Assembly (NCBI GenBank): GCA_029556545.1
Contig: JAKQEQ010000130.1
Location: 1-64,000, forward strand
Length of the DNA: 64,000 nt
From: Candidatus Hydrogenedentota bacterium
GTDB lineage: Bacteria > Hydrogenedentota > Hydrogenedentia > Hydrogenedentales > JAGMZX01
Direction of reading: 5' to 3'
Part shown: piece by piece, positions 1-64,000 of the stretch
How the letters are laid out: each line of letters begins with the position of its first letter
How positions within the stretch are numbered: the first letter of the stretch is position 1
Notes under the pieces: model-generated
The model's input: the letters and a program-made list of their open reading frames with translations, nothing else
What the model was told of the DNA's origin: nothing
Database searches by the model: none
Program-made: the position numbers and the translations under genes

Positions 1-135
1 ACCGTCGAGCGCACCATTGGCTGGATTCAAAACTTCCGACGCCTGTGCATTCGCTGGGAAAAATCCACGCAACTTTTTCAAGGATACCTGCACCTCGGAT
101 GCGCCCTCTTGTTACTCAACCAGGTTTTGGGATAG
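1..135 (+). mobile_element. IS5-like transposase, C-terminal end (cut by window start)
   Basis: Frame 1 is open from the first base to a TAG at 133-135 and gives 44 residues starting TVERTIGWIQNFRRL. The E-R-T-x-x-W-(I/L)-x-x-(F/Y)-R-R-L pattern matches the end of IS5-type (DDE, transposase_11) proteins, where the Glu is the last residue of the catalytic DDE triad. The rest of the element lies outside the window, so I cannot say whether it is intact. I could not define the terminal inverted repeat in the 115 bp before the next gene. Confidence 0.75.
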
Positions 136-250
136 CTTCTAGTCTAACACATATCAGGAGCGCAAGGATTTCCGAGAATAGGTGAGACGTTCCGTGTTGC
201 GTTATACTCCAGTCCCTGACGAATTTTGCAGCAGATTGCGAGGGACTCGC

Positions 251-1651
251 ATGGCCAAGCCGACCGATGTTCGCCCGAAAGCCGCCGCGCTTTGGTTCCT
301 TCCGGTGCGGACGCGCGTTCCGCTGAAATTCGGGGCGGAAACGCTCACGAGCGTCACGTGCGCGCGGGTGCGGCTGCGCGTCGAGGACAAGCGGGGGCGC
401 GGCGCGGAGGGGTGGGGCGAGACGCCGCTGAGCGTGCAATGGGTGTGGCCGAGCCGCCTGTCGTATGAGGAGCGTCACGACGCGCTCAAGGAATTCACGC
501 GACGCCTCGTCAAGGCGTGGGCCGGGTTTGACGTCTCGGGCCATCCGATCGAGATTGGCCGGGCCTTCATCGAGGGCCGTTTACGCGAACTGCTCGATGG
601 GTTCAACGGCGAGCGCGGCGGCGAACCCATGCCGTGGCTCGCGGCGCTGGTCTGTTGCAGCGCCTTCGACATCGCGCTGCACGACGCCTTCGGGCGACTG
701 CACAACGTCTACGTTTACGACACCTACAACGCCGGGTACATGAGCGCCGACCTCGGCCATTTTCTCGCGCCCGCGGGAAGCTCAGACGTTGAATTCACCG
801 GCCTGTACCCCGACCGATTTCTCGTGTCGCCGCGGCCCGATCGTCTGCCCGCGTGGCACCTCGTCGGCGGCAAAGACTGGATCGACGACGCCGAGCGCGA
901 CGGCTCCGAGCCGAAGGACGGCTACCCGGTGCTGTTGCGCGACTGGATACGCGCGGACGGTCTGAAGTGCCTGAAGGTCAAGTTGCGCGGGAACGACCCC
1001 GAGTGGGATTACGAGCGGCTGGCGCGCGTGGGCCGGATCGCCGTCGAGGAAGGCGCGCATTGGATCTCGACGGACTTCAACGCGACGGTGTCCGACCCCG
1101 GCTACGTCAACGGCATCCTGGATCGACTGCTGATCGAGGAACCCCGCATCTACGGCATGATCCTCTACGTCGAACAGCCCTTCCCCTACGAACTCGAAGC
1201 GCACCGGATCGACGTCCACAGCGTCTCCGCGCGCAAGCCGCTGTTCATGGACGAAAGCGCGCACGACTGGCGGCTGGTGCGGATCGGGCGCGAACTCGGC
1301 TGGACGGGCGTCGCGCTGAAAACGTGCAAGACCCAGACGGGCGCGCTGCTCGCCCTGTGCTGGGCCAAGGCGCACGGCATGACGATCATGGTGCAGGACC
1401 TGACCAACCCGATGATCGCGCAGATTCCCCACTGCCTGCTCGCCGCCCACGCGGGGACCATCATGGGCGTCGAGACCAACGCCATGCAGTTCTACCCCGA
1501 AGCCAGCCTGCCCGAGGCCCGCATCCACCCCGGCGTCTACCAACGCCGCCGCGGCGAAGTGGACCTCGCCACCCTCGATGGCCCCGGCTTCGCCTACGGC
1601 GCCGCCGTCACCGCCCGCGAACTCGGAGAACCGGCGGAGGCGCGGGAATAG
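251..1651 (+). CDS. Enolase-superfamily (mandelate racemase/muconate lactonizing-like) enzyme, 466 aa
   Basis: The protein has the TIM-barrel signature of the enolase superfamily: a K-x-K motif (LKVKLRG, about residues 241-247), an Asp-containing strand (STDFNAT, about 273-279), VEQPF with the metal-ligand Glu near 307, DESAHDW near 334-340, and ALKTCKTQTG that would carry a later base. Members remove a proton alpha to a carboxylate, usually on sugar acids or amino-acid derivatives; the substrate cannot be read from sequence. At 466 residues it is longer than the usual 350-400, with an insert around 170-235. The frame is open upstream to a GTG at 182, but I chose ATG 251 because GAGGGA precedes it by about 6 bases and family homology starts there. 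It is cytoplasmic and convergent with mod. Confidence 0.8.
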   Translation: MAKPTDVRPKAAALWFLPVRTRVPLKFGAETLTSVTCARVRLRVEDKRGRGAEGWGETPLSVQWVWPSRLSYEERHDALKEFTRRLVKAWAGFDVSGHPIEIGRAFIEGRLRELLDGFNGERGGEPMPWLAALVCCSAFDIALHDAFGRLHNVYVYDTYNAGYMSADLGHFLAPAGSSDVEFTGLYPDRFLVSPRPDRLPAWHLVGGKDWIDDAERDGSEPKDGYPVLLRDWIRADGLKCLKVKLRGNDPEWDYERLARVGRIAVEEGAHWISTDFNATVSDPGYVNGILDRLLIEEPRIYGMILYVEQPFPYELEAHRIDVHSVSARKPLFMDESAHDWRLVRIGRELGWTGVALKTCKTQTGALLALCWAKAHGMTIMVQDLTNPMIAQIPHCLLAAHAGTIMGVETNAMQFYPEASLPEARIHPGVYQRRRGEVDLATLDGPGFAYGAAVTARELGEPAEARE

Positions 1652-1708
1652 GCGTCATTGCGCGGCCCATGACCGCACCCGCCGGGGCCGAGCAGATCGC
1701 GGTGGAAG

Positions 1709-4453
1709 TCAACCCGCGATCTGGAGCACCTTCGTGCATTCCTCGCCGAACTGGCTGATGACGCGCACGGCAATCTTGTGTCCTTTTCCACGAATGAGGA
1801 TGGGATGCGAGCGGTGGCCGTAGACGCGGGCGAACGCGTCATCATCGATCTCGATCTTGAGGGTCTGTTCGGCCTTGCGCTTGGCGCCGGCTTCAGCAAG
1901 GCGCGATAATCCCCTCTTCCAGTCGTTGAACTCGTCCTTGTCGCCGCCGCAAAAAAGGATTTGCCGCACGATGAAGTTGCCGCCGTCGTAGTCGTCGTCG
2001 ACCATCCAATAGGCGATGTCCGCGGCATCGCGGGCCTTCACCTCGTCGCGTATCGGGTCGTAGATATCCAATCCGCAAATTTCCACCTCGACCTGCTTTC
2101 CCTTCTTGTGCAATTTGATATCCGGTTCGCCGATGGTGACGAACGAGGCGGCTTTCTTGTCTTTTTTCAGGAGTCCGTCCTGCATCAGGTCGTCATGCAT
2201 TCGGACTTTCGTCACCTCGAACCCGCCCATGCTGGTGGTCACGCTCTGGTTCTCGATGTTGCTCTCGAACGAAAAACCGAGAATGATGAGCCAGTCCGCG
2301 TCGCCGCGGGTACGGCATTCCTTGATCGCCTCGTTCACGGCCTGGCGGCTCACGGTACCGAATTTCGGGCCGATGTGGATATACGCCTTTTTCTCGACGA
2401 GCTTTGTGGAAGCGCCCTCCCGGCCGCTGGAGGATACGCGGCGGGACGCCGCGTCTTTGGCCGCGCCCAGGTAGAAGCCCTCCGCGTGCAGGTAGGCGCT
2501 CGAAAGCCGGTCGACGCGAATGAATACGGCTTGTTCGTTGCGGATGCCGTTCTTCACGCCGGCGGATTTGAGGTGCTCGAAGATGCGCTGCTCGAACAGT
2601 TCGAGTTCGCCGGGCTCCGGCGTCTCCCGGTCGAGCAACGCCGGCGCCACCGGCTCGAAGTTCTGGAGCGTTTCGACCGTAAACGGGCCGGACACGCGCA
2701 ACTTCTTCTTGTCCTCCATCGGCTGATCGTACAGCGTCTCCTCATCCGGCGGTTCCCCTTTTGCGAGATGCTCGAGTTTGATGTGCGGCACTTTCTTGTA
2801 CAGGAAGCCTTGGCGGATATCCTCGCCCTCCTCGTCATACAGCTTATAGTACGGGAACGTCGCGGTAAGCAGCCGCGTCTTCGCGATATTCAGCGCAATC
2901 CGCGACGTGTCAATCGTGATCCACCGCCGGCCCCATTGCTCCGCCACATACGCCGTCGTGCCCGATCCACACGTCGGATCGAGAACCAAGTCGCCCGGAT
3001 CGGTTGTCATCAGGAGGCAACGCTGAATGATTTTTTCAGAAGTTTGCACGACGTATTTTCTGTCAGATGAACCTCCGGTGTCTGTCCAATTGTTGCCCAC
3101 GGGAAAAACAGGGAAGTCTTCAAAATAACGGACAAAGGCCAAGTTTTGACCTTGGGCTATGACACGCCCCATCTGAACGAGGCGCTCCATTGCGTCTCTT
3201 CCCGTTGTCCAACCGCGCGTTCCAGGAGGGAAGTATTCACGTCCTTCCACCACCACGGGGAAATGCATTGCTGAACCCGGTCCTGATGCCCGTCCCTGCC
3301 TCTGAGAGGAAATGTCCCCAAGACGAAACACCTTCGCTCCTCTCGGTAAAGTGCCTGAGTTGGCCCGCTCTTCGTCCGTTAAACGTCTTTTCTCGCCTGT
3401 GGGAAGTTCCACATACTGGTACATGGTGCCCCCTTGCCCGCCGACCTCCTTTTCAAGGAAAAGCTGGCGATACTTCAGGTAGCGGAGTTCTTTGGCATAC
3501 CAAAGAACATAGTCAACGGTACCGGCCAGGTATCGTGCTGTCTGGCCAGCCGTCTTCTGCACAGTAATCAATGCAATGAAGTTCCCGCTGCCAAACACCT
3601 CGTCCATGAGGCATCGGACGAGGTGAACGTTTTCGTCGGAGATTTGGACGAAGCAGGAGCCGGATTCGGTGAGGAGTTCGCGTGCGACGAGGAGGCGTTC
3701 GCGGAGGTAGGCGAGGTAGGAGTGGATGCCGAGTTCCCAGGTGTCGCGGTAGGCCTTGATTTGCTCGGGCTCGCCGGAGAGGTCGTCGTCGCTGCCGTCC
3801 TTGACGGTGCGGTTGTTGAGTTTCATTTGCCAGTTCGAGCCGTATTTGATGCCGTACGGCGGATCGATGTAGACCATCTGGACCTTTCCGGCCATGCCTT
3901 CGCGTTCGAGGAGCGAGGTCATGACGAGGAGGCTGTCGCCCTGGATGAGTCGGTTGGTCCAGCCGTCGGCGTGTTCGTAGTATTCGGAGACCTTGTCGAT
4001 CTCGTCGAGTTGCAGGCCGTTGCCGAAGAGTTCGAATAGGTTGAGCTGGTGTTCGGGGGCCTCCTTGAGCGCGTAGAGGCGGCGCATGATGACTTCGGGC
4101 GAGACGTGTTCGTGGCGGTAGAGCGAGCGGATATCGATGGCGAGCCGTTCGTCGAGCGCGGCCTCGCCGGGATTGAGGATGGCGTCCTTGAGGGCGCGGA
4201 CATATTCGAGGGCGGGGCCGGTGGCGGTCTTTTCGAGCGCGGCGAGGGCCTCCGCGATTTCGCGGTCGCGCCGGTGTTTGTGCATCCAGAACAGTTCAGG
4301 GTCACGCCCGCGTTCGAGGATGGGGTTGAGGGGGAGGGCGGTGCGAAGGCGTCCTTTGCGTACGGCGGGGCTGGCCTGTTCGGCGCCGGCCTCCTCGGTC
4401 GAGGGGATGAGGGCGCGTTTGTTTTTCCCGTGTTTGATGGATTTGATCGACAT
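1709..4453 (-). CDS. mod: Type III restriction-modification DNA methyltransferase (Mod), 914 aa
   Basis: This is an adenine-specific beta-class DNA methyltransferase, because catalytic motif IV (YIDPPYG, about residue 196) comes before the AdoMet-binding motif I ([10 protein letters not shown], about residue 490). The target recognition region should lie between the two motifs. The protein is long for Mod (usually 550-700 aa); the extra C-terminal 350 residues contain a second folded region with [11 protein letters not shown] near its middle. It is the last gene of the operon res - zeta kinase - small protein - mod, and a 53-bp gap containing part of a palindromic repeat precedes it. In type III systems Mod both methylates and gives sequence specificity to Res. 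The DPPY and CGSGT motifs are intact, so activity is likely. Confidence 0.9.
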
Positions 4454-4506
4454 GGCGTTTCGGTTCCCGTGTTGATCGCGGTCTTGTTACGCCCCTTCAG
4501 GGCTTT

Positions 4507-4836
4507 CTAATCCGAATTGCTCTTCTTCCCAGGGCGTTGCCCTGGGCTATCCTCTTGGGGCCCCTTCGGGGCGGCCTCGTGCGCGTCCGGTCGCGGCCCC
4601 TTCGGGGCGGAATCGCGGGTAACGCCTTCGATAGCCTGCGCCTCGTAGGTTGTCGAAGCTTCGGCAACCCGGGCCGGGCGCACCACCTCCTGGGCCGTGC
4701 GCGGGTCGACCCAAATGGCCCTGCCGTCGCGCCAAATGGCGATGGGCCGCCCCTCGCGCACGTGTTCCTCGACGACTTCCCGGACGGCTTCGCGGAGGGC
4801 GTCCGTAGCCAGATCAAAGAGCGTTTGGGTTTTCAT
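4507..4836 (-). CDS. Small partner protein of the zeta-type kinase (putative antitoxin), 109 aa
   Basis: The first half ([21 protein letters not shown]... then PIAIWRDGRAIWVDP) is a short helix followed by a beta unit. I associate this pattern with small proteins found next to zeta-type P-loop kinases, which is recall rather than a search. Its ATG overlaps the kinase stop codon as ATGA, so the two are translationally coupled. The last 45 residues are low complexity with two copies of an APKGP motif. This tail is the translation of two GCCCC-TTC-GGGGC hairpin repeats (4560-4608), so it is probably not part of the conserved fold. An antitoxin role is inferred from size, overlap and context only. 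No classical DNA-binding motif is seen. Confidence 0.6.
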   Translation of the reverse strand: MKTQTLFDLATDALREAVREVVEEHVREGRPIAIWRDGRAIWVDPRTAQEVVRPARVAEASTTYEAQAIEGVTRDSAPKGPRPDAHEAAPKGPQEDSPGQRPGKKSNSD

Positions 4837-5414
4837 AGGTTGTCTTCCCTCAGAATTCTTGCCGCTTTTTCAGGGTCCAGGATTTCGCGATGGGCCCCTT
4901 CTTGCCGCAGGACGGGCTCCGGCGCGGCCCCGGAGTTGTCGTAGATTATGTAGGCGTCCATGACCTCGGCATAGAGGGCGAATGCATTCTTGATCGACCG
5001 GGAATAACGCCGGCGGACATCTTCCTCCGCCACATTATGCCCGCCATGCTCGACACGCTCGCGAATGCGCAGAAGACACAGATCTTCGGACGGCACCCAG
5101 AGATAGAAGAGCCGGAGTACATAGCCGTTGTTCTTGAGCCGCCGGAACAAGGGCAGATAGCTTCGCCCCGACAGTGTGGTCTCGATTGCGAAATCCGCGC
5201 CGTGCCGCGCCAACTCGCGGATGCGCCGGAGAAGCAGTCTGCCCGCCATCATGGCGGCGCGCTCGGGATCGAACGGCGAGAGCCCTTGGGCAATGAGGTC
5301 GGGATTGAGGAATTCGACACAGCGGGCGTAGTGCGGCAGGAACTTGCGCGCAAAGGTGGTCTTTCCCGCTCCATTGGGCCCCGCAATGACGTGACAGGAA
5401 GGGCGCTCAGGCAT
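4833..5414 (-). CDS. Zeta-toxin-type P-loop kinase, 193 aa
   Basis: A Walker A motif (GPNGAGKTT, about residues 12-20) is followed by [19 protein letters not shown] and [19 protein letters not shown], then [21 protein letters not shown]. This arrangement is that of zeta-type kinases, whose studied members phosphorylate UDP-N-acetylglucosamine and so block cell-wall synthesis; many family members have unknown substrates. The length suits a stand-alone zeta/AAA protein. Its start overlaps the end of res by 8 bp and its end overlaps the small protein by 4 bp, so it lies inside the type III restriction operon rather than beside it. This suggests co-expression with restriction and a role as toxin or second defence layer, which is inference. 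Confidence 0.8.
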
Positions 5415-8400
5415 CGGAGGCCTCCGCGATCTTGGCGATCAACTGGTTCTTGATATCGCGGATGTCGTTGGCGATCTCGATGAACGCCCACTCGTCATAG
5501 CCGTATTGCTCGCGGACGGCGTTGACGGCGGGAAGCCAGCGGTTCTCGACATACCATTTCTTCACCGCCTTATCTTTGTTCATTCCCGTAATCTCGATGA
5601 TCAGGTTGAGGGGCGAAGCATTGTGGCGCCGGCAACGCGCGATGAAATCGGGGTAGTACGGCTTATCGTTGCCGTCGGCCACATACGGGATTGTGAAACC
5701 GAGATAGGCGTTCTTGACGTAAGCCTGGACCGCCTCGATTTCCTCGAGGGTCTTCGCGGCAATCTGCTCCCAGCTTTGCGTGTCGGCGACCACATAGTTT
5801 ACGTGACTCTTCTTCGTCGGGTAGACGGGGCGCGTCGTGGACCCGTTTACGTATTTCGTGCTCCCGAATTTGTTGTAGAAGTTCAAGATGGGCAGGATGC
5901 GGTCCGTGCCGCGCGTCGCGGCGTGGATGCCCCGGCTGATGTGTTCGCAAATCCGCGCCGGGTCCTCGAAGAAGAGCACCTTCTTGTATTCCTCGTCCGG
6001 AATGCCCAACAGCGCCACCTTGGTCCGGTACCATTCCTCGATGATTACCCTAACCTGGTTGAACCGTTGAAAATAGGGCCGGCCGTCGTCATCGCTGTAA
6101 TAGAGGCCGAGAAATTCCTTCGCAATCAGGAAGAACAATTCCTGCTCACGCTTCTGGATGACCGCTTGCACGGTAAGCCGCTCGCGCTCGGGCGAAAACG
6201 CGTTGGCCATCTCGGTCTCATAAGGATAGCGCGCACCGTCGATCTCGAAGTTCTCGATCTCGGAAAAGTCGGCGCGCAACGGCCCCTCCTGCGTCTCGAC
6301 ACGATAGCCCATCACGTTGGGAAATCGGATCTCGTAGTCTCTCTGTCGCTCGGGAAGTGCGCGGATGATGGTCGAATCGCGGGGCGGCGGCACGATCATT
6401 TCGCCGCCCTTGAACATCTTGAACGGGACGCCGATGATATGGGCGTATTCCGGCGGAAACTTCTGGGTGGCGGCCTTAGCCTTGGGGCCCACCGGCTCTC
6501 CGTGCTTGTTGTAGCCTTGCAGATAGTAGTTCTTGCGCCGCAGCGCGCGGCCCGCCACCTGCTCGCACAGCAACTGCGACCCGAATGCCCGTAGTCCCAT
6601 AATGTGCGTGACCGTGTTGGCGTCCCAACCCTCCGTCAACATGGACACCGACACCACGCAACGAATGTGTGCGCCCAGGCATCCGGGTTTGCCGACGGTA
6701 TTCACCACCTCGCGAAGGATTTCCGCCTCCGTGATATTCTCCGCGGCGCCTTGGCCGTGCATGCGCGCGTACTCGCGCTTGAACACATCGATCTCAGGCG
6801 CGAAAACCTTCTTGAATTCGGCGTCGACCTGGTCGGAGTTTTCGATCGCGTCACTGTCGATGAGTAACGTGGGCGGTTTTTCCAGGGCGCGATATGAAGT
6901 CTTGTCGTAGTTCGAAAACAGATCGAAATGGCCCGCGACACAGCGGGTTTCGTCGTCCGGTGTGACGGTTTCGTAGCCGGCAACGTACTTGTAAACCTCC
7001 TTGGATACGGAGGTGTTGTTGCAGACGACGATGAAGACAGGCGGGCTGTCAAACAGCTCGCGAACTCGGTCAAAATCGCGTTTGTAGTGGTCATAGAACT
7101 TGTCCATCGCCAGCTTGACGAGCGACGGCAGCTTCGGCGGCTGTTCGCCGGTTTTTGTCTTCCCCTCCTTCTTTGCATCGGCCTTCGCACGCTTCTGGCC
7201 CTTTTTCGGGAGGTCATCCTTGACGTGCTCGTATAGGTTTCTGAGCACCGGCATCGTCAGTTCATGCGTCGTATCGCTTTCGGGCAAGAACGGAATCTTG
7301 ACAAGCCCGGATTCAATGGCCTCGATGAGTCCGAAATCGGAAACGACCCAGGGAAACAGCCTGTATGCCTCGTAGCCTGATCCGTGCAAGTAATAGGGCG
7401 TGGCGCTGAGATCGTAGACATTGTCCACCTTGAACCGCTGTGTGGTGGCAACTATGCCGTTGAACCAGACGGCGGCGCGTTTGTTCTCGACTTCCGTGTT
7501 TTCCCCTTCAATGGCGCGGCCCTTCTCGCGAGGCAAGTAGCAGTGATGCGCCTCGTCGTTCAAGATCAGCAACCGCGCGCTATGTCGGAACTTCCCGAGG
7601 ACGCGGCGCAATACCTGACTGAAATCCTCGACGGCCTCTTGCTTGCGCCCTTCCGCATTGCGTTTTCCGTCGAACGGGCTGCGTTTGTTTCCTTGCAGGG
7701 TTCGTGGTTCGAATGCGTGGTAGTTTGTAATGACGATGCGCGCGTTCAGGTTGCCAAGACGCTCTTTCCATCCCTGCGGAATAAGGAATCTCGCGTGGTA
7801 GTAGTCCTGCTGCCCGGACTTGTGTTCAAGGTCCACATACAAGACCGCAAGCCGATTCTTGATGGTGATCCCGGGGGTAATAATGAGGAAGTAGTCTGCA
7901 TAACGGGTGTCGTTGCGGTATTCCTGGCGGTTGAAGTAATGATAGAGTATTTGCATGGCCATTACGACCGTCTTTCCCGTACCGGTGGCCATTTTGAACG
8001 CGGTGCGCGGGAGATTGAGTAAGCGCGTCTCCTCACTGACGGATCGAGCCTCGGACACCTTGTTCAGGATATGTTGCCCGATATTGGAGAGGGGGGCAAT
8101 CTCGTTCAGCCAGATGGTCGTCTCGATGGCTTCCCGTTGCGCAAAGAAGAGTCGCTGTTCCGCGTAGCGGTCAGGATTCTGGAACCAGAAATCGAGGAGC
8201 TGTTTGGTCACGCGGGTGGGCGGGGGCGCCGTGTACGCCGACGCGCGCCACGCCCCCACCTCTTTCCGCAGCAGGTTTACCAGGTGGTTCTCGTGCTCAT
8301 CGCGCAGTTCGTTGACTTCAAACAGGCTGCGCTGAGGACCTTGGCGGAGAGGGACGCTCTGAATCTCTGGTGTGAAAATCCGGCGACCTTTCACCACCTT

Positions 8401-8490
8401 CGAATAGTCCAGCGCCCCTTCAATGTCCGTCGCATAGTGATGCAGCGGTTCGTCGTAAGGACTATTCAAGATCGGGTTGTCTGACTTCAT
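5407..8490 (-). CDS. res: Type III restriction endonuclease subunit (Res), 1027 aa
   Basis: This is a superfamily 2 helicase: Walker [14 protein letters not shown] (about residue 170), DEAH box [12 protein letters not shown] (about 310), and motif [11 protein letters not shown] (about 650). The C-terminal nuclease region has YYPDF followed by LIIEITG, a PD-(D/E)xK-like core in which the usual Lys is Thr; NKDK follows directly. Res translocates or switches along DNA with Mod and cuts unmethylated sites. The frame is open to an ATG at 8538, but that ATG overlaps a TATAAT box on the same strand. The ATG at 8490 is preceded by GGAG and GAGGGG, so I use 8490. It is the first gene of the operon, and it lies 248 bp from a divergent PLP enzyme. 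Confidence 0.9.
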
Positions 8491-8536
8491 CCCCTCTGCT
8501 ATCTCCACATGTCGCCGCCCCAGTGGCGTTCCCTTC

Positions 8537-8542
8537 ATTATA
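8537..8542 (-). promoter_or_regulatory. -10 box of the restriction operon
   Basis: A perfect TATAAT reads on the minus strand, about 47 bases upstream of the chosen res start; no good -35 lies 16-18 bases further up. It would place the transcript start near 8530, inside the longer possible reading frame. This supports the shorter res start. Confidence 0.4.
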
Positions 8543-8738
8543 TAGGAGAAAACAACTGCTAATCACCCGGAGCAGTCCACTTCATCCGGACGCCAGTGTA
8601 CCGGCGTTGAACGCCCGTGTCCACTTTGCTTTGCCTTGCATCCTCGTTGCTCTCGGGCACGTCTTTTCTTGTCTGAAGAGTCCCTGCTATCCTGTGCGGG
8701 TTCTTCACCGCATGCAAGCGGGAACGTTTGGGAGGGTT

Positions 8739-10097
8739 ATGGCCACACCGCCGCATGACGAACAGCCGACCTTGTCCGAGGGCGACGTGAATGTGTCGCC
8801 GCGGCGGGCGGCGTGGATCGCGGGGCACGTGGACGGGGCGACGCGGCGTATTCTCGACGAGGACGAGGCGGTGTTTTTGCATCAGGCATTGTCGACGCCG
8901 TGTCTCAACGTGATCGATCGTTGCGAGGGGCCGTATCTGTTCGACCGGCAGGGCCGGCGCATCCTGGATTTCCACGGGAACAACGTGCACCAGGTCGGTT
9001 TCGGCCACCCGAAGGTCGTGAACGCCATCATCGAACAATTGCGGAGGCTGCCGTTCTGCACGCGCCGCTATACGAATACGACGGCGGTCGCCCTGGCGCG
9101 CAGGCTGGGCGAGCTTGCGCCCGGCGACCTGAACAAGGTGTTGTTCGCGCCGGGCGGCGCGGAGGCCGTCGGCATGGCGATCAAACTCGCGCGCCACGCC
9201 ACGGGCCGGTTCAAAACCGTCTCGATGTGGGACTCGTTCCACGGCGCGTCGCTGGACGCGATATCGGTCGGCGGCGAGGCGATTTTCCGCAAGGGCGCGG
9301 GGCCGCTCTTGCCCGGCGCGGAGCACGCGCCGCCGCCGGACCCGAGGCATTGTCCGTTCGGCTGCGGCGCGCGGTGCAATCTCAGGTGCGCGGACTACAT
9401 CGAGTACATCCTCGAAAAAGAGGGCGACGTGGGGGCCGTGATCGCGGAGACGGTGCGCAGCACGCCGTACATCCCGCCGCCGGAGTATTGGCGGCGCGTG
9501 CGCGACGCCTGCGACCGGCACGGCGCGCTGCTCATCCTCGACGAAATCCCGACTTGCCTCGGGCGGACGGGGCGCGTCTTCGCGTTCGAGCACTACGACA
9601 TCGTCCCGGACATGGTGGTCCTTGGCAAGGGCCTCGGCGGCGGGGTCTTTCCGCTGGCGGCGCTCATTGCGCGGGAAGGACTGGACGTGGCGCGCGATCG
9701 CGCGATCGGCCACTATACCCACGAGAAGAGCCCGGTGGCGTGCGCCGCCGCGCTGGCGACGATCGAGGTGTTGATCGAGGACGGCGTGATCGAGAACGCG
9801 AACCGCATGGGCGCCTACGCGCTCGAACGCCTCCGCGAAATGGGCGCGCGGCATCCGATAATCGGCGACGTGCGCGGGCTCGGGCTGCTGATCGGCGTGG
9901 AACTGCTGCGGCCCGACGGCGCGCGCGCGATTGACGAAGCGGAACAGGTCATGTACGGGGCGTTGTCGCGGGGGCTCAATTTCAAGGTCACGATGGGCAA
10001 CATCCTGACGCTGACGCCGCCACTCATCATTACCCGCGAGCAGATGGACGAGGCGTTCCGCATACTCGATGCGTCGATCGCGGCGGTCGGCTCGTAG
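8739..10097 (+). CDS. Class III PLP enzyme, PbfA-like (aminophosphonate ammonia-lyase candidate), 452 aa
   Basis: This is a fold type I, class III aminotransferase-like protein. The PLP lysine is in VVLGKGLGGG (K297) and the preceding Asp in LILDEIPTCLGRTGR. A Cys-rich insert (CPFGCGARCNLRCADYIEY), FHGNNVHQVGFGHP and LPFCTRRYTN resemble the branch that includes (R)-1-hydroxy-2-aminoethylphosphonate ammonia-lyase (PbfA), which releases ammonia to give phosphonoacetaldehyde. I recall this likeness and could not test it; a plain aminotransferase remains possible. No other phosphonate genes (phnW, phnX, phnY) are in the window. The frame extends upstream to 8523, but ATG 8739 has GGGAGGG immediately upstream and matches family length. 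Confidence 0.7.
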   Translation: MATPPHDEQPTLSEGDVNVSPRRAAWIAGHVDGATRRILDEDEAVFLHQALSTPCLNVIDRCEGPYLFDRQGRRILDFHGNNVHQVGFGHPKVVNAIIEQLRRLPFCTRRYTNTTAVALARRLGELAPGDLNKVLFAPGGAEAVGMAIKLARHATGRFKTVSMWDSFHGASLDAISVGGEAIFRKGAGPLLPGAEHAPPPDPRHCPFGCGARCNLRCADYIEYILEKEGDVGAVIAETVRSTPYIPPPEYWRRVRDACDRHGALLILDEIPTCLGRTGRVFAFEHYDIVPDMVVLGKGLGGGVFPLAALIAREGLDVARDRAIGHYTHEKSPVACAAALATIEVLIEDGVIENANRMGAYALERLREMGARHPIIGDVRGLGLLIGVELLRPDGARAIDEAEQVMYGALSRGLNFKVTMGNILTLTPPLIITREQMDEAFRILDASIAAVGS

Positions 10098-10176
10098 TTC
10101 TGGTTCCCGGGGTTACATGCGATGGTCTGATCCGTCGTCGGGGGCGAGATAAGGGCGCACGAAAGGGGTTCGTGGG

Positions 10177-11355
10177 TCAGGGCAGGTCGGGATGGGGGCG
10201 CTCGGGGAATGGTTGCGTGCGCTGGACGCATACCCACGAGAGCAGGAAGTAAAACCCGCACAACGCCCAAAGGACGAACCACTCGAAACGCACTTCGTGC
10301 AGCGTCGCGCCCATCTGGTTCAGGCGCAGAAAGCCCGCCACGCCGGAGGTGCTGGGCAAGAGCAGGGCGGCGTGTCGCAGCCACGTCGGGACGGCCTCCA
10401 TGGGCCAGGCGAATCCGGCGAGGAAGACCGCGGGGACGGAGGTGTAGATGAGGGCGGGGATCGAGTGCTCCCGGTATTGGAACAAGGTGCTGAGGGCGAA
10501 GCCGAGATACACAATCGAGAGGACATAGGGTACGAGAAAGACCATGACGGCGGTCGTGTGGCCCGCGCGGGGGAGATCGTAGAGCGGGAAGATGAAGAAC
10601 AGATAGAAAAGGGGATAGAGGATGTAGATTGAGAAGTAGGCGAAGCCGCGCCCGAGAAGGAGCGGGACGTAGCTGTCCTTGCCGCCTTGCGGCGGTACGG
10701 GCGCGTTGCGGAACGCTTCGTTGCGCGTGCCGCCGAGCATGCCGATCCCGATGAGGAGGGTCTGCTGCAGGATGAGCATGAGCACGCCGGGAACGACGTA
10801 GGTGGCGTAGCCGCTGGCCGGGTTGAAGAGCGGGCGACTGTCGAGCGGCAGCGGGTCGCGGGCCGCGCGCGCGTGGCGCTCGCCGAAGCCCGCCGCGGTG
10901 AATCGTTTGATCTCGATGCCCGCCGAGAGTGTCGCCGCAGCCTTGTAGCAACCGGTGTGGACCTGGCGATAGATGAGGAAGTAGCAGGCGTCCGCGTAGA
11001 GGGCGACGGTGGCCTGTTCGCCGCGCAGCACCGACCGCTCGAACCCCTCGGGAATCACGAAGAACCCCGCGGCTTCTCCGTTCACCACGCGCCGCCGGGC
11101 CTCGGCCACGTTCCGCGTGGAAGCCGCAAGCCGTACCTCCTCCGTCGCATCGACCCATTGCAGCAGCTTGCGGCTGAGGGTCGAGGCGTCCTGGTCCACC
11201 GGAACCACGGGAAGCTCCTTGACGACCTCCGGCGAGTAGGGCAAAGGATAGTAGGCGGTGTAAATGATGAGTCCGGCGAGAAAGATAAAGAGCACGCCCC
11301 TGTCCGAGAGGATGGCGCGGTACTCGTCGATACAGGCGCGCGCGAGGGTTCTCAT
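10177..11355 (-). CDS. ABC-2 type transporter permease (second of pair), 392 aa
   Basis: It has one N-terminal membrane segment (VLFIFLAGLIIYTAYYPLPY), a large periplasmic region (about residues 40-180) with the PVVPVDQDASTLSRKLLQWVDAT pattern, then about five membrane segments. This is the YhhJ/YbhR-type ABC-2 permease layout. Its ATG overlaps the stop of the upstream permease as ATGA. The upstream in-frame extension to 12756 is Arg-rich shadow sequence and was excluded. It is the last gene of the export operon. It should form a heterodimer with the neighbouring permease, but no ATP-binding subunit is encoded here. Confidence 0.85.
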   Translation of the reverse strand: MRTLARACIDEYRAILSDRGVLFIFLAGLIIYTAYYPLPYSPEVVKELPVVPVDQDASTLSRKLLQWVDATEEVRLAASTRNVAEARRRVVNGEAAGFFVIPEGFERSVLRGEQATVALYADACYFLIYRQVHTGCYKAAATLSAGIEIKRFTAAGFGERHARAARDPLPLDSRPLFNPASGYATYVVPGVLMLILQQTLLIGIGMLGGTRNEAFRNAPVPPQGGKDSYVPLLLGRGFAYFSIYILYPLFYLFFIFPLYDLPRAGHTTAVMVFLVPYVLSIVYLGFALSTLFQYREHSIPALIYTSVPAVFLAGFAWPMEAVPTWLRHAALLLPSTSGVAGFLRLNQMGATLHEVRFEWFVLWALCGFYFLLSWVCVQRTQPFPERPHPDLP

Positions 11356-12551
11356 AGGCGCCCCCAGTAGCGGTCGTCGCGCATGAGCCGCCCCATGCGG
11401 GGCAGGAAGAGTATGGGCGGCGCGAGCACGAACGCGGCCAGCGCCGCGAGATACGGGGCGGATGCTTGCCACGGCGCGCCGCGGAGCGCCTGCTGCAATA
11501 CGATGTGCAGGTAGTGTGCCAGCGGCAAAGCCCAGCCGACCGCCTTGGCGAATAGCGGCATACCGATCGTCGGATAGGTGATGCCCGCAAAGGCGAAGGC
11601 CGGACCCGCATAGAAGCCTGCAAGGCTGTTCGCCAGCCGCAGGTTTGCGGACAGCGCCACGAACGCAACGCCTATCACTTGATAAGCGAGCACGAACAGG
11701 ACGCTCGCCAGGAACAATACGCGGACGCTGCCGTGGAGCGGCACGTTCATGAATCGCACGAGCAGTGCGAACATGAAGTTCGTGAGAATGAGATAGGCGA
11801 CGGTGTAGGGGATGCACTTGCCGAGGAGGGCGAGCCACGGGCGATTGCCGGAATCCGCGAGCCAGACGCCGGCCGTGCCGTGCTTGAGTTCGCCGCCCAC
11901 CGCGCGCACCGTCATCATGATGACAAACGCCTGCACCAGCGTCGGCAGCAGCGACGGCAGCAGGAAGAACCGGTAATTCAAGTTCGGATTGAACATGGGA
12001 TGGGCGTCGACCTGGATGGGCTCGTAGCGCTCCCAGGCGAGGGCCGGGTCTTCGCCGCGCATCATGCGCGCGCGCAGGTCGAGGCCGGCGGAAAGCGTGC
12101 CGACCGTCTCCCGCAGGGCGCGGTTCAATATGCCGCTGGTCAGCAGCCATTGATTGTTGAAATACGCGACCACCGGCGGCGCGTCGCCCCGCTTCGCATC
12201 CCGTTCGAGGCGCGGCGGGATATAGAGTACCGCGTAGGCTTCGCCCCGGCGCACGTACCCGGCGGCCTCCTCCATGTCCCGCGCGGTCGCCGTCACCGCC
12301 ATCGAGGCCGAGGCGTCCGCCATCCGCGTCAGTTGCCGCGAAAGGGTCGAGCCGTCGCGGTCGCAGACGACAATCGGCAGGTCTCGCGGCGTCTCGACGT
12401 AGAAGATCGCGCACAGAATGGCGAACGAGACCAAGGGCAGCACGACAATGAAGAGAGTGCAGAACGGGCTGTGCGACATGAAGTGCAGTTCGCGTCGCGT
12501 CACCCGGTACAGGCAGCGGAGACGCCCCTCGTTCGCGCCGCGGGCGGCCAT
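11352..12551 (-). CDS. ABC-2 type transporter permease (first of pair), 399 aa
   Basis: It shares the layout of the downstream permease: a first membrane segment near residues 32-52 (FIVVLPLVSFAILCAIFYV), a periplasmic stretch beginning PIVVCDRDGSTLSRQLTRMADAS, and a block of C-terminal membrane helices (about 200-385). The two permeases are clear paralogues over the DxDxSTLSR region. The gene starts on the base next to the stop codon of hlyD and overlaps the next permease by 4 bp, so all are translated together. Such permeases export drugs, lipids or unknown solutes through a HlyD-TolC conduit. Confidence 0.85.
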   Translation of the reverse strand: MAARGANEGRLRCLYRVTRRELHFMSHSPFCTLFIVVLPLVSFAILCAIFYVETPRDLPIVVCDRDGSTLSRQLTRMADASASMAVTATARDMEEAAGYVRRGEAYAVLYIPPRLERDAKRGDAPPVVAYFNNQWLLTSGILNRALRETVGTLSAGLDLRARMMRGEDPALAWERYEPIQVDAHPMFNPNLNYRFFLLPSLLPTLVQAFVIMMTVRAVGGELKHGTAGVWLADSGNRPWLALLGKCIPYTVAYLILTNFMFALLVRFMNVPLHGSVRVLFLASVLFVLAYQVIGVAFVALSANLRLANSLAGFYAGPAFAFAGITYPTIGMPLFAKAVGWALPLAHYLHIVLQQALRGAPWQASAPYLAALAAFVLAPPILFLPRMGRLMRDDRYWGRL

Positions 12552-13616
12552 TTACGGGCGCTCGCCGGGCAGGTATTCTTGGAGCCACGCGGGCATGCGC
12601 TGCCGCAGTTTGGTGAACGGGTCCGGCGCGGCGGCGAATTGCCACGGGACCACGACGCTCATCCCCGGGCGCAGCCCTTCGACGGCGTCGGCGGGTTTCG
12701 CACGCACTTCGAAGGTGCGCAGATCGAAGCCCCCTTGCGCGCTGGTCGATCGCCAAGTCGCGAAATCGCCCATGGCCGCGATGTAGACCACTTCCAGATC
12801 GACCGCCTGGAAACCGAGCGCGGGGACCTGGCCCGCAAGCCGATCACCCATTTGCAGTCCCGCGAGATGGTCCTCGCGCAAGTGGAACGTGACCCATAGG
12901 TCGCTGAGGTCGACCACGGTGACAATGGGCATGCCCGCCGACGCGAGTTCGCCGACCTTGACCACGTGTTCGAGTACCTCGCCCGCGACCGGCGCGCGCA
13001 CCCGCGCCTCGTCGAGCAGCGATTCGACCTCGGCCACGGCGCCGCCCGCCTGCGCGACCATCGCGGCCGCCGCGGCCTTGTCTTCCTCCCGCGCGCCGTT
13101 CACGGCCATGTCATACTGCGCCCGGGCGGCCTGCGCCAGTTTCTGCGTCATCGCGAATTGCGCCGCGACCTCGTCGCGCCGCTGCTCCGGCACAATGCCG
13201 TCAGCAAAGAGGCGATCGACCCGCTCGTGGCTCTTACGCGCGAGTTCGAGGCCGGCCTCGACCTGGAGCCACTTGTTGTACACCATGCGGATCTCTTCTT
13301 CACGGGCGCCGCGATCCGCCTTTTCCTGTTGCGCCGTCGCCGCGGCGCGCGCCCCCGCCGCCTGCTGGCGCTTCGCCTCGAGTTGCGGGCTGTCCAACAC
13401 GGCGACCAGGTCCCCCTTCGCAACACGTTGCCCCTCCCGGACGCGCAATTCCTCGACACGCCCCGGAATCTTCGCCGATACGTTGACCTTGGTCGCCTCG
13501 ACCTCGCCCTGGAGATACGTGGGCGGCGGCGTCATGAAGAGCCACGCGGAGGTGGACAGGCCGAGCAGCACGAGGGTGAGCAATGTGATCGCCAACAGTC
13601 TGGGGTGTCGTATCAT
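12552..13616 (-). CDS. HlyD-family periplasmic adaptor (membrane fusion protein), 354 aa
   Basis: A single N-terminal membrane anchor (LLAITLLTLVLLGLSTSAW, about residues 7-25) is followed by a biotinyl-lipoyl half (VNVSAKIPGRVEELRVREGQRVAKGDLVAVLDS), a long Ala/Glu/Arg-rich coiled-coil hairpin (about 75-215), the second lipoyl half (ARVRAPVAGEVLEHVVKVGELASAG) and a beta-barrel domain. This is the adaptor that joins an inner-membrane transporter to TolC. Its start overlaps the end of the TolC-type gene by 4 bp (ATGA). It resembles the YbhG/YhiI group that pairs with two ABC-2 permeases. Confidence 0.9.
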   Translation of the reverse strand: MIRHPRLLAITLLTLVLLGLSTSAWLFMTPPPTYLQGEVEATKVNVSAKIPGRVEELRVREGQRVAKGDLVAVLDSPQLEAKRQQAAGARAAATAQQEKADRGAREEEIRMVYNKWLQVEAGLELARKSHERVDRLFADGIVPEQRRDEVAAQFAMTQKLAQAARAQYDMAVNGAREEDKAAAAAMVAQAGGAVAEVESLLDEARVRAPVAGEVLEHVVKVGELASAGMPIVTVVDLSDLWVTFHLREDHLAGLQMGDRLAGQVPALGFQAVDLEVVYIAAMGDFATWRSTSAQGGFDLRTFEVRAKPADAVEGLRPGMSVVVPWQFAAAPDPFTKLRQRMPAWLQEYLPGERP

Positions 13617-15040
13617 GGCGCCATCGACTCCCTGGGGATGGCCAACCCTATGTCGGGCTGAATATTGACGGGACCGTCGGGATCGGCGTCGATTTCCGCG
13701 TCCTCGACGGGGATCGCGCGTTCGAGGTATTCCCGCCAGGCGTGGGAGCGCCCCGAGGCTTCGAGCAGGCGAAACAGGGCGACGTCGAAATCGTGCGCTG
13801 CCTTGCTGCGGCCGAGCCGCGCCCGCGAATGACTCAGGGTGGCGTCTATGACTTCGAGGGACGTGGCCTGTCCTTCCTCGAACGCGCGGGTCCGCACGCG
13901 CAGATTCTCTCGCGTGAGGGCCAACGTGGCCTCGAACGCGTCGAATAGCCCGAGCGCCGTCGTCATTTCCTCGTGCCGCTTGACGACGAGCGTCTTCAGG
14001 TCGCGATCGTACTGCTTGCGGAGATGCGTTACCCGCTGCGCCGTCGCGCGCGCCGCCGCCACTTCGTGGCGGCCCCGGAAGCCGTCGAATAGGGTGTATT
14101 TCAAGCCCACACCGACGGCCCAGTCGGGGTCCAGCATGGTGAGATCGTTCGGAACAAGCTCCTTCATGCCGAAGGCGTACACGGTCGGGCGGTTTTCGCC
14201 CTGCTCCGCGCGCACGCCCTGTTTCGCGAGGTCTTCATTGGCCGCCAGACGGCGCATCACCGGGTGCTGATCGTTCACGAAGGCCACAAAGGCCTCGCGC
14301 GACTCGAAGTCGCGCACGAGGAACAACGACGTCGCCGGAAGAACAGGGCCGTCCGATACGATCGTATTCAGCAAGGCATCGTGAGCAATGGTCACGCTCG
14401 CTTCGGCGTCGCGCAACTCGACCCGCGCGCTCGAAAGCGCGACTTCGGCGTTCAGCACTTCGATGCGGGCGATGACGCCCTCTTCCAGGAGGCGTCGCGC
14501 GCGCGCGACGTGCCGTTCCATGACCTGCACCTTGAGCGCCTGCACCTCCCGCGCCTGCCGCGCGAGACTGAGGCCGAAATAGCGTTCCGCAAGTTCGGAC
14601 AGCAGCGCCTGGTCCGTCGCGGCCAAAAGCGCCCGCGCCTCGTCTTGACGCGCCCGCGCCGCCTGGTTCGCGGCGTCTACCCGGCCCCCCGTGTACAGCG
14701 GGATAGTCACTTCCACCTGTCCGTTCCAGAAGCGGTCGCTCTGTACCTCCAACGAGAACGGGATTGGGTCGACGCCGACCTTCACCGGGTCGTCCAGTAC
14801 ATACCGGCGCAATTCCATTTCGACGCGAGGATAGCGCAGCCCCCGCGCGGCCTCCCGTTCGGCGTCGCGCCGGCGAATCTCCTGGTCGGCGGCTTTGATC
14901 GCCTCATGCCGCCCCTGGGCCCGCGCGACGGCCTCCTCAAACGTCACCGGATCGGCCGCCGAGGCAGACGCTATCGCAATCGCGGTGAGAAACCCCGCCG
15001 CAGCTGTCGTAAGTGTTTTATCGCCGTATCGCGGCGCCAT
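13613..15040 (-). CDS. TolC-family outer-membrane efflux protein, 475 aa
   Basis: After a signal peptide (residues 1-28, ending SASA) the mature protein begins ADPVTFEEAVARA, the usual start of TolC-family factors. Two repeats of long helices follow, typified by QAARARQDEARALL and later RARLGRSKAAHDFDVALFRLLEASG. I chose ATG 15040 because AAGGT stands 7-8 bases upstream and a proper signal peptide follows. The open frame to 15133 would put 31 residues before the signal. It is the first gene of the operon TolC - HlyD - permease - permease, and it is divergent from the sensor kinase at 15463. Confidence 0.9.
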   Translation of the reverse strand: MAPRYGDKTLTTAAAGFLTAIAIASASAADPVTFEEAVARAQGRHEAIKAADQEIRRRDAEREAARGLRYPRVEMELRRYVLDDPVKVGVDPIPFSLEVQSDRFWNGQVEVTIPLYTGGRVDAANQAARARQDEARALLAATDQALLSELAERYFGLSLARQAREVQALKVQVMERHVARARRLLEEGVIARIEVLNAEVALSSARVELRDAEASVTIAHDALLNTIVSDGPVLPATSLFLVRDFESREAFVAFVNDQHPVMRRLAANEDLAKQGVRAEQGENRPTVYAFGMKELVPNDLTMLDPDWAVGVGLKYTLFDGFRGRHEVAAARATAQRVTHLRKQYDRDLKTLVVKRHEEMTTALGLFDAFEATLALTRENLRVRTRAFEEGQATSLEVIDATLSHSRARLGRSKAAHDFDVALFRLLEASGRSHAWREYLERAIPVEDAEIDADPDGPVNIQPDIGLAIPRESMAP

Positions 15041-15462
15041 TACGTTTACCTTCTTGCCCGACTGCCCGGCGGCGCTTGGCAGACGATCGCGGCAGTGTAA
15101 AAACCGCAAACATACCAAGTCAAATCCGCACACAAGAATGGATTTTCAGGATTTTCAATAAACTCGTGACTATTTGACGCTCGAAGCACAGGGCTGGTTT
15201 CGCGCCCCGCTCTCGGGATACCGCATAGCGCTGGTCGGTCCAACCGGCGGCGGGCTGTCGCGGAGGGGGGAACGAGATGCCTTGTCGCAGGGCAATCCTG
15301 TTGCGGCGTGAAGGCCCACTGCGATGGATCCGGCCGGGGCATGCGTGGCGGGGGGTGGAAGGGTGCATTGGTATGGGAAGAAGCCTATACTGGTAATATG
15401 CACTGCATGGACGGTGACGGTTTCCGGATATTGTGAACGGATGCTTCCAGGGGACATAGCCT
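15041..15462. other. 422-bp divergent intergenic region (export operon / sensor kinase)
   Basis: No convincing gene is seen. The small ORFs here are Arg/Pro-rich shadows without ribosome sites. A TATACT hexamer at about 15389 could be a -10 for the kinase operon but lacks a good -35. I saw no clear sigma-54 site (GG-N10-GC with TGGCA and TTGC flanks), although the regulator made downstream is of the sigma-54 type. Confidence 0.4.
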
Positions 15463-18345
15463 ATGGCGAAAACTGGAGTGGAGCGGCCCGTTGTCAGGCG
15501 CCTGTCGCGCGTGGTGGCGTGGTTACTACCGCCGTTGGCGCTGCTTTTTCTCGTGGTGGGAAACGTATTGGATTGGCGGCATGCGGACCGGCTGGCTGAA
15601 ATGCTGGCGCGCACGGAGAGCAAGGAACAAGCGCATCGTCTTGGTATGTCGCTATCGGACTTGTTGCGCGGTTGTGCGAATGATCTCTCCCTCTTGGCGA
15701 TGATCTGGCGCGTCCCTTTTGCGGAGCAGCGCACGGAGATATTTCACCGCGAAGCAACGGCCCTGATGACGCGAGAGCCCGTGTATCGCATGATTGCTTT
15801 CGTGGACGATACCGGCGTGATTCGCTTGAGCGTGCCGGTGGAGGAAAGCGCGTCCGTCATAGGGCTCAACGTCCGCACGCTGCCTAAGCGCGACGCGTGG
15901 CACCGACAAGCGCTGGAATCGGGCGCGCCCCTGTGTTCGGATGTCGTCACCCTGCAAACCGGAGAGAGAGCATTGCTGGTCTGGGTGGCCGCTCGCGAGG
16001 GCGGCGCTTCCGATCAACCGCCCGTCGGTTTGCTGGCCGGCGTGCTGACGTTGGACTCGCTGTTGGATCGCGTGGTCGCGCCGCCGCCTGACGACGACTA
16101 CGAAGTATGGATGACGTGCGGGGATCAGGTGGTGGTCAGTCCTCCGGAGGCGGATGAAGCCGGGCGTCGCGTGACGGCGGACTTGGCGGGGTCCGAGGAT
16201 CTGACGGTGCTGGGACGCTCGTGGACGATTCGGACGGTGCCGAGGGCCGCGGCGGTTTTTGACCGCTTCTTCCAGTACAACCGCGCGCGGCTTCGACTGG
16301 ACCTACTGGTCTCCATTCTCGTGTTCGCGCTGTTCACGATGGTGATCGTGGCTGTCGACCGACTGCGCCGGAGCCGCCGCGCGTTGCGCCTGAACGAGGA
16401 ACGACTTTCCCTTGCCATCGCGGCGACACGCGACGCCATGTGGGAATGGGATATTCCCTCGGACGCGTATCGGTGTGATGGCCCGTGGTGTGACAAGCTG
16501 GGACTTGGGCACGAGGAAGCCGTGAGGACATACGCTTTCTGGCGCAAGCTGGTCCACCCGGATGACCGAGCGCGGTTCGAGGCGACGCTTGAGGAGCACC
16601 TCCGGGGCGGCAGCGCGTTCTATGAGTGCGAGTATCGCCTGCTCGCGAACACGGCGGACCCGCTTTGGCTGCTTGACCACGGGAAAGTGGTCAATCGGGA
16701 TGCAAGAGGCGCGCCGCTGCAAATGATGGGCGCGCACCGGGATATCACGGCGCGCAAGGAGGCGGATGCGGCGCTGCGCGCGAGCCGGGAACGCTATGCC
16801 TTGGCCATCCGCGCCGGCAAGGTGGGTGTCTGGGACTTTCGAATCGATACGGAGGAGTTCCACGCGGATGAACTGCGGGCGCTTCTCGGATACACGGAAG
16901 ACGAATTGGGAACGCAGGTCGGTTCCTGGCTGGAACTAATGCCGGAGGAGGACCGTGAAGAGACCCAGCGGCTGGTCCGCGCGCATCTCGCCGGCCATAT
17001 CCCGCGCTATGAGTGTGAGCACCGCATCCGGCGAAAGAACGGATCAACGGCATGGTTCTTCTGTTCCGGGTCTGTCGTCGAGCGCGTCGACGGTAAACCG
17101 GCGCGTCTTATGGGAACCAGCACGGACATCACCGACCTTAAGAACGCCGAGATCGCCCTGCGCGAGAGTGAAGGCTTGTATCGCCTCCTCGCCGAGAACA
17201 GCACCGATATCATCACGCGCCATCTTCCCGACGGGACGTATCTGTACGTCTCGCCCGCCATCCGCAGGTTGACCGGAAATGAACCGGAGGAGTTGATTGG
17301 CCACACCGCCTTCGAGTACGTGCACCCGGACGACGTGCCGATTCTGAGAGAGGCAAGCCTTCGCGCGCTGGGGGGAGAAGGCAGCGCGGTGGCCACATAC
17401 CGCAGGCGCCGGAAGGACGGCACGTACTACTGGGCCGAGAGCACCGGCGCCGTCGTACGGGACGCGGCCACGGGCGAGGTGAGCGATATCGTCGTCGTCA
17501 CGCGGGACGTTACCGCGCGCATCGAGGCGGAACGGGCCGCGAAGGAACGGGAACAGCAGCTTATGCAGGCCGATAAGATGGCCTCGCTGGGCGTGCTTGT
17601 ATCGGGCGTGGCGCACGAGATCAATAATCCGAACGCTTTCATCCTGAACAATCTCGATCTGCTCGAGTTGGTTTGGAACGGGGCCTTGCCCGTGCTCGAT
17701 CGCTATCGCGAGGAACACGGCGCATTTTCCCTCGCCGGACTGGATTACGCGCGCCTGCGTGAGCGCATGCCGCTGCTATTGGCCGGCATGCGCGACGGCG
17801 CGCGCCGGATCAAGCTGATCGTCGAGGAATTGCGCGGCTTTGCGCGCCAGGAGCCGGACGGCATCATCGAGTCGGTGAACCTCAACCACGTCATCAATTC
17901 GGCGACGATGCTGCTCGCGAACATGCTCAGCAAGGCGACGGACCATTTTGTGTTCACGCCCGAGGAGAACCTCCCGCCGGTCCACGGCAGTTTTCGTCGG
18001 CTCGAACAAGTGGTTATCAACTTGCTGCAGAACGCCTGTCAAGCCCTCACCAGCCGCGATCAGCACCTTCACGTCAGCACACAGTACCGTCCCGGCACGC
18101 GCGTCGTGCGGCTCGTCGTCGAAGACGGCGGCGTGGGGATTCCGGCGGAAGCCATGCCGCGCATCACCGATCCGTTCTTCACGACCAAGCGCGACGCCGG
18201 CGGGACGGGTCTCGGCCTCTCGATTAGCGCCACCATTATCCGGGAGCACGGCGGAGTGCTCCGCTTTGACTCGCAGACCGGCCACGGCGCGGTCGCTACC
18301 GTCATCCTGCCTGCCGGTCACGCTGCAACGGGAGACGTTACGTGA
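15463..18345 (+). CDS. Membrane PAS-domain sensor histidine kinase, 960 aa
   Basis: A first membrane helix (about residues 20-40) and a second (LLVSILVFALFTMVIVAV, about 285-303) bracket a periplasmic sensor domain of about 240 residues. Three PAS/PAC units follow (about 310-430, 435-560, 565-695; each ends in an xxDIT or xRDVT linker). The dimerisation helix has the phospho-acceptor His in SGVAHEINNPNAF (about 718). The ATPase domain has VINLLQNACQAL, DGGVGIP and GGTGLGLSIS. It is a complete, active-looking kinase. Its stop overlaps the GTG of the response regulator by 4 bp, so the pair forms a two-component system. The divergent position suggests that it may control the export operon. Confidence 0.9.
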   Translation: MAKTGVERPVVRRLSRVVAWLLPPLALLFLVVGNVLDWRHADRLAEMLARTESKEQAHRLGMSLSDLLRGCANDLSLLAMIWRVPFAEQRTEIFHREATALMTREPVYRMIAFVDDTGVIRLSVPVEESASVIGLNVRTLPKRDAWHRQALESGAPLCSDVVTLQTGERALLVWVAAREGGASDQPPVGLLAGVLTLDSLLDRVVAPPPDDDYEVWMTCGDQVVVSPPEADEAGRRVTADLAGSEDLTVLGRSWTIRTVPRAAAVFDRFFQYNRARLRLDLLVSILVFALFTMVIVAVDRLRRSRRALRLNEERLSLAIAATRDAMWEWDIPSDAYRCDGPWCDKLGLGHEEAVRTYAFWRKLVHPDDRARFEATLEEHLRGGSAFYECEYRLLANTADPLWLLDHGKVVNRDARGAPLQMMGAHRDITARKEADAALRASRERYALAIRAGKVGVWDFRIDTEEFHADELRALLGYTEDELGTQVGSWLELMPEEDREETQRLVRAHLAGHIPRYECEHRIRRKNGSTAWFFCSGSVVERVDGKPARLMGTSTDITDLKNAEIALRESEGLYRLLAENSTDIITRHLPDGTYLYVSPAIRRLTGNEPEELIGHTAFEYVHPDDVPILREASLRALGGEGSAVATYRRRRKDGTYYWAESTGAVVRDAATGEVSDIVVVTRDVTARIEAERAAKEREQQLMQADKMASLGVLVSGVAHEINNPNAFILNNLDLLELVWNGALPVLDRYREEHGAFSLAGLDYARLRERMPLLLAGMRDGARRIKLIVEELRGFARQEPDGIIESVNLNHVINSATMLLANMLSKATDHFVFTPEENLPPVHGSFRRLEQVVINLLQNACQALTSRDQHLHVSTQYRPGTRVVRLVVEDGGVGIPAEAMPRITDPFFTTKRDAGGTGLGLSISATIIREHGGVLRFDSQTGHGAVATVILPAGHAATGDVT

Positions 18346-19757
18346 GCGCCCGAGGACCTACCCCGCTGCCCGTATTGCTCGTCGATGACGAGGTCCATGT
18401 TCTCGAAGGCGTCGAAACCATACTTAATGTCGGCGGCGTCCATGACGTGGTCCGCTGTCAGGATAGTCGCCAAGTGTTGCACCTTCTGGGCACGCGCGAG
18501 ATCGGCGTTATCCTGCTCGATCTCTGGATGCCGCACGTCTCCGGCGAAGAATTATTGCCCCGAATCACCGAGAAGTATCCCGATGTGCCCGTCGTGGTCA
18601 TAACCGGCGCCAATGAAGTCGACACGGCCGTACGCTGCATCCGCCAGGGCGCGTTTGACTACCTTGTCAAGCCCGTCGAGAGCGGACGCATCCTCGCCGT
18701 GGTTCGGTGCGCCCTCGAAATGCGCGAACTGCGCCGCGACTACGCGCTGGTAACCCAGCGGCTGATCTCCGACCGGCTTGATCGCCCCGAGGCCTTCACC
18801 GATATCGTAACCCAGAACGAGCGGATGTTCGGGATTTTCCAATATATCGAGACCGTCGCTGGAACCTCGAAGCCCGTTCTTATCACCGGCGAGACCGGGA
18901 CCGGCAAGGAACTCATGGCCCGCGCGCTCCACGCGCTCAGCGGGCTGTCGGGATCGTTCGTGGCCGTCAACGTGGCCGGCGTGGACGACGCGGTTTTCTC
19001 GGACACCTTGTTCGGGCACGTGCGCGGCGCGTATACCGGCGCGGAAGGCATGCGCGCGGGGCTCATCGAGCGCGCGGCCGGCGGCACGCTGTTCCTCGAC
19101 GAGATTGGCGACCTGAGCCCGGCCTCACAACTCAAACTGCTGCGGCTCATCGAGCACCACGAGTATTATCCGCTCGGCGTGGATATGCCGCGCCAGAGCG
19201 ACGCCCGCATCGTCTGCGCAACCAACCGATCGCCCGAGGAACTGCGCACGCGCGACACCTTCCGGCGGGACCTCTATTACCGACTCCGGACCCATCATAT
19301 TCATATCCCGCCCCTGCGCGAACGCCGCGACGACCTGCCGGTTCTGGTGGAACACTTTCTGGCGAAGGCGGCGGAAGCGCTCGATAAGAAGAAGCCCACG
19401 GCGCCCCCCGAATTGCATGCGCTGCTGCGCCTGCACGACTTTCCCGGCAACGTCCGGGAACTCGAAGCGCTCGTATTTGAGGCGGTCTCCCACCACAAGT
19501 CCCATGTACTTTCCCTCGATGTTTTCCGCGGGTATCTCCACGCCGACGCTTCGAAGACGCCAACGGCCGCCGAGTCCGAAGGGGTCGGCGCGGCGAGCGA
19601 CGTCAGTTTTGGCGAGCGGCTTCCCACGATCCAGGAAATGACGGACCTGCTCATCCTCGAGGCAGTGCGTCGCGCCGGCGGCAATCAACGCATTGCGGCT
19701 TCCATGCTGGGTATTTCGAGGACAACCCTTAATCAGCGGTTGAAGCCACTGAGGTAG
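18342..19757 (+). CDS. NtrC-type sigma-54-dependent response regulator, 471 aa
   Basis: The order is receiver domain (VLLVDDE; phospho-Asp in ILLDLWMP; Lys in YLVKPVE), AAA+ domain with Walker A GETGTGKE (about 182), the sigma-54 contact loop GAYTGA (about 229, with Tyr for the common Phe, an accepted variant) and Walker B TLFLDEIGD, then a Fis-type helix-turn-helix (GGNQRIAASMLGISRTTLNQRL) at the end. It activates transcription from sigma-54 promoters when phosphorylated by the kinase encoded just upstream. Start is GTG 18342, within the kinase stop (GTGA). Its 3' end overlaps the convergent glycerophosphodiesterase gene by 29 bp. Confidence 0.92.
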   Translation: MSARGPTPLPVLLVDDEVHVLEGVETILNVGGVHDVVRCQDSRQVLHLLGTREIGVILLDLWMPHVSGEELLPRITEKYPDVPVVVITGANEVDTAVRCIRQGAFDYLVKPVESGRILAVVRCALEMRELRRDYALVTQRLISDRLDRPEAFTDIVTQNERMFGIFQYIETVAGTSKPVLITGETGTGKELMARALHALSGLSGSFVAVNVAGVDDAVFSDTLFGHVRGAYTGAEGMRAGLIERAAGGTLFLDEIGDLSPASQLKLLRLIEHHEYYPLGVDMPRQSDARIVCATNRSPEELRTRDTFRRDLYYRLRTHHIHIPPLRERRDDLPVLVEHFLAKAAEALDKKKPTAPPELHALLRLHDFPGNVRELEALVFEAVSHHKSHVLSLDVFRGYLHADASKTPTAAESEGVGAASDVSFGERLPTIQEMTDLLILEAVRRAGGNQRIAASMLGISRTTLNQRLKPLR

Positions 19758-20685
19758 GGGGCGCCGGGCGACATGCCGCGGGGGTGATCGCCGTGATTTC
19801 GGTCGCAACATGTTCACGGAAGGCGGGCTCATACACGCTGTCTATCTGCAAGCCGTCCACGCCGTACTCGATCATGCGGGCCACGTCCCGGTTGCCGTTC
19901 TCCTCCCAGTCGCCGACGCGAAGGTAATGGAAGATGTTGATACTGACAATCACTTTGAGACCGAGCGCCTGAAAGCCTCGAACGGTGGGCGCGTCAAAAG
20001 CAACGGCGTGGCCGAAGATGAAGAGATGCCGGCCTGGGGCGTTCCGAATGTGGTCGCTCGCTCGCGCTTCCTCCAGGGACGGTTTCCAGGAAACACGGGC
20101 GCGATCCGCGAACCGTTTCGTAATCGCATGCTTCCCGATGAAGAAGGCGTTTTCCATCAACCCGTGCCTGATCATGGGCTGCTCGATACTCTTCGCGAAT
20201 GCCTCTTCCGCCTCGGGCGGCCACTCCTTGATATCCGGCATGAGGCCGATGCGGCCTTCACAACGCGCACAGAACGTGGCGAAGTCCGGGACCGTCTTGA
20301 CCGGCGCCAGCGCGCGCAGCTCGGCCAAGGTCAGTTCACTCACCAGCCGCGAGAGACCGGCGGCGCGGCGCAGGCTGTTGTCGTGCAGGCACACGGCGTG
20401 CCCGTCCTTCGTGCTGCGCAGGTCCACCTCGATGTGGGTATAGCCGCGGCGGATGGTTTCTTCGAGCGACGCGAGGCTATTCTCGGGGATTGTGTCCGTG
20501 ACCACGCCCCGGTGCGCAATAAGAATACGGCCCCTCACGTCCATTCTCTCGACGGCGTCGTCACAATAGCCGACGGTTCCGAACAGGAAACACAAAGCGC
20601 CGACGGATAACCATAATGGTGATATACCTGTCAGCGCACAGCGATTTTCGCGACTTATGCCGCAAGTCTCTCGTTGTCGCGCCAT
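19729..20685 (-). CDS. Secreted glycerophosphodiester phosphodiesterase, 318 aa
   Basis: GDPD-family motifs are present: IAHRG followed by ENSLAS (about residues 53-67), IEVDLRSTKDG with the metal Glu/Asp, and CLHDNSLRR. The enzyme splits glycerophosphodiesters into glycerol-3-phosphate and an alcohol. An N-terminal hydrophobic stretch (LWLSVGALCFLFGTVGYC) indicates export, possibly with cleavage after GYC. The open frame extends to 20853, but that extension is Arg-rich; I chose ATG 20685. The gene follows the fucose-isomerase-like gene by 64 bp on the same strand and could be cotranscribed with it. Tail-to-tail overlap with the regulator gene is 29 bp. Confidence 0.85.
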   Translation of the reverse strand: MARQRETCGISRENRCALTGISPLWLSVGALCFLFGTVGYCDDAVERMDVRGRILIAHRGVVTDTIPENSLASLEETIRRGYTHIEVDLRSTKDGHAVCLHDNSLRRAAGLSRLVSELTLAELRALAPVKTVPDFATFCARCEGRIGLMPDIKEWPPEAEEAFAKSIEQPMIRHGLMENAFFIGKHAITKRFADRARVSWKPSLEEARASDHIRNAPGRHLFIFGHAVAFDAPTVRGFQALGLKVIVSINIFHYLRVGDWEENGNRDVARMIEYGVDGLQIDSVYEPAFREHVATEITAITPAACRPAPPTSVASTAD

Positions 20686-20749
20686 GAGTCTTCCGCACCC
20701 TTGCGCGCAGTCGGAACGCCTCGCGCCAAGACGCCGAGTCCGCCAGAGA

Positions 20750-22342
20750 TCAGGCCAACTTCCTCGCCGCCTCGCCCGCGATACGTGTCTTGATCCCGAG
20801 GTTGAGGCACGTCGCCGCGAGTTCCTGCAGGATGTCGCCGTAACCGACCACAATGTGGTTCGACATGTGCGTGGCCATGAGCTGGTTGCGGTCGTAACCC
20901 GGGATGTGCACGTTGGCGATGGGCCATACCGGGGTGGTCTTGTCGAGTCGATCCCGCACCTCGGGCGCGGGCAGTTCGAGCACCTCGCCGACGCCGCAGT
21001 CCATGCCCATCTCGCCGTACTGCTCGTAGCAGCGCGCCCACGTGATAACGCCGGGCTTCGATACGCCCGAACAGGTGCCGCCGCCCAGCGGGAAGTACAT
21101 GGCCGGCTGCCGGTACACGTGCGTCTTTTTCCAGCCGCCGAAATGGGCCGGCGGCGCGCCGCCGCTGATCAGGAGCACCCAGACGAACTTGCCGTCGTAC
21201 TCGCGGCCCCAGCGCACGTCGTGGAGCGTCGTTTCGGTTGGCATACCCTTGCGTTCGTAGATTTCGTTCATGAGAAATTGCGGGATACCCGCGCCGAGGT
21301 CGCCTTCGTTGAAATGCGGGATGGCCTTGCCTTGCTTGACGATGGCGCCCGTTTCCGGGCTCTTGATCGGCGGCCGGTCCGCGTTGTTGAGCATGCCCTC
21401 GACCAGGTCCGACGCTGGACAACAGCGTACGAGGCCCAACTGGTACGGAATCCCGATGGCGCTCAGGCCGAACCGCTCGACGAGCCGCCCCGCCGCCGCG
21501 TACATCTTCATCTGCGACATGACTTGACCGTGTACGAGTTCCTTGAAGCCGTCAGCGCCCCAGTGGAAGTTGCACCCTCTTCGCACGAGCCAGTTCAGAT
21601 GTCGCTGCGCCTCCGCGTCGCTGACGAGGTTCATTTCGGCCAAGAGGTCCGACTGGTTCAGATACTCGATGGGCATACCCGCCGCGCCGACCAGCGCGGG
21701 GTCCATGACCGCATTGAGCATGCCCATGCAGCCGGGATCGAACTGCCCCATGATGCGGCGATGCTTCCGAATGTCCGCCGCGAGTTCCGCGCCGAAACGT
21801 CTTGCCGCCGTCGAGAGTCGCAGACCCGCCGCGTCGTATACGTGCGAGGTGTCGTGCGCGATGCGTCCCGTCCGCACCCACTCGCCGAGCCGCGCCATGA
21901 AATAATCGTCTTTCGTGAAAGCGTCTGACCAGAGGCGCGCGTGCTTGACGTGCAACCGGTCCAGCGATCCCGAATGATTGAGCAGTGCCACCAGGCCCGG
22001 CCACGTACCATCGAAGTTCGCGAGCAGCAGAATGGGACCCTTGTGTGTCTGGAGCGGGCCGCACACGTGGTGCGAATAGGCCCAGCAACTCAAGACGACG
22101 ACAACCGGCGCATTCGGTTCAATCTTCGATAAAATCGCCGCACCCTCGCTCTGGCGCGTGATGAAACCATGCTTCTTCTTCGGGTCGTACTTCGTCAGCG
22201 TTTCCGTCTTGATTCCGAGCTTGCGGAACGCCTTCGTTACCTCTTTCAGCGTCAGTTCCTGCATGGGCCAGCACTCGACGCACGCCGTGTCGCGAAAATC
22301 GCCGTTCGAGACCAGATACACCTTGTCCATACCCTTCGCCAT
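20750..22342 (-). CDS. L-fucose/L-arabinose isomerase-like protein, 530 aa
   Basis: The length and the two-part architecture (an N-terminal Rossmann-like region with VVVLSCWAYSHHVCGPLQTH, and a C-terminal region with LGGGTCSGVSKPG and THMSNHIVVGYGDI) match the fucose/arabinose isomerase-like family, which converts aldoses to ketoses with a metal ion. Family assignment is from pattern recall; the substrate is not clear. Start ATG 22342 is chosen because GGGAG lies 8 bases upstream; the frame itself reaches 22414. It is divergent, at 255 bp, from a DUF4432 gene (an epimerase-like fold), which suggests a shared sugar substrate. Confidence 0.7.
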   Translation of the reverse strand: MAKGMDKVYLVSNGDFRDTACVECWPMQELTLKEVTKAFRKLGIKTETLTKYDPKKKHGFITRQSEGAAILSKIEPNAPVVVVLSCWAYSHHVCGPLQTHKGPILLLANFDGTWPGLVALLNHSGSLDRLHVKHARLWSDAFTKDDYFMARLGEWVRTGRIAHDTSHVYDAAGLRLSTAARRFGAELAADIRKHRRIMGQFDPGCMGMLNAVMDPALVGAAGMPIEYLNQSDLLAEMNLVSDAEAQRHLNWLVRRGCNFHWGADGFKELVHGQVMSQMKMYAAAGRLVERFGLSAIGIPYQLGLVRCCPASDLVEGMLNNADRPPIKSPETGAIVKQGKAIPHFNEGDLGAGIPQFLMNEIYERKGMPTETTLHDVRWGREYDGKFVWVLLISGGAPPAHFGGWKKTHVYRQPAMYFPLGGGTCSGVSKPGVITWARCYEQYGEMGMDCGVGEVLELPAPEVRDRLDKTTPVWPIANVHIPGYDRNQLMATHMSNHIVVGYGDILQELAATCLNLGIKTRIAGEAARKLA

Positions 22343-22597
22343 GACCGCTACTCCCTTCCGTCTTGCGGCGCCGTCCGCGGACGACGCGGCTAATTCGTTC
22401 GAACAACCCCGCAAGCATAAATCGGGACATGACGGAAATCAAAGGACGTTCTGCTTCAACTCCCGTGGCATACCTCTTCAGAGCATGGTCCAGGGTGGGC
22501 CGCTCGCGCCGCTTGCGGTGTGTGAACGCGCGTCGTATTGTATGCTTGTAACGGGTGCGGGCGGGGCGAACTCGCCGCGACCAACGGAGGAAGCACG

Positions 22598-23725
22598 ATG
22601 GAACTCTTCGGCAAGCGCTATTCCGTGGCGGACCTGCGCCGCCGCGTCGGGAACATGGACCAGATTGCGGGCATCCGCGTGGTGCAACTCGACGACGGCA
22701 ATGAGCGGCCCGCGCGCGCGGCATTGATCCATACGGGCGGCGGTCTGGAATTGACTGTGCTCCTCGATCGCGCGCTCGATATCGCGGCGGCGTCGTATCA
22801 GGGCAAGGCGATGGGCTGGCGCTCGACAACGGGCGACGCGGCCCCGCAGTACTTCGAGCCGGAGGGCATTCGCTGGCTGCGGAGTTACTTCGGCGGCTTG
22901 GTGGCCACGTGCGGGCTGATCAACGTCGGCGCGCCCGCGCCGGGATTGCGCTCGGCGCTCACGGGCGAGGGACTGCACGGGCGCATCGGCAACACGCCCG
23001 CGCGCAACGTGAGCATCGTCCAGGAATGGCGCGGCGATGACTACGTGCTCGAGGTCACGGGCACGATGCGGGAGACGGTCGTCTTCGGTGAGAACCTCAC
23101 CTTGACCCGCACGGTCGCGACGAAACTGGGCGAGAAGCGGTTCTGGATTCGCGACGTGCTCACGAACGACGGGTTCAAGCCCACGCCGTTCATGCTGCTC
23201 TATCACTGCAACATCGGCTGGCCCGCCGTGGACAAGGGATCGGAATTGATGTCGCCGAGCCGCGTTGTCGCGCCGCGCGACTCCGTCGCCCACGACGGGA
23301 AAGAGCAGTGGTTCAAGATGGACGGCCCGACCCACGGCTACGCCGAGAAATGCTACTACCACGACATGGTCCCCGCGCGCGAAGGTTCGGTCACAGCCGC
23401 CATTGTGAACGACGGCTTCGATCGCGGCGCGGGGTTCGGCGTGTACGTGAAATACCGCAAGGACGAACTGCCGCGCTTCGTCCAGTGGAAGCAGATGGGC
23501 GAGCAGGATTACGTCTGCGGTCTCGAACCGGCGACCTGCGGCGTCGAGGGCAAGCACATCGACCGCGAATTGAGCCTGCTCCACGAGTTGCAGGCGGGCG
23601 AGCGCCGCGAGTTCCACCTCGAATTCGGCGCGATTACCGAAGCCGCCGAGGTCAAGAAGCTCCGCGCCGCCCGCGCAAAGACCAAGACGAAGATCGTGGA
23701 CAGCTACAAGCAGTTCGTGCGGTAA
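22598..23725 (+). CDS. DUF4432 family protein (aldose-1-epimerase-like fold), 375 aa
   Basis: The sequence fits the DUF4432 pattern of galactose-mutarotase-like beta sandwiches: GLELTVLLDRALDIA near residues 48-62, GLVATCGLINVG near 96, GRIGNTPA, LLYHCNIGWP, and a final catalytic-type EPATC region. Members are thought to bind or epimerise sugars; no defined reaction is known for most. The start is supported by CGGAGG eight bases before ATG 22598. The final 25 residues (AEVKKLRAARAKTKTKIVDS) are Lys-rich and probably a tail. It has no signal peptide, so it is cytoplasmic like the divergent isomerase-like protein. Confidence 0.8.
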   Translation: MELFGKRYSVADLRRRVGNMDQIAGIRVVQLDDGNERPARAALIHTGGGLELTVLLDRALDIAAASYQGKAMGWRSTTGDAAPQYFEPEGIRWLRSYFGGLVATCGLINVGAPAPGLRSALTGEGLHGRIGNTPARNVSIVQEWRGDDYVLEVTGTMRETVVFGENLTLTRTVATKLGEKRFWIRDVLTNDGFKPTPFMLLYHCNIGWPAVDKGSELMSPSRVVAPRDSVAHDGKEQWFKMDGPTHGYAEKCYYHDMVPAREGSVTAAIVNDGFDRGAGFGVYVKYRKDELPRFVQWKQMGEQDYVCGLEPATCGVEGKHIDRELSLLHELQAGERREFHLEFGAITEAAEVKKLRAARAKTKTKIVDSYKQFVR

Positions 23726-23810
23726 CGCGGGCCCCAGGAAGGGACGGAAACGACGTAAGCGACTCAAGAGGACACTGCCTCATTGACGAACATGATCCTG
23801 AGGACGTCTC

Positions 23811-23837
23811 GTCCCATAGGTCCCATTGGTCGCATGT
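23811..23837. repeat. 9-bp tandem repeat, three units
   Basis: Units are GTCCCATAG, GTCCCATTG and GTCGCATGT in the 278-bp gap after the DUF4432 gene. It resembles the arrays at 23956 and 47021. Confidence 0.6.
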
Positions 23838-23955
23838 CCTCCACGCGATCGTAGGAGCAGGCGTCGATTCGCCCCGCGAGGTATGCTTCTCGCCGTTTTC
23901 GCGCCTCTTCCGCCCAGATACGGTTCACGTCTGGGGGCGGGGCCGTGGCCGCATT

Positions 23956-23982
23956 GGTCCTTTGGGTCCCTTTGGTCCCTTC
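23956..23982. repeat. 9-bp tandem repeat, three units
   Basis: Units are GGTCCTTTG, GGTCCCTTT and GGTCCCTTC, ending 22 bases before the stop codon of the minus-strand phosphodiesterase gene. No gene was seen in the whole gap 23726-24003. Confidence 0.65.
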
Positions 23983-24003
23983 TCTGCCTTCCGGCGCGAC
24001 CCG

Positions 24004-25977
24004 CTACAGGATGCCCTTGCCCTCGAAGACTTCCGGCACATCGAGTCCGAGATACTCAAGCGCCGTGACGCCGATGTCCAACAGCGTCGGGTCTTCCGCC
24101 GTCTTGCGGTTGGCGAAAAGGACGCCGGGCGTGTCGGCCACGTCGGAACTGGCGTGCTCGCCGCTCCACTTATCGAGATTGGGCGAAAAGACCTCGTTCG
24201 GCGCGGCGCCGGACGCCGAAGCTTTCGCCGTCTGGTAGCCCTCGGCATAGCCGAGTTGGATGTCCGGCGATTCGATCTTCGATTCGCCCTGATCGCCGTG
24301 CAGTACGTAGATCGCGCCGAAAATCTTCTCGCCCGTCTCCGGATCCGTGACCTCGGCCAGCTTGCCGCGGATTTCCTCGATCAGGGCGGGCGCGTCCTCG
24401 GGCGGGACGATGCCCTGACCCTCGCGGCCGCGCAGGTTGAGGAAGATCATCCCGAGCCCGAGACCATAGGCCCGCGTGCGCGACCAGTCGAACCCCTGCA
24501 AGTACTTCTCATCCGTGTATGCCGTCGCGGGGTCGGTTTGCCCCTTCACGGCGAGGTAGCCGTTGCGCACGAGCCACGTGTTGACGCTGAAGCCCGTGCG
24601 GAAGCTGTGGAAGCCATGGTCCGAAATCACCATGAGGAGATCGTTCGGTTCGAGTCGCCGCATCACGTCGCCGATGATGCCGTCCATGGTCTGATACGTG
24701 TCCTCGACCGCGCGCCCATACTTCGCCGCGCCCTCGGGCGTGTAGAGCGGGTGCTTCGGGTCGCGGAAACGCCAGAACATGTGCGAAACCCGGTCCGTGG
24801 CGGTCCACGCCGCGACCAGCAGATCAAAATTACCGCGGTCGATCTCGTCGAGACACAGTTGCCGCCGCCAAGCCATGGTGCGCTTCACGTCCTCGAGGAA
24901 CATGTCCTCGGTCATGTCATCCTTTTGAAGCGCCTTCGTGTCGTAGACCCAGCCGATGGTCTTGAAGAGGCCGTAACGATCGGCGAGTTCCCCGGCGTAG
25001 GTCGCCGGCGCGCTGATCGGGATCATCGGTTCCCGAGGGTGCATCTGGAGGCAGGTCATGTAGACGCGGACCGGCGCATCGCCTTGCATCAGATGGAACC
25101 GGCTGATGGCGCGCACGTTGTGCTTCGGCGATAGCGCGAAGGTCCACTCCATCCACGGCGACCACTCGCCTTCGCCCAGCGCGACCTCCTGGCCCTGGAC
25201 GGTGATGCGTGTCGTCTTTGCCGACCGGTCCACGACCACTTCGACCGGGACCTCCGCGTACTGGCCGCGTTTGCCGGGGATGCCGATGCCGGGCACCCGG
25301 ACCGTGGCGGTGTCGCCGTTGAATTCGAGCGGCAGGCGCATGCCGCCGGGCACTGGCTCCGGCTTCGTGAAGTCCTCGGAAAACGCGAAGTAGGTGCTTT
25401 GCGTCCCGCGGATGTCCGGAACGTCCAGGCCGCACAACTGGCAACAGCCCTCGGACAGATCGTCCACGGGATACGCGAACGGCACCACCAGCGCCTTCAC
25501 GCGCGCGCCTTGGTCGTTGGCCGTCTTCCAGAACGTGTCGCCCTTGCGATAGTTCATGTACGTCGCCGGGTTAGCGAGCGCGCCGTCAGGCGCGAGGTCC
25601 GGCTGTTTTGTGACGCCGAAGCCCGGTGCGGGGAAGTAGTTGCCGGGATTGCGACGAAGGAAATCGAAAATGCCGTGATTCACCGGCGTGCGGCACGTGG
25701 CGAAATTCGACCATGCCGTCGGCGATTGCGGCGGGTTGCTCGATGCGAGGGGAACGAAGGTTCCGTTGCCCTCGAGTTGGGCTACGTGCGGCAGTTCGCC
25801 GGCATCAATCATTTGGCGCGTGATCTTCGGGTCCACGCCATCAAAACCGAGAATGATCACGCGGCCCTTGGCGTTGGCCAACTCGGCCTCGGCAAGACCG
25901 CCGGCAAGCACGGAAAGCAGCGCCAATACCGCCGCCCGGCGGTGGAACATCGATATCTGAACACGACGACCAAGCAT
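24004..25977 (-). CDS. Exported alkaline-phosphatase-superfamily (type I phosphodiesterase/nucleotide pyrophosphatase-like) protein, 657 aa
   Basis: A signal peptide (hydrophobic stretch AAVLALLSVLAGGLAEA) precedes the alkaline phosphatase core. The core shows the first metal Asp in VIILGFDGVDP, a likely Thr nucleophile in SPTAWSNF, the paired motif WTATDRVSHMFW, and VISDHGFHSF. These are the metal and nucleophile positions of the type I phosphodiesterase branch. A domain of about 250 residues with beta-rich character is inserted after the nucleophile. Members cleave phosphodiesters or phosphonate esters; the substrate is unknown. I chose ATG 25977 because GAGGAG is 12 bases upstream; the frame continues to a TTG at 25995. 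It stands alone, divergent from the Gfo/Idh/MocA gene. Confidence 0.8.
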   Translation of the reverse strand: MLGRRVQISMFHRRAAVLALLSVLAGGLAEAELANAKGRVIILGFDGVDPKITRQMIDAGELPHVAQLEGNGTFVPLASSNPPQSPTAWSNFATCRTPVNHGIFDFLRRNPGNYFPAPGFGVTKQPDLAPDGALANPATYMNYRKGDTFWKTANDQGARVKALVVPFAYPVDDLSEGCCQLCGLDVPDIRGTQSTYFAFSEDFTKPEPVPGGMRLPLEFNGDTATVRVPGIGIPGKRGQYAEVPVEVVVDRSAKTTRITVQGQEVALGEGEWSPWMEWTFALSPKHNVRAISRFHLMQGDAPVRVYMTCLQMHPREPMIPISAPATYAGELADRYGLFKTIGWVYDTKALQKDDMTEDMFLEDVKRTMAWRRQLCLDEIDRGNFDLLVAAWTATDRVSHMFWRFRDPKHPLYTPEGAAKYGRAVEDTYQTMDGIIGDVMRRLEPNDLLMVISDHGFHSFRTGFSVNTWLVRNGYLAVKGQTDPATAYTDEKYLQGFDWSRTRAYGLGLGMIFLNLRGREGQGIVPPEDAPALIEEIRGKLAEVTDPETGEKIFGAIYVLHGDQGESKIESPDIQLGYAEGYQTAKASASGAAPNEVFSPNLDKWSGEHASSDVADTPGVLFANRKTAEDPTLLDIGVTALEYLGLDVPEVFEGKGIL

Positions 25978-26231
25978 TTCTTCGGGACTCCTCAAACGTT
26001 TTCATTCCCACGCGCGAAGAAGCCGCAGCCTAGCGCACCCCGCCTTTTCAGAACAAACGTGCCGCCCGCTTTATGCGATGACCTTCGGTCGGATCAGTCG
26101 GATCGGCATTTCCTTGCTTCCGGCGGCATGAATGGTTCACAATGGAAACCTGCTTTTTCGAGTTTTGGTCCCATATGGGAGTTCGCCGTCGCGCGAACGG
26201 GTCGCAACCTGAATTCTGGGAGACACAGGTC

Positions 26232-27545
26232 ATGGGTATTTCACGCAGGAAGTTCCTCGGTACGTCCGCCGCGGCAGTGATTGTCGCCGGAACGCGGGCG
26301 AAAGGCAAGGTCTTTGGCGCGAATGATCGCATTCGCGTATGCGTTGTCGGTTTCAACGGCCAGGGCGGCAGCCACATCGACAACATCATGGAGCAGCCGG
26401 ATGCGGAGGTGGTCGCGCTGTGCGACGTGGATTCGCGCGTCCTGGCCCGCGGCGCGGCGATGATGAAGCGAAAACAGGACAAGACACCGAAGACCTACGT
26501 GGACGTGCGGGACGTGATGGCGGACGCGGATATCGACGCGATCAGCACGGCGACGCCGAACCACTGGCATTCGCTGATCACGGTGTGGGCCTGCCAGGCG
26601 GGCAAGGACGTATACGTGGAGAAGCCCCTCTCGCACAGCGTATGGGAAGGGCGCCAGGTAGCCGCCGCCGCGGAGAAGTATGGCCGCATCGTCATGCACG
26701 GCACGCAAAGTCGATCGAACCCGACGCTCATCCGCGACATCGGGCTCATGCACAAGGGCTTCATCGGCGAGATCGTCCACTCGCGCGGCTACGTCTACAA
26801 GAACGGCAACCGCATGGCCATCGGACACGGCGCGTCCGCCGACGTGCCGGACTATCTGAACTGGCCGCTCTGGCAGGGGCCGGCGCAGGAAAAGCCGTAT
26901 CTGGTGAACGCGGACGCCTCGACGCCGCGCGGCCTGCTCGTGCATTACAACTGGCACTGGGTCTGGGAATACGGCAACGGCGAAATCGGCAACCAGGGCG
27001 TCCACGAGATGGACATCGCCTGCTGGGGCCACAACCGCGGCCTCCCCGTCAAGATTTCGAGCACGGGCGGGCGCTACAAGTGGGACGACGACGGCGAGAC
27101 GCCGAACACGCAAGCCACGCAGTTCACTTACGCGGACGGATCGATGATGACCTTCGAGGTGCGCAACCTGGGTTCGTTCCAGGAGGCCGACGGCGGCGAC
27201 TGCGGTAACAGCTTCTTCGGCACGGAGGGCTACTACGTCCGCGGGCGCGGCTTCTTCGACTACAAGAACAAGCCCATCCAGGTGGACGAGCCGGAGCCTG
27301 CGGGGCTTCCGAAATTCGCGCATTTCTTCAAGGCCATCCGTTCGCGCAATCCCGAGGACGTGACCGCGCCGGCGCTGGCGGGACATCTGTCGTGCGTCCA
27401 CTGCCACATCGGGAACATCGCGTACCGCATCGGTCACACGCTCGACTTTGACCCCGCAACCGAGACCTTTGTCAACAATGACGCGGCCAACGCGCTGATC
27501 AAACGGTCCTATCGCGAAGGCTTCGAAGTGCCGCAGGTGGCGTAA
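26232..27545 (+). CDS. Tat-exported Gfo/Idh/MocA-family oxidoreductase, 437 aa
   Basis: The N-terminus (SRRKFLG then AAAVIVAG) is a twin-arginine leader. A Rossmann NAD(P) domain follows (IRVCVVGFNGQGG, about residues 36-48) with the signature VYVEKPLSH (about 128). The C-terminal half is a substrate-binding domain with HEMDIACWGH near 257. Enzymes of this family oxidise or epimerise sugars and inositols; Tat-exported versions are common in planctomycete-like bacteria. ATG 26232 is chosen because the Tat leader begins there and GGGAG lies just upstream; the ORF itself opens at 26142. A long inverted repeat at 27567 follows the gene and may end its transcript. Confidence 0.88.
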   Translation: MGISRRKFLGTSAAAVIVAGTRAKGKVFGANDRIRVCVVGFNGQGGSHIDNIMEQPDAEVVALCDVDSRVLARGAAMMKRKQDKTPKTYVDVRDVMADADIDAISTATPNHWHSLITVWACQAGKDVYVEKPLSHSVWEGRQVAAAAEKYGRIVMHGTQSRSNPTLIRDIGLMHKGFIGEIVHSRGYVYKNGNRMAIGHGASADVPDYLNWPLWQGPAQEKPYLVNADASTPRGLLVHYNWHWVWEYGNGEIGNQGVHEMDIACWGHNRGLPVKISSTGGRYKWDDDGETPNTQATQFTYADGSMMTFEVRNLGSFQEADGGDCGNSFFGTEGYYVRGRGFFDYKNKPIQVDEPEPAGLPKFAHFFKAIRSRNPEDVTAPALAGHLSCVHCHIGNIAYRIGHTLDFDPATETFVNNDAANALIKRSYREGFEVPQVA

Positions 27546-27566
27546 GCCCGAGGGAAGACGCCTATA

Positions 27567-27603
27567 CCCAGGGATGGCCGACGCCGCGTCGGCCGTCCCT
27601 GGG
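27567..27603. repeat. 18-bp-arm inverted repeat after the Gfo/Idh/MocA gene
   Basis: CCCAGGGATGGCCGACGC (27567-27584), one base, then GCGTCGGCCGTCCCTGGG (27586-27603). The only departure from perfect pairing is a G-U pair. No T-run follows, so it is more like a REP-type palindrome than a classic terminator, though it may stop or stabilise the transcript. Confidence 0.7.
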
Positions 27604-27622
27604 TTCCACGCGCCGGGTCGGC

Positions 27623-27628
27623 TATAAT
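27623..27628 (+). promoter_or_regulatory. -10 box of the DUF1080 gene
   Basis: Perfect TATAAT, 46 bases upstream of ATG 27669. No recognisable -35 is present at 16-18 bases. Confidence 0.4.
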
Positions 27629-27668
27629 TCGGAATCAGGCTTTGGACAACATGCGGGAGACCTTGGTC

Positions 27669-28697
27669 ATGACGACGAAAAAGATTCTCGCCTCTTTTCT
27701 TACGGCTGTGGCGATCGCGGCGTATGCGCTTTGCCTTGCCCCCGCGTGCGCCGCGCCGGCGATCGAGGAACAGTTCCCCACGACGCCCGACCCCTTCATG
27801 GGCGATTGGGTGGGCCGCTGGTCGGAGGAGGAAGACATCGACCCGGAGATCGCCGCCCAGGTGTTCCCGATAGGCCGCGACCGGTACCGCATAAACCTCG
27901 TCCCCAAGCTCGACATGCGCTGTCCGCCCCTGCTTGTGGTCGAGGTCGAACGCAGCGGCGACTCGCTCTCGTTCAAGCAAGGCGGCATCTCGGGCGAGTT
28001 CCGGGACGGCGTATGCACCGGAAGCCGCCGTGCGGGCGGCGCCACGTTCCAGATGAAAAAGACCGAGCGTCTCTCCATTTCGCTTGGCGAGGCGCCGCCG
28101 CAAGGAGCGATTGTCCTATACGACGGCACGAATCTCGACCAATGGGAAGCGGCCGAGGGTTGGGAAATCCTGCCCGACGGAACGCTCATGGTCACTCCCG
28201 ACGGCAAGGACCTGAAGTCGAAGGCCACGTACAAAGACGTGCGGATGCACATCGAGTTTCGCACGCCGCTGCTGCCGCACGCGCGCGGCCAGCAGCGTGG
28301 GAACAGCGGGGTCTTCCTTCAGGACGCCTACGAGATTCAGATTCTCGACAGTTACGGTCTCGAAGGCTACTACAACGAATGCGGCGCCTTGTATAAGGTG
28401 GCCGCGCCGCGCGTGAACGCCTGCGCGCCGCCGCTCCAGTGGCAGACCTACGACATCACCTACCGCGCGCCGATCTACGATGACGACGGAACCCTGCGCG
28501 CCAATCCCTATATGACCGTATTCCACAACGGCGTGCTGGTGCACAACTACCAGGAAGTGCCCTGGCGCACCGACTGGAAGGAAAAGGACCGGCTTCGGCC
28601 CCCGCCCACCGAGCCCGGCCCCATTCGCCTTCAGGCGCACCACAACTACATCCAGTTCCGGAATATCTGGCTGTTCGACTTGCGCGACGCGCAATGA
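27669..28697 (+). CDS. Exported DUF1080 (3-keto-disaccharide hydrolase-type) protein, 342 aa
   Basis: A signal peptide (about residues 1-28, ending PACA) is followed by an N-terminal region of about 100 residues and then the DUF1080 concanavalin-like fold: GAIVLYDGTNLDQWE, GWEILPDGTLMV, DVRMHIEFRTP, GNSGVFLQDAYEIQILDS and HNGVLVHNYQEV. A DUF1080 family member is known as a 3-keto-disaccharide hydrolase, which suits a position near an exported oxidoreductase that could make 3-keto sugars. That link is inference. Start ATG 27669 has GGGAG 10 bases upstream; the ORF opens with TTG at 27642. Confidence 0.85.
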   Translation: MTTKKILASFLTAVAIAAYALCLAPACAAPAIEEQFPTTPDPFMGDWVGRWSEEEDIDPEIAAQVFPIGRDRYRINLVPKLDMRCPPLLVVEVERSGDSLSFKQGGISGEFRDGVCTGSRRAGGATFQMKKTERLSISLGEAPPQGAIVLYDGTNLDQWEAAEGWEILPDGTLMVTPDGKDLKSKATYKDVRMHIEFRTPLLPHARGQQRGNSGVFLQDAYEIQILDSYGLEGYYNECGALYKVAAPRVNACAPPLQWQTYDITYRAPIYDDDGTLRANPYMTVFHNGVLVHNYQEVPWRTDWKEKDRLRPPPTEPGPIRLQAHHNYIQFRNIWLFDLRDAQ

Positions 28698-28746
28698 TCG
28701 TCCACTCGAGCGCGGATCCGCGTGAGCCCCTGGCCGACGCGCTGTC

Positions 28747-29196
28747 TTACAGGCCGAACTGCGCCATGTGATGTTCGAAGTGGCGCACGTGGAATTTGCC
28801 CCAGGCGCGCGCGCTGAGTTCCCCAAAAAAAGGATGCATTGCCGCGGGCAGCGTTCCGGCGTCTCGGCGCGCAAGGTACTCCTCCACTGTCTGGCGTAAC
28901 GATTCCAGATCGCTCTCCGGCGGTGTTTCTGGCGCGCCTTTCCGTTGCGGCAGACGGATGTTCCGAGGGATTGCCGCGAGCCCGTGAAGGATCAGGGGCC
29001 CGAATATCCACCGGCTGCGCCAATTGCCGCGAAACGGTAGTGGCGGTCCTTCTCCCATGGAATAACGCACGGTGGCGGCCAAGTGCGCGAACAGTTGCGC
29101 AGGCGTCATCTTCCCCCATTGCGGCGTCGCGTCGAGAGGCACGCGGGACAAGCGATCCAACGCGCGCGCCGCGTATGCGCGATCAAAGACCGGCAC
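28747..29196 (-). CDS. DUF1569 (DinB-like) family protein, 149 aa
   Basis: The C-terminal HPFFGELSARAWGKFHVRHFEHHMAQFG pattern (quoted in part: HPFFGELS, HFEHHMAQFG) is the hallmark of DUF1569, a four-helix DinB-like fold that carries metal-binding His residues. Members may be thiol- or metal-dependent enzymes; the specific role is not known. It starts with GTG, 6 bp after the lipoprotein gene, and is probably cotranscribed with it. It lacks a signal peptide. Confidence 0.75.
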   Translation of the reverse strand: MPVFDRAYAARALDRLSRVPLDATPQWGKMTPAQLFAHLAATVRYSMGEGPPLPFRGNWRSRWIFGPLILHGLAAIPRNIRLPQRKGAPETPPESDLESLRQTVEEYLARRDAGTLPAAMHPFFGELSARAWGKFHVRHFEHHMAQFGL

Positions 29197-29202
29197 GGGC
29201 GG

Positions 29203-29625
29203 CTACAACGCCGGCGCGCAGCGTTCTTGCACGACTACCGTGAAGACCGCCTCGTTCGACGCCGCCACGTCGACCGCCACAGGCCGTTCCGTGATTACCG
29301 GAAGGGTAATGGTTCCCGGCGCGGGCAGGAGAACGCGTAGGCGAATCAGCACCTGCTCCGGGTACGACTCCATCACCAGCACCTCCGGCCCCAACACGGC
29401 ATAGCCGCTGTTCGGAAACTGGAAGCTGCCGCGAAGGCGCCATTCCGCGTCCGTCAGGTTCTCCTTCGTGAGATGTCCCTCAAGTCCGTATGGCCCTCGC
29501 ACTGCATAGCCGAACGGGCCGGACAACGGAATCAGCGTAACCGGCAGATCCGGGTTTCCGCACGGACAGCCGCTGAGCACTACCGCCGCCAGCACCGCGA
29601 CTACGACCGCACTCCGCGCTAACAT
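29203..29625 (-). CDS. Small lipoprotein of unknown function, 140 aa
   Basis: A lipoprotein signal ends in VVLSGC-PCGNP (lipid Cys at 19-20), followed by about 120 residues of beta-rich sequence without a domain that I recognise. GGGAG precedes the ATG. An extended -10 box on this strand (29662-29670) lies 37 bases upstream. The Cys-Pro start after cleavage matches the three other lipoproteins of this region (30335, 31049, 34907), which suggests a shared location or origin. Confidence 0.7.
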   Translation of the reverse strand: MLARSAVVVAVLAAVVLSGCPCGNPDLPVTLIPLSGPFGYAVRGPYGLEGHLTKENLTDAEWRLRGSFQFPNSGYAVLGPEVLVMESYPEQVLIRLRVLLPAPGTITLPVITERPVAVDVAASNEAVFTVVVQERCAPAL

Positions 29626-29661
29626 GGCTTTATCTCCCTTTTCTCATTCGCCAAGGCCATC

Positions 29662-29670
29662 ATTATAACA
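29662..29670 (-). promoter_or_regulatory. Extended -10 promoter of the small lipoprotein gene
   Basis: Reads TGTTATAAT on the minus strand: a TG-n extension and a perfect TATAAT, 37 bases before the ATG at 29625. An extended -10 can act without a good -35, and none is seen. Confidence 0.55.
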
Positions 29671-29782
29671 TACCCCGCGTGGCGTCCTTTGTTTCGCTGT
29701 GCGCGATTTTCCGTGGCGCGAAACCGGAAGTCATGTTATCATGTTATGAGACAAGCGTTTCGAGGTAATGTGCAATGAGTGC

Positions 29783-29811
29783 TTGACATTGCGGATGAAG
29801 TGGAGTAAACT
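29783..29811 (+). promoter_or_regulatory. Sigma-70 promoter of the 60-residue ORF
   Basis: Perfect TTGACA (29783-29788), 17-base spacer, TAAACT (29806-29811). It is one of the best promoters in the window and points at the small ORF 76 bases downstream. Confidence 0.7.
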
Positions 29812-29817
29812 GTTTAC
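29805..29817. promoter_or_regulatory. Operator-like palindrome over the -10
   Basis: GTAAAC-T-GTTTAC, a perfect 6-bp inverted repeat around one base that covers the -10 box. The half-site resembles LacI-family operators, whose usual form lacks the extra central base. A bound repressor would block this promoter. Confidence 0.5.
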
Positions 29818-29886
29818 AAATAGGGCGGTTTTTACGCTCCCTAGCAGTTCCGACAGATGGTGCCGGTTGGAGAGGAGGACGTTCTC

Positions 29887-30069
29887 TTGAAGCACATCAC
29901 GTACGTGTCCAGTCGAAAGCCCATGACCGCCGCAGCCTGGCAGGACGTGCTCTGCCAAATCGTCATGGCCGCCAACGCCTTGGTTGAGGCGCTCGGGGGC
30001 AGTGCGCCCTTCCTGGGCCTTATCAACAGCAAGTGTGAGATTCCCACGCCGAACAATCCCGGTAGCTAG
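29887..30069 (+). CDS. Small protein of unknown function, 60 aa
   Basis: Starting from TTG 29887, with AGAGGAGG 7-8 bases upstream, the frame gives MKHITYVSSRKPMTAAAWQD followed by an Ala/Leu-rich helix (QIVMAANALVEALGG) and ends CEIPTPNNPGS. An in-frame ATG at 29857 exists, but it has no ribosome site. The strong promoter, palindrome and ribosome site make this likely to be real. It has two Cys and no clear signal peptide; the central helix is too short and polar at the ends to be a firm membrane segment. The function is unknown. Confidence 0.55.
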   Translation: MKHITYVSSRKPMTAAAWQDVLCQIVMAANALVEALGGSAPFLGLINSKCEIPTPNNPGS

Positions 30070-30210
30070 ACATGGCCGGATCGCGTTGGTTCGCCTGTGG
30101 GCGCGGCGTCCCCTTTGCCCTCGTGCGGAGCGGTCGGGCGGGATGCAAGACGTTTTTCTCGTATTCGTGAGGAGTTGTGGATCGCCGTTCTTTCGAAGAC
30201 GGGAAAACTA

Positions 30211-30239
30211 TTGACAAGAAAGGCGTATTCGCGCATACT
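30211..30239 (+). promoter_or_regulatory. Sigma-70 promoter of the LRR lipoprotein gene
   Basis: Perfect TTGACA (30211-30216), 17-base spacer, CATACT (30234-30239), with the start codon 96 bases downstream. Confidence 0.65.
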
Positions 30240-30334
30240 ATGAAGGACATGGAAGGGCGGCGCACGATGCTCCGCTCGCGGTTATCACCTGATGCCGATG
30301 GGGCGGCTCGCAGGCCCCCAGGAAGGTTGACGCC

Positions 30335-30925
30335 ATGTGGACGAAATGTTTAAGAATGGTTGGACTCGTTGGACTTCTCGGATGCCTTTCGCTGGGCCTT
30401 GCCGGATGCCCGTGTATCGGCGGCCCGTTTCTGATCCGCGACGCCGCGCTCGAGTCCGCGGTGCGCGCGGCCTTGGGCAAACCCTTTGGCTGCCTGTCGA
30501 GGAATGACCTGCTCCGAGTTACCGAAATCCAGGCGGCGAACCTGAATATCCACACGCTTGACGGCATCGAGAACTGCAAGAACCTTCGGATTCTCAATCT
30601 GAAAAACAATTTGATCCAATCGATCACGCCTTTGACCACGCTGATCAACCTGACATTCCTCGATCTGGGGTTTAACGAAGTGTCGCACCTGGAGCCGCTC
30701 GCCGGCCTGTTTTTTCTGGACCAGTTGTATCTCGATGGGAACGAAATCCTTGATTTGAAGCCGCTGGTCGCGAATGCGGTGAACGGCGGACTGGGCGACG
30801 GCGATATACTCGTCCTGCCGGCGACGGTGCTCGGTTCGGATAACGAAATCCAGGAAATATTCCGGGACGACGTCCAAACCTTGCATAACGCCGGAGTTCG
30901 CGTATTCGTCGAGGACCGTCCCTAG
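30335..30925 (+). CDS. Leucine-rich-repeat lipoprotein, 196 aa
   Basis: The lipoprotein signal ends LGLAGC-PCIGG (Cys at about 25). The mature part holds about four to five leucine-rich repeats of the internalin type with a 22-residue period (LRILNLKNNLIQSITPL, LTFLDLGFNEVSHLEPL, LDQLYLDGNEILDLKPL), capped by a helical region. The final part (GLGDGDILVLPAT) is the kind of loop seen at the end of such LRR lipoproteins. LRRs bind proteins or glycans at the cell surface. AGGAAGG precedes the ATG. The gene precedes two giant VWA lipoproteins on the same strand and may be coexpressed with them. Confidence 0.8.
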   Translation: MWTKCLRMVGLVGLLGCLSLGLAGCPCIGGPFLIRDAALESAVRAALGKPFGCLSRNDLLRVTEIQAANLNIHTLDGIENCKNLRILNLKNNLIQSITPLTTLINLTFLDLGFNEVSHLEPLAGLFFLDQLYLDGNEILDLKPLVANAVNGGLGDGDILVLPATVLGSDNEIQEIFRDDVQTLHNAGVRVFVEDRP

Positions 30926-31048
30926 AGCAACCAAGACCGGAAGCCGCGGTTCACCGCGTCCGGGCGTGTGGAGCGGGCGTTGTCCCGCTTTTTGGCCGGT
31001 ACGCAGACGGCCCGAGCGGTGCGAACTACAGCGTTGAGGTATATTGCC

Positions 31049-34000
31049 ATGACGACGATAACCCCGCGCGCACGGATGCTTGCCGCGACCGTCGCGCTGC
31101 TCGTGCTTTCGGGTTGCCCCCTGTTCCCGCAGCTTAGCGTCACCCCGCGCGCCCTGGATTTCGGCGAAGCCGGCGTAACCCGCAACTTCACCATCCTCAA
31201 TTCAGGCGGCGGCGTGCTGGATTGGGTTGTCGAGGAAGTGGTTCGCGCCAATCCGGACGCGCCCTGGACGGCACAGGACGTGCCCTGGCTCGCGGTGGAC
31301 CCGGCGTCGGGAAGCACCACCCGGGAAACGGACCGGGTGACGCTAACCGCGAACCGGTCCGGCCAGGCCGCGGGCCAATACACCAACACGGGCGTGCGCA
31401 TTGTCTCGAACGCGGGCACGGAAGTGATTCCCGTGGCCATGTCCGTTACCGCCACGTTGATCGTCTCGCCGACGCAGTTTACGCTTTCCGGCGTCGCCAC
31501 CAGCGCGACATTTAGCATCAGCAATATCGGCGCGCAATCCGCCTCCTGGGAGGTGCTCTACGTTCCCGATCCGCAGTCGCCGGCAACCACCCAACCGCTG
31601 CCGCCCGGAATCACCGTCGCCCCTGCGACGGGGACCACGGCCTCCGGCGCGGCTACCGCCGTATCCGTCTCGTGGGCGGCCGGGCAGGACACCTTCTACC
31701 TGCGGGTCGTATCCGCGGCGGGGTCGCAGTTGCTTTCCTTCGTCTTTGGCGCGCAACTGCAAGGGCTCGAAGTAACGCCTTCGCCGTTGACGCTTTACGT
31801 CGATTCGAATGCGCAGAATGCGGATACTGCCATCCCGCAGACGCCCAGCAGGCTGACCATTCGCAACGTGGGGGCCGTGGTGCGTAATTGGACCGTCAAG
31901 GTGGTGAATCGCGTCAGCCCCAATCTCGGCGCGCCTATCAGTGTCGCACCGTCCTCCGGGGCGACGCCCGCCGGGCAGGAAAGCCAGGTGCAGGTCGCGG
32001 TATCCGATCCGCGTGGTATCGTGGCGGGCAGCGGGACCTATGATCTGATTGTCGAGTCCGGAGACGGTTCGCTGATTGTCCCCCTCGTGATCGAGATTTT
32101 GCCGATCCCCGCGATTGCGATTTCCGATGCGCCGAACCCCGAGGAAGCCTTTCCCACAGTCGAACCGCTTACGACGCTCGATTTCGGGCGCGAAGAGGTG
32201 CAGAAGGAATTCTGGGTCGTCAATACCGGGTCGCGCGGGTCGCGCCTCTATTTCCGCGTTACTCATGACGACCAGGGCGTGACCAGCCCGCTCATTGTCG
32301 ATGTGGTCCCCATCGAGGGCGACACCACCGGCGCCGACCGCGACTTCTACATCCCCGAGTTCGGCGACTTCGTCGACGGTGTGCCGGTGAAGGTTACCGT
32401 CGACCGGAGCAACATGACCGAGGACATCGAGTTCAGGACAGTCACTGTTGAAGCGTTCGACGCCGATTTCCAGTTTCCGCTCGATGCGGTTGAGAAACAG
32501 TCGATCCAGATTCGGGTCGAGCGGCCGCCGTTGCGGATGGAAGGGACCTTGAATCGGAGCCGGCCGCCTTACGTCGAGCGTTTCGTGTTCATGTTGCGCG
32601 ACACGGTCGGGCGAATTATCCCGACGCGCGCCGCGGAGGACCTCGCGCGCCTGCAGTTCCTGGTGTATGAGGACGAAGTGCTGATCGATCCGCGCGAGAC
32701 GAATCAGTTCGTCTCCCTGCCGGACGACCTGCGCGTCAATCTGGTCCTGATGCTCGATTTTACCGGCAGCATGTTCTTCGCGGGCACCGAGGACCCGATA
32801 ACGCCGCTTGCGCCCGGCGAAGCCATCGAAATCATGAAACAGGGCGCGGCCCTGTTCCTCGACGATCTGCCGGCCAGCTATCGTGTCGCGATCATGTATT
32901 ACAACGACCGGCAACAACTCTCGCGCGTGATCCACCAGTTCTCGACGGACCGGAATTCGCTCAAGGCGGCCCTCGAGGATTTTACGCTGCCCACTGCGCA
33001 GCACGGCGTGTCCACCGTCCGCGATGCGCTTATAGACGCCATGAACGTGTTGTTGGAGGAGGATCCCGCGGAGACCTTGCCCTTCGACGACGCCGACGTA
33101 CGCGCCCTCGTGTACATAACCGACGGCGTCGACAACGCCTCCGCCGCGTCCGAGAATGACGTGCTCACCCGCGCGGAGGAGACCCGGGTGCGCCTGTATC
33201 CCATCGCGTACTCGGCAAACGGCGAGACGGTCAACTACGCCGAATTGCTCGTTCAGGCAACAGACTCGGGCGGGCACCTTTACGCGGTGAACGACGTGGA
33301 GGACCTTACTCGCGTGCTCGGCAGCGAGCGGAGCCTGGTCCTGGAACCGTCCATGCTCTCCGGGCCGAATCTTGTCTACTTCAATGTGGGCAACGTGGGC
33401 GCCTCGAACCTCTCCTGGAACCTTGCGGTGACGCTCGGCCAGGAGTGGATCTCGAACGTCGCGCCGTCCGGCTCGGTCCTCTTGCCGGGCGAGTCCGCGC
33501 CGGTCGCCGTGAGCCTGAATCCGTCCGCCGCGCCGCTCGGGAGCCGCGTCGAGGGCGAAATAGCCATCACCTCCGGTGATGGCGCGGCGACCATCGTAAT
33601 ACGCATGACCCCCGCCGATGACGGTCTCGGCAATATCGTTGCGTCGAATCTGACCGTTTCGCTTCAAGACGAGCCCGGAACGCTCTGGAACGACCTGCGC
33701 AACCAGGTTGTCTTCACGTACATCACCCCGAAGGAAGTCAGCTTCAGCTACCGGCTTGTCACTCGGTACACGCCGCCCAGCGGACCAGCCATCCAAGGCC
33801 AGTTCCAGCGTGACGGCGTCTTCTTCCCCGGCGACGTGTTGGCGGGCCAGATCGCCATGACGACCACCGGCATTGTCGAAGACCTGCGCGCGGCCACGCC
33901 GGAAGACGCGGTGCGCGCCGAGGTGTTTGTGCGCACGGATTACGTGCCTCGGAACGTGAATCGATTCCGGATGCGTTTCTTCACTTCCTTGCCGCCGGAA

Positions 34001-34864
34001 GCCCCCGCGGGGGCCGCGCAGGCGCTCGCGTCCGCGCAAATGCGGGTGCGACTCGCGCCCGGCGGACTGCTCGACACGGCCGGCGCGGCGTCTTCGGGTT
34101 GGCGGTTGCTTTCCGAGGGCGACGGCGTGTACCTGTTGCTTACCGAGGAAGCCAACGCGCTCCGCTACGGCGCGTTCGGCAATCTTCTCGCCATCACGTT
34201 CACGGGTCTCGACGATTTCGTGGCGTTGTATGACGGCCTTGTGCAACAACCGGAATTTTCTGTCGAGATGCGCGCGGACAACCAATTGTATGTTTCGCCC
34301 GCGACGCCCGGACGGCCCAGCGACACCAAGTTCTTCCTCTACCCCGCCGGGCCCACGTACCCGGATCGACGGCTTTCCGTGAAACTCAACGCGCGCGACG
34401 TGGCCGCGCCGGCCCGCACCATCGAGGACCTGGCCTTCCCCGGCATCAACCCCGAGGCGCCGAAGGCGTGGGACCGTGACGACGACGGGTTGTCCGACTT
34501 TGCGGACCCGTTCCCCGACGACGACGGACGTCCCGGGAACCTTGTCGTGCCGAGTCCGCTGCAGATCGGCGAGACCCAGAACTCGGGCACGTTGACGATT
34601 CGCAATAATCGGTTGGACACATTCGAGTGGGACATCGATCCGGGATCGATTCCTTCCTGGATTTCGAGCATTACTTATGGCAGTCCGGCCGGCGCCACGC
34701 CCAAGAGCGTGTTGTCGCCCGGCGAATCCGAGCTGATTCATCTTGGTGTGAACCGCGCGGGCCTGCCCGGGGGCTCGTCCGTGCAGGCCACGCTCATCGT
34801 GCGGCCCGATGTCTTCCTCGATGAAGAAGTTACAGTGCGATTGTTTACCCCGGAACTGCCCTAA
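31049..34864 (+). CDS. Giant BACON/Ig-repeat lipoprotein with VWA domain, 1271 aa
   Basis: After a lipoprotein signal (VLLVLSGC-PLFP), about four beta-sandwich repeats carry the pattern L-x-V-x-P-x-x-L-D-F then a Trp and P-x-S/T-G (LSVTPRALDFGEAG; LIVSPTQFTLSG; LEVTPSPLTLYV; LTTLDFGREEV). A von Willebrand A domain follows (about residues 565-760) with metal site DFTGSM (Thr for the usual Ser), STVRDAL and ITDGVDN. Two further repeats and a Ca-binding-like DRDDDGLSDFADPFPDDDG run (about 1150) lie near the end. The repeats resemble BACON or choice-of-anchor domains. A surface adhesion or sensing role is inferred. ATG 31049 is chosen as giving a proper signal; the ORF opens at 30968. Confidence 0.8.
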   Translation: MTTITPRARMLAATVALLVLSGCPLFPQLSVTPRALDFGEAGVTRNFTILNSGGGVLDWVVEEVVRANPDAPWTAQDVPWLAVDPASGSTTRETDRVTLTANRSGQAAGQYTNTGVRIVSNAGTEVIPVAMSVTATLIVSPTQFTLSGVATSATFSISNIGAQSASWEVLYVPDPQSPATTQPLPPGITVAPATGTTASGAATAVSVSWAAGQDTFYLRVVSAAGSQLLSFVFGAQLQGLEVTPSPLTLYVDSNAQNADTAIPQTPSRLTIRNVGAVVRNWTVKVVNRVSPNLGAPISVAPSSGATPAGQESQVQVAVSDPRGIVAGSGTYDLIVESGDGSLIVPLVIEILPIPAIAISDAPNPEEAFPTVEPLTTLDFGREEVQKEFWVVNTGSRGSRLYFRVTHDDQGVTSPLIVDVVPIEGDTTGADRDFYIPEFGDFVDGVPVKVTVDRSNMTEDIEFRTVTVEAFDADFQFPLDAVEKQSIQIRVERPPLRMEGTLNRSRPPYVERFVFMLRDTVGRIIPTRAAEDLARLQFLVYEDEVLIDPRETNQFVSLPDDLRVNLVLMLDFTGSMFFAGTEDPITPLAPGEAIEIMKQGAALFLDDLPASYRVAIMYYNDRQQLSRVIHQFSTDRNSLKAALEDFTLPTAQHGVSTVRDALIDAMNVLLEEDPAETLPFDDADVRALVYITDGVDNASAASENDVLTRAEETRVRLYPIAYSANGETVNYAELLVQATDSGGHLYAVNDVEDLTRVLGSERSLVLEPSMLSGPNLVYFNVGNVGASNLSWNLAVTLGQEWISNVAPSGSVLLPGESAPVAVSLNPSAAPLGSRVEGEIAITSGDGAATIVIRMTPADDGLGNIVASNLTVSLQDEPGTLWNDLRNQVVFTYITPKEVSFSYRLVTRYTPPSGPAIQGQFQRDGVFFPGDVLAGQIAMTTTGIVEDLRAATPEDAVRAEVFVRTDYVPRNVNRFRMRFFTSLPPEAPAGAAQALASAQMRVRLAPGGLLDTAGAASSGWRLLSEGDGVYLLLTEEANALRYGAFGNLLAITFTGLDDFVALYDGLVQQPEFSVEMRADNQLYVSPATPGRPSDTKFFLYPAGPTYPDRRLSVKLNARDVAAPARTIEDLAFPGINPEAPKAWDRDDDGLSDFADPFPDDDGRPGNLVVPSPLQIGETQNSGTLTIRNNRLDTFEWDIDPGSIPSWISSITYGSPAGATPKSVLSPGESELIHLGVNRAGLPGGSSVQATLIVRPDVFLDEEVTVRLFTPELP

Positions 34865-34906
34865 ACCCGCCGCGTGGGAACGCAGGGTCGGGTGAAGGAG
34901 TGCGGT

Positions 34907-37900
34907 ATGACGCATAGGAACTGGAAAATCGTTTCGCTCTGTATCGCGGCGGCATGCTTGGCGCTTGCCGGTTGTCCGTGGCAACCCTTGCTGTTCGTCT
35001 CACCCTTGGCCGTCAACTTTGGGCCGACAAGCACGACGCAGACGTTTCGCATCTACAACGCCGGCGGGGGGATGCTCAGTTGGGAGGTCTCCGAGGAGCT
35101 GCCCTGGCTCACGCTCGTCGAGAAGACCGCCGGGAAGCAAGGCGCGATCCTGCAGGGCACAACGACCACGGAAATCGACGTTATCGAAATGCGCATCGAT
35201 CGCACGGCCCTCGTCGGCGCCAACGCAAGCGGGCAAGTGCTTATCACGTCCAACGGCGGCAACCAGACCGTGGCCGTATCCGCGACCGTTGCAGCCACCG
35301 CTCAACTGCAAGTCTCGCCGACCTTCCTGGATTTCGGCGATTCCCTGAGCACCGCGCAACTTACGCTCACGAATCTCGGGCTGGAGGCGCTGAACTGGCA
35401 GCTTGCCGTAAGTCCCGACTCGCCGTGGTTGAGCGCGACGCCGACGGAGGGAACCCTGAGCAGTCAGGGAGCGACGGCTGCCGTGACCGTTACGGCGAAC
35501 CGCGCCGCGCTGCCTCCGGGCGCGTTCCAGGGGCTCATCAGCTTCACGTCGAACGGGGGGGATGTTCAGGTTATCGCGGCGATTGAGACGCCCGTCCTCT
35601 TCGTGCTGCCGGACAGCCTGGCCTTCGGCGTTCTGGCTTCGCCCACAAGCCGCCTGGTCACCTTGCAGAATCAAGGTCTGGACCCGATACCGTGGACCGC
35701 GACGGCCAACGCGGCAGGCGGCTGGTTGTCCGTGACGCCTTCCAGCGGCAACGTGCCGGCGGGGGCCACGCAACAGATCAACGTTACGGCCAGTCCGACG
35801 GGTCTCGCGCCTGGCGCGTATTCCGGAGAAGTCGTCGTGGCTGCCGCAGGATTGGGGTTCACGAAGGCCATACCCGTCACCATGAGCGTCTCCGGTTTCG
35901 TAGTGAGTCGGAGCCACATCGCGTTCGGCGTGATCGAGCGGGCCGCCAGCGACACGTTTGCAATAACCAATACGGGCGCGACGCCCATTCCCTGGCAGAT
36001 ACAGAAACCGGCCGCCGCCACGTGGCTGAACGTCAGCCCCGCCTCGGGCACGTTGACCGCCTCCGAGACCATCACCGTTACCGCCGACCCCACCGTCGTT
36101 GCGGCGGGTCAATACGACGTAAACCTGAGCATCCTCCACGATGACGCCACGGAGATCGTACGCGTAACGATGACTCGGCCCGCGCCCCCGGCCCTCGTGG
36201 TCGCGCCCACCGAAATCGACTTCTCGACGACACGAGTCGAGCAAACCCTCGCCATCTGGAACCCGGGCACGGGCACTGTCGGCTGGCGCATCGACACAAC
36301 GGGTTTTCCCGCGTGGTTGTCCTTGACGCCCGCCGTGGGCGGCATAGCCTCCGGCACGGTGACCGGCGATGAGACCGCGATCCTGGCGGTACGCGTCGAC
36401 CGCGACCAGGCGCCCCCCGGATCGCTCAATTTCTCCCATACGTTTGCCGTCGAGGCCGTGAGCGGCGCCTCGGGCAGCGTGGACGTGCTCGTCCGCATGA
36501 CGATTCCTGTGACTCCGCGCATCGAGATTGAAGCGGACGGCTTCGATTCGACCGGCATTCCCTTCGTCAACCTGGACGTCGACGAGAACGCAGTCACGTT
36601 TAAGATATCGAACGTCGGCAACGGCGCGCTGTTCTGGAGCATCTCGGGACAGGAGCAGGCGCCGTGGATTACGTCGGTGGCGCCCGCTCAAGGCACGCTG
36701 GACCCGAACACGCAGACTACGGTGACTATCAGCGTGGATCGGAGAACACTCACGTATCTCGGCGCGCAGCATCTGCTCACGATCACGTCGAACGACCCGA
36801 ACACCGGCGCGGCGCTCCTCCTGGTCGAGATTCAGGTGGCGAAAGTCATATCCGTCGCCACGCGTCCCCAGCAGTTGGCGTTCGGCGTGGACGTGATCTC
36901 CGACGTGCTCGAAGTCGCCAACTTCGGCGATCCCGATACGGTGCTCAACTTCGCCGTAACCTCGAACAAGGAGTGGTTGAACGTGTTCCCGGACTCGGGA
37001 ACCAGCATCGGAACCCCCACCACCATCAAGGACTGGCAGCCCATAAGCGTGACCGTCGATCGTTCGCTAATCGACGGCGTCGGCGCCTCCGCCAAACTCA
37101 CCGTTACGGCGTTTCAGGTCGTTGACGGCCAACGGGTCCCGCTGCCGGGTGTGGCGCCCATCGAGGTGCCCGTGTCCGTCGAGGCCGTCGAACTCTCCTT
37201 CGAGTCGGCCCGGCCCCGTCTCCGCGTGCCCTCGCTCGTGCGGACCGTGCTCCTGATGCGGAATATCCGCCAGCAGGTCCTTCCGATACCCGACGCGCTG
37301 CTCGGCGAGGTCGCGCGCAAATTCACCATTTACGAAAAGGGCGAGCCGCTCGAAATAACGGAGACCAACCAGTTTCTCCGCAGCGCCAACCGCATTCGCG
37401 CCAATGTCATGATACTTCTAGATTACTCCGGAAGTATGCTTTCGGCGGCCCGGCAGGCCGTCGAGCCCGAGATTGCGAACGCGGAGGACCCGATTCAAGC
37501 GTTGTACGAATCGTGCATCCCACAGCTTATCAATGAGTTGCCTGATCACTACCGCATCGCCCTCGCCGTCATGAGCGAACGCATCGGCGACGGGTCCGAA
37601 TTGAGTTCCCTCCGGCTCCTGGGCGGCGATGACGGCGAGGAAGTTTTCACGACGAACAAGGCCGTGCTCGAGGCGCGGCTGTTCGCCCTCGATGTCAATG
37701 ACAACGGCGCGACCACCCTGTTGCCCACGTTGCAGGCGGCCGCAAACGTCCTGCTGGCGGAGGACCTGGACGAGAACCGGATTCCTTTTGACGACGCGGA
37801 TATGCGCGCCATTATCGCCGTCACGGATGGGCGCCTTACGACCTCGTCCAATCTCAGCATCCCCGACACGGCGCTCCACCTCTTGGACCGCCACGTGCGC

Positions 37901-39391
37901 TATATGCCCGTCGGGTGGGGCCTCCAGGTGGCCGCCGACCCCTTGATTCGACTGTCCTACGTCACGGGCGGGCACTACTACGCCACGCGCAATGTCCCGA
38001 CGGGCGAGGTGGACGCCTTCGGCAACGCCGTCCGCGTTCCGGTCGCGTCCACGCTGCGTGCGTGGTGCGAAACCGACCTTGCCGATGACTGCGATCAGTC
38101 TATCGCGAGAGACCTGAAATCGCAGGTCGTTCTTAACTACTCGACGCTGAAGAACGAGGCGAACGTGGTGGTTCAGGGGCGGCTTACCTTCAACGATCCT
38201 AACGATCAGAACAGCCCCTGCCTGCCGGAGCAGGGCGATATTTCCGGCTCGTTTAGCCACACGCAACTGGACTTCCAGGCGATCTCCGGCGACCCGCGTC
38301 TCGGCCAGGTTTCCCTGCGGACCGACGGGCTTGAGGGCGACGGCACGGCGCGGGTGGTCGTGCGCCTCGAATATGCGCCGCGCAACCTGCGGCGTATCGC
38401 GTTCAGTTTCCAGGTGGACAGCGTCGAGCCTTATGCGGTGAACATCGTCAAAGTCGCGGAGAGCGCGGGCGGCGTGTTCCCCACGTGGACGCAAAGCGGC
38501 GCGCTGGCCAACCTCGCGTTCGCCACCCCGGATAACACACCGCTGCAGTACGGCGATTTCGGCGACATGTTTGAACTGCGCTTCTCGAACGTGACCCTGC
38601 CTTTCACCGTGCACGCCGCCGTGACGGACCCCGTCATCGTTCCCGCGAATCCCGAGTCAAAATACTTCACCATCCCCGACAGCATCTACGTCGGCGCGAC
38701 CCGTTTTCTGGCGCCCGCTTTCCCGACGCCGCTAATTTCCTCAGTGCCCCAAATGACGCTCGGCGCAGACGACGCGCGTATCATCGACCTGGGCACGGCG
38801 ATAGACGCGGCGCAAATTTCGATCTGGAATGGCGGCGGCAGCCACGCGCCCACGGGGGTGTGGCTCGACTGGTTCCTGAATATCGAGGAGGGGGCCGGCT
38901 TTGTCTCCGTCGTGCCCCTCGAAGGGACGGTCGTTTCGACCCTTACGCCCGACCTGATCACCGCGACGGTCAACCGCGCGCAAGCGCCGGGCGACTACCG
39001 GGTCGTTCTGGGATTCAGCTATGTCTACGGGTCCCTGGGCCTGACTTTCCTGGGCAAGCCGATTACCCTATTGTTCACCGTTACGGATGCCGCCCTCGAG
39101 GTTACGCCTACGGTCTTCGCCTTTGGCGACGTCACCGTCGATCTGCCCATTGCCGTCACAAACACCGGCCAGGGCGTCTTGCGTTGGTCCATTAACACCG
39201 CCGCGCTCCCGGCGTGGCTTGTCGTCACGCAAGGTTCGGGCGTGCTCGGACCTGGACAGAGCAGCAACTTCCTCGTGCGCGCACTACGCGGGCAGGCGCC
39301 GGGACCGGGAGACCATCTCCATACCTTCCTGTTGGAGACGGACATCGGCCAGTCGGTGCAACTCACCGCGACCATGACCGTCAACCCATAA
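34907..39391 (+). CDS. Giant BACON/Ig-repeat lipoprotein with VWA domain (paralogue), 1494 aa
   Basis: The signal ends LALAGC-PWQP. About seven beta-sandwich repeats of 90-100 residues precede the VWA domain (for example LFVSPLAVNFGP, LQVSPTFLDFGD, LFVLPDSLAFGV, FVVSRSHIAFGV, LVVAPTEIDFST), and two follow it. The VWA domain (about 830-1010) has an intact metal site: DYSGSM, GATTLL and VTDGR. Just before it, FTIYEKGEPLEITETNQF matches FLVYEDEVLIDPRETNQF in the upstream protein, which confirms paralogy. The start is well supported by AAGGAG seven bases before ATG 34907. The 42-bp gap to the upstream gene suggests one transcript. Lipobox plus repeats place it on the outer membrane or surface. 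Confidence 0.82.
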   Translation: MTHRNWKIVSLCIAAACLALAGCPWQPLLFVSPLAVNFGPTSTTQTFRIYNAGGGMLSWEVSEELPWLTLVEKTAGKQGAILQGTTTTEIDVIEMRIDRTALVGANASGQVLITSNGGNQTVAVSATVAATAQLQVSPTFLDFGDSLSTAQLTLTNLGLEALNWQLAVSPDSPWLSATPTEGTLSSQGATAAVTVTANRAALPPGAFQGLISFTSNGGDVQVIAAIETPVLFVLPDSLAFGVLASPTSRLVTLQNQGLDPIPWTATANAAGGWLSVTPSSGNVPAGATQQINVTASPTGLAPGAYSGEVVVAAAGLGFTKAIPVTMSVSGFVVSRSHIAFGVIERAASDTFAITNTGATPIPWQIQKPAAATWLNVSPASGTLTASETITVTADPTVVAAGQYDVNLSILHDDATEIVRVTMTRPAPPALVVAPTEIDFSTTRVEQTLAIWNPGTGTVGWRIDTTGFPAWLSLTPAVGGIASGTVTGDETAILAVRVDRDQAPPGSLNFSHTFAVEAVSGASGSVDVLVRMTIPVTPRIEIEADGFDSTGIPFVNLDVDENAVTFKISNVGNGALFWSISGQEQAPWITSVAPAQGTLDPNTQTTVTISVDRRTLTYLGAQHLLTITSNDPNTGAALLLVEIQVAKVISVATRPQQLAFGVDVISDVLEVANFGDPDTVLNFAVTSNKEWLNVFPDSGTSIGTPTTIKDWQPISVTVDRSLIDGVGASAKLTVTAFQVVDGQRVPLPGVAPIEVPVSVEAVELSFESARPRLRVPSLVRTVLLMRNIRQQVLPIPDALLGEVARKFTIYEKGEPLEITETNQFLRSANRIRANVMILLDYSGSMLSAARQAVEPEIANAEDPIQALYESCIPQLINELPDHYRIALAVMSERIGDGSELSSLRLLGGDDGEEVFTTNKAVLEARLFALDVNDNGATTLLPTLQAAANVLLAEDLDENRIPFDDADMRAIIAVTDGRLTTSSNLSIPDTALHLLDRHVRYMPVGWGLQVAADPLIRLSYVTGGHYYATRNVPTGEVDAFGNAVRVPVASTLRAWCETDLADDCDQSIARDLKSQVVLNYSTLKNEANVVVQGRLTFNDPNDQNSPCLPEQGDISGSFSHTQLDFQAISGDPRLGQVSLRTDGLEGDGTARVVVRLEYAPRNLRRIAFSFQVDSVEPYAVNIVKVAESAGGVFPTWTQSGALANLAFATPDNTPLQYGDFGDMFELRFSNVTLPFTVHAAVTDPVIVPANPESKYFTIPDSIYVGATRFLAPAFPTPLISSVPQMTLGADDARIIDLGTAIDAAQISIWNGGGSHAPTGVWLDWFLNIEEGAGFVSVVPLEGTVVSTLTPDLITATVNRAQAPGDYRVVLGFSYVYGSLGLTFLGKPITLLFTVTDAALEVTPTVFAFGDVTVDLPIAVTNTGQGVLRWSINTAALPAWLVVTQGSGVLGPGQSSNFLVRALRGQAPGPGDHLHTFLLETDIGQSVQLTATMTVNP

Positions 39392-39573
39392 CCGGACCCG
39401 TGACCGGGCGTGCGGCGATCATACGGCGGGGCCGTCGGGTCGCGTCGGGAGTCCGCCTTCTTGCGCGTTTCCGATTGTATCGTGTATCGTCAGGGGGAAT
39501 GACGTGCGTGAAGGGGGTGTTGTCGAAAACGAGGCGATTCGCCCGGACGAGTCTCCCGCGGATGGCTTAAGGC

Positions 39574-39780
39574 ATGACGGTTCTATTGGTAAATATCATA
39601 CTGGCATTCGCCGCGATGGCGGTTATCCTGGCGACGTGGACCGCCGTGCATCTCCTGGCGCGCCGACGCATGGGCGAGCGGACCTTCTCCTGCAAAGGCC
39701 CCACCGTCGATGCGCAAGGCTTGGCGCGATGCTGCAAAGGCGATGGCTCCATCTGCTCGGAAATCCCACAGGGCCGGTAA
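39574..39780 (+). CDS. Small single-pass membrane protein with Cys-rich tail, 68 aa
   Basis: One N-terminal membrane helix (VNIILAFAAMAVILATWTAVHLL, residues about 5-28), a basic stretch RRRMGER, then a tail with four Cys (SCKGP, ARCCKGDGSIC). The single helix plus Cys-rich tail is reminiscent of NqrM-type (DUF539) maturation factors of Na+-NQR, but the Cys spacing is not the one I recall for that family and no nqr genes are near. The ribosome site is weak (AAGG directly before the ATG). It could bind metal or an iron-sulfur cluster. The 182 bp before it contain nothing that I recognise. Confidence 0.5.
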   Translation: MTVLLVNIILAFAAMAVILATWTAVHLLARRRMGERTFSCKGPTVDAQGLARCCKGDGSICSEIPQGR

Positions 39781-39853
39781 TCGCCTTACGTCATGACCCT
39801 GACGTGGTCACGACCCGCCCGCGGGTCGTTCGCGATCTTGGCAACGAGCTTGT

Positions 39854-39881
39854 TTGATTGTCCGGGATCTTTTGTTATAAT
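39854..39881 (+). promoter_or_regulatory. Sigma-70 promoter of the acidic zinc-ribbon gene
   Basis: TTGATT (39854-39859), 16-base spacer, perfect TATAAT (39876-39881). The start codon is 55 bases downstream. Confidence 0.6.
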
Positions 39882-39935
39882 CGGGCGCCTTCGCGGGGAG
39901 GCATTCCGCGAGAATATCGAACAGGGAGTTCGTGT

Positions 39936-40394
39936 ATGCCGGTGAAATATAAATGTCCGAAATGTGAGCGGCGCTACGTCGAATGGGGCGCGGAGAAATA
40001 CGGCTTCAAGTGTCCCCATTGCGTGCAGGAGGAACTCGTGCGGTTGGGCGCGGTCGAGCAGTCGTCCTCGCGGCAGACTTCGATGAAGCGGCGCCTGCGC
40101 CGGCCCGCGCCGCAGCCCGTGCCGGACGAAGAGGCGGAAATGCTGGAAGTTGTCGAGGCGCCCGCGCCGGAGGACGTTGACGAGGAAGAAGAAGAACTGG
40201 AGGAGGAGGAGGAGGTCCAGGTGGGTGTCGGGGCCGCCGCCGTTCCTTCCACGGAGGAGGATGCCGATACCGATGCGGAACCCGCCGCTGACGAAACCCT
40301 GATTGAAGGCGAAGAGGACATGGAGATCGGAGGGGGGTTCGAGGAGGGCGGCAATGAGGAGCTTCCGGACGAAATGGAGCTAGAGGACCGCTGA
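39936..40394 (+). CDS. Zinc-ribbon protein with long acidic tail, 152 aa
   Basis: The first 35 residues form a zinc ribbon (YKCPKCERRY and FKCPHCVQEE). A basic linker (MKRRLRRPAP) follows, and then an extremely Glu/Asp-rich tail (about residues 65-152, with runs such as DEEEEELEEEEE). No catalytic domain is seen. Such proteins may bind nucleic acid or basic proteins; the function is unknown. Start ATG 39936 has GGGAG nine bases upstream and begins just before the ribbon. A good promoter lies upstream and a strong terminator 24 bp downstream, so it is probably a monocistronic gene. Confidence 0.7.
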   Translation: MPVKYKCPKCERRYVEWGAEKYGFKCPHCVQEELVRLGAVEQSSSRQTSMKRRLRRPAPQPVPDEEAEMLEVVEAPAPEDVDEEEEELEEEEEVQVGVGAAAVPSTEEDADTDAEPAADETLIEGEEDMEIGGGFEEGGNEELPDEMELEDR

Positions 40395-40418
40395 CCCGAG
40401 ACCACAACGACGTTTACC

Positions 40419-40450
40419 GCGGCGCGTTCAGGCTCGCGCCGCTTTTCTTT
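40419..40450. terminator. Rho-independent terminator
   Basis: GCGGCGCG, 8-base loop, CGCGCCGC, then TTTTCTTT. The T-run is on the plus strand, so it ends the acidic zinc-ribbon transcript; the stem may also help the convergent gene. Confidence 0.85.
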
Positions 40451-40499
40451 CAGCTCTCCGGGTTCGGCCGTTGAACGGGTGGGCCGCCGCAGGCAGTTG

Positions 40500-41234
40500 C
40501 TACGGCGCGGCGGGCGTCTCGTTAGCGCGGTCGGTCGGCTTGGTCTCTTGGTCTCGGGCGTCGCCTGCCGCCTCGCGCGCCTTCTTCGCCTCCGCATCCG
40601 TCGTCAGAATAAGCCGGTCGTGGTGATAGACCACCGCCAAGTCCGGAAACTCGCGCAGAAACTGGTAATTCAGCACGGCGAAGAATGTGGTCCCCGGCTC
40701 AATCCGCGCGGTCCACCGCCGCTGCTCGGCGGCGGCCGGCTCCAGCCCCGGTCCCAGTTCGAGCGGCACCTCCGCCTCTTTGCTGAGCCGCACGATGGCG
40801 GCGAGCGCGTCTTCGTCCGCGATAGTGATCGGGTGTTCGGAGACGGGACCGACGAGTTTCTCGTACAGCGCGGGCGCCAGCTTGACGCCGGGAATGAGTT
40901 CCTGTTCCGGCGCGACCGGCCCTTCCTTGCCTCCTTGCGGTATGGGCTTGGTGGTGTCCAGTTCCACCGTCGCCACCTGCCGCATGGGCAGGGTCATCTC
41001 GACCCCGTCCATAATGCGGATGACCAACTCGCGGGCGTCCTGCCGGATGACCTTGAAGCCAACGAGTTGCTTCCCGCTCTTGAGCGTAATGACGTCGCCT
41101 CGAGGTTGACGGGCGACGGTTTCCGGAGAGGTATCGGCGGACGGCGAGGCCGCGCCTTCCTGCGACCAGCCCGCCGGACACAAGAAGATCACAGCGGCTA
41201 AGAATAGCCGTAAAACCCGCCCCGAAGCCTGCAT
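40500..41234 (-). CDS. Exported protein of unknown function, 244 aa
   Basis: The signal peptide (LRLFLAAVIFLCPAGWS) is followed by a short region resembling an SH3-like strand set (GDVITLKSGKQLVGFKVIRQDARELVIRIMDG, quoted in part), where GKQLVGF and MTLPMRQVATVEL recall RNA- or peptide-binding small barrels seen in many planctomycete-like exported proteins. The C-terminus is low complexity, rich in Ala, Glu and Lys. No enzyme motif is recognised. It is divergent from the receiver-like gene at 41435 with 200 bp between. Confidence 0.6.
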   Translation of the reverse strand: MQASGRVLRLFLAAVIFLCPAGWSQEGAASPSADTSPETVARQPRGDVITLKSGKQLVGFKVIRQDARELVIRIMDGVEMTLPMRQVATVELDTTKPIPQGGKEGPVAPEQELIPGVKLAPALYEKLVGPVSEHPITIADEDALAAIVRLSKEAEVPLELGPGLEPAAAEQRRWTARIEPGTTFFAVLNYQFLREFPDLAVVYHHDRLILTTDAEAKKAREAAGDARDQETKPTDRANETPAAP

Positions 41235-41434
41235 ACCCGCGAGTCTCCATCTCTCAAGACCATTCTAGGAGCGTTGCCCCCGCAAGTCAAGCCCTTTCTT
41301 GCCTTTTCTCGGCCTGGACGCGGCCATGCGCGGAGCTTCCGCGCCCGTCAATCGCGCCGTCCCGGCGGGGTTGATGCATTGGCAAGCCCTGTGCCATTAT
41401 GGGTGCGCGGGCACAGCCCGTGGAGAAGGATCGC

Positions 41435-41803
41435 ATGGCCCGAATCATCCTTGCGGGAACCGACGGCCCCAGTATCGCCGTCCTTGCCGCCGAACTCGAG
41501 GCGGAAGGACATGAGGTCGTCAAGGCATCGGACGGATACGACGCATATGGCTTGGCGTCAACGGCGGATTTGGTATTTATAGAGATGGATTTGCCGGTTT
41601 ATAGCGGTTTTGATTTGTGTGCGATGCTGCGAAGCGACCCGGACATGCCCCCGGGTTTGCCCCTGGTCCTGTTCACCGATGAGAATCTCGACCCGCGCAG
41701 AATGGAGCGCGCCCGCGCCACATGCCGTTTCCCGAAGACCCATGGCACGGGCGACCTGCGCGACCTGCTTGCGGCATTGCTGGGGGAAAAGGCCCGCGCG
41801 TAG
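41435..41803 (+). CDS. Receiver-like domain protein with Glu at the phospho-acceptor site, 122 aa
   Basis: The length and strand pattern match a stand-alone CheY-like receiver: IILAGTDGPS at the start, GHEVVKASDGYDAYGLA, LVFIEMDLPVYSGFDL, LPLVLFTDEN, and FPKTHG with the conserved Lys (K101). The phospho-acceptor Asp is replaced by Glu (E50), and the N-terminal acidic pair is reduced to one Asp (D10). This is a mimic of the phosphorylated state or a degenerate receiver, so it probably does not work as a phosphorylated switch. ATG 41435 has GGAGAAGGA upstream. No kinase is adjacent. Confidence 0.75.
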   Translation: MARIILAGTDGPSIAVLAAELEAEGHEVVKASDGYDAYGLASTADLVFIEMDLPVYSGFDLCAMLRSDPDMPPGLPLVLFTDENLDPRRMERARATCRFPKTHGTGDLRDLLAALLGEKARA

Positions 41804-41892
41804 GCCGCGCCTGTTCGTCCCGTCTCTGCTGTCCGTATGCCTTGGCAGGGCGTGTTCCCCCTCCACTCTCCAAAGCGGGGCGTTGCGCCCCC

Positions 41893-43926
41893 TCACTCCG
41901 TCTGTGGCGGCAGGGCGTCCAGCGCCCGGCCGATCTGGACCCGGATTTGTTCGATGCGCTCCGCCAGGTTTGTGAGTTCTTGCGGGGTGGTTTGCGGCCC
42001 GAAGAGCATGCCCGGCAGGATGCGTCGCGCCTCGTCCGTGGGCAGCCTGCCTTCCCGCACGGCGTCCCTGAGCGCGGCCAGATACTCGAAGTCCTCGATG
42101 CCGTCGCGCAACCGCAGCAGGCGCGCGGACGGGATGCACGTTTCGACGCCCGGATAGACCAGGGGTTGCCGGGCCGCCTCCCCGAGCGTTTCTGCCGACC
42201 CGCCCGCACTCCAGTCCGGCGGCCACCAATTCAGTGTTCCCGCGTGGCAGCCTTCAAGGCCGCGACTGTGGCAGACCCACGCAACAAGCCGCGCCTCCGC
42301 CGGGTGCGCGTCGAGAGCGAGCGAAGGAAACGAATCCGGCTGCAGTAGCAGCCACGGCGAGACGGGCGGCGCGGAAGGGATGGGCGGCGCATCCTCCTCG
42401 TCGTGGTTGAGTCGAAGTTCGGCGATGCCGGGCGTATCGGCAGCGCCGCCGCGCCATCCGATGCGCAGGCCGAGCACGTCCTTCGGATATCCCAGCGTGC
42501 CGACGGAGGCCATGCGGGGGTATACCCCGAGCAAGTCGTGATGCTGCCAGATGACCGTCGAGGGGGCATAGGCGCGCCCGTCATACGTGGTTTCGAGGAG
42601 GAGGTCCCGCGGCGCGCGCCCGGTGGTCCAGAAAATCACGACGGACCGCAGGGGCGTGGGTGTGTCGAAGTCCAACGCTATCCAATTCGCCGACCGGGAG
42701 CCGGACTGCCTTTCGGGCAGCCAGGCGCTTACGCGGGCGCCGTCGCAGGCGTCTTCCGGCAGCGTCGCGACGCCTTCCGGCGAGGTCCCGTTCGAGGAGG
42801 CGCGCACGCGATAGGGGAGGGGTTCCTCCTCGACGAGCGACTCGCCCGAGAGCAGTCGCCTGGCGTACTCGGGTTCATAACCGAGAAACGGGGCGGCCCA
42901 GATTTCGGCGTAGCGCTCCCACTGCGGATGTAGCGGGGCGGCGATCAATCGCTTGAACCGCTTATCGGCGCGCCAGACCCGGTGCAGGGTTGCCAGCGTC
43001 GCCAGCCATTGATCGCGACGGGGCGGCACGCGGACCTCGACGAAGGCCCGTTCGAGCCAACCCCGCGCCGCCAGCCAATTCCCCATGTCGTGCAGCAGCA
43101 ATTGCAGCGCGTCCTGCAATTCGCCGGGCCGCGGATCGGGCACCAGGAGCGTCGCGTGGCCGTTGGCGCTCGCGTCGATGGCGGCCATCCGGGACGCGGT
43201 AACGGCATATTCGAGGTGTTCCTTCCACGGCCCCGTGTCCGCGCGTCCCGAGGCGTCGATGCGGACCAGTTCGCCGCCGTCCCACACGGGATACGAGAGG
43301 CGGAACGGCGCGAGCGCGTCGTAGACCGGTTTCCAGGCCTCGAGGGAATCGTCGAGGCCGTACACGCGCCGCAACGCGCCCCGGTCCAGCGCCGTGTAGA
43401 CGCGCAGGCGCGAAACCTCCGGCAAGGTGAACGCGAACACTTCAAGGCGGACCGGGACGGTCCGCGCGCGGCGACTCGCGCCGAGCACGCGTACCTGGCC
43501 GGTATGGACGCCGGGCAGCACATCCCGGGGCACGGCGTAACTAACCCAGAACGCGGCGGTCTCGCCGGCGGCAAGAGCGCTCGGGTGACCGGGGCCGAAG
43601 GGTATCAACACGTCGGGCCACGCCGCTGCGGCGCCGATCGCGCGCGGCGAGGGCTTGTTAGCCGAGGCGGGGCCGACTGCATACACCGTTGGCGCGGGGA
43701 TTTCGCCCGTGGGATCGCCCACCACATCGAGACGGTCGATCCCCTTGCGCCCGGCGCGCACAAACAGGAGAAACGACTCGCATTCGCCGCGCGCGACGTA
43801 GAGCCGCGCCTCGGGCGACGCGGCGATCGTTCCGCGGCTCGCGTCGAAGAGCGGGCAAAACGTCGAGGTGGTCCATATCTCCGTCGACGTGGCCGCAAGC
43901 AGGCTGAATAGCAAGGCCGAGATCAT
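41893..43926 (-). CDS. Exported DUF4091 family protein (glycoside-hydrolase-like), 677 aa
   Basis: A short signal (MISALLFSLLAATS) leads into an N-terminal beta-sandwich and a central TIM-barrel-like region. The C-terminal half includes a discoidin-like beta domain (SANWIALDFDTPTPLRSVVIFW, quoted in part) inserted before the DUF4091 end, with GTLNWWPPDW and LRLRDGIEDFEYLAALRDA. DUF4091 proteins are predicted carbohydrate-active enzymes. The start is uncertain: ATG 43926 gives the signal peptide, while a TTG at 43962 has the better ribosome site (AAGGAA). It is divergent from the GH78 gene with 144 bp between. Confidence 0.75.
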   Translation of the reverse strand: MISALLFSLLAATSTEIWTTSTFCPLFDASRGTIAASPEARLYVARGECESFLLFVRAGRKGIDRLDVVGDPTGEIPAPTVYAVGPASANKPSPRAIGAAAAWPDVLIPFGPGHPSALAAGETAAFWVSYAVPRDVLPGVHTGQVRVLGASRRARTVPVRLEVFAFTLPEVSRLRVYTALDRGALRRVYGLDDSLEAWKPVYDALAPFRLSYPVWDGGELVRIDASGRADTGPWKEHLEYAVTASRMAAIDASANGHATLLVPDPRPGELQDALQLLLHDMGNWLAARGWLERAFVEVRVPPRRDQWLATLATLHRVWRADKRFKRLIAAPLHPQWERYAEIWAAPFLGYEPEYARRLLSGESLVEEEPLPYRVRASSNGTSPEGVATLPEDACDGARVSAWLPERQSGSRSANWIALDFDTPTPLRSVVIFWTTGRAPRDLLLETTYDGRAYAPSTVIWQHHDLLGVYPRMASVGTLGYPKDVLGLRIGWRGGAADTPGIAELRLNHDEEDAPPIPSAPPVSPWLLLQPDSFPSLALDAHPAEARLVAWVCHSRGLEGCHAGTLNWWPPDWSAGGSAETLGEAARQPLVYPGVETCIPSARLLRLRDGIEDFEYLAALRDAVREGRLPTDEARRILPGMLFGPQTTPQELTNLAERIEQIRVQIGRALDALPPQTE

Positions 43927-44070
43927 GGCTTCGATTATGCGAACCCGCACTCGCGCACGCAAGCGTTCCTTGCCCCGGCCGCCGCCGGGGCTTATACTCG
44001 GTGTTCTCCAACCGGCGCGTTGCCGGGGCGGGCGCGAGATCCGCTCGGGGTGATCAGGAAGGGTAACACC

Positions 44071-46998
44071 ATGCGCAGGACAGGTCTTACGATGAATGTA
44101 CTGTTGACGAGTTTCCTCTTCGCGGCGGTGAACGCGCCGGGCGCGTCGCCGACGGCGTGGCGGGCATCATGGATTTGGGCGCAACGCGATCGTTACGACG
44201 GCTACAACGACACAATCGAGGCGCGCCGCGTCTTCGAGTTGGGCGAGTTCGCCTCGGCGACGCTGCGCATTACCGCGGACAGTTACTACCGCCTCTATAT
44301 CAACGGCGAGTGGGTGAATGACGGCCCGTGCCGCAGTTGGCCGAACCACTACCAATACGATGTGATTGACGTGACGTCGTACTGCCGCGCGGGCGTCAAT
44401 GAGATTCGCGTCATCGTGAAGTTCTATGGTATCGGTACGTTCCATCAGGCGCCCGTTGAGGCGGGGCTGCTGGCGCAACTCGACGTGGCCGACGCTCAAG
44501 GCAACGTTAGCGCCGTCATGACGACGGACGCGAGTTGGGAAGTGCGCGACGCGACGGCGTGGGCGCGATGGGCGCCGAAACGCACCGTGCAGATGGACCT
44601 GTACGAGACATACGACGCGCGAAACGAAGACGGCGGCGCGTTTACGCCCGCCGTGGCGCGCTACGCGGCGGAGGCCGGGCCGTGGCGCGACTTGAACCCG
44701 CGCGATTGCCCGCTGCTCACGCGCGAGCCTTTCGCCATGCGCGCGTTCGCGCAGGCAAGCGTGGTGGCAAGGCCGGAATGGCGATCGTTCGTGTTTCCGA
44801 CCGCCGCGTTTGCCCGGGACAGCGTCGCGACGGCGAATAATCAGAGCATGAACACGGGCCTTTACGCCACGGTGCTCGAACTCGATGAACCGGCGACGGT
44901 CAAGTTCGATACCGACGGCAACCGCGTGATTGTGGACGGTAAAGACGGCAGAAACGGGCGGTTCAAGCTCGAAGCGGGCCGTCATTTCGTGTTGGTGCTG
45001 CTTTCGCAGTACTTCGGCCATTGGCGCACGGACACGGTGCTCCATGTCGAGTCGAGGGCTGCGTACACGCTGCATCATCCCGTGAATGACGCCGAGGATG
45101 CGCCATGGTGCTACGCGCGCGTCGATGGCGGCGACTTCCAGGCCGCCGACTATGTATGGGCGCTCATGCCCGAGGAGAAACGCCGTGCGGCGCGCGAGCG
45201 GGTGGACAAGGCGCTCGAGGACTGCGCCGCGAACGCCGGGACGCTCGACGGGTTTCGCGCGAGATTCGGCGCGTCGGCGCGCACCGTGGGCGCGGACCAG
45301 GTTACGGAGGACGTGCACGGCATGTTCCGCGAACGGCGGGTGATCACGGAGGCGACCGCGCGGGTCGAGCGGCCGGAGGCGATGCTCGAAGGCGGCGCGG
45401 GCGAGACGGTGATTTATCCGGCGGCGGACGGCGACGTGGAACTCGTCTACGACTTGGGCGAACAGAACTGCGGCTACTGGCAATTCGAGGTCGAAGCGGA
45501 GGCAGGCCTGACCGTCGATCTCGCCGCCGTCGAATACATCACGCCCACCGGGCGGGTCCAGCACACGGACCGCTACCGCAACAGCATGCGCTACGTCTGC
45601 AAGGAAGGCGAAAACGTCTTCATGAGCCTGGTGCGCCGTTCGGGGCGGTACCTCTTTCTCACGTTTCGCGGCTTGACCCGGCCCGCGACGTTGCGCAGGT
45701 TGCGGCTGATCGAGTCAACGTATCCTGTCGAGCCCGTGGGCCGCTTCGAGGCGTCCGACGCGCGCCTCACGCGCATTTGGGAAATCTCGGCGCGCACGCT
45801 CAAGCTGTGCATGGAGGACTCTTTTACCGATTGCCCGCTCTATGAACAGACCTTGTGGGTGGGCGACGCGCGCAACGAGGCCGTCTTCGGCTACACGGCC
45901 TTCGGCGCGGCGGACCTTGCGCGGCGCTGCGCAAAACTCACGGCCTACTCGCTCGAAGAACACCCAATCGCGCTGTGCCAGGTGCCGACGACGTGGGAGA
46001 CACTGCTGCCGGCCTGGAGCTTCCTCTGGGGGATCATGGTCTGGGATTACTATTACTACACGGGCGACGCGGAATTTCTGGCGTGGGCGCATCCCTACGT
46101 TATCAAGAACCTGGAGGGCGCGGAACGGTTCAGCGACGCGCGCGGGCTCTTCAGCGGCCCGTTCTGGAACATGTTCGACTGGACGGAGATCGACGACGGC
46201 CACGCCACCGTGACGCATAACAGCATGTTCGTGGTCGGCGCGCTCGACGCGGCCATTCGCTGCGGCGAGACGCTCGGCGACACAAAACACCTCGATTGGC
46301 TTCGGGGGTATCGTGCGAAGATGATTGACGCCGTCAACGGCCTGTGGGACGCGCAGCGCGACTGGTATCCGGACAGCGTCCACGGCGACGGGGCGATCAG
46401 CCCGAAGATCTGCGTCCACACGGGCTTTCTCGGGCTCTTGTACGATATCGTGCCCCAGGAACGACGTGCGGAGGTGCTCGCGAAAGTGCTTGCGCCGCCC
46501 GAGGGCATGACGCAACTCGGCTCGCCGTTCGCCGCCCTGTACCTGCTCGAAGCGCTCGAGAAAGAGGGGCGCAACGACGAGATTATCCGGCTGATTTATC
46601 AATACTACCAGCCGATGCTCGACTTGGGCGCGACCACGGTATGGGAGTCGTTCGCGGAGGGCAACATCGGGCGCGACCAGTTCCCGACGCGCAGCCACTG
46701 CCACGCCTGGTCGTCCGCGCCGATTCATTTCCTGAACCGTATTGTCCTCGGCATCGTGCCCGCCGCCGTCGGCGGCGCGTCCTATCGGATCAGCCCGCGT
46801 CCGAGCGGCTTGGAATGGGCGCGCGGCGCGAGCGCGTCGGTCCGCGGCCCGATCGAGGTCTCGTGGGTTCGTGACGGCGACACGCTGATTATTGAGGCGA
46901 CCGCGCCCGAAGGCGTGACGTTGCACTACGAACCGAACGACGCCCTCGCGGGGCTCGAAGTGGTGTTCAAGCGGATTTCAGCGGCCGAACCGAAGTGA
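44071..46998 (+). CDS. Exported GH78-type alpha-L-rhamnosidase-like protein, 975 aa
   Basis: After a signal peptide, the domain order is beta-sandwich (RASWIWAQRD... and YYRLYINGEWVNDGPCRSW), further beta domains, a catalytic (alpha/alpha)6 barrel and a C-terminal beta-sandwich. Three acidic residues of the GH78 active site line up within DCPLYEQTLWVGD (about residues 585-600): the D, E and final D have the same 5- and 12-residue spacing as in characterised bacterial rhamnosidases. A fourth, Glu, is in TTVWESFAEG. The usual R-x-E-R-x-G-W part is altered to YEQTLWVGD, so the substrate may differ. AGGAAGGG precedes ATG 44071. Confidence 0.82.
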   Translation: MRRTGLTMNVLLTSFLFAAVNAPGASPTAWRASWIWAQRDRYDGYNDTIEARRVFELGEFASATLRITADSYYRLYINGEWVNDGPCRSWPNHYQYDVIDVTSYCRAGVNEIRVIVKFYGIGTFHQAPVEAGLLAQLDVADAQGNVSAVMTTDASWEVRDATAWARWAPKRTVQMDLYETYDARNEDGGAFTPAVARYAAEAGPWRDLNPRDCPLLTREPFAMRAFAQASVVARPEWRSFVFPTAAFARDSVATANNQSMNTGLYATVLELDEPATVKFDTDGNRVIVDGKDGRNGRFKLEAGRHFVLVLLSQYFGHWRTDTVLHVESRAAYTLHHPVNDAEDAPWCYARVDGGDFQAADYVWALMPEEKRRAARERVDKALEDCAANAGTLDGFRARFGASARTVGADQVTEDVHGMFRERRVITEATARVERPEAMLEGGAGETVIYPAADGDVELVYDLGEQNCGYWQFEVEAEAGLTVDLAAVEYITPTGRVQHTDRYRNSMRYVCKEGENVFMSLVRRSGRYLFLTFRGLTRPATLRRLRLIESTYPVEPVGRFEASDARLTRIWEISARTLKLCMEDSFTDCPLYEQTLWVGDARNEAVFGYTAFGAADLARRCAKLTAYSLEEHPIALCQVPTTWETLLPAWSFLWGIMVWDYYYYTGDAEFLAWAHPYVIKNLEGAERFSDARGLFSGPFWNMFDWTEIDDGHATVTHNSMFVVGALDAAIRCGETLGDTKHLDWLRGYRAKMIDAVNGLWDAQRDWYPDSVHGDGAISPKICVHTGFLGLLYDIVPQERRAEVLAKVLAPPEGMTQLGSPFAALYLLEALEKEGRNDEIIRLIYQYYQPMLDLGATTVWESFAEGNIGRDQFPTRSHCHAWSSAPIHFLNRIVLGIVPAAVGGASYRISPRPSGLEWARGASASVRGPIEVSWVRDGDTLIIEATAPEGVTLHYEPNDALAGLEVVFKRISAAEPK

Positions 46999-47010
46999 CG
47001 CCAATTACGC

Positions 47011-47028
47011 TGTCGGACCAGTCCGACA
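47011..47028. repeat. 8-bp-arm palindrome at the start of the 9-mer array
   Basis: TGTCGGAC-CA-GTCCGACA, between the convergent GH78 and GH28-type genes. It may act as a bidirectional transcript end, but no T-run is present. Confidence 0.6.
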
Positions 47029-47092
47029 GGTGCGACGGGTGCGACGGGTGCGACAGGTCCGACAGGTCCGACGGGTCCGACGGGTCTGACCG
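47021..47092. repeat. 9-bp tandem repeat, eight units
   Basis: Units follow the consensus GT(C/G)CGAC(G/A)G: GTCCGACAG, GTGCGACGG twice, GTGCGACAG, GTCCGACAG, GTCCGACGG twice, GTCTGACCG. If translated it gives Pro-Val-Gly or Asp/Ser/Cys triplets, but neither frame has a ribosome site. Confidence 0.85.
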
Positions 47093-47118
47093 GCTTCCGC
47101 GTGCGCCTGACTGCGGGT

Positions 47119-48675
47119 TCAGGGCGTCGCGCCGTGCTCCGCCGGCGCCGGGCGGCCGTCCACCAGCGCGTCCGGCGCATCCTTGAGCAGCATCAGCGGC
47201 GCGCCGTCCGCGCTTTGCCGCGCGGTGAAGCCGTCGATGCGCAATCCCCGCACGTTCTCACAGTAGAGGGCGAGTCCAGGTTCGCCAGGCTCCGAGGGGG
47301 CGGGCGCGCCGTCGTCATCCGGCCACGCGACGTCGCGGTAGACGTCCGTGGTGATCCGCCAGAAATCATCGGCATAGGTGAAATCGATGTTGCGCAAGGC
47401 CAGACCTTCCACGTGACGACAGAATAGACCGTAGGCCGGCAGCGTGCGGAACATGAGCGCCTCGGGGTAGACCCGCGCGAGTTCCATGACCGGCTTATCC
47501 ACGGGGTGCGGCGCGTTCCCGCCGACGAACGCGACCCGGATATCCGAAAGGGTGACGCCCTGAACGCGGGCATCCGGGATGCCCGTGACGCTGCACGCGA
47601 ACGACGCGCGCGTGGCGACGATGTTGCTGATGCTTACGTTGCGCAGCGCGCCCGGCACGGGCGTCTCCATGTCGCGGCCTCGATTTCCGAGGCGGATGAA
47701 GATGGGCGCGCGCACGCGGTCCATCGTGATGTTCGACACGACCACGCCGTCGAGATCGCCGCCGTCCACCGATTCGAGGGCGATTCCCGAAATGGCGGGT
47801 CGATTGTCGCGATATCCGGTGATGACGCAGTTGCTCACGGCGATTCGCTTGAAGCCGCCGCCGGACTCGGTGCCGAGTTTGAACCCGTTGCATACGGTCG
47901 AGAGGACGCAGTTCGTGACGGTGATGTTCTCGCAAGCCCGGCGTTCGCCCAGCGAGAAGCTGGCCTTCGGCACGATGGCGTCGTCGATGCTCTCGATGCG
48001 GCAATTCGAGATGCGCACGTTCCGGCACGAGTCCGGGTCGATGCCGTCGCAGTACCCATTGAGGATCGTGACGCCGTCGATATGGACGTCGTCGGTTCCG
48101 AGCAGGCTGATCGTGTAATTCGGCGCGTTCAGGATGTGGATATCGCGGATGCTCACGAACCGACATCGGCGCAACGCGATGGGCTTTGGACCGCCGCGCC
48201 GCGTGAAGTTCGCGTCGATGAGGCCGCCGCCCACGATGGCGACGTGTTCGAGACCCTCGCCGAACAACAGCGCATGACGGAAGAATGAGGTCTCGTGGTC
48301 GGCGTCGTTCTTGAATCCGAGTTCCTCATAGGGATCGTAGTCGTCCCGATTGTCGCTGCCGAGCAGCGTCGCGCCCTGCTCGAGGCGCAGCGCCATGCGG
48401 CTCCGCAAATGCAGCGTGGCGCTGCGGTAGACGCCCGGCGAAAACAGCACCGTCCCCCCTGTCTCGCCGCAGGCGTCGATGGCCCGCTGTACGGCCGCCG
48501 TGTCGTCCGTTACGCCGTCGCCGACGGCGCCGTGTGCGCGAACGTCGTGCATCCCCTCTCCCCGAGGGAGAGGGTCAGGGTGAGGGTTTTCGCCCATTGC
48601 GATAGGAGAAAGGACGAAAGGGGCCAAAAGGACCAAAAGGACAGAGAACGATTGCGGGGTGCGCGTCACGTTCAT
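47119..48675 (-). CDS. Exported GH28/pectate-lyase-superfamily beta-helix protein, 518 aa
   Basis: The N-terminal part (VRAHGAVGDGVTDDTAAVQRAI, quoted in part as GAVGDGVTDDTAA) is the standard opening of polygalacturonase and pectate-lyase-3-type helices. Repeating turns follow: HIDGVTILNGYCDGIDPDSCRNV, then SIDDAIVPK where GH28 has its catalytic Asp pair. Thus DGIDPDS and IDDAI are the likely active site. The expected role is cleavage of pectic or rhamnogalacturonan-type glycans. The signal peptide (FSVLLVLLAPFVLSPIAMG) is followed by NPHPDPLPRGEG, the translation of a repeat (48553-48586). ATG 48675 overlaps the upstream stop by 4 bp and has GGGGAG before it. Confidence 0.82.
   Translation of the reverse strand: MNVTRTPQSFSVLLVLLAPFVLSPIAMGENPHPDPLPRGEGMHDVRAHGAVGDGVTDDTAAVQRAIDACGETGGTVLFSPGVYRSATLHLRSRMALRLEQGATLLGSDNRDDYDPYEELGFKNDADHETSFFRHALLFGEGLEHVAIVGGGLIDANFTRRGGPKPIALRRCRFVSIRDIHILNAPNYTISLLGTDDVHIDGVTILNGYCDGIDPDSCRNVRISNCRIESIDDAIVPKASFSLGERRACENITVTNCVLSTVCNGFKLGTESGGGFKRIAVSNCVITGYRDNRPAISGIALESVDGGDLDGVVVSNITMDRVRAPIFIRLGNRGRDMETPVPGALRNVSISNIVATRASFACSVTGIPDARVQGVTLSDIRVAFVGGNAPHPVDKPVMELARVYPEALMFRTLPAYGLFCRHVEGLALRNIDFTYADDFWRITTDVYRDVAWPDDDGAPAPSEPGEPGLALYCENVRGLRIDGFTARQSADGAPLMLLKDAPDALVDGRPAPAEHGATP
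48553..48586. repeat. REP-type palindromic repeat inside a coding region
   Basis: A CCCCTCTCCC-CGAG-GGAGAGGG-type hairpin followed by TCAGGGTGAGGG. This is the very common intergenic repeat whose translation gives P-L-P-x-G-E-G. Here it is in frame, just after the signal peptide of the GH28-type protein. Confidence 0.75.
48613..48646. repeat. 9-bp tandem repeat within a signal-peptide coding region
   Basis: Units GACGAAAGG, GGCCAAAAG, GACCAAAAG, then GACAGAG. Read on the minus strand it encodes the LLVLLAPFVL hydrophobic stretch of the GH28-type protein. Confidence 0.5.
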
Positions 48676-50030
48676 GGGGTTTCTCCCCGCGGCAAGGCGC
48701 CGAGTCGCGCGGCGAGTTCCTTCACTGTGTCGAGGACGCGCCGCTCGACGTCGTTGCGCCATTTAGCGGGCATACCGTATTCCATCTGGGCCGTTTCGCC
48801 TTCATAGCCGCCCTCGTTCAGGACGCGCACAGAAGGGATGTAACTCATGAGATCATTCGAGAAACCCATAACAAAGGTGTCGCGACCGAGCAGCCGCTTG
48901 ATGAATATGGCGTAGTCGACGACGACCTCGCCGCCGAGCGCCACGACGTTCTGCTCGCCGAGCCGCCAGAGTTGCACCGGATACGGATACGAGGTCCGCA
49001 GGGACTGGCCGGCGTCCAACTGCGCGATCATGGCTTCCGCGGCGTTCCGGTTGTGCGGGGCCGCGGTCTTTGCATACGCGACCAGTTGATCGCGCGTGGG
49101 CGGCGTCTCGAGCAGCAGTTCTTGCTCGATGTAGGCGGTCTGGAGTACGGGATCGAACGCCCGCATCGGATCGGCCAGCGCGCGCTCGACAGCGGCGGCG
49201 AGTTCCTTGCCGTACTGCTCCGCAAGCGCCACCGAACGCCGCGGCAGCGGATTCTGGTCCGCGCCGCATCCGGCGAAGAATAGCGCCGTCGCACCGGGAT
49301 GCGCCGCCTCGATCGCGATCTGCGCATAACCGGGATAATCGCCGCACCACTCGTAGCCGCTGAGCACGGTGCCGTGGCAGGCATAGCCGAACACGAGCGC
49401 CGCCACCGCGCCGTCGGCGCCCGTTACGCGCAGCACCGGCACGGCGTGGTCCACTGGTCCCTTGAAGTCGTACGTGTCGAGTATTTCCGCTTCCTTATTG
49501 TTGCGGCGGTTCACGGCGAAGCGCGTGACTCCGTTCGCGGAGGCCAATTGCGCGGGCCGCATGTCCGCGAAGGCCGCCTCTACCAGCGAAACGACCCGAT
49601 CCTCGAGGGCGTCGGAATAGCGTTTCACCTTCTCGATGCCTTGTGAATCGAGCGGATACATACACATTAGCGATTCATTAATCACCGGTCCCGAATGCGT
49701 GTGCGAGGCATTCAGGATGATCGCCGCGCGCTCGAGCCCGAGGCGATCCCGCAGCCGGTCGCGTATGCGATCGGACATGGCCTTCGGGAAGCCGAGGATA
49801 TCCGCGGTGACCAGAACCGCCTGGTTGCCAGCGGCGTCGCGCAGCGCCAGCGCCTTGATCCATAGCGGATGCAGCGCGCCCTCCGCCTCGCGATCACGCG
49901 CGGCGTAGCCGGCCAGCCACATCGGTTCCTGGGGCGTGATGTCCGCCCGGGCCACGCCCGCCATCCAGACGCCATCCGCCGCGCCGCACAGCATCGACCC
50001 GCCGAGCAAAGCCATCATGATCGTCCCCAT
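48672..50030 (-). CDS. Exported neutral/alkaline ceramidase-N-terminal-like hydrolase, 452 aa
   Basis: The opening GVARADITPQEPMWLAGYAARD and the central LNASHTHSGP (about residues 105-115) are the signature of the neutral ceramidase family, the His residues being zinc ligands; FGYACHGTVL and FAGCGADQNP supply the rest of the metal and substrate site. True ceramidases are longer (over 650 aa) and have a C-terminal domain. Short versions like this are common in planctomycete-like bacteria and probably act on other amide substrates. AAAGGA precedes the ATG by 8-9 bases. It is translationally coupled (ATGA) to the GH28-type gene. Confidence 0.82.
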   Translation of the reverse strand: MGTIMMALLGGSMLCGAADGVWMAGVARADITPQEPMWLAGYAARDREAEGALHPLWIKALALRDAAGNQAVLVTADILGFPKAMSDRIRDRLRDRLGLERAAIILNASHTHSGPVINESLMCMYPLDSQGIEKVKRYSDALEDRVVSLVEAAFADMRPAQLASANGVTRFAVNRRNNKEAEILDTYDFKGPVDHAVPVLRVTGADGAVAALVFGYACHGTVLSGYEWCGDYPGYAQIAIEAAHPGATALFFAGCGADQNPLPRRSVALAEQYGKELAAAVERALADPMRAFDPVLQTAYIEQELLLETPPTRDQLVAYAKTAAPHNRNAAEAMIAQLDAGQSLRTSYPYPVQLWRLGEQNVVALGGEVVVDYAIFIKRLLGRDTFVMGFSNDLMSYIPSVRVLNEGGYEGETAQMEYGMPAKWRNDVERRVLDTVKELAARLGALPRGETP

Positions 50031-50163
50031 GCCGGAAATCCTTTCATCTTGTACAGCGATGATCCACCCGCACGATACGAGCAGCCGCGCCGGAGAATCA
50101 AACTTACGATGGCTTTTTCTTGATAGCGACGCGATTGAAGGCTATGATGGTTCGAGAATCATA

Positions 50164-50187
50164 GGGACAAGGGACAAGGGACAAGGG
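50164..50187. repeat. Heptamer tandem repeat (GGGACAA, three and a half units)
   Basis: Three perfect GGGACAA units plus GGG in the gap before the DegT-type gene. On the other strand the unit reads CCCTTGT; compare 56401 and 59524. Confidence 0.8.
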
Positions 50188-50240
50188 TTGCCCCGGTTTC
50201 CTAATCCCTGATCGCTAGTCCCTCACAGGAGAACATTATC

Positions 50241-51560
50241 ATGTCACATCAGGAAACCCATGAAAAACCGCGTCCGTCCCGCCGCGATTTCCTTATCTCG
50301 ACCGGAGCGTTGGCCGCGGGGCTTGGCGTGGCGGGCCATGCGCCCGCGCGGGGCGCCGTCGAAAAACTCGCGCTGCACGGGGGCCCGAAAGCGGTGACCG
50401 TCCCCGACGGCGACGCGGCCGCGTGGCCCCGCTACGGCGCGGCCGAGGAGCAGGCCATCCTCGACTTGGTCCGCGCGCCCAGCTACGACCCGATTGGGAA
50501 GCTTGAGGACGAGTGGAAGGATTTCCTCGGCGTGCCGCACGTGAAGGCCCATTTCAACGGCACCAGCGCGCTCGCGTCCATGTTCTTCGCGCTGAACTTG
50601 CCGCCGGGCAGCGAAATCCTCGTGCCGAGCTACACGTTCTTCGCGACCATCGTGCCCATGCGTCTCTTCGGCCTCGTGCCCGTGTTCGTGGACATCAATC
50701 CGCGCACGCTGAACTTCGACCTCGAGGACGCGAAGAAGCGCCTTACGCCGCGAACCAAGGCCGTGCTGCCCGTGCACTGGATCGGCCTGCCCGCCGACAT
50801 GGACCACATCTCGGAGTGGGCGAACGAGAAGGGCCTGATTGTCCTCGAGGACGCGGCACATGCGCACGGCGCGAAGCTGAAGGACAAGTACATGGGCGCG
50901 TGGGGCCGCATGTCCATCTTCAGCTACCAGATGTCCAAGCCGCTGCCGGCCATCGAGGGCGGCATGGGCGTTTACCAGGACGAGAATGACTTCCAGCGCG
51001 CCACGGCCTTCGGTAATTACGATATGCCGGGGGTGTCGCCCGAGGGCGGCTACTTCAAGTACAAGGGGTCGGGCCTCGGCCTCAAGTTCCGGATGCACCC
51101 GTTTGCCGCCGCGCTCGCGCGCTGCCAGCTCAAGGGACTTGTCGAGCGTAACGAGTCCGGCGCGCAACAGACCCGGCAGCTCAACGACGCGATCCTGCAA
51201 CTGCCCGGCCTTTACGAGCAGTCGAGCGGGCGCAAGGACGTGCAGCGCCTGTACTACGCTTGGAACATGCTCTTTATCGACGAGCGGGAGGCGGGCATGT
51301 CCCGCGACAAGGCCGTCGAGGCGCTCAAGGCCGAGGGCGTGCGCGTGAGCTGCACCCACTACACGCTCCAGCACGAACTGCCGCTCTACGCCGAAGACAA
51401 GTGGTGGCACCACAAGCCGGAAATCCCCGACCTGCCAGGATCGCGCCAGGCCAACGCGACCTGCACGGGACTGCCCTACTTTACGAAGGAGGTCCCGGAA
51501 CTTGTCGAGCAATACGTCGCCGCGTTCCGGAAGGTCTGGGCGCATCAGAAGGAATTGTGA
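50241..51560 (+). CDS. Tat-exported DegT/DnrJ/EryC1/StrS-type PLP protein, 439 aa
   Basis: The leader has PSRRDFLISTGALAAGLGVAG, a twin-arginine signal (RRDFL). The rest is a DegT-type sugar aminotransferase fold: HFNGTSALASMFFAL, VPSYTFFATIVP, VLPVHWIGLPADMD, VLEDAAHAHGAKL and the PLP Lys region FSYQMSKPLPAIEGGMG. DegT enzymes normally work in the cytoplasm on nucleotide sugars, so export is unusual; PLP would have to be loaded before Tat transport. Substrate unknown. AGGAGA lies 11 bases before ATG 50241. It stands between a hydrolase operon and the foreign-looking cassette at 51604. Confidence 0.85.
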   Translation: MSHQETHEKPRPSRRDFLISTGALAAGLGVAGHAPARGAVEKLALHGGPKAVTVPDGDAAAWPRYGAAEEQAILDLVRAPSYDPIGKLEDEWKDFLGVPHVKAHFNGTSALASMFFALNLPPGSEILVPSYTFFATIVPMRLFGLVPVFVDINPRTLNFDLEDAKKRLTPRTKAVLPVHWIGLPADMDHISEWANEKGLIVLEDAAHAHGAKLKDKYMGAWGRMSIFSYQMSKPLPAIEGGMGVYQDENDFQRATAFGNYDMPGVSPEGGYFKYKGSGLGLKFRMHPFAAALARCQLKGLVERNESGAQQTRQLNDAILQLPGLYEQSSGRKDVQRLYYAWNMLFIDEREAGMSRDKAVEALKAEGVRVSCTHYTLQHELPLYAEDKWWHHKPEIPDLPGSRQANATCTGLPYFTKEVPELVEQYVAAFRKVWAHQKEL

Positions 51561-51603
51561 AGCGACGAAAAGGACTTTCTGCGGAAGCGCATGAGGATTC
51601 GAA

Positions 51604-52584
51604 ATGATGGCTGGGAAGAGTACGCCCAAGTGCCCAATATGTGACAATTGTGTTCTCGACTACAGGCAGCGGATTGAGAACTTGAACGTAGACTACTTCG
51701 ATTGTCCTAACTGCGGCAGGTACCACGTTGATGATATTACCATAAGGCTCATAGGTAACCTAAACCAGAGAGAGAAGGCCGCGCTCAGTCACGGGATTTG
51801 GCGAGGACAGCACCAAGAACAGCCGTTCGAGGTGGGTTGTCAGCACATTGATGCCGCAAAGAAAGTAGAGCTTCCCGACCCCGCCACGCAGCTTGACCTG
51901 CTCATCCTGTTCCTTGGCCAAAACCAATCCTCAAGCGGTGCACGCGTGGATGTCCCCGTACACTGTCTTTGCGCCAAAATAGGCGCGTCTTCTATCGGTG
52001 ATGAGATATTCGTCGTGGATGCAGCCAGCGAAAAAGGGCTCATGTCCGCCCAATGGAGGCCGAAAATACCGCCGATCGTAGCAGATGTGCGCAGTCTCCG
52101 CCTCACCCTTACCGGCTGGCAACGCTTTCACAAAATCCAGCGCGGTGCGGTGACAAGCCGAACGGCGTTCATGGCTATGCCGTTCAAGAATTCGGAAGTG
52201 GAGAAGGTCTTTGAAGAGGTATTCCGTCCCGCAGTCGCGGAGACGGGATTTGAACTCAAGCCAGTAAATGTGAAGCAGCCGGCGGGCCTCATAGACGACC
52301 AAATTCGCGTCGATATTCGGCTTAGCCGGTTTCTCATCGCCGATTTGACTTGTGATAACCGCGGCGCTTATTGGGAAGCGGGCTACGCGGAGGGTTTGGG
52401 CAAGCCGGTGATTTACACGTGCAACAAGTACTACTTTGAACATCCAGGCACTCATTTCGACACGAACCACTGCACGACCGTGATTTGGGACCCGGAAGAA
52501 CCCGAGGAGGCTGCGGACAAACTGAAAGCCACCATCCGCGCCACACTACCGTTTGAGGCAAGGATGGAGGACGAGTCATCGTGA
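51604..52584 (+). CDS. Zinc-ribbon protein with nucleoside-deoxyribosyltransferase/TIR-like C-terminal domain, 326 aa
   Basis: The N-terminus has a zinc ribbon (KCPICDNC and FDCPNCGRYH, residues about 9-45), then a middle region of about 130 residues without a known motif. The C-terminal domain (about 188-326) shows AFMAMPFKNSEVEKVFEEV, DDQIRVDIRLSRFLIADLT, and GAYWEAGYAEGLGKPVIY. This is the pattern of the nucleoside 2-deoxyribosyltransferase-like branch of the TIR-like fold; the Glu of WEAGYA aligns with the catalytic Glu. Such domains hydrolyse or transfer nucleobases, and some relatives cleave NAD in defence. The composition is visibly more AT-rich than its neighbours. It overlaps the PIN gene (GTGA). 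Confidence 0.65.
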   Translation: MMAGKSTPKCPICDNCVLDYRQRIENLNVDYFDCPNCGRYHVDDITIRLIGNLNQREKAALSHGIWRGQHQEQPFEVGCQHIDAAKKVELPDPATQLDLLILFLGQNQSSSGARVDVPVHCLCAKIGASSIGDEIFVVDAASEKGLMSAQWRPKIPPIVADVRSLRLTLTGWQRFHKIQRGAVTSRTAFMAMPFKNSEVEKVFEEVFRPAVAETGFELKPVNVKQPAGLIDDQIRVDIRLSRFLIADLTCDNRGAYWEAGYAEGLGKPVIYTCNKYYFEHPGTHFDTNHCTTVIWDPEEPEEAADKLKATIRATLPFEARMEDESS

Positions 52585-53051
52585 AGCCACAGTTCATCTA
52601 CGTGGACGCGTCGGTGGTCGGGGGCTGCGAGGACGCAGAGTTCGCTGAAGCGAGTCTTGGGCTTTGGGGGCAGTTTATTGCGGGGCGGCATATCATGGTG
52701 TTGTCAGACCACACATTGCGCGAACTCAGGCCGGCGCCTGAAACGGTAAGACGACACATCTCGGATGTTCCGGAGGAAAACACGCTTGTCTTGTCTGACA
52801 GCGGGGAGGCGTTGGACCTCGCGGACGCATATCTGCGTCGCGGCGTGGTAGGGCGCGGTTCGCATGCCGATGCGCTGCATGTCGCCTTGGCAACGGTGGG
52901 ACGCGCCGACGTACTGGTCAGTTGGAATTTCAGGCATATCGTCAATCTTGGACGAATTCGCTTGTTCAACGCGGTCAATCTCGAAGAAGGGTATGGTACA
53001 ATCGAAATCCGTACCCCGATGGAGGTGCTGGCTTATGAAGAAGGACTTTGA
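52581..53051 (+). CDS. PIN-domain ribonuclease (VapC-like toxin), 156 aa
   Basis: PIN-domain acids are in order: YVDASVVGG (first Asp), LRELRPAPE (Glu), and GSHADALHVALAT with a later SWNFRHIVNL. The H-A-D-A-L-H-V-A and S-W-N-F-R-H-I patterns are typical of the PIN group similar to VapC. Members are RNases that cut tRNA, rRNA or mRNA. It starts with GTG inside the upstream stop codon; GGAGG lies ten bases before. The 3' end overlaps a small gene by 17 bp, which is the usual place for an antitoxin. Base composition is AT-richer than the flanking genes, which suggests transfer. Confidence 0.75.
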   Translation: MKPQFIYVDASVVGGCEDAEFAEASLGLWGQFIAGRHIMVLSDHTLRELRPAPETVRRHISDVPEENTLVLSDSGEALDLADAYLRRGVVGRGSHADALHVALATVGRADVLVSWNFRHIVNLGRIRLFNAVNLEEGYGTIEIRTPMEVLAYEEGL

Positions 53052-53229
53052 CGCTGTCGCGTTCATGCGCAAGAGGCGCGCGGAGATTGATGACGAGGAT
53101 GCGGGGCTGACGTGGGAAGAACGCAGTGTCAAGACCCGCGCGCTGCTCGAGGATGACCCGCTGTGCCTGCGCCTCCGCGAGCGGCATGTACGCGCGGGTG
53201 ACAGGGGCCAAGCGCGCGCTACCCGATAG
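53035..53229 (+). CDS. Small PIN-partner protein (putative antitoxin), 64 aa
   Basis: ATG 53035 has GGAGG eight bases upstream and begins MKKDFDAVAFMRKRRAEIDD, then LTWEERSVKTRALLEDDPLC. It is short, charged and helical, and it overlaps the PIN gene, as PIN-linked small partners do. I recall this FDAVxxMRKxRxEID pattern next to PIN genes. It is too short for a separate DNA-binding domain to be seen. An antitoxin role is inferred. Confidence 0.7.
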   Translation: MKKDFDAVAFMRKRRAEIDDEDAGLTWEERSVKTRALLEDDPLCLRLRERHVRAGDRGQARATR

Positions 53230-53255
53230 TCGTGGCAGTCGGAGATCAGCGAAGG

Positions 53256-54119
53256 ATGAGTATTGTGAAGTCATGCGGATTCATCGTTTGCCTGTGCGGT
53301 CTGTTCTGTATCGTCGGTTGCATGTCGGCGGGGTCCGCCGAAGCCGACGCGGCTTCGCCGTGGCCGCTGGCCGTGCGGGTGATGAGCTACGGCAAGTATC
53401 AGGACGCGGCGTGGGCGCATCTCCAGGAACTGGGCGTGAAATACGTGTTCATGGCCGTGCCGGCGGCGGACGAAGCGGAGGCGGAGGTGGAGCGGCTCGC
53501 GCGGTATGGGCTGAAGCCGCTGGTGGTGCGTTGCGGCGCGGAATTGAGCAAGGACACATTTCTCCACGATATCGCCGCGCAGTTGGCCGTGTGCGAGAAG
53601 ATGGGCGTGAAATTCATGTTCATGTCCGCGAAACGGGGTGACTTGTCGAAGGAGGCGGCCTATGCGCGGCTTCGTGCCGCGGGCGTCATCGCGCAGGCGC
53701 GCGGCGTCACGATCACGCTCGAGACGCACCCGGACCTCGGCACGAATGGCGCGGTCCAGGTCGAGACGATGCAGGCCATCGACAGCCCGAGCATACGGGT
53801 GAATTTTGACACAGCGAACATCACCTATTACAACCGGGACACGAGCGCGGTCGCGGAGTTGGCGAAGAGCATCGAGCACGTGGGCACGGTCGAATTCAAG
53901 GACCATAACGGCGAATTCGAGACGTGGAATTTCCCCGTGCTCGGCAAGGGTGTGGTCGATTTTCCCGCGATCGTGAAGATGCTGCGCGATCACGGCTACG
54001 CCGGGCCGGTGACGCTCGAGTTCGAGGGGGTTGAGGGCGTGGAATTGAGCGAGGACGAGACGAAGCGGGCGATCGCGGATTCCGTGGCGTATGTCCGCGC
54101 GCTGGGCGGTTTCGAATAG
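53256..54119 (+). CDS. Sugar phosphate isomerase/epimerase-like TIM-barrel lipoprotein, 287 aa
   Basis: A lipoprotein-type signal (VCLCGLFCIVGC-MSAG) precedes an AP-endonuclease-2/xylose-isomerase-like barrel. Metal-ligand positions are visible: ITLETHPD (Glu), IRVNFDTANI (Asp), GTVEFKDHNG and VTLEFEGVEG (Glu). Such proteins isomerise or epimerise keto-sugars, and the exported kind is frequent in planctomycete-like genomes. ATG 53256 follows GGAG and GAAGG; the ORF opens at 53232. A symporter gene begins 42 bp downstream on the same strand, so the pair may act on and import the same substrate. Confidence 0.82.
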   Translation: MSIVKSCGFIVCLCGLFCIVGCMSAGSAEADAASPWPLAVRVMSYGKYQDAAWAHLQELGVKYVFMAVPAADEAEAEVERLARYGLKPLVVRCGAELSKDTFLHDIAAQLAVCEKMGVKFMFMSAKRGDLSKEAAYARLRAAGVIAQARGVTITLETHPDLGTNGAVQVETMQAIDSPSIRVNFDTANITYYNRDTSAVAELAKSIEHVGTVEFKDHNGEFETWNFPVLGKGVVDFPAIVKMLRDHGYAGPVTLEFEGVEGVELSEDETKRAIADSVAYVRALGGFE

Positions 54120-54161
54120 CACGCGGCGTCGCGCGGCCGTGGCGGAAGGAGACCCGGAACG

Positions 54162-55931
54162 ATGCCCGTGACACAGGGCCATCTCGAGTTCCCGGACCTG
54201 TTCATGATCGGCGGCTATTTTGCGTTGATGCTCGGGATCGGCGCGTATTTCTACCGCCGTATGCGGCGGATGAAGGACTATTTCAGCGGCGGCAATCGCA
54301 TCCCGTGGTGGCTCAGCGGCGTCTCGTTCTACATGACGAGTTTCAGCGTGGCTGCCTTTGTTTTCTATCCCTCGCTCTGTTATCGCTACGGCTGGGTTGG
54401 TGTGACGCTGCTCTGGGTTGCCATACCCGCCACGCTGTTCAGCGCGCTATTGTTCGCGGCGCGGTGGCGGCGCGCGCGCATCGACAGCCCCGTCGAGTAT
54501 CTCGAAATGCGCTACAGCCCGCTGCTCCGCCAGTTGTTCGCGTGGCAGGGCGTACCCGTCAAGATCATCGATGACGGCATAAAGCTCTTCGCCACAGGGA
54601 CGTTTATCTCGATCTGTGCCGGCATCGACATCCGATACAGTATCCTTGCGGCGGGCGGCATCATTTTGCTCTACACGTTCATGGGCGGGCTCTGGGCCGT
54701 GGCCGTGACCGACTTCATTCAGTTCGTGGTCCTGGCCGTGGGCGTCGGTGTCATTCTGCCACTCTCGGTTGCGCGGGCCGGCGGGCTCGGCGCGATTGTC
54801 GAGAATGCGCCGGCGGGATTCTTCCGTCCGACCACGGCGGAATTCGGCTGGAGCTACGTCATTCCGCTCATTCTTTTGTACGCCCTGGCGTGGAGCAGCA
54901 TCAACTGGTCCCTGATTCAGCGGTATTACTGCGTTCCGAAGGAACGGGACGCGCTGAAGGTCGGCTGGCTGGTCGTCGCGCTATACCTCGTTGGTCCGCC
55001 GCTGATGTTCTTCCCGGCCATCGCGGCGACACGGTTCTTGCCGGGGGTCGAGGACGCGGGCACGATCTACCCGATGATTTGCCGGGAACTGCTGCCCGCG
55101 GGCATGCTCGGGCTCGCGGTGGCGGCTATGTTCGCGGCCACGATGTCCACGCTCAGCAGTGATTACAACGTGTGCGCGGGCGTGCTCACGAACGACGTTT
55201 ACCGGCGGCTTATCCGCCCGCGCGCGAGCCAGAGCGAACTGGTGCTCGTCGGGCGGATCATGACGCTGCTCGTCGGCGTGATCGCGCTTGGCGCGGGCGT
55301 TCTCATGGCGCGCGGAAAGGCGGAAGACATGTTCCGCGTCATGGTCACGCTGTTCGGCGTCGCGACGGCGCCGGTGGCGGTGCCGATGCTGCTGGGGCTC
55401 GTCTCGCGCAAGGCCACGAACCTCGGCGCGGTGCTCGGGTTCCTTTTCGGCATTGGCGTGGGACTCAACCTCTTCTTCCTGTCGCGGTACCGGCAGGAAG
55501 TCGAGTTCCTGGGCATTCTCTGGGACCCGAGCAAACAGGAACTGCTGTTCTGGGGCCTGGCGCTGAAGATGGAGATCGTGCTGTTCTTGAGCACGGCGCT
55601 TATGACGTTGGTCGTGATGCTGGCGGCGGGTGCGCTCGCGCCGGCGGATTGTGTCGCACAGGAACGCGCCGACGCCTTCCTCGCGCGGCTGCGCATGCCG
55701 ATCGGCCGCCTGCCCGAGGACGAGGACGCAGAGTCGGTGACGGACGTCCCGTCGCCGTTTGGCGTGGTGGGCGTGTCACTGCTGTTGATCGGGGGGCTGC
55801 TGTTGGCGGTGGCGCCGTGGTGGCGCGGCGGGTTGGTTGTGGCGCTGGATGTTGCGCTTGCACTCGTGTTGATGGCGGTGGGCGGCGCCTTCTTGTGGTT
55901 GGGCCGTAGCCGCCTTGCGGGCGGGCCGTAG
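54162..55931 (+). CDS. Sodium:solute symporter (SSS family), 589 aa
   Basis: About 13-14 hydrophobic segments, with the SSS-type markers YFSGGNRIPWWLSGVSFYMTSFS (quoted in part: FSGGNRIPWWLSG), GGLWAVAVTDFIQFVVL and AAMFAATMSTLSSDYN. The family couples Na+ entry to uptake of sugars or related solutes. The last 100 residues form an acidic loop (EDEDAESVTD) and two extra membrane segments. AAGGAGA precedes ATG 54162. It is probably cotranscribed with the isomerase-like lipoprotein gene upstream. Confidence 0.9.
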   Translation: MPVTQGHLEFPDLFMIGGYFALMLGIGAYFYRRMRRMKDYFSGGNRIPWWLSGVSFYMTSFSVAAFVFYPSLCYRYGWVGVTLLWVAIPATLFSALLFAARWRRARIDSPVEYLEMRYSPLLRQLFAWQGVPVKIIDDGIKLFATGTFISICAGIDIRYSILAAGGIILLYTFMGGLWAVAVTDFIQFVVLAVGVGVILPLSVARAGGLGAIVENAPAGFFRPTTAEFGWSYVIPLILLYALAWSSINWSLIQRYYCVPKERDALKVGWLVVALYLVGPPLMFFPAIAATRFLPGVEDAGTIYPMICRELLPAGMLGLAVAAMFAATMSTLSSDYNVCAGVLTNDVYRRLIRPRASQSELVLVGRIMTLLVGVIALGAGVLMARGKAEDMFRVMVTLFGVATAPVAVPMLLGLVSRKATNLGAVLGFLFGIGVGLNLFFLSRYRQEVEFLGILWDPSKQELLFWGLALKMEIVLFLSTALMTLVVMLAAGALAPADCVAQERADAFLARLRMPIGRLPEDEDAESVTDVPSPFGVVGVSLLLIGGLLLAVAPWWRGGLVVALDVALALVLMAVGGAFLWLGRSRLAGGP

Positions 55932-56062
55932 GAGAAGCGATTGCGATTACGAGTTGTCATGAAATCCTCCTGCGGCGGATTTCTCCCGCAGAGGATGAAA
56001 ATGGATGCTAGAGCGGTGCACAAGCGGCGCTGAAGCGTTCTTTGCTGGGCAAGACCTCTTAC

Positions 56063-56269
56063 CCCCCGGCTGAAGCCGGGGGCAAAGAAGATCCCGCTGA
56101 AGCGGGCTGACAGGCCCGTCAGCGTTGATCTTGGGAATAGCGGGCTGAGAAAGTGGACTGGCGGGATGTCGCGCGTGCCCTGGCCCCGAAGGGGCCAAAC
56201 GTGAGTAGCCGTAGGCGAAAGCCTACGGATAAGGGACGCCCATCCCCTTTGCCCGGCCCCGAAGGGGTC
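56063..56269. repeat. Cluster of five REP-like hairpins
   Basis: CCCCCGGC-TGAA-GCCGGGGG (56063-56082); CCCGCT-GA-AGCGGG (56093-56106); GGCCCC-GAA-GGGGCC (56182-56196); CCGTAGGC-GAAA-GCCTACGG (56209-56228); GGCCCC-GAA-GGGGTC (56255-56269). The third and fifth are copies of one 23-bp unit that continues into AACGTGA. Confidence 0.8.
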
Positions 56270-56400
56270 GAACGTGAAAACTCGCGGGTACGCACCTGGC
56301 GAGACATCAAGTCGGTTTTCGGAGTAGGAGTAGGACGAGGACGAGTGTGATTACGAGGACGAGCGGTGTAGATGTATATAGATATATCACTACACTGTAA

Positions 56401-56426
56401 CCCTAAACCCTAAACCCTAAACCCTA
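56401..56426. repeat. Heptamer tandem repeat (CCCTAAA, three units plus CCCTA)
   Basis: Perfect units ending 15 bases before the ATG of the DUF6807 gene. The unit equals a plant-type telomere repeat, but the flanking genes are bacterial. Confidence 0.85.
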
Positions 56427-56441
56427 TTCAGGACCTTCGAT

Positions 56442-57353
56442 ATGAGACACTTCACGTTCTTCTCGCTTCCACTTCTTGCGCTGGCGGCGACGGCCTGCGC
56501 GGCGCAGGATGCGCCTGAACCGCCGTTTCAGGACGGCGTGGACCTCGTGGTGTTTGACGCGCCGTGGTTGCGGACGATTACGCCGACGTATGAGCGCCGG
56601 GACCACGTCAATACGTACAAGGTGTTCACGCACGTGTACGATTTCGACGGCGTCGGCCCGATAACGAAGGGCCCCGGCGGCCTGTATACGCACCACCGGG
56701 GACTCTTCATCGGATGGAAGGACACGCTGGTCGACGGGACGGACTTTGACACGTGGAGCATGGACAAGTGCTATCAGCAGCACGTGGCGTGGCTCGCGTT
56801 CGGGAACTATGGCGCGTCCACGTTCCAGCGCCAGAAGATCGAGTGGCGCGATCCGCGCGACACGCCGTTTATCGAGGAAATCCGCACCATCACCGCGACG
56901 CTGGGCGACATGGACGTGCGCATCGTGGACTTCGGGTCGCGGTTGACGTCGCTACGCGGAACTATCCAATTGAAGGGCGATCTTCAGCATGCGGGCATGC
57001 ACATCCGCATGGCGCAGGAGGTGGTCGAGCATCAGGACACGACGCGGTACATCCTGCCCGAGGGCGCGGAAGAACGGGAAGGCGACGAAGTGGTCGGCGC
57101 GTGGTGGGTGTGCGCGAGCGTCGTGGTGCGGGACAAGCGCTATTGGGTCATGCATATGTCGCCCCGGGAACTGCCCGGCGGTGTTCCGGTGTACTCGATT
57201 CGGCGATACGCGCGGTTCGGCGCATTCTTCGAGCCGACACTTGAGGAAGGGCGGCCGCTTGACCTCACGTTCCGGCTGGTCTTCTCGGAGCGCGAATTGG
57301 ATCGGGCGCGGTGTCAGGCCTTGTACGACGAATTCACGGAGGACCTTCCGTGA
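56442..57353 (+). CDS. Exported DUF6807 (PmoA-like) protein, 303 aa
   Basis: A short signal with a possible lipobox (LAATAC-AAQD) is followed by a beta-rich domain. Key motifs are YTHHRGLFIGW (about residues 84-94), which is the hallmark of the DUF6807/PmoA group, and LPEGAEEREGD in the second half. The group was named from a methane-monooxygenase locus but is widespread in carbohydrate-degrading bacteria; the function is unknown. AGGA lies nine bases before the ATG. The stop codon overlaps the GTG of the phosphoesterase gene, so the two are coupled. Confidence 0.78.
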   Translation: MRHFTFFSLPLLALAATACAAQDAPEPPFQDGVDLVVFDAPWLRTITPTYERRDHVNTYKVFTHVYDFDGVGPITKGPGGLYTHHRGLFIGWKDTLVDGTDFDTWSMDKCYQQHVAWLAFGNYGASTFQRQKIEWRDPRDTPFIEEIRTITATLGDMDVRIVDFGSRLTSLRGTIQLKGDLQHAGMHIRMAQEVVEHQDTTRYILPEGAEEREGDEVVGAWWVCASVVVRDKRYWVMHMSPRELPGGVPVYSIRRYARFGAFFEPTLEEGRPLDLTFRLVFSERELDRARCQALYDEFTEDLP

Positions 57354-57862
57354 TTCTCGGCGTGATGAGCGACACGCACGGCCGGATCGCCTTGATGCAT
57401 CGCGTGGCCGAGCAGATGGTCGCGAAACATGGGGTCGAATGTATCCTCCACTTGGGCGACGACTACGCCGACGCCGAAATCCTCCGGGTTTCGGGGTATG
57501 ACGTGCGCGCCGTGCCCGGCCTGTGGTGTCCCGAATATAACGAACGGCGTGTGCCGAGGACGCTGGTCGTCGATGTGGGGGGCGTGTCCATCGCGTGCGC
57601 TCATTCGCACGAGGACTGGGGGCCGCGCGAACGGAGCGCGGACATCCTGCTTTGCGGGCACACGCATCGCGCCGCGATAAATCGCGTCGGTCCGAAACTC
57701 TATCTGAATCCGGGGCACCTCCGCGGCCCGCTCGACCGCGGCCAGCGCGCCTCGTATGCCGTCATCGAGATCACACCGGAGACGATTGCAGTCACTATCC
57801 ACGAACTCGACGGCGCGGTGCGCACGGCATGCACGGCCCGGCGGCGGGAGGCGGCTTCATGA
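57350..57862 (+). CDS. YfcE/MJ0936-type metallophosphoesterase, 170 aa
   Basis: All metal-site motifs of the calcineurin-like fold are present: MSDTHG (about residue 6), LHLGDD (about 38), CAHSHEDW, LCGHTHRA (about 102) and LNPGHLRGP. Members hydrolyse phosphodiesters or phosphomonoesters in the cytoplasm. The start GTG 57350 lies inside the previous stop (GTGA) and has GGAGG seven bases upstream. The stop overlaps the ATG of the next gene. An upstream extension to 57311 lies wholly in the DUF6807 gene and was rejected. Confidence 0.88.
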   Translation: MILGVMSDTHGRIALMHRVAEQMVAKHGVECILHLGDDYADAEILRVSGYDVRAVPGLWCPEYNERRVPRTLVVDVGGVSIACAHSHEDWGPRERSADILLCGHTHRAAINRVGPKLYLNPGHLRGPLDRGQRASYAVIEITPETIAVTIHELDGAVRTACTARRREAAS

Positions 57863-58056
57863 GCAACTCGGTGGCAACCGGGCCGCCGTGTCCGGCGTGC
57901 GGTGCGCCGATGGCGCCGGGGCGCAGTGTGTGCCCGTCGTGCGGGTATGTCTCGCGTTGGTTCAAGGTGCGGCTGGTCGTGGGGTGCTTGTTCCTCCTGC
58001 TGGCGATGGCGGGGCTGGTCGGCATGATCATCATGGCGCTGTATGCGCCTCGGTGA
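57859..58056 (+). CDS. Small zinc-ribbon membrane protein, 65 aa
   Basis: A four-Cys zinc ribbon (PPCPACGAPM and SVCPSCGYVS, residues about 10-31) is followed by one membrane helix (LVVGCLFLLLAMAGLVGMIIMAL, about 39-61). ATG 57859 overlaps the phosphoesterase stop (ATGA), and GGGAGG stands eight bases upstream, so the gene is real and coupled to its neighbour. Zinc-ribbon-plus-helix proteins are common but mostly of unknown function. Confidence 0.75.
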   Translation: MSNSVATGPPCPACGAPMAPGRSVCPSCGYVSRWFKVRLVVGCLFLLLAMAGLVGMIIMALYAPR

Positions 58057-58077
58057 CGGGAGTAGAGGCTAGAGGCC

Positions 58078-58275
58078 ATGAGCATCGAAGTGGAGCAAGA
58101 GACAGACGGACGCTGGATTGCAGAAGCGGTCGACTTTCCGGGGGCCATGGCCTATGGCGCTACTCAGGCGGATACAGTTCGCACTGTGGCGCGCTTGGTG
58201 GAAGGTATCGTTGCTGAGCGCAGCGAGCATGACGAGGATTCGCCTGGCGCGCCGCATCAGGCCGGCGTCAGTTGA
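58078..58275 (+). CDS. HicB-like antitoxin-type protein, 65 aa
   Basis: The sequence VEQETDGRWIAEAVDFPGAM then AYGATQADTVRTV is the HicB N-terminal fold (partial RNase H-like), in which D-G-R-W-I-A-E and P-G-x-x-A-Y-G are the usual motifs. No hicA partner gene (short, dsRBD-like with a catalytic His) is seen on either side, so it is an orphan. Its end overlaps the convergent TPR/peptidase gene by 8 bp. It may be a decayed or independent regulator. Confidence 0.65.
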   Translation: MSIEVEQETDGRWIAEAVDFPGAMAYGATQADTVRTVARLVEGIVAERSEHDEDSPGAPHQAGVS

Positions 58276-59503
58276 TTTGTTCGAGGACTTCGCGCAGGAG
58301 GGTGTCGTAGGTGCGGCGGTAGTTCTCGCGCAGGGCCTGTTCCGCGGGCGTGCCGGAGGCGAGGGCGGACATCATGTCGCGGAGGCGGCGCTGGCCGAAG
58401 CGGTCCCACAGGTGACGCACGGTGAGATGCGCTTGCAGGTAGGCGATGCGCAACGCCTCGGGGTTTCGCGCGCGGAGTTGGCTCGGCGCGAGTTCCGCGA
58501 GCGAGAACAGCGCGCCAGCCGCGCGGGCGGCGCGCAGGGTTTCCGCCATCGCCGGGGTAAAGTCGCCGCTGAAGGTCTCGGCGAGTCCCTCGTTGAGCCA
58601 CCAGGGCACGTTTTCGCCCGCGAGGAACCGCACGACGACGTGCACGTATTCGTGCGCCAACCGCCGCCGCAATTCGTCCTCGGGCAGCCATTGGCCGTCC
58701 TTGTCGGTCATGGGCGCGCGAATTTTGCCGTCGTAGACGGCGCCGACGTGGTCGTCCAGTTGGGTCGCTTCGCTGAACTGGTCCGCGCCGTAGAGAATGA
58801 CCTGGATCGGTCCGGGCGGATACACCCCGCCGAACTTGCGGCCTATCTCGCGATAGGCGTCCTCGAGCAGGCGGATGATACGGTTGCGCACGTGGTGGGG
58901 GAGGTCCTTTGGCCCGGTGAGACGGAAATGGCTCGAATCGGTCTTCTTGAACCCGGACTCGATGGATTCTTCGCGAAACGCCTTGTCGTAACGCTCGCGC
59001 AGGCCGGGCCGTTTCGGGTCCATGCGCAGCACATACTCCCACTGCGCGCGCGCCCACGGCAGGTCATTGTCCCGGTAGTACGCCTCGCCGAGCAGTTCAT
59101 GCGCGTCGAGGTGCCCCGGTTTGAGTTCGATCGCCTCCTCGAGACGGCGAATCGCCTGAGACACCATGTCCAGACGCAGGTAATACGCGCCCATCTGCAC
59201 CAGTGGCGAGGGGTTCGCCGGATCCGCGGCAATCGCGCGTTCGAGATGCGTAACGGCGGACGCGAAATCGCCGGATTGTGCGAGTACGTCGGCGGCGCCT
59301 TGCCGCGCATTGCACAGGTTCCGGCGCACGGTGGCGTTTTCCGGGGCCTGCGTGAGCGCGCGCTCGAACCACGTGATGGCGAAGTCGAAGTTGCCAGCGT
59401 CGTAGGCTTCGATGCCGCGATTGTTGTACTCGGCGGGCGACTGCGCCACCGCCCCGACGCCCAGCATACACAACACGATTATCAAATACCCTCGAAAGCT
59501 CAC
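58268..59503 (-). CDS. Exported TPR protein with peptidase-MA-like metallopeptidase domain, 411 aa
   Basis: A signal peptide (YLIIVLCMLGVGAVAQS) is followed by about four TPR units (residues about 22-160; for example AEYNNRGIEAYDAGNFDFAITWFERAL in part, and HLERAIAADPANPSPLVQMG). The second half is a peptidase-MA-like domain with the zinc motif HEYVH (H284-H288) and the distal Glu in WWLNEGLAE. The predicted function is a periplasmic metallopeptidase held by TPR contacts; the substrate is unknown. It is 25 bp after ridA on the same strand, with a heptamer repeat in between. Confidence 0.85.
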   Translation of the reverse strand: MSFRGYLIIVLCMLGVGAVAQSPAEYNNRGIEAYDAGNFDFAITWFERALTQAPENATVRRNLCNARQGAADVLAQSGDFASAVTHLERAIAADPANPSPLVQMGAYYLRLDMVSQAIRRLEEAIELKPGHLDAHELLGEAYYRDNDLPWARAQWEYVLRMDPKRPGLRERYDKAFREESIESGFKKTDSSHFRLTGPKDLPHHVRNRIIRLLEDAYREIGRKFGGVYPPGPIQVILYGADQFSEATQLDDHVGAVYDGKIRAPMTDKDGQWLPEDELRRRLAHEYVHVVVRFLAGENVPWWLNEGLAETFSGDFTPAMAETLRAARAAGALFSLAELAPSQLRARNPEALRIAYLQAHLTVRHLWDRFGQRRLRDMMSALASGTPAEQALRENYRRTYDTLLREVLEQIN

Positions 59504-59523
59504 CCTATATACTCTCCTACTCT

Positions 59524-59544
59524 AGTCCCTAGTCCCCAGTCCCT
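59524..59544. repeat. Heptamer tandem repeat (AGTCCCT-type, three units)
   Basis: AGTCCCT, AGTCCCC, AGTCCCT; the array crosses the stop codon of ridA (59529) and reaches the TPR gene start region. Read with a shifted phase the unit is CCCTAGT. Confidence 0.75.
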
Positions 59545-59915
59545 CTCCAAGCCACCGCCTCGATCTCGACCTTGATATCAAGCGGCAAACGGCCGACCTG
59601 CACACAACTGCGCGCCGGGCAGTCCGTCGTGAAGTACTCCTGGTAGATGCGGTTGAACTCGGCAAAGTCGTTCATATCCGCGAGGAACACAGTTACCTTG
59701 ACGATGTCCTTAAGGCCGCATCCGGCGGCGGCGAGCACCTTCTCGAAATTCGCGAAGGTGACGCGCGTCTCATGCTCGAACGTGCCATAGGCGACTCCTT
59801 GCGCGGTGAAGGGGCCCTGCCCCGAGACGAAGACGAAGTCGCCGGCAATCACAGCGTGGGAATACGGCCCCTTGGCCGGCGGGCCGTCCGTGGCGTTGAC
59901 GCATTGTTTTTGCAT
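59529..59915 (-). CDS. ridA: RidA-family deaminase, 128 aa
   Basis: The full RidA pattern is present: GPYSHAVIAGDFVFVSGQGPF, NFEKVLAAAGCGLKDIVKVTVFLADM (in part), and the active-site end PARSCVQVGRLPLDIKVEIEAVA, with the conserved Arg and Glu. RidA hydrolyses reactive enamine/imine products of PLP enzymes. Size is exact for the family. ATG 59915 starts the conserved region and has GGGGAGA upstream. The ORF extends to 60005 but has no homology there. It lies in the run CaCA - HAD - RidA - TPR on the minus strand. Confidence 0.9.
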   Translation of the reverse strand: MQKQCVNATDGPPAKGPYSHAVIAGDFVFVSGQGPFTAQGVAYGTFEHETRVTFANFEKVLAAAGCGLKDIVKVTVFLADMNDFAEFNRIYQEYFTTDCPARSCVQVGRLPLDIKVEIEAVAWRGTGD

Positions 59916-60020
59916 GGCGCTGTCTCTCCCCGGATCTGCTCTTGGTTCCTTTGGGTCTTCTCGATCCGTTACGTCCCTTTTCCCGTCCTGCGAGAACGCT
60001 AACATAAGACGCCCGACCCG

Positions 60021-61385
60021 TCAATCCGCGGCGTCTTCGAGTGCTCGCTCTGATAGAAACAGGCGATGCCGCAGCAGGATTTCCGGGAAGCCCCGGGTCG
60101 CCACGTGGGAGGCGGCCTGGAAGTCGTGGGCGCGCGTGCCCTCGAGGGGCAGCGCCACCGCCACAGGAACGCCCGCCGCGCGCAGCGAGATGACGCCGGG
60201 CTCGGTGTCCTCGAAGCCGACGACCCGCGCGAGGGCGGCGGCATCCACGCCCAGCCGCGCCAGCGCCGCGCTGTACGGGTCGCGGAAGGGTTTCAGCCGC
60301 GTTTCCGGGATATCCGTCGAGGTTACGACGGCGTCATAGCTCGTTTCGGCGGTCTGAAAAAGCTCGTGGACGGCGTCCGAGCGCTCGGGCGGTAGCCCCC
60401 AGTCCATGATCTCCGCACGGAGTCTCGTGAATACGTGGCGCAGCACGTGGCGCGTCTCGAAGGCCGACGAGGTCGTGACCAGCGCGAGTCTCGCCGGCTG
60501 GCGCTCGAAATGGACGCCCAATGCGCGCAAAGTATCCCGTCCCTCATCGGCGTTCACGACGTCGTCGAGGGCCGCCGCCAGCATGTCGAAACAGCAGGCG
60601 GCGTCCGCGCCCAGGCGCCCCTTGAGCGCCGCCATGACGACGCCGACGCCGGGCAGGGGCCGGATCATGGGCTCGTCGTTGCCGACGAGGCGGCGGTGGT
60701 AGTCGTGCGCGTAGATGGTGAGGCCGACGTCGGTTGCGCACGCGGGCCAGGCCGCGCGCAACGCGCCGATGCACTCGGCGCACAAGGCGTCCAGCACGCC
60801 GCCGTGGGCCGCGGGCTCTTTCCCCGAGCGCATCAGCACGCGAAAACGCGGGTCATTCAGCAGAGCGGCAAGGCCAAGGCCCGCAAGCCAGTCGCGCACG
60901 TTTGCCGCCTGCGCTGGGTCCGCCCACGGACCAATGTTCCATGCCGCAGCCTCGATATAGGCGCGCGTCGTCGCGTCCAGCGAGAACAAATGGCCGTACT
61001 TCTCGCCGAGATATTCGAGGTTTTCCCGCCCGCTATAGCCGATCAACGCGGGGTGGTCTCGATCCCGGTCGAGCCCCGGCCAGGCTTCCGCGGCCAAGCC
61101 GCTCATGCGCCGCATCATTTCCTCCATCGCGAGACAGCACACATCCTCCGTCGAGGTTGTCGTACCGTCCATGTCCATGAGCGCGACGGCGAGACCGTCG
61201 TCGAGCATCGTGCGTTTCGGGGCCAAGGGCACGACCTCGAAGGGCGGAAACGGCCCCGAGTCCTTGCGAATCACGGCGAAGTCCTCAGCGAGATTGTGCA
61301 GTTGACGTGTTGCCGATCCGCCATCGAGATAGGAGACGGCACGTGGCACGGGTGCGCCGTTCTCGGAGGGCTTGCCGTGCGTCAC
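60021..61385 (-). CDS. HAD-superfamily hydrolase, 454 aa
   Basis: HAD motifs are in order: motif I ALMDMDGTTTSTEDV (about residue 68), motif II LVTTSSAF, motif III LKPFRDPY and motif IV VVGFEDTEPGVISLRAAGVPV. A cap of about 200 residues separates motifs I and II. A further 60 residues precede motif I. The enzyme should be a phosphatase with the first Asp as nucleophile; its large cap makes the substrate unclear. It starts with GTG 61385 inside the stop of the CaCA gene. The upstream open frame to 62336 is an Arg-rich shadow of the exchanger gene and was dropped. Confidence 0.8.
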   Translation of the reverse strand: MTHGKPSENGAPVPRAVSYLDGGSATRQLHNLAEDFAVIRKDSGPFPPFEVVPLAPKRTMLDDGLAVALMDMDGTTTSTEDVCCLAMEEMMRRMSGLAAEAWPGLDRDRDHPALIGYSGRENLEYLGEKYGHLFSLDATTRAYIEAAAWNIGPWADPAQAANVRDWLAGLGLAALLNDPRFRVLMRSGKEPAAHGGVLDALCAECIGALRAAWPACATDVGLTIYAHDYHRRLVGNDEPMIRPLPGVGVVMAALKGRLGADAACCFDMLAAALDDVVNADEGRDTLRALGVHFERQPARLALVTTSSAFETRHVLRHVFTRLRAEIMDWGLPPERSDAVHELFQTAETSYDAVVTSTDIPETRLKPFRDPYSAALARLGVDAAALARVVGFEDTEPGVISLRAAGVPVAVALPLEGTRAHDFQAASHVATRGFPEILLRHRLFLSERALEDAAD

Positions 61386-62389
61386 GGCGCGCCGACTCCC
61401 ACGGGCAACGCGTCGCGCGGTACGAATGCGATCAATACCGCGACGTACACCAAGTACAGCAACAATAGAATGGCGCCGTTCACGCGGCTGAGCCGGTAAC
61501 CCCAGCGGAGCATGACCAGCATCACGCCGACAATGATGGCGACGGCGGGAAACATGATGAGGATGACGCGCATTTCGGCGCGCAACGGGTTCGCGATTGC
61601 CGACAGCCCCGCGACCCAGCAGATGTTGAGGATGTCTGCGCCGAGAATATTGCCGACGCCGATCCCGCTTTGCTTCTTGATCGCGGCGGCGGTGCACGTC
61701 GCGATCTCGGGCATCGAGGTTCCAATGGCGACTACGGTCAACCCGATTACGACCGGCGGCACGCCGGCCGCCGTCGCGAGGCCGAGCGCGCCGTGCAGCA
61801 GCAGATGGCTTCCGCCGAGCACACCGACGAGGCCGAGGGCGAAGAGCCCGACGACCTTGCTTGTGGGAAGCTGGGCCAGGCTTTCGTCCGGTGGCTCGAA
61901 GGGCAGATCCGTCGCGGACGCGCGACCGCGCTTCACGCGGACATAGGACACGACAACGTAGCCCGCGTAAAGACTCAAGAGGATGATCCCGTCGGCCCGG
62001 GACAATACGCCGTCCAGGCACATGGCGAAGGCCAGCCCGATCGCGGCGATGAGCATGACCGCGCTCGTGCGAAAGAGGCGCGGCTCCGCCACGAGCGGCG
62101 TAACGGCAAGCAGGGCGGCGAGCCCAAGCGCGACGGAGGCGTCGACGATTACCGAGCCGATGGCGTTGCCCAAGGCCACCTCGGGCATTCCGCGCAGCGC
62201 CGCCAGTACGGAGGCCATAAGCTCGGGTGAGGTCGTCGCAATGCTGACGATGACCAGCCCGACAAGCATCTGCGGCACCGCCAGCTTCTCCGCCATCGCC
62301 ACCGCGCCCTCGACGAACCAGTCGGCGCACTTCCACAGGATCACGACTGCCGCCGCGACATAAAGCAGGTCCTGGACCAAAGGGGGCAT
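61382..62389 (-). CDS. CaCA-family Ca2+/Na+ or cation/proton exchanger, 335 aa
   Basis: Two inverted alpha-repeats typical of CaCA exchangers are clear: GLVIVSIATTSPELMASVLAAL with GNAIGSVIVD, and GLTVVAIGTSMPEIATCTAAA with GNILGADILN. About ten membrane segments are present, five per half, linked by a cytoplasmic loop (FEPPDESLAQLPTSK). ATG 62389 is preceded by AGGAGA; the frame reaches 62467 without good support. Translational coupling to the HAD gene (GTGA) is tight. The family exports calcium using sodium or protons. Confidence 0.88.
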   Translation of the reverse strand: MPPLVQDLLYVAAAVVILWKCADWFVEGAVAMAEKLAVPQMLVGLVIVSIATTSPELMASVLAALRGMPEVALGNAIGSVIVDASVALGLAALLAVTPLVAEPRLFRTSAVMLIAAIGLAFAMCLDGVLSRADGIILLSLYAGYVVVSYVRVKRGRASATDLPFEPPDESLAQLPTSKVVGLFALGLVGVLGGSHLLLHGALGLATAAGVPPVVIGLTVVAIGTSMPEIATCTAAAIKKQSGIGVGNILGADILNICWVAGLSAIANPLRAEMRVILIMFPAVAIIVGVMLVMLRWGYRLSRVNGAILLLLYLVYVAVLIAFVPRDALPVGVGAP

Positions 62390-62655
62390 ACCCGGAATTC
62401 TCCTCGACGCCTCATGCTCGTCACGGTCATGGCATGGACATCTTGCCCATGAACCGTCCCAAGTCATGGTACGTGGCCGCCCCCACGGCGTGCAACCGTT
62501 GCCGAGCCCGTTGCCGAGCCCTCAGGCAACGTCGCGCCGCCCGCTGCTGCTTCCGGTGTGCTTTCCTCCTGTTCTTCTCGGCCTTGCCCCCCGGCCAGTG
62601 CGTGGCCTACCATGCACCCGCGCTCGACGCTGAAGCTCCAAGGAGACCCAATGCC

Positions 62656-64000
62656 ATGCGTTATCTGCTTGTCTGCCTGATTACCGCCCTGTGCGTCGCC
62701 ACGGCATCCGCAACCGATTCCCGGCTTATCGACGTAACCCAGCCGCCGTACAACGCCGTGGGCGACGGCGCGACCGATTGCTCGAAGGCATTTCAGGACG
62801 CCTTGCACGCGGCGGGCGAGGGCGACGACGGCGGGGTGGTGTTCGTGCCCCGGGGGCAATTCCTGATCTCTGAGCCTTTGCGGATGCGGCCCAACACCGC
62901 GTTGCGCGGCGTGTGGACGTATCCGCCGAATTCGCCGCAATTCTGGCCGCCTTTCGAGGAGAAGGCGCTACCCGGCTCCGTCCTGCTTGTCACGGCGGGC
63001 GAGGGCGACGAGGACGGCCCGCCGTTTATCACCATTCACGCGAGCTGCGCCATCGAGGGCCTCGTCATCTATTACCCGAAGCAGGTGAAGGAGAATCCGC
63101 CGAAGCCCTATGCGTGGACCGTGCAAATCACCGAGGGCGGCGCCGACCACTGCACGATTCGCAACGTGCTGATGGTCAACCCATACAAGGCGGTCGATTT
63201 CGGCACGCATCCCTCGGGCCGGCACTTCATCGAGAACCTCTACGCCTATCCGCTCTATCGGGGCCTCTATATCGACAAGTGCTACGACATCGGCCGCGTC
63301 TCGAATGTCCACTTCTGGCCGTTCTGGGGCTACACCGGCGACGACGACCCGGTCGGACGCTTCGTGACCGATCACGCGGAGGCGTTCATCATCGGCCGCA
63401 CCGATTGGGAGTACTTCAACAATTGCTTCGCCATCTTCTATCACGTCGGGTTTCGCTTCGTGAACCGCGGCGCGGGGGGCGGCAACGTGCTGCTCACGCA
63501 AAGCGGCGCGGACATTTGCCCCTACGCGGTTCTTGTCGAGGAGGTCCAGGGACACTCCGGCGTGTCCTTCTCGAACAGCCAGATTTTCGGGCGTGTCACG
63601 GTCAAGGATACGAACGCGGGTCCGGTGCGCTTCACCGGCTGCGGCTTCTTCGGCGCGACGCGCGAACCCGAACCGCGCGATCCCATCCATTGCGAGATCG
63701 CGGGTGCGGGCCATGTGTCGTTCGAGAACTGTCACTTTATCACGCTCGATCCGAAGAACACCGCGAAGACCAGCATCCTCGCGGCCGGCGGCGGGTTGAG
63801 CGTATCGAACTGCCTGTTCATGGACGTGGGCCGCGTTCACTTCGACCTGCGGCCCGGCCTGCGTACGGCCGTGATTGTGGGTAATACGTTCCAGGGCGTG
63901 ATGGTGATGCGCGATACGAGCGAGGCGAATGTGCAGGCCGGGCTCAATGCGGACCAGCGCGCGCCGAAAGAACCGGACAGCCTCACGGTGGATAACCTGG
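62656..64000 (+). CDS. Exported pectate-lyase-superfamily beta-helix protein (runs off window)
   Basis: ATG 62656 follows AAGGAGA by about 10 bases and begins a signal peptide (YLLVCLITALCVATASA). The mature start has YNAVGDGATDCSKAFQDAL, the pectate-lyase-3 motif, and GGVVFVPRGQFLISEPL. Beta-helix coils follow: GADHCTIRNVLMVNPYKAVDFG (in part), and VSFENCHFITLDP. The frame stays open for 448 codons to the window end, so the C-terminus is missing. The catalytic residues cannot be fixed. It is divergent from the CaCA operon with 266 bp between. Pectin-type or other glycan cleavage or binding is expected. Confidence 0.85.
   Translation, partial: MRYLLVCLITALCVATASATDSRLIDVTQPPYNAVGDGATDCSKAFQDALHAAGEGDDGGVVFVPRGQFLISEPLRMRPNTALRGVWTYPPNSPQFWPPFEEKALPGSVLLVTAGEGDEDGPPFITIHASCAIEGLVIYYPKQVKENPPKPYAWTVQITEGGADHCTIRNVLMVNPYKAVDFGTHPSGRHFIENLYAYPLYRGLYIDKCYDIGRVSNVHFWPFWGYTGDDDPVGRFVTDHAEAFIIGRTDWEYFNNCFAIFYHVGFRFVNRGAGGGNVLLTQSGADICPYAVLVEEVQGHSGVSFSNSQIFGRVTVKDTNAGPVRFTGCGFFGATREPEPRDPIHCEIAGAGHVSFENCHFITLDPKNTAKTSILAAGGGLSVSNCLFMDVGRVHFDLRPGLRTAVIVGNTFQGVMVMRDTSEANVQAGLNADQRAPKEPDSLTVDNL

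Follow-up and report, generated by a model that had tools for sequence, protein, structure and literature searches.

Dispersed repeat DNA in the predicted export leader of a GH28-type hydrolase gene from a Hydrogenedentota bacterium

INTRODUCTION

Can repeat DNA that is scattered between genes come to encode the export signal of an enzyme? Signal peptides tolerate widely differing sequences. A Sec signal consists of a basic start followed by a hydrophobic core, and the signal peptidase site obeys the -3/-1 rule, which calls for small residues. The question is raised by a GH28-type gene in the window analyzed here, a stretch of 64,000 nucleotides from a Candidatus Hydrogenedentota bacterium whose genome (referred to here as G000) is a 6.12-Mb draft, represented by one assembly of 195 contigs with 4.27% contamination. 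An earlier note on this DNA had proposed that the hydrophobic signal core of the gene is a 9-mer array, that the first mature residues are an in-frame REP element, and that repeats thereby created or remodeled the secretion signal. In this work, we follow these proposals through the locus itself, the repeat families of the genome, and the homologues of the gene.

RESULTS

Structure of the GH28-type locus

The features of the locus are collected in Table 1. The GH28-type gene matches the Pfam models Glyco_hydro_28 (1e-13) and Pect-lyase_RHGA_epim (2.4e-10) in a scan that used the longer open reading frame from 48762, and its score of 51.5 bits against PF00295 lies above the family cut-off of 22.9. 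GH28 enzymes are marked by catalytic aspartates and a GHG-type histidine; in a reading of the sequence by eye, CDGIDPDS and SIDDAIV are candidate sites for the aspartates, but the place of a possible GHG-type motif is taken by CNGFKLG. The most likely start of the protein is the ATG at 48675 and not the longer mechanical start at 48762. The TGA of the upstream ceramidase-type gene (48674-48672) overlaps this start codon as ATGA, and a GGGGAG upstream of the ATG is consistent with a ribosome-binding site. From this start, the minus strand encodes MNVTRTPQSFSVLLVLLAPFVLSPIAMGE-NPHPDPLPRGEG-MHDVRAHGAVGDG, with the reading frame open through both the array and the REP.

TABLE 1 Features of the GH28-type locus (positions within the window)
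Feature	Position	Strand	Basis	Remark
GH28-type beta-helix hydrolase gene	47119..48675	minus	Pfam; ATGA overlap	518 aa from ATG at 48675
In-frame REP unit with CCCTCACCC tail	48553..48588	minus	Direct reading; not in same-genus homologue	Encodes NPHPDPLPRGEG
Perfect REP palindrome CCCTCTCCCTCGGGGAGAGGG	48554..48574	minus	Palindrome search; none expected in 100 shuffles	
Predicted Sec-type leader MNVTRTPQSFSVLLVLLAPFVLSPIAMGE	48589..48675	minus	Kyte-Doolittle; hydrophobic leaders of homologues at same place	
9-bp tandem array, GGACCAAAA family (coding strand TTTTGGTCC-like)	48609..48642	minus	Tandem Repeats Finder	Encodes VLLVLLAPFVL
Ceramidase-type (neutral/alkaline) gene, upstream of GH28	48672..50030	minus	Pfam Ceramidase_alk, 1.5e-17	

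The predicted leader has a basic residue near its start (R5) and a core with a Kyte-Doolittle mean of 3.15 over 11 residues. By eye, cleavage is probable between AMG and E, in which case the mature N-terminus would be ENPHPDPLPRGEGMHDVR or a near neighbor. We infer that the enzyme is translated from the overlapping ATG and exported through Sec.

Two repeats within the leader region

For the leader core, Tandem Repeats Finder reports 3.8 copies of a 9-bp unit with 80% matches. The array lies 29 bp beyond the ceramidase-type stop and, because the GH28 start overlaps that stop, it falls in the GH28 frame. It is read there as TTG GTC CTT (Leu-Val-Leu), and its 9-bp period preserves the frame, so that the array yields a hydrophobic core. 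A 22-base stretch of the leader matches the dispersed array pattern of G000 with zero mismatches. When the leader peptide was kept constant and its synonymous codons were resampled at the genome's own usage, the best score obtained was 28.5, and 0 of 1,000 resamplings reached the observed 3-unit score of 39.9; across the 350 gene models of the fetched G000 stretches, no other 5' end scored above 4.5. The repeat finder and the codon control both bear out the reading of the core as a 9-mer array.

The REP unit adjoins the leader, occupying residues 30 to 41 counted from the 48675 start, and residue 42, a methionine, stands immediately after it. Its hairpin has perfect 9-bp arms, a 3-base loop, and a predicted energy of -18.4 kcal/mol as RNA, a modest excess over shuffled sequences (z of -1.67; 15 of 200 shuffles fold equally well). 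Read directly, the flanks are AAAACCCTCACCCTGA before and GATGCACGACGTT after, and no GTAG/CGTC tag is present at the hairpin. An Rfam identity for the locus was rejected, as all matches were below threshold (the best, whalefall-1, at 17.9 bits compared to a gathering score of 37). The interval from 48553 to 48646, which the earlier note had assigned to the two repeats, begins at the exact end of the REP unit and runs 4 bases beyond the array.

Other short-period arrays occur in the window. A second, longer 9-bp array of 7.8 copies, GTCCGACGG (GGACC+CGTC on the other strand), lies at 47021-47090 between the convergent ends of a rhamnosidase-type gene (stop at 46998) and the GH28 gene (stop at 47119); the GH28 gene is thus flanked at both ends by 9-bp arrays. 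Short 7-bp arrays are found at 50163-50187 (AGGGACA, intergenic), 56399-56426 (AACCCTA), and 59522-59544 (CTAGTCC), and the 7-bp arrays at 50163-50187 and 59522-59544 have a GGGAC/GTCCC core in common with the 9-bp family.

Distribution of the repeat families

With up to 1 mismatch allowed, the array pattern gave 45 hits in G000, compared to 4 for a reversed-pattern control. These hits form 24 separate spans, 20 of which lie outside gene models built with a simple codon-based gene finder. A stop codon is located within 14 to 194 bp of 17 of the 20 extragenic spans, the three others being L192, L198, and L203. Of the four spans inside genes, two are coding matches unrelated to the family, one is a C-terminal tail, and one is the GH28 leader. 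The REP palindrome was detected 98 times in G000 at up to 2 mismatches (control, 0), and this family membership upholds the earlier identification of an in-frame REP after the leader. Exact palindromes number 42 (27 outside gene models and 15 touching one).

Both families are patchily distributed. REPs at up to 1 mismatch are present in 8 of 60 genomes, G000 included, with 75 copies in G000, 270 in G009, and 1 in G001, the genome of the same genus. The array pattern is no commoner than its control in many genomes, among them G001 (3 hits and 3 in the control at the stringency used). Three relatives (G037, G004, and G056) contributed 58 arrays, which represent the content of fetched stretches rather than all hits and were judged with simple gene models: 54 fall between genes, 2 at C-terminal ends, and 1 inside a gene, and 1 was called N-terminal. 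The gene end nearest to the 54 intergenic arrays is a stop in 35 cases and a start in 16. The N-terminal call, at L400 (offset -5), was judged to reflect a wrong start, with TTG at the array edge and an ATG 12 codons on. None of the 58 arrays was accepted as a leader, and arrays as a general source of leaders were rejected on this ground. The array-made GH28 leader looks like an isolated, instructive case and not a system.

Leaders of GH28 homologues

GH28 protein matches were retrieved from 51 of the 60 genomes, G000 included, many of them weak or partial family members; in a separate collection, the best named relatives are mostly Candidatus Hydrogenedentes/Hydrogenedentota. The same-genus homologue (G001, L017) shares 68% identity in the GH28 protein and 74% in the ceramidase-type neighbor, and the two genes overlap as GTGA. 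Its leader reads VTRPRTTALGFPPNGPLCVPLVLLVFSSLAMPLAAES-PDSR-DVRAHG, with array-like (decayed) core DNA and no REP. Upon synonymous resampling, the observed score of this leader (24.7) was reached by 1 of 2,000 sequences. Among 26 homologues from outside the genus (L018 to L043), no leader region had an array score above 0, and the REP arms were nowhere matched with fewer than 6 mismatches. The peptide NPHPDPLPRGEG is found at the corresponding place in 0 of the 27 homologues, and the earlier proposal is thus not refuted by its own test, which looked for the same protein sequence in orthologues lacking the DNA repeats.

Taken together, the GH28 gene of the window, its same-genus homologue, and the 26 from outside the genus provide 28 leaders, and all 28 have a strongly hydrophobic 11-residue stretch after a possible start codon, by a lenient criterion with no negative control. 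A ceramidase-type gene stands directly upstream of GH28 in 2 of the 26 (L030 and L036), and this shared arrangement most likely dates the gene pair to before the array. The hydrophobic leaders and the kept upstream gene indicate that a leader most likely predates the repeats. Of the two verbs in the earlier proposal, "remodeled" is well supported by leader DNA that belongs to two dispersed families, with the REP absent from G001 and neither repeat detected in the 26; "created" finds no support, and de novo creation of the leader was rejected on the 28 hydrophobic leaders, subject to the leniency of that criterion.

Order of events

For comparison with the leader, sites in G001 were sought beside homologues of the genes that adjoin 16 other arrays of G000. 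One site gave no hit and two homologues were too distant (38 and 43% identity), leaving 13 usable sites (58% or more). At 10 of these, the array score was within the range of shuffled sequences, 1 was borderline (5 of 100 shuffles), and 2 retained weak remnants (0 of 100), with 4-unit scores of 0.7 and -8.8. The GH28 leader of G001 gave the strongest array signal, at 15.1 (0 of 100 shuffles). The array is thus best kept where it is coding, a pattern that fits selection for the export core and is suggestive only, not proof, because array signals, weak or borderline, also persist at two or three further sites in G001.

As the G001 leader has a decayed array and no REP, the most simple order would place the array before the species split and the REP after it, the two not having arrived together. 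Counted from the AM that both proteins have to DVR, the stretch is 6 residues longer in G000 than in G001, not 12. The REP is therefore not a clean insertion relative to G001, some residues having been lost or replaced.

REPs within other genes and the Y1 transposase

The 14 other gene-touching REPs of G000 were compared with G001. At L241, a sulfatase domain protein, the REP is a clean 12-residue insertion (DPHPDPLPEGEG) that shares its reading frame with the GH28 copy. For L213, L224, L230, L228 (whose homologue has only 42% identity), and the second copy in L235, the alignment shows gaps in G001 at the REP or near it; the third L235 copy is no clean insertion. In L240 and L232, the REP is C-terminal, at a point where the G001 homologue ends or stops aligning, and that of L226 touches the gene model only at its edge, with the alignment beginning after the REP. 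L214 matches two separate frames of G001. No usable G001 homologue was found for L212 and the first copy in L235. In-frame REPs are common in G000 and known elsewhere, and that of GH28 is one among several tolerated insertions.

Three of these genes offer observations of their own. In L214:1683-4046, the REP at 2981 lies between GT2 and GT4 glycosyltransferase parts of one open frame, and the two parts match G001 separately, with 8 bp between them and not in one frame, an arrangement suggestive of gene fusion at a repeat. In L215:2943-5381, the REP at 3008 adjoins a short hydrophobic N-terminus, MAVLCCLIAPAAPQITRASIDLPLPEGEG, and the G001 residues differ there. The FAD-linked oxidase L213:1611-3419 has a 42-residue insertion relative to G001 that carries the REP together with a repeat-like peptide, GMRNAECGLSNAECG.

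The REPs of G000 share with RAYT-associated elements a short palindrome able to form a hairpin and many dispersed, mostly extragenic copies. We infer that they were spread by a Y1 (RAYT-like) transposase. Y1_Tnp matches number 5 in G000 and 3 in G001. In G001, the only REP detected at up to 1 mismatch (L257:1410-1430, C18) lies ~365 bp from a Y1_Tnp match, in the manner of a REP-transposase unit. Four Y1_Tnp loci were scanned, two from each genome; besides L257, these were L251 and L259 (among the five of G000) and L248 (G001), and all three lack a REP. In G009, a genome 93% complete, there are 270 REPs and no Y1_Tnp match. The three loci lacking a REP and the absence of Y1_Tnp from G009 argue against a simple REP-transposase link.

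DISCUSSION

From the directly observed identity, position, and frame of the repeats, and their absence from the homologues tested, we consider that the leader of a predicted secreted GH28-type enzyme has probably been rebuilt out of DNA from two dispersed repeat families. The main alternative, which we regard as unlikely, is that the repeats are an untranslated spacer. The GH28 protein would then start at the ATG that ends the REP (MHDVRAHG), the REP arm GGGGAGAGGGG would serve as the ribosome-binding site, and the enzyme would be cytoplasmic or occur in two forms. The arm does place a GGAG five bases before this ATG, a workable distance, and many N-terminal REPs are start-codon mis-annotations according to PMC3733652. 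However, this GGAG sits in the stem of the predicted -18.4 kcal/mol hairpin (z only -1.67), and the stretch that would be spacer is open, resembles a typical leader, begins at the ATGA overlap, and is preceded by a GGGGAG of its own. The G001 gene has no ATG at that place, yet it retains a hydrophobic leader in the same frame and a GTGA overlap; hydrophobic leaders in all 28 genes, by the lenient criterion used, also disfavor a spacer.

It is improbable that the array is a Leu/Val-rich leader whose codons resemble the repeat by chance, with the REP alone being a real repeat. Hydrophobic leaders are rich in leucine and valine, dispersed arrays are no more frequent in G001 than the control (3 hits each), and G000 and G001 are not independent, so that a shared ancestral leader could by chance use array-like codons. 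Such an origin is nevertheless hard to reconcile with the 22-base, zero-mismatch fit to the dispersed pattern of G000, with the resampling results (0/1,000 for G000 and 1/2,000 for G001), and with the fact that no other among the 350 gene 5' ends comes close. We give very little weight to an assembly or binning artifact in which repeats mis-joined two contigs at the GH28 leader. The assembly is a draft of 195 contigs with 4.27% contamination, but G001, a separate genome, shows the same gene order and stop/start overlap, and the reading frame runs unbroken through both repeats.

If the leader was indeed rebuilt from repeats, the ancestral GH28 gene would have had an ordinary signal peptide. The array would have replaced or overgrown the core of this leader, with Sec export retained, and a REP, carried by a RAYT-type Y1 transposase, would then have introduced a proline-rich spacer at the mature N-terminus or directly beside it. 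Insertion of the REP would have been tolerated because the linker is variable among homologues. A fuller account, which we hold tentatively and at slightly less than even strength, is that the array was exapted as the Sec core and kept by selection across speciation, during which most other array sites turned over, and that the REP later served as a new mature N-terminus. On this account, copy number would tune the length of the core with the frame preserved, each unit being three codons.

Cyanobacterial STRR repeats are short-period intergenic arrays. Intergenic short direct repeats of the unit TAACTGA are described for Beggiatoaceae in PMC4679880. The arrays studied here resemble both in being short-period arrays dispersed between genes; they differ in having a 9-bp GGACCAAAA unit, in lying often near stop codons, and in that one copy is protein-coding. 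Borg elements, as presented in PMC9879509, likewise have tandem repeats that become protein, creating new regions that are intrinsically disordered, whereas the product here is the core of an export signal.

As for the REP, PMC3733652 reports REPs inside genes of several species, with a warning about N-terminal mis-annotation. According to the summary in PMC10969869, the Rickettsia palindromic elements (RPE) of Ogata and Claverie insert in frame. As in the present case, both concern short palindromes in frame within unrelated proteins. The likeness to RPE lies, by description, in the in-frame insertion of a palindrome, the GH28 copy not being clean and the L241 copy being a clean 12 residues. 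The tag of the GTAG/CGTC REP super-families, as given in PMC3733652, is absent beside the GH28 hairpin. In contrast to intragenic REPs and RPE, the GH28 element adjoins a leader that is itself built of another repeat. Among the literature matches listed, which were mostly non-subscription, no natural signal peptide or signal core supplied by intergenic repeat DNA was found.

The GH28 gene offers an ordered series within one gene, consisting of an ordinary leader, an array leader, and an array with a REP. It illustrates how a stop/start overlap can make a repeat that usually follows a gene encode the N-terminus of the protein after it. For annotation, it counsels caution in that NPHPDPLPxGEG-like peptides of metagenome proteins can stem from repeat DNA instead of being conserved motifs.
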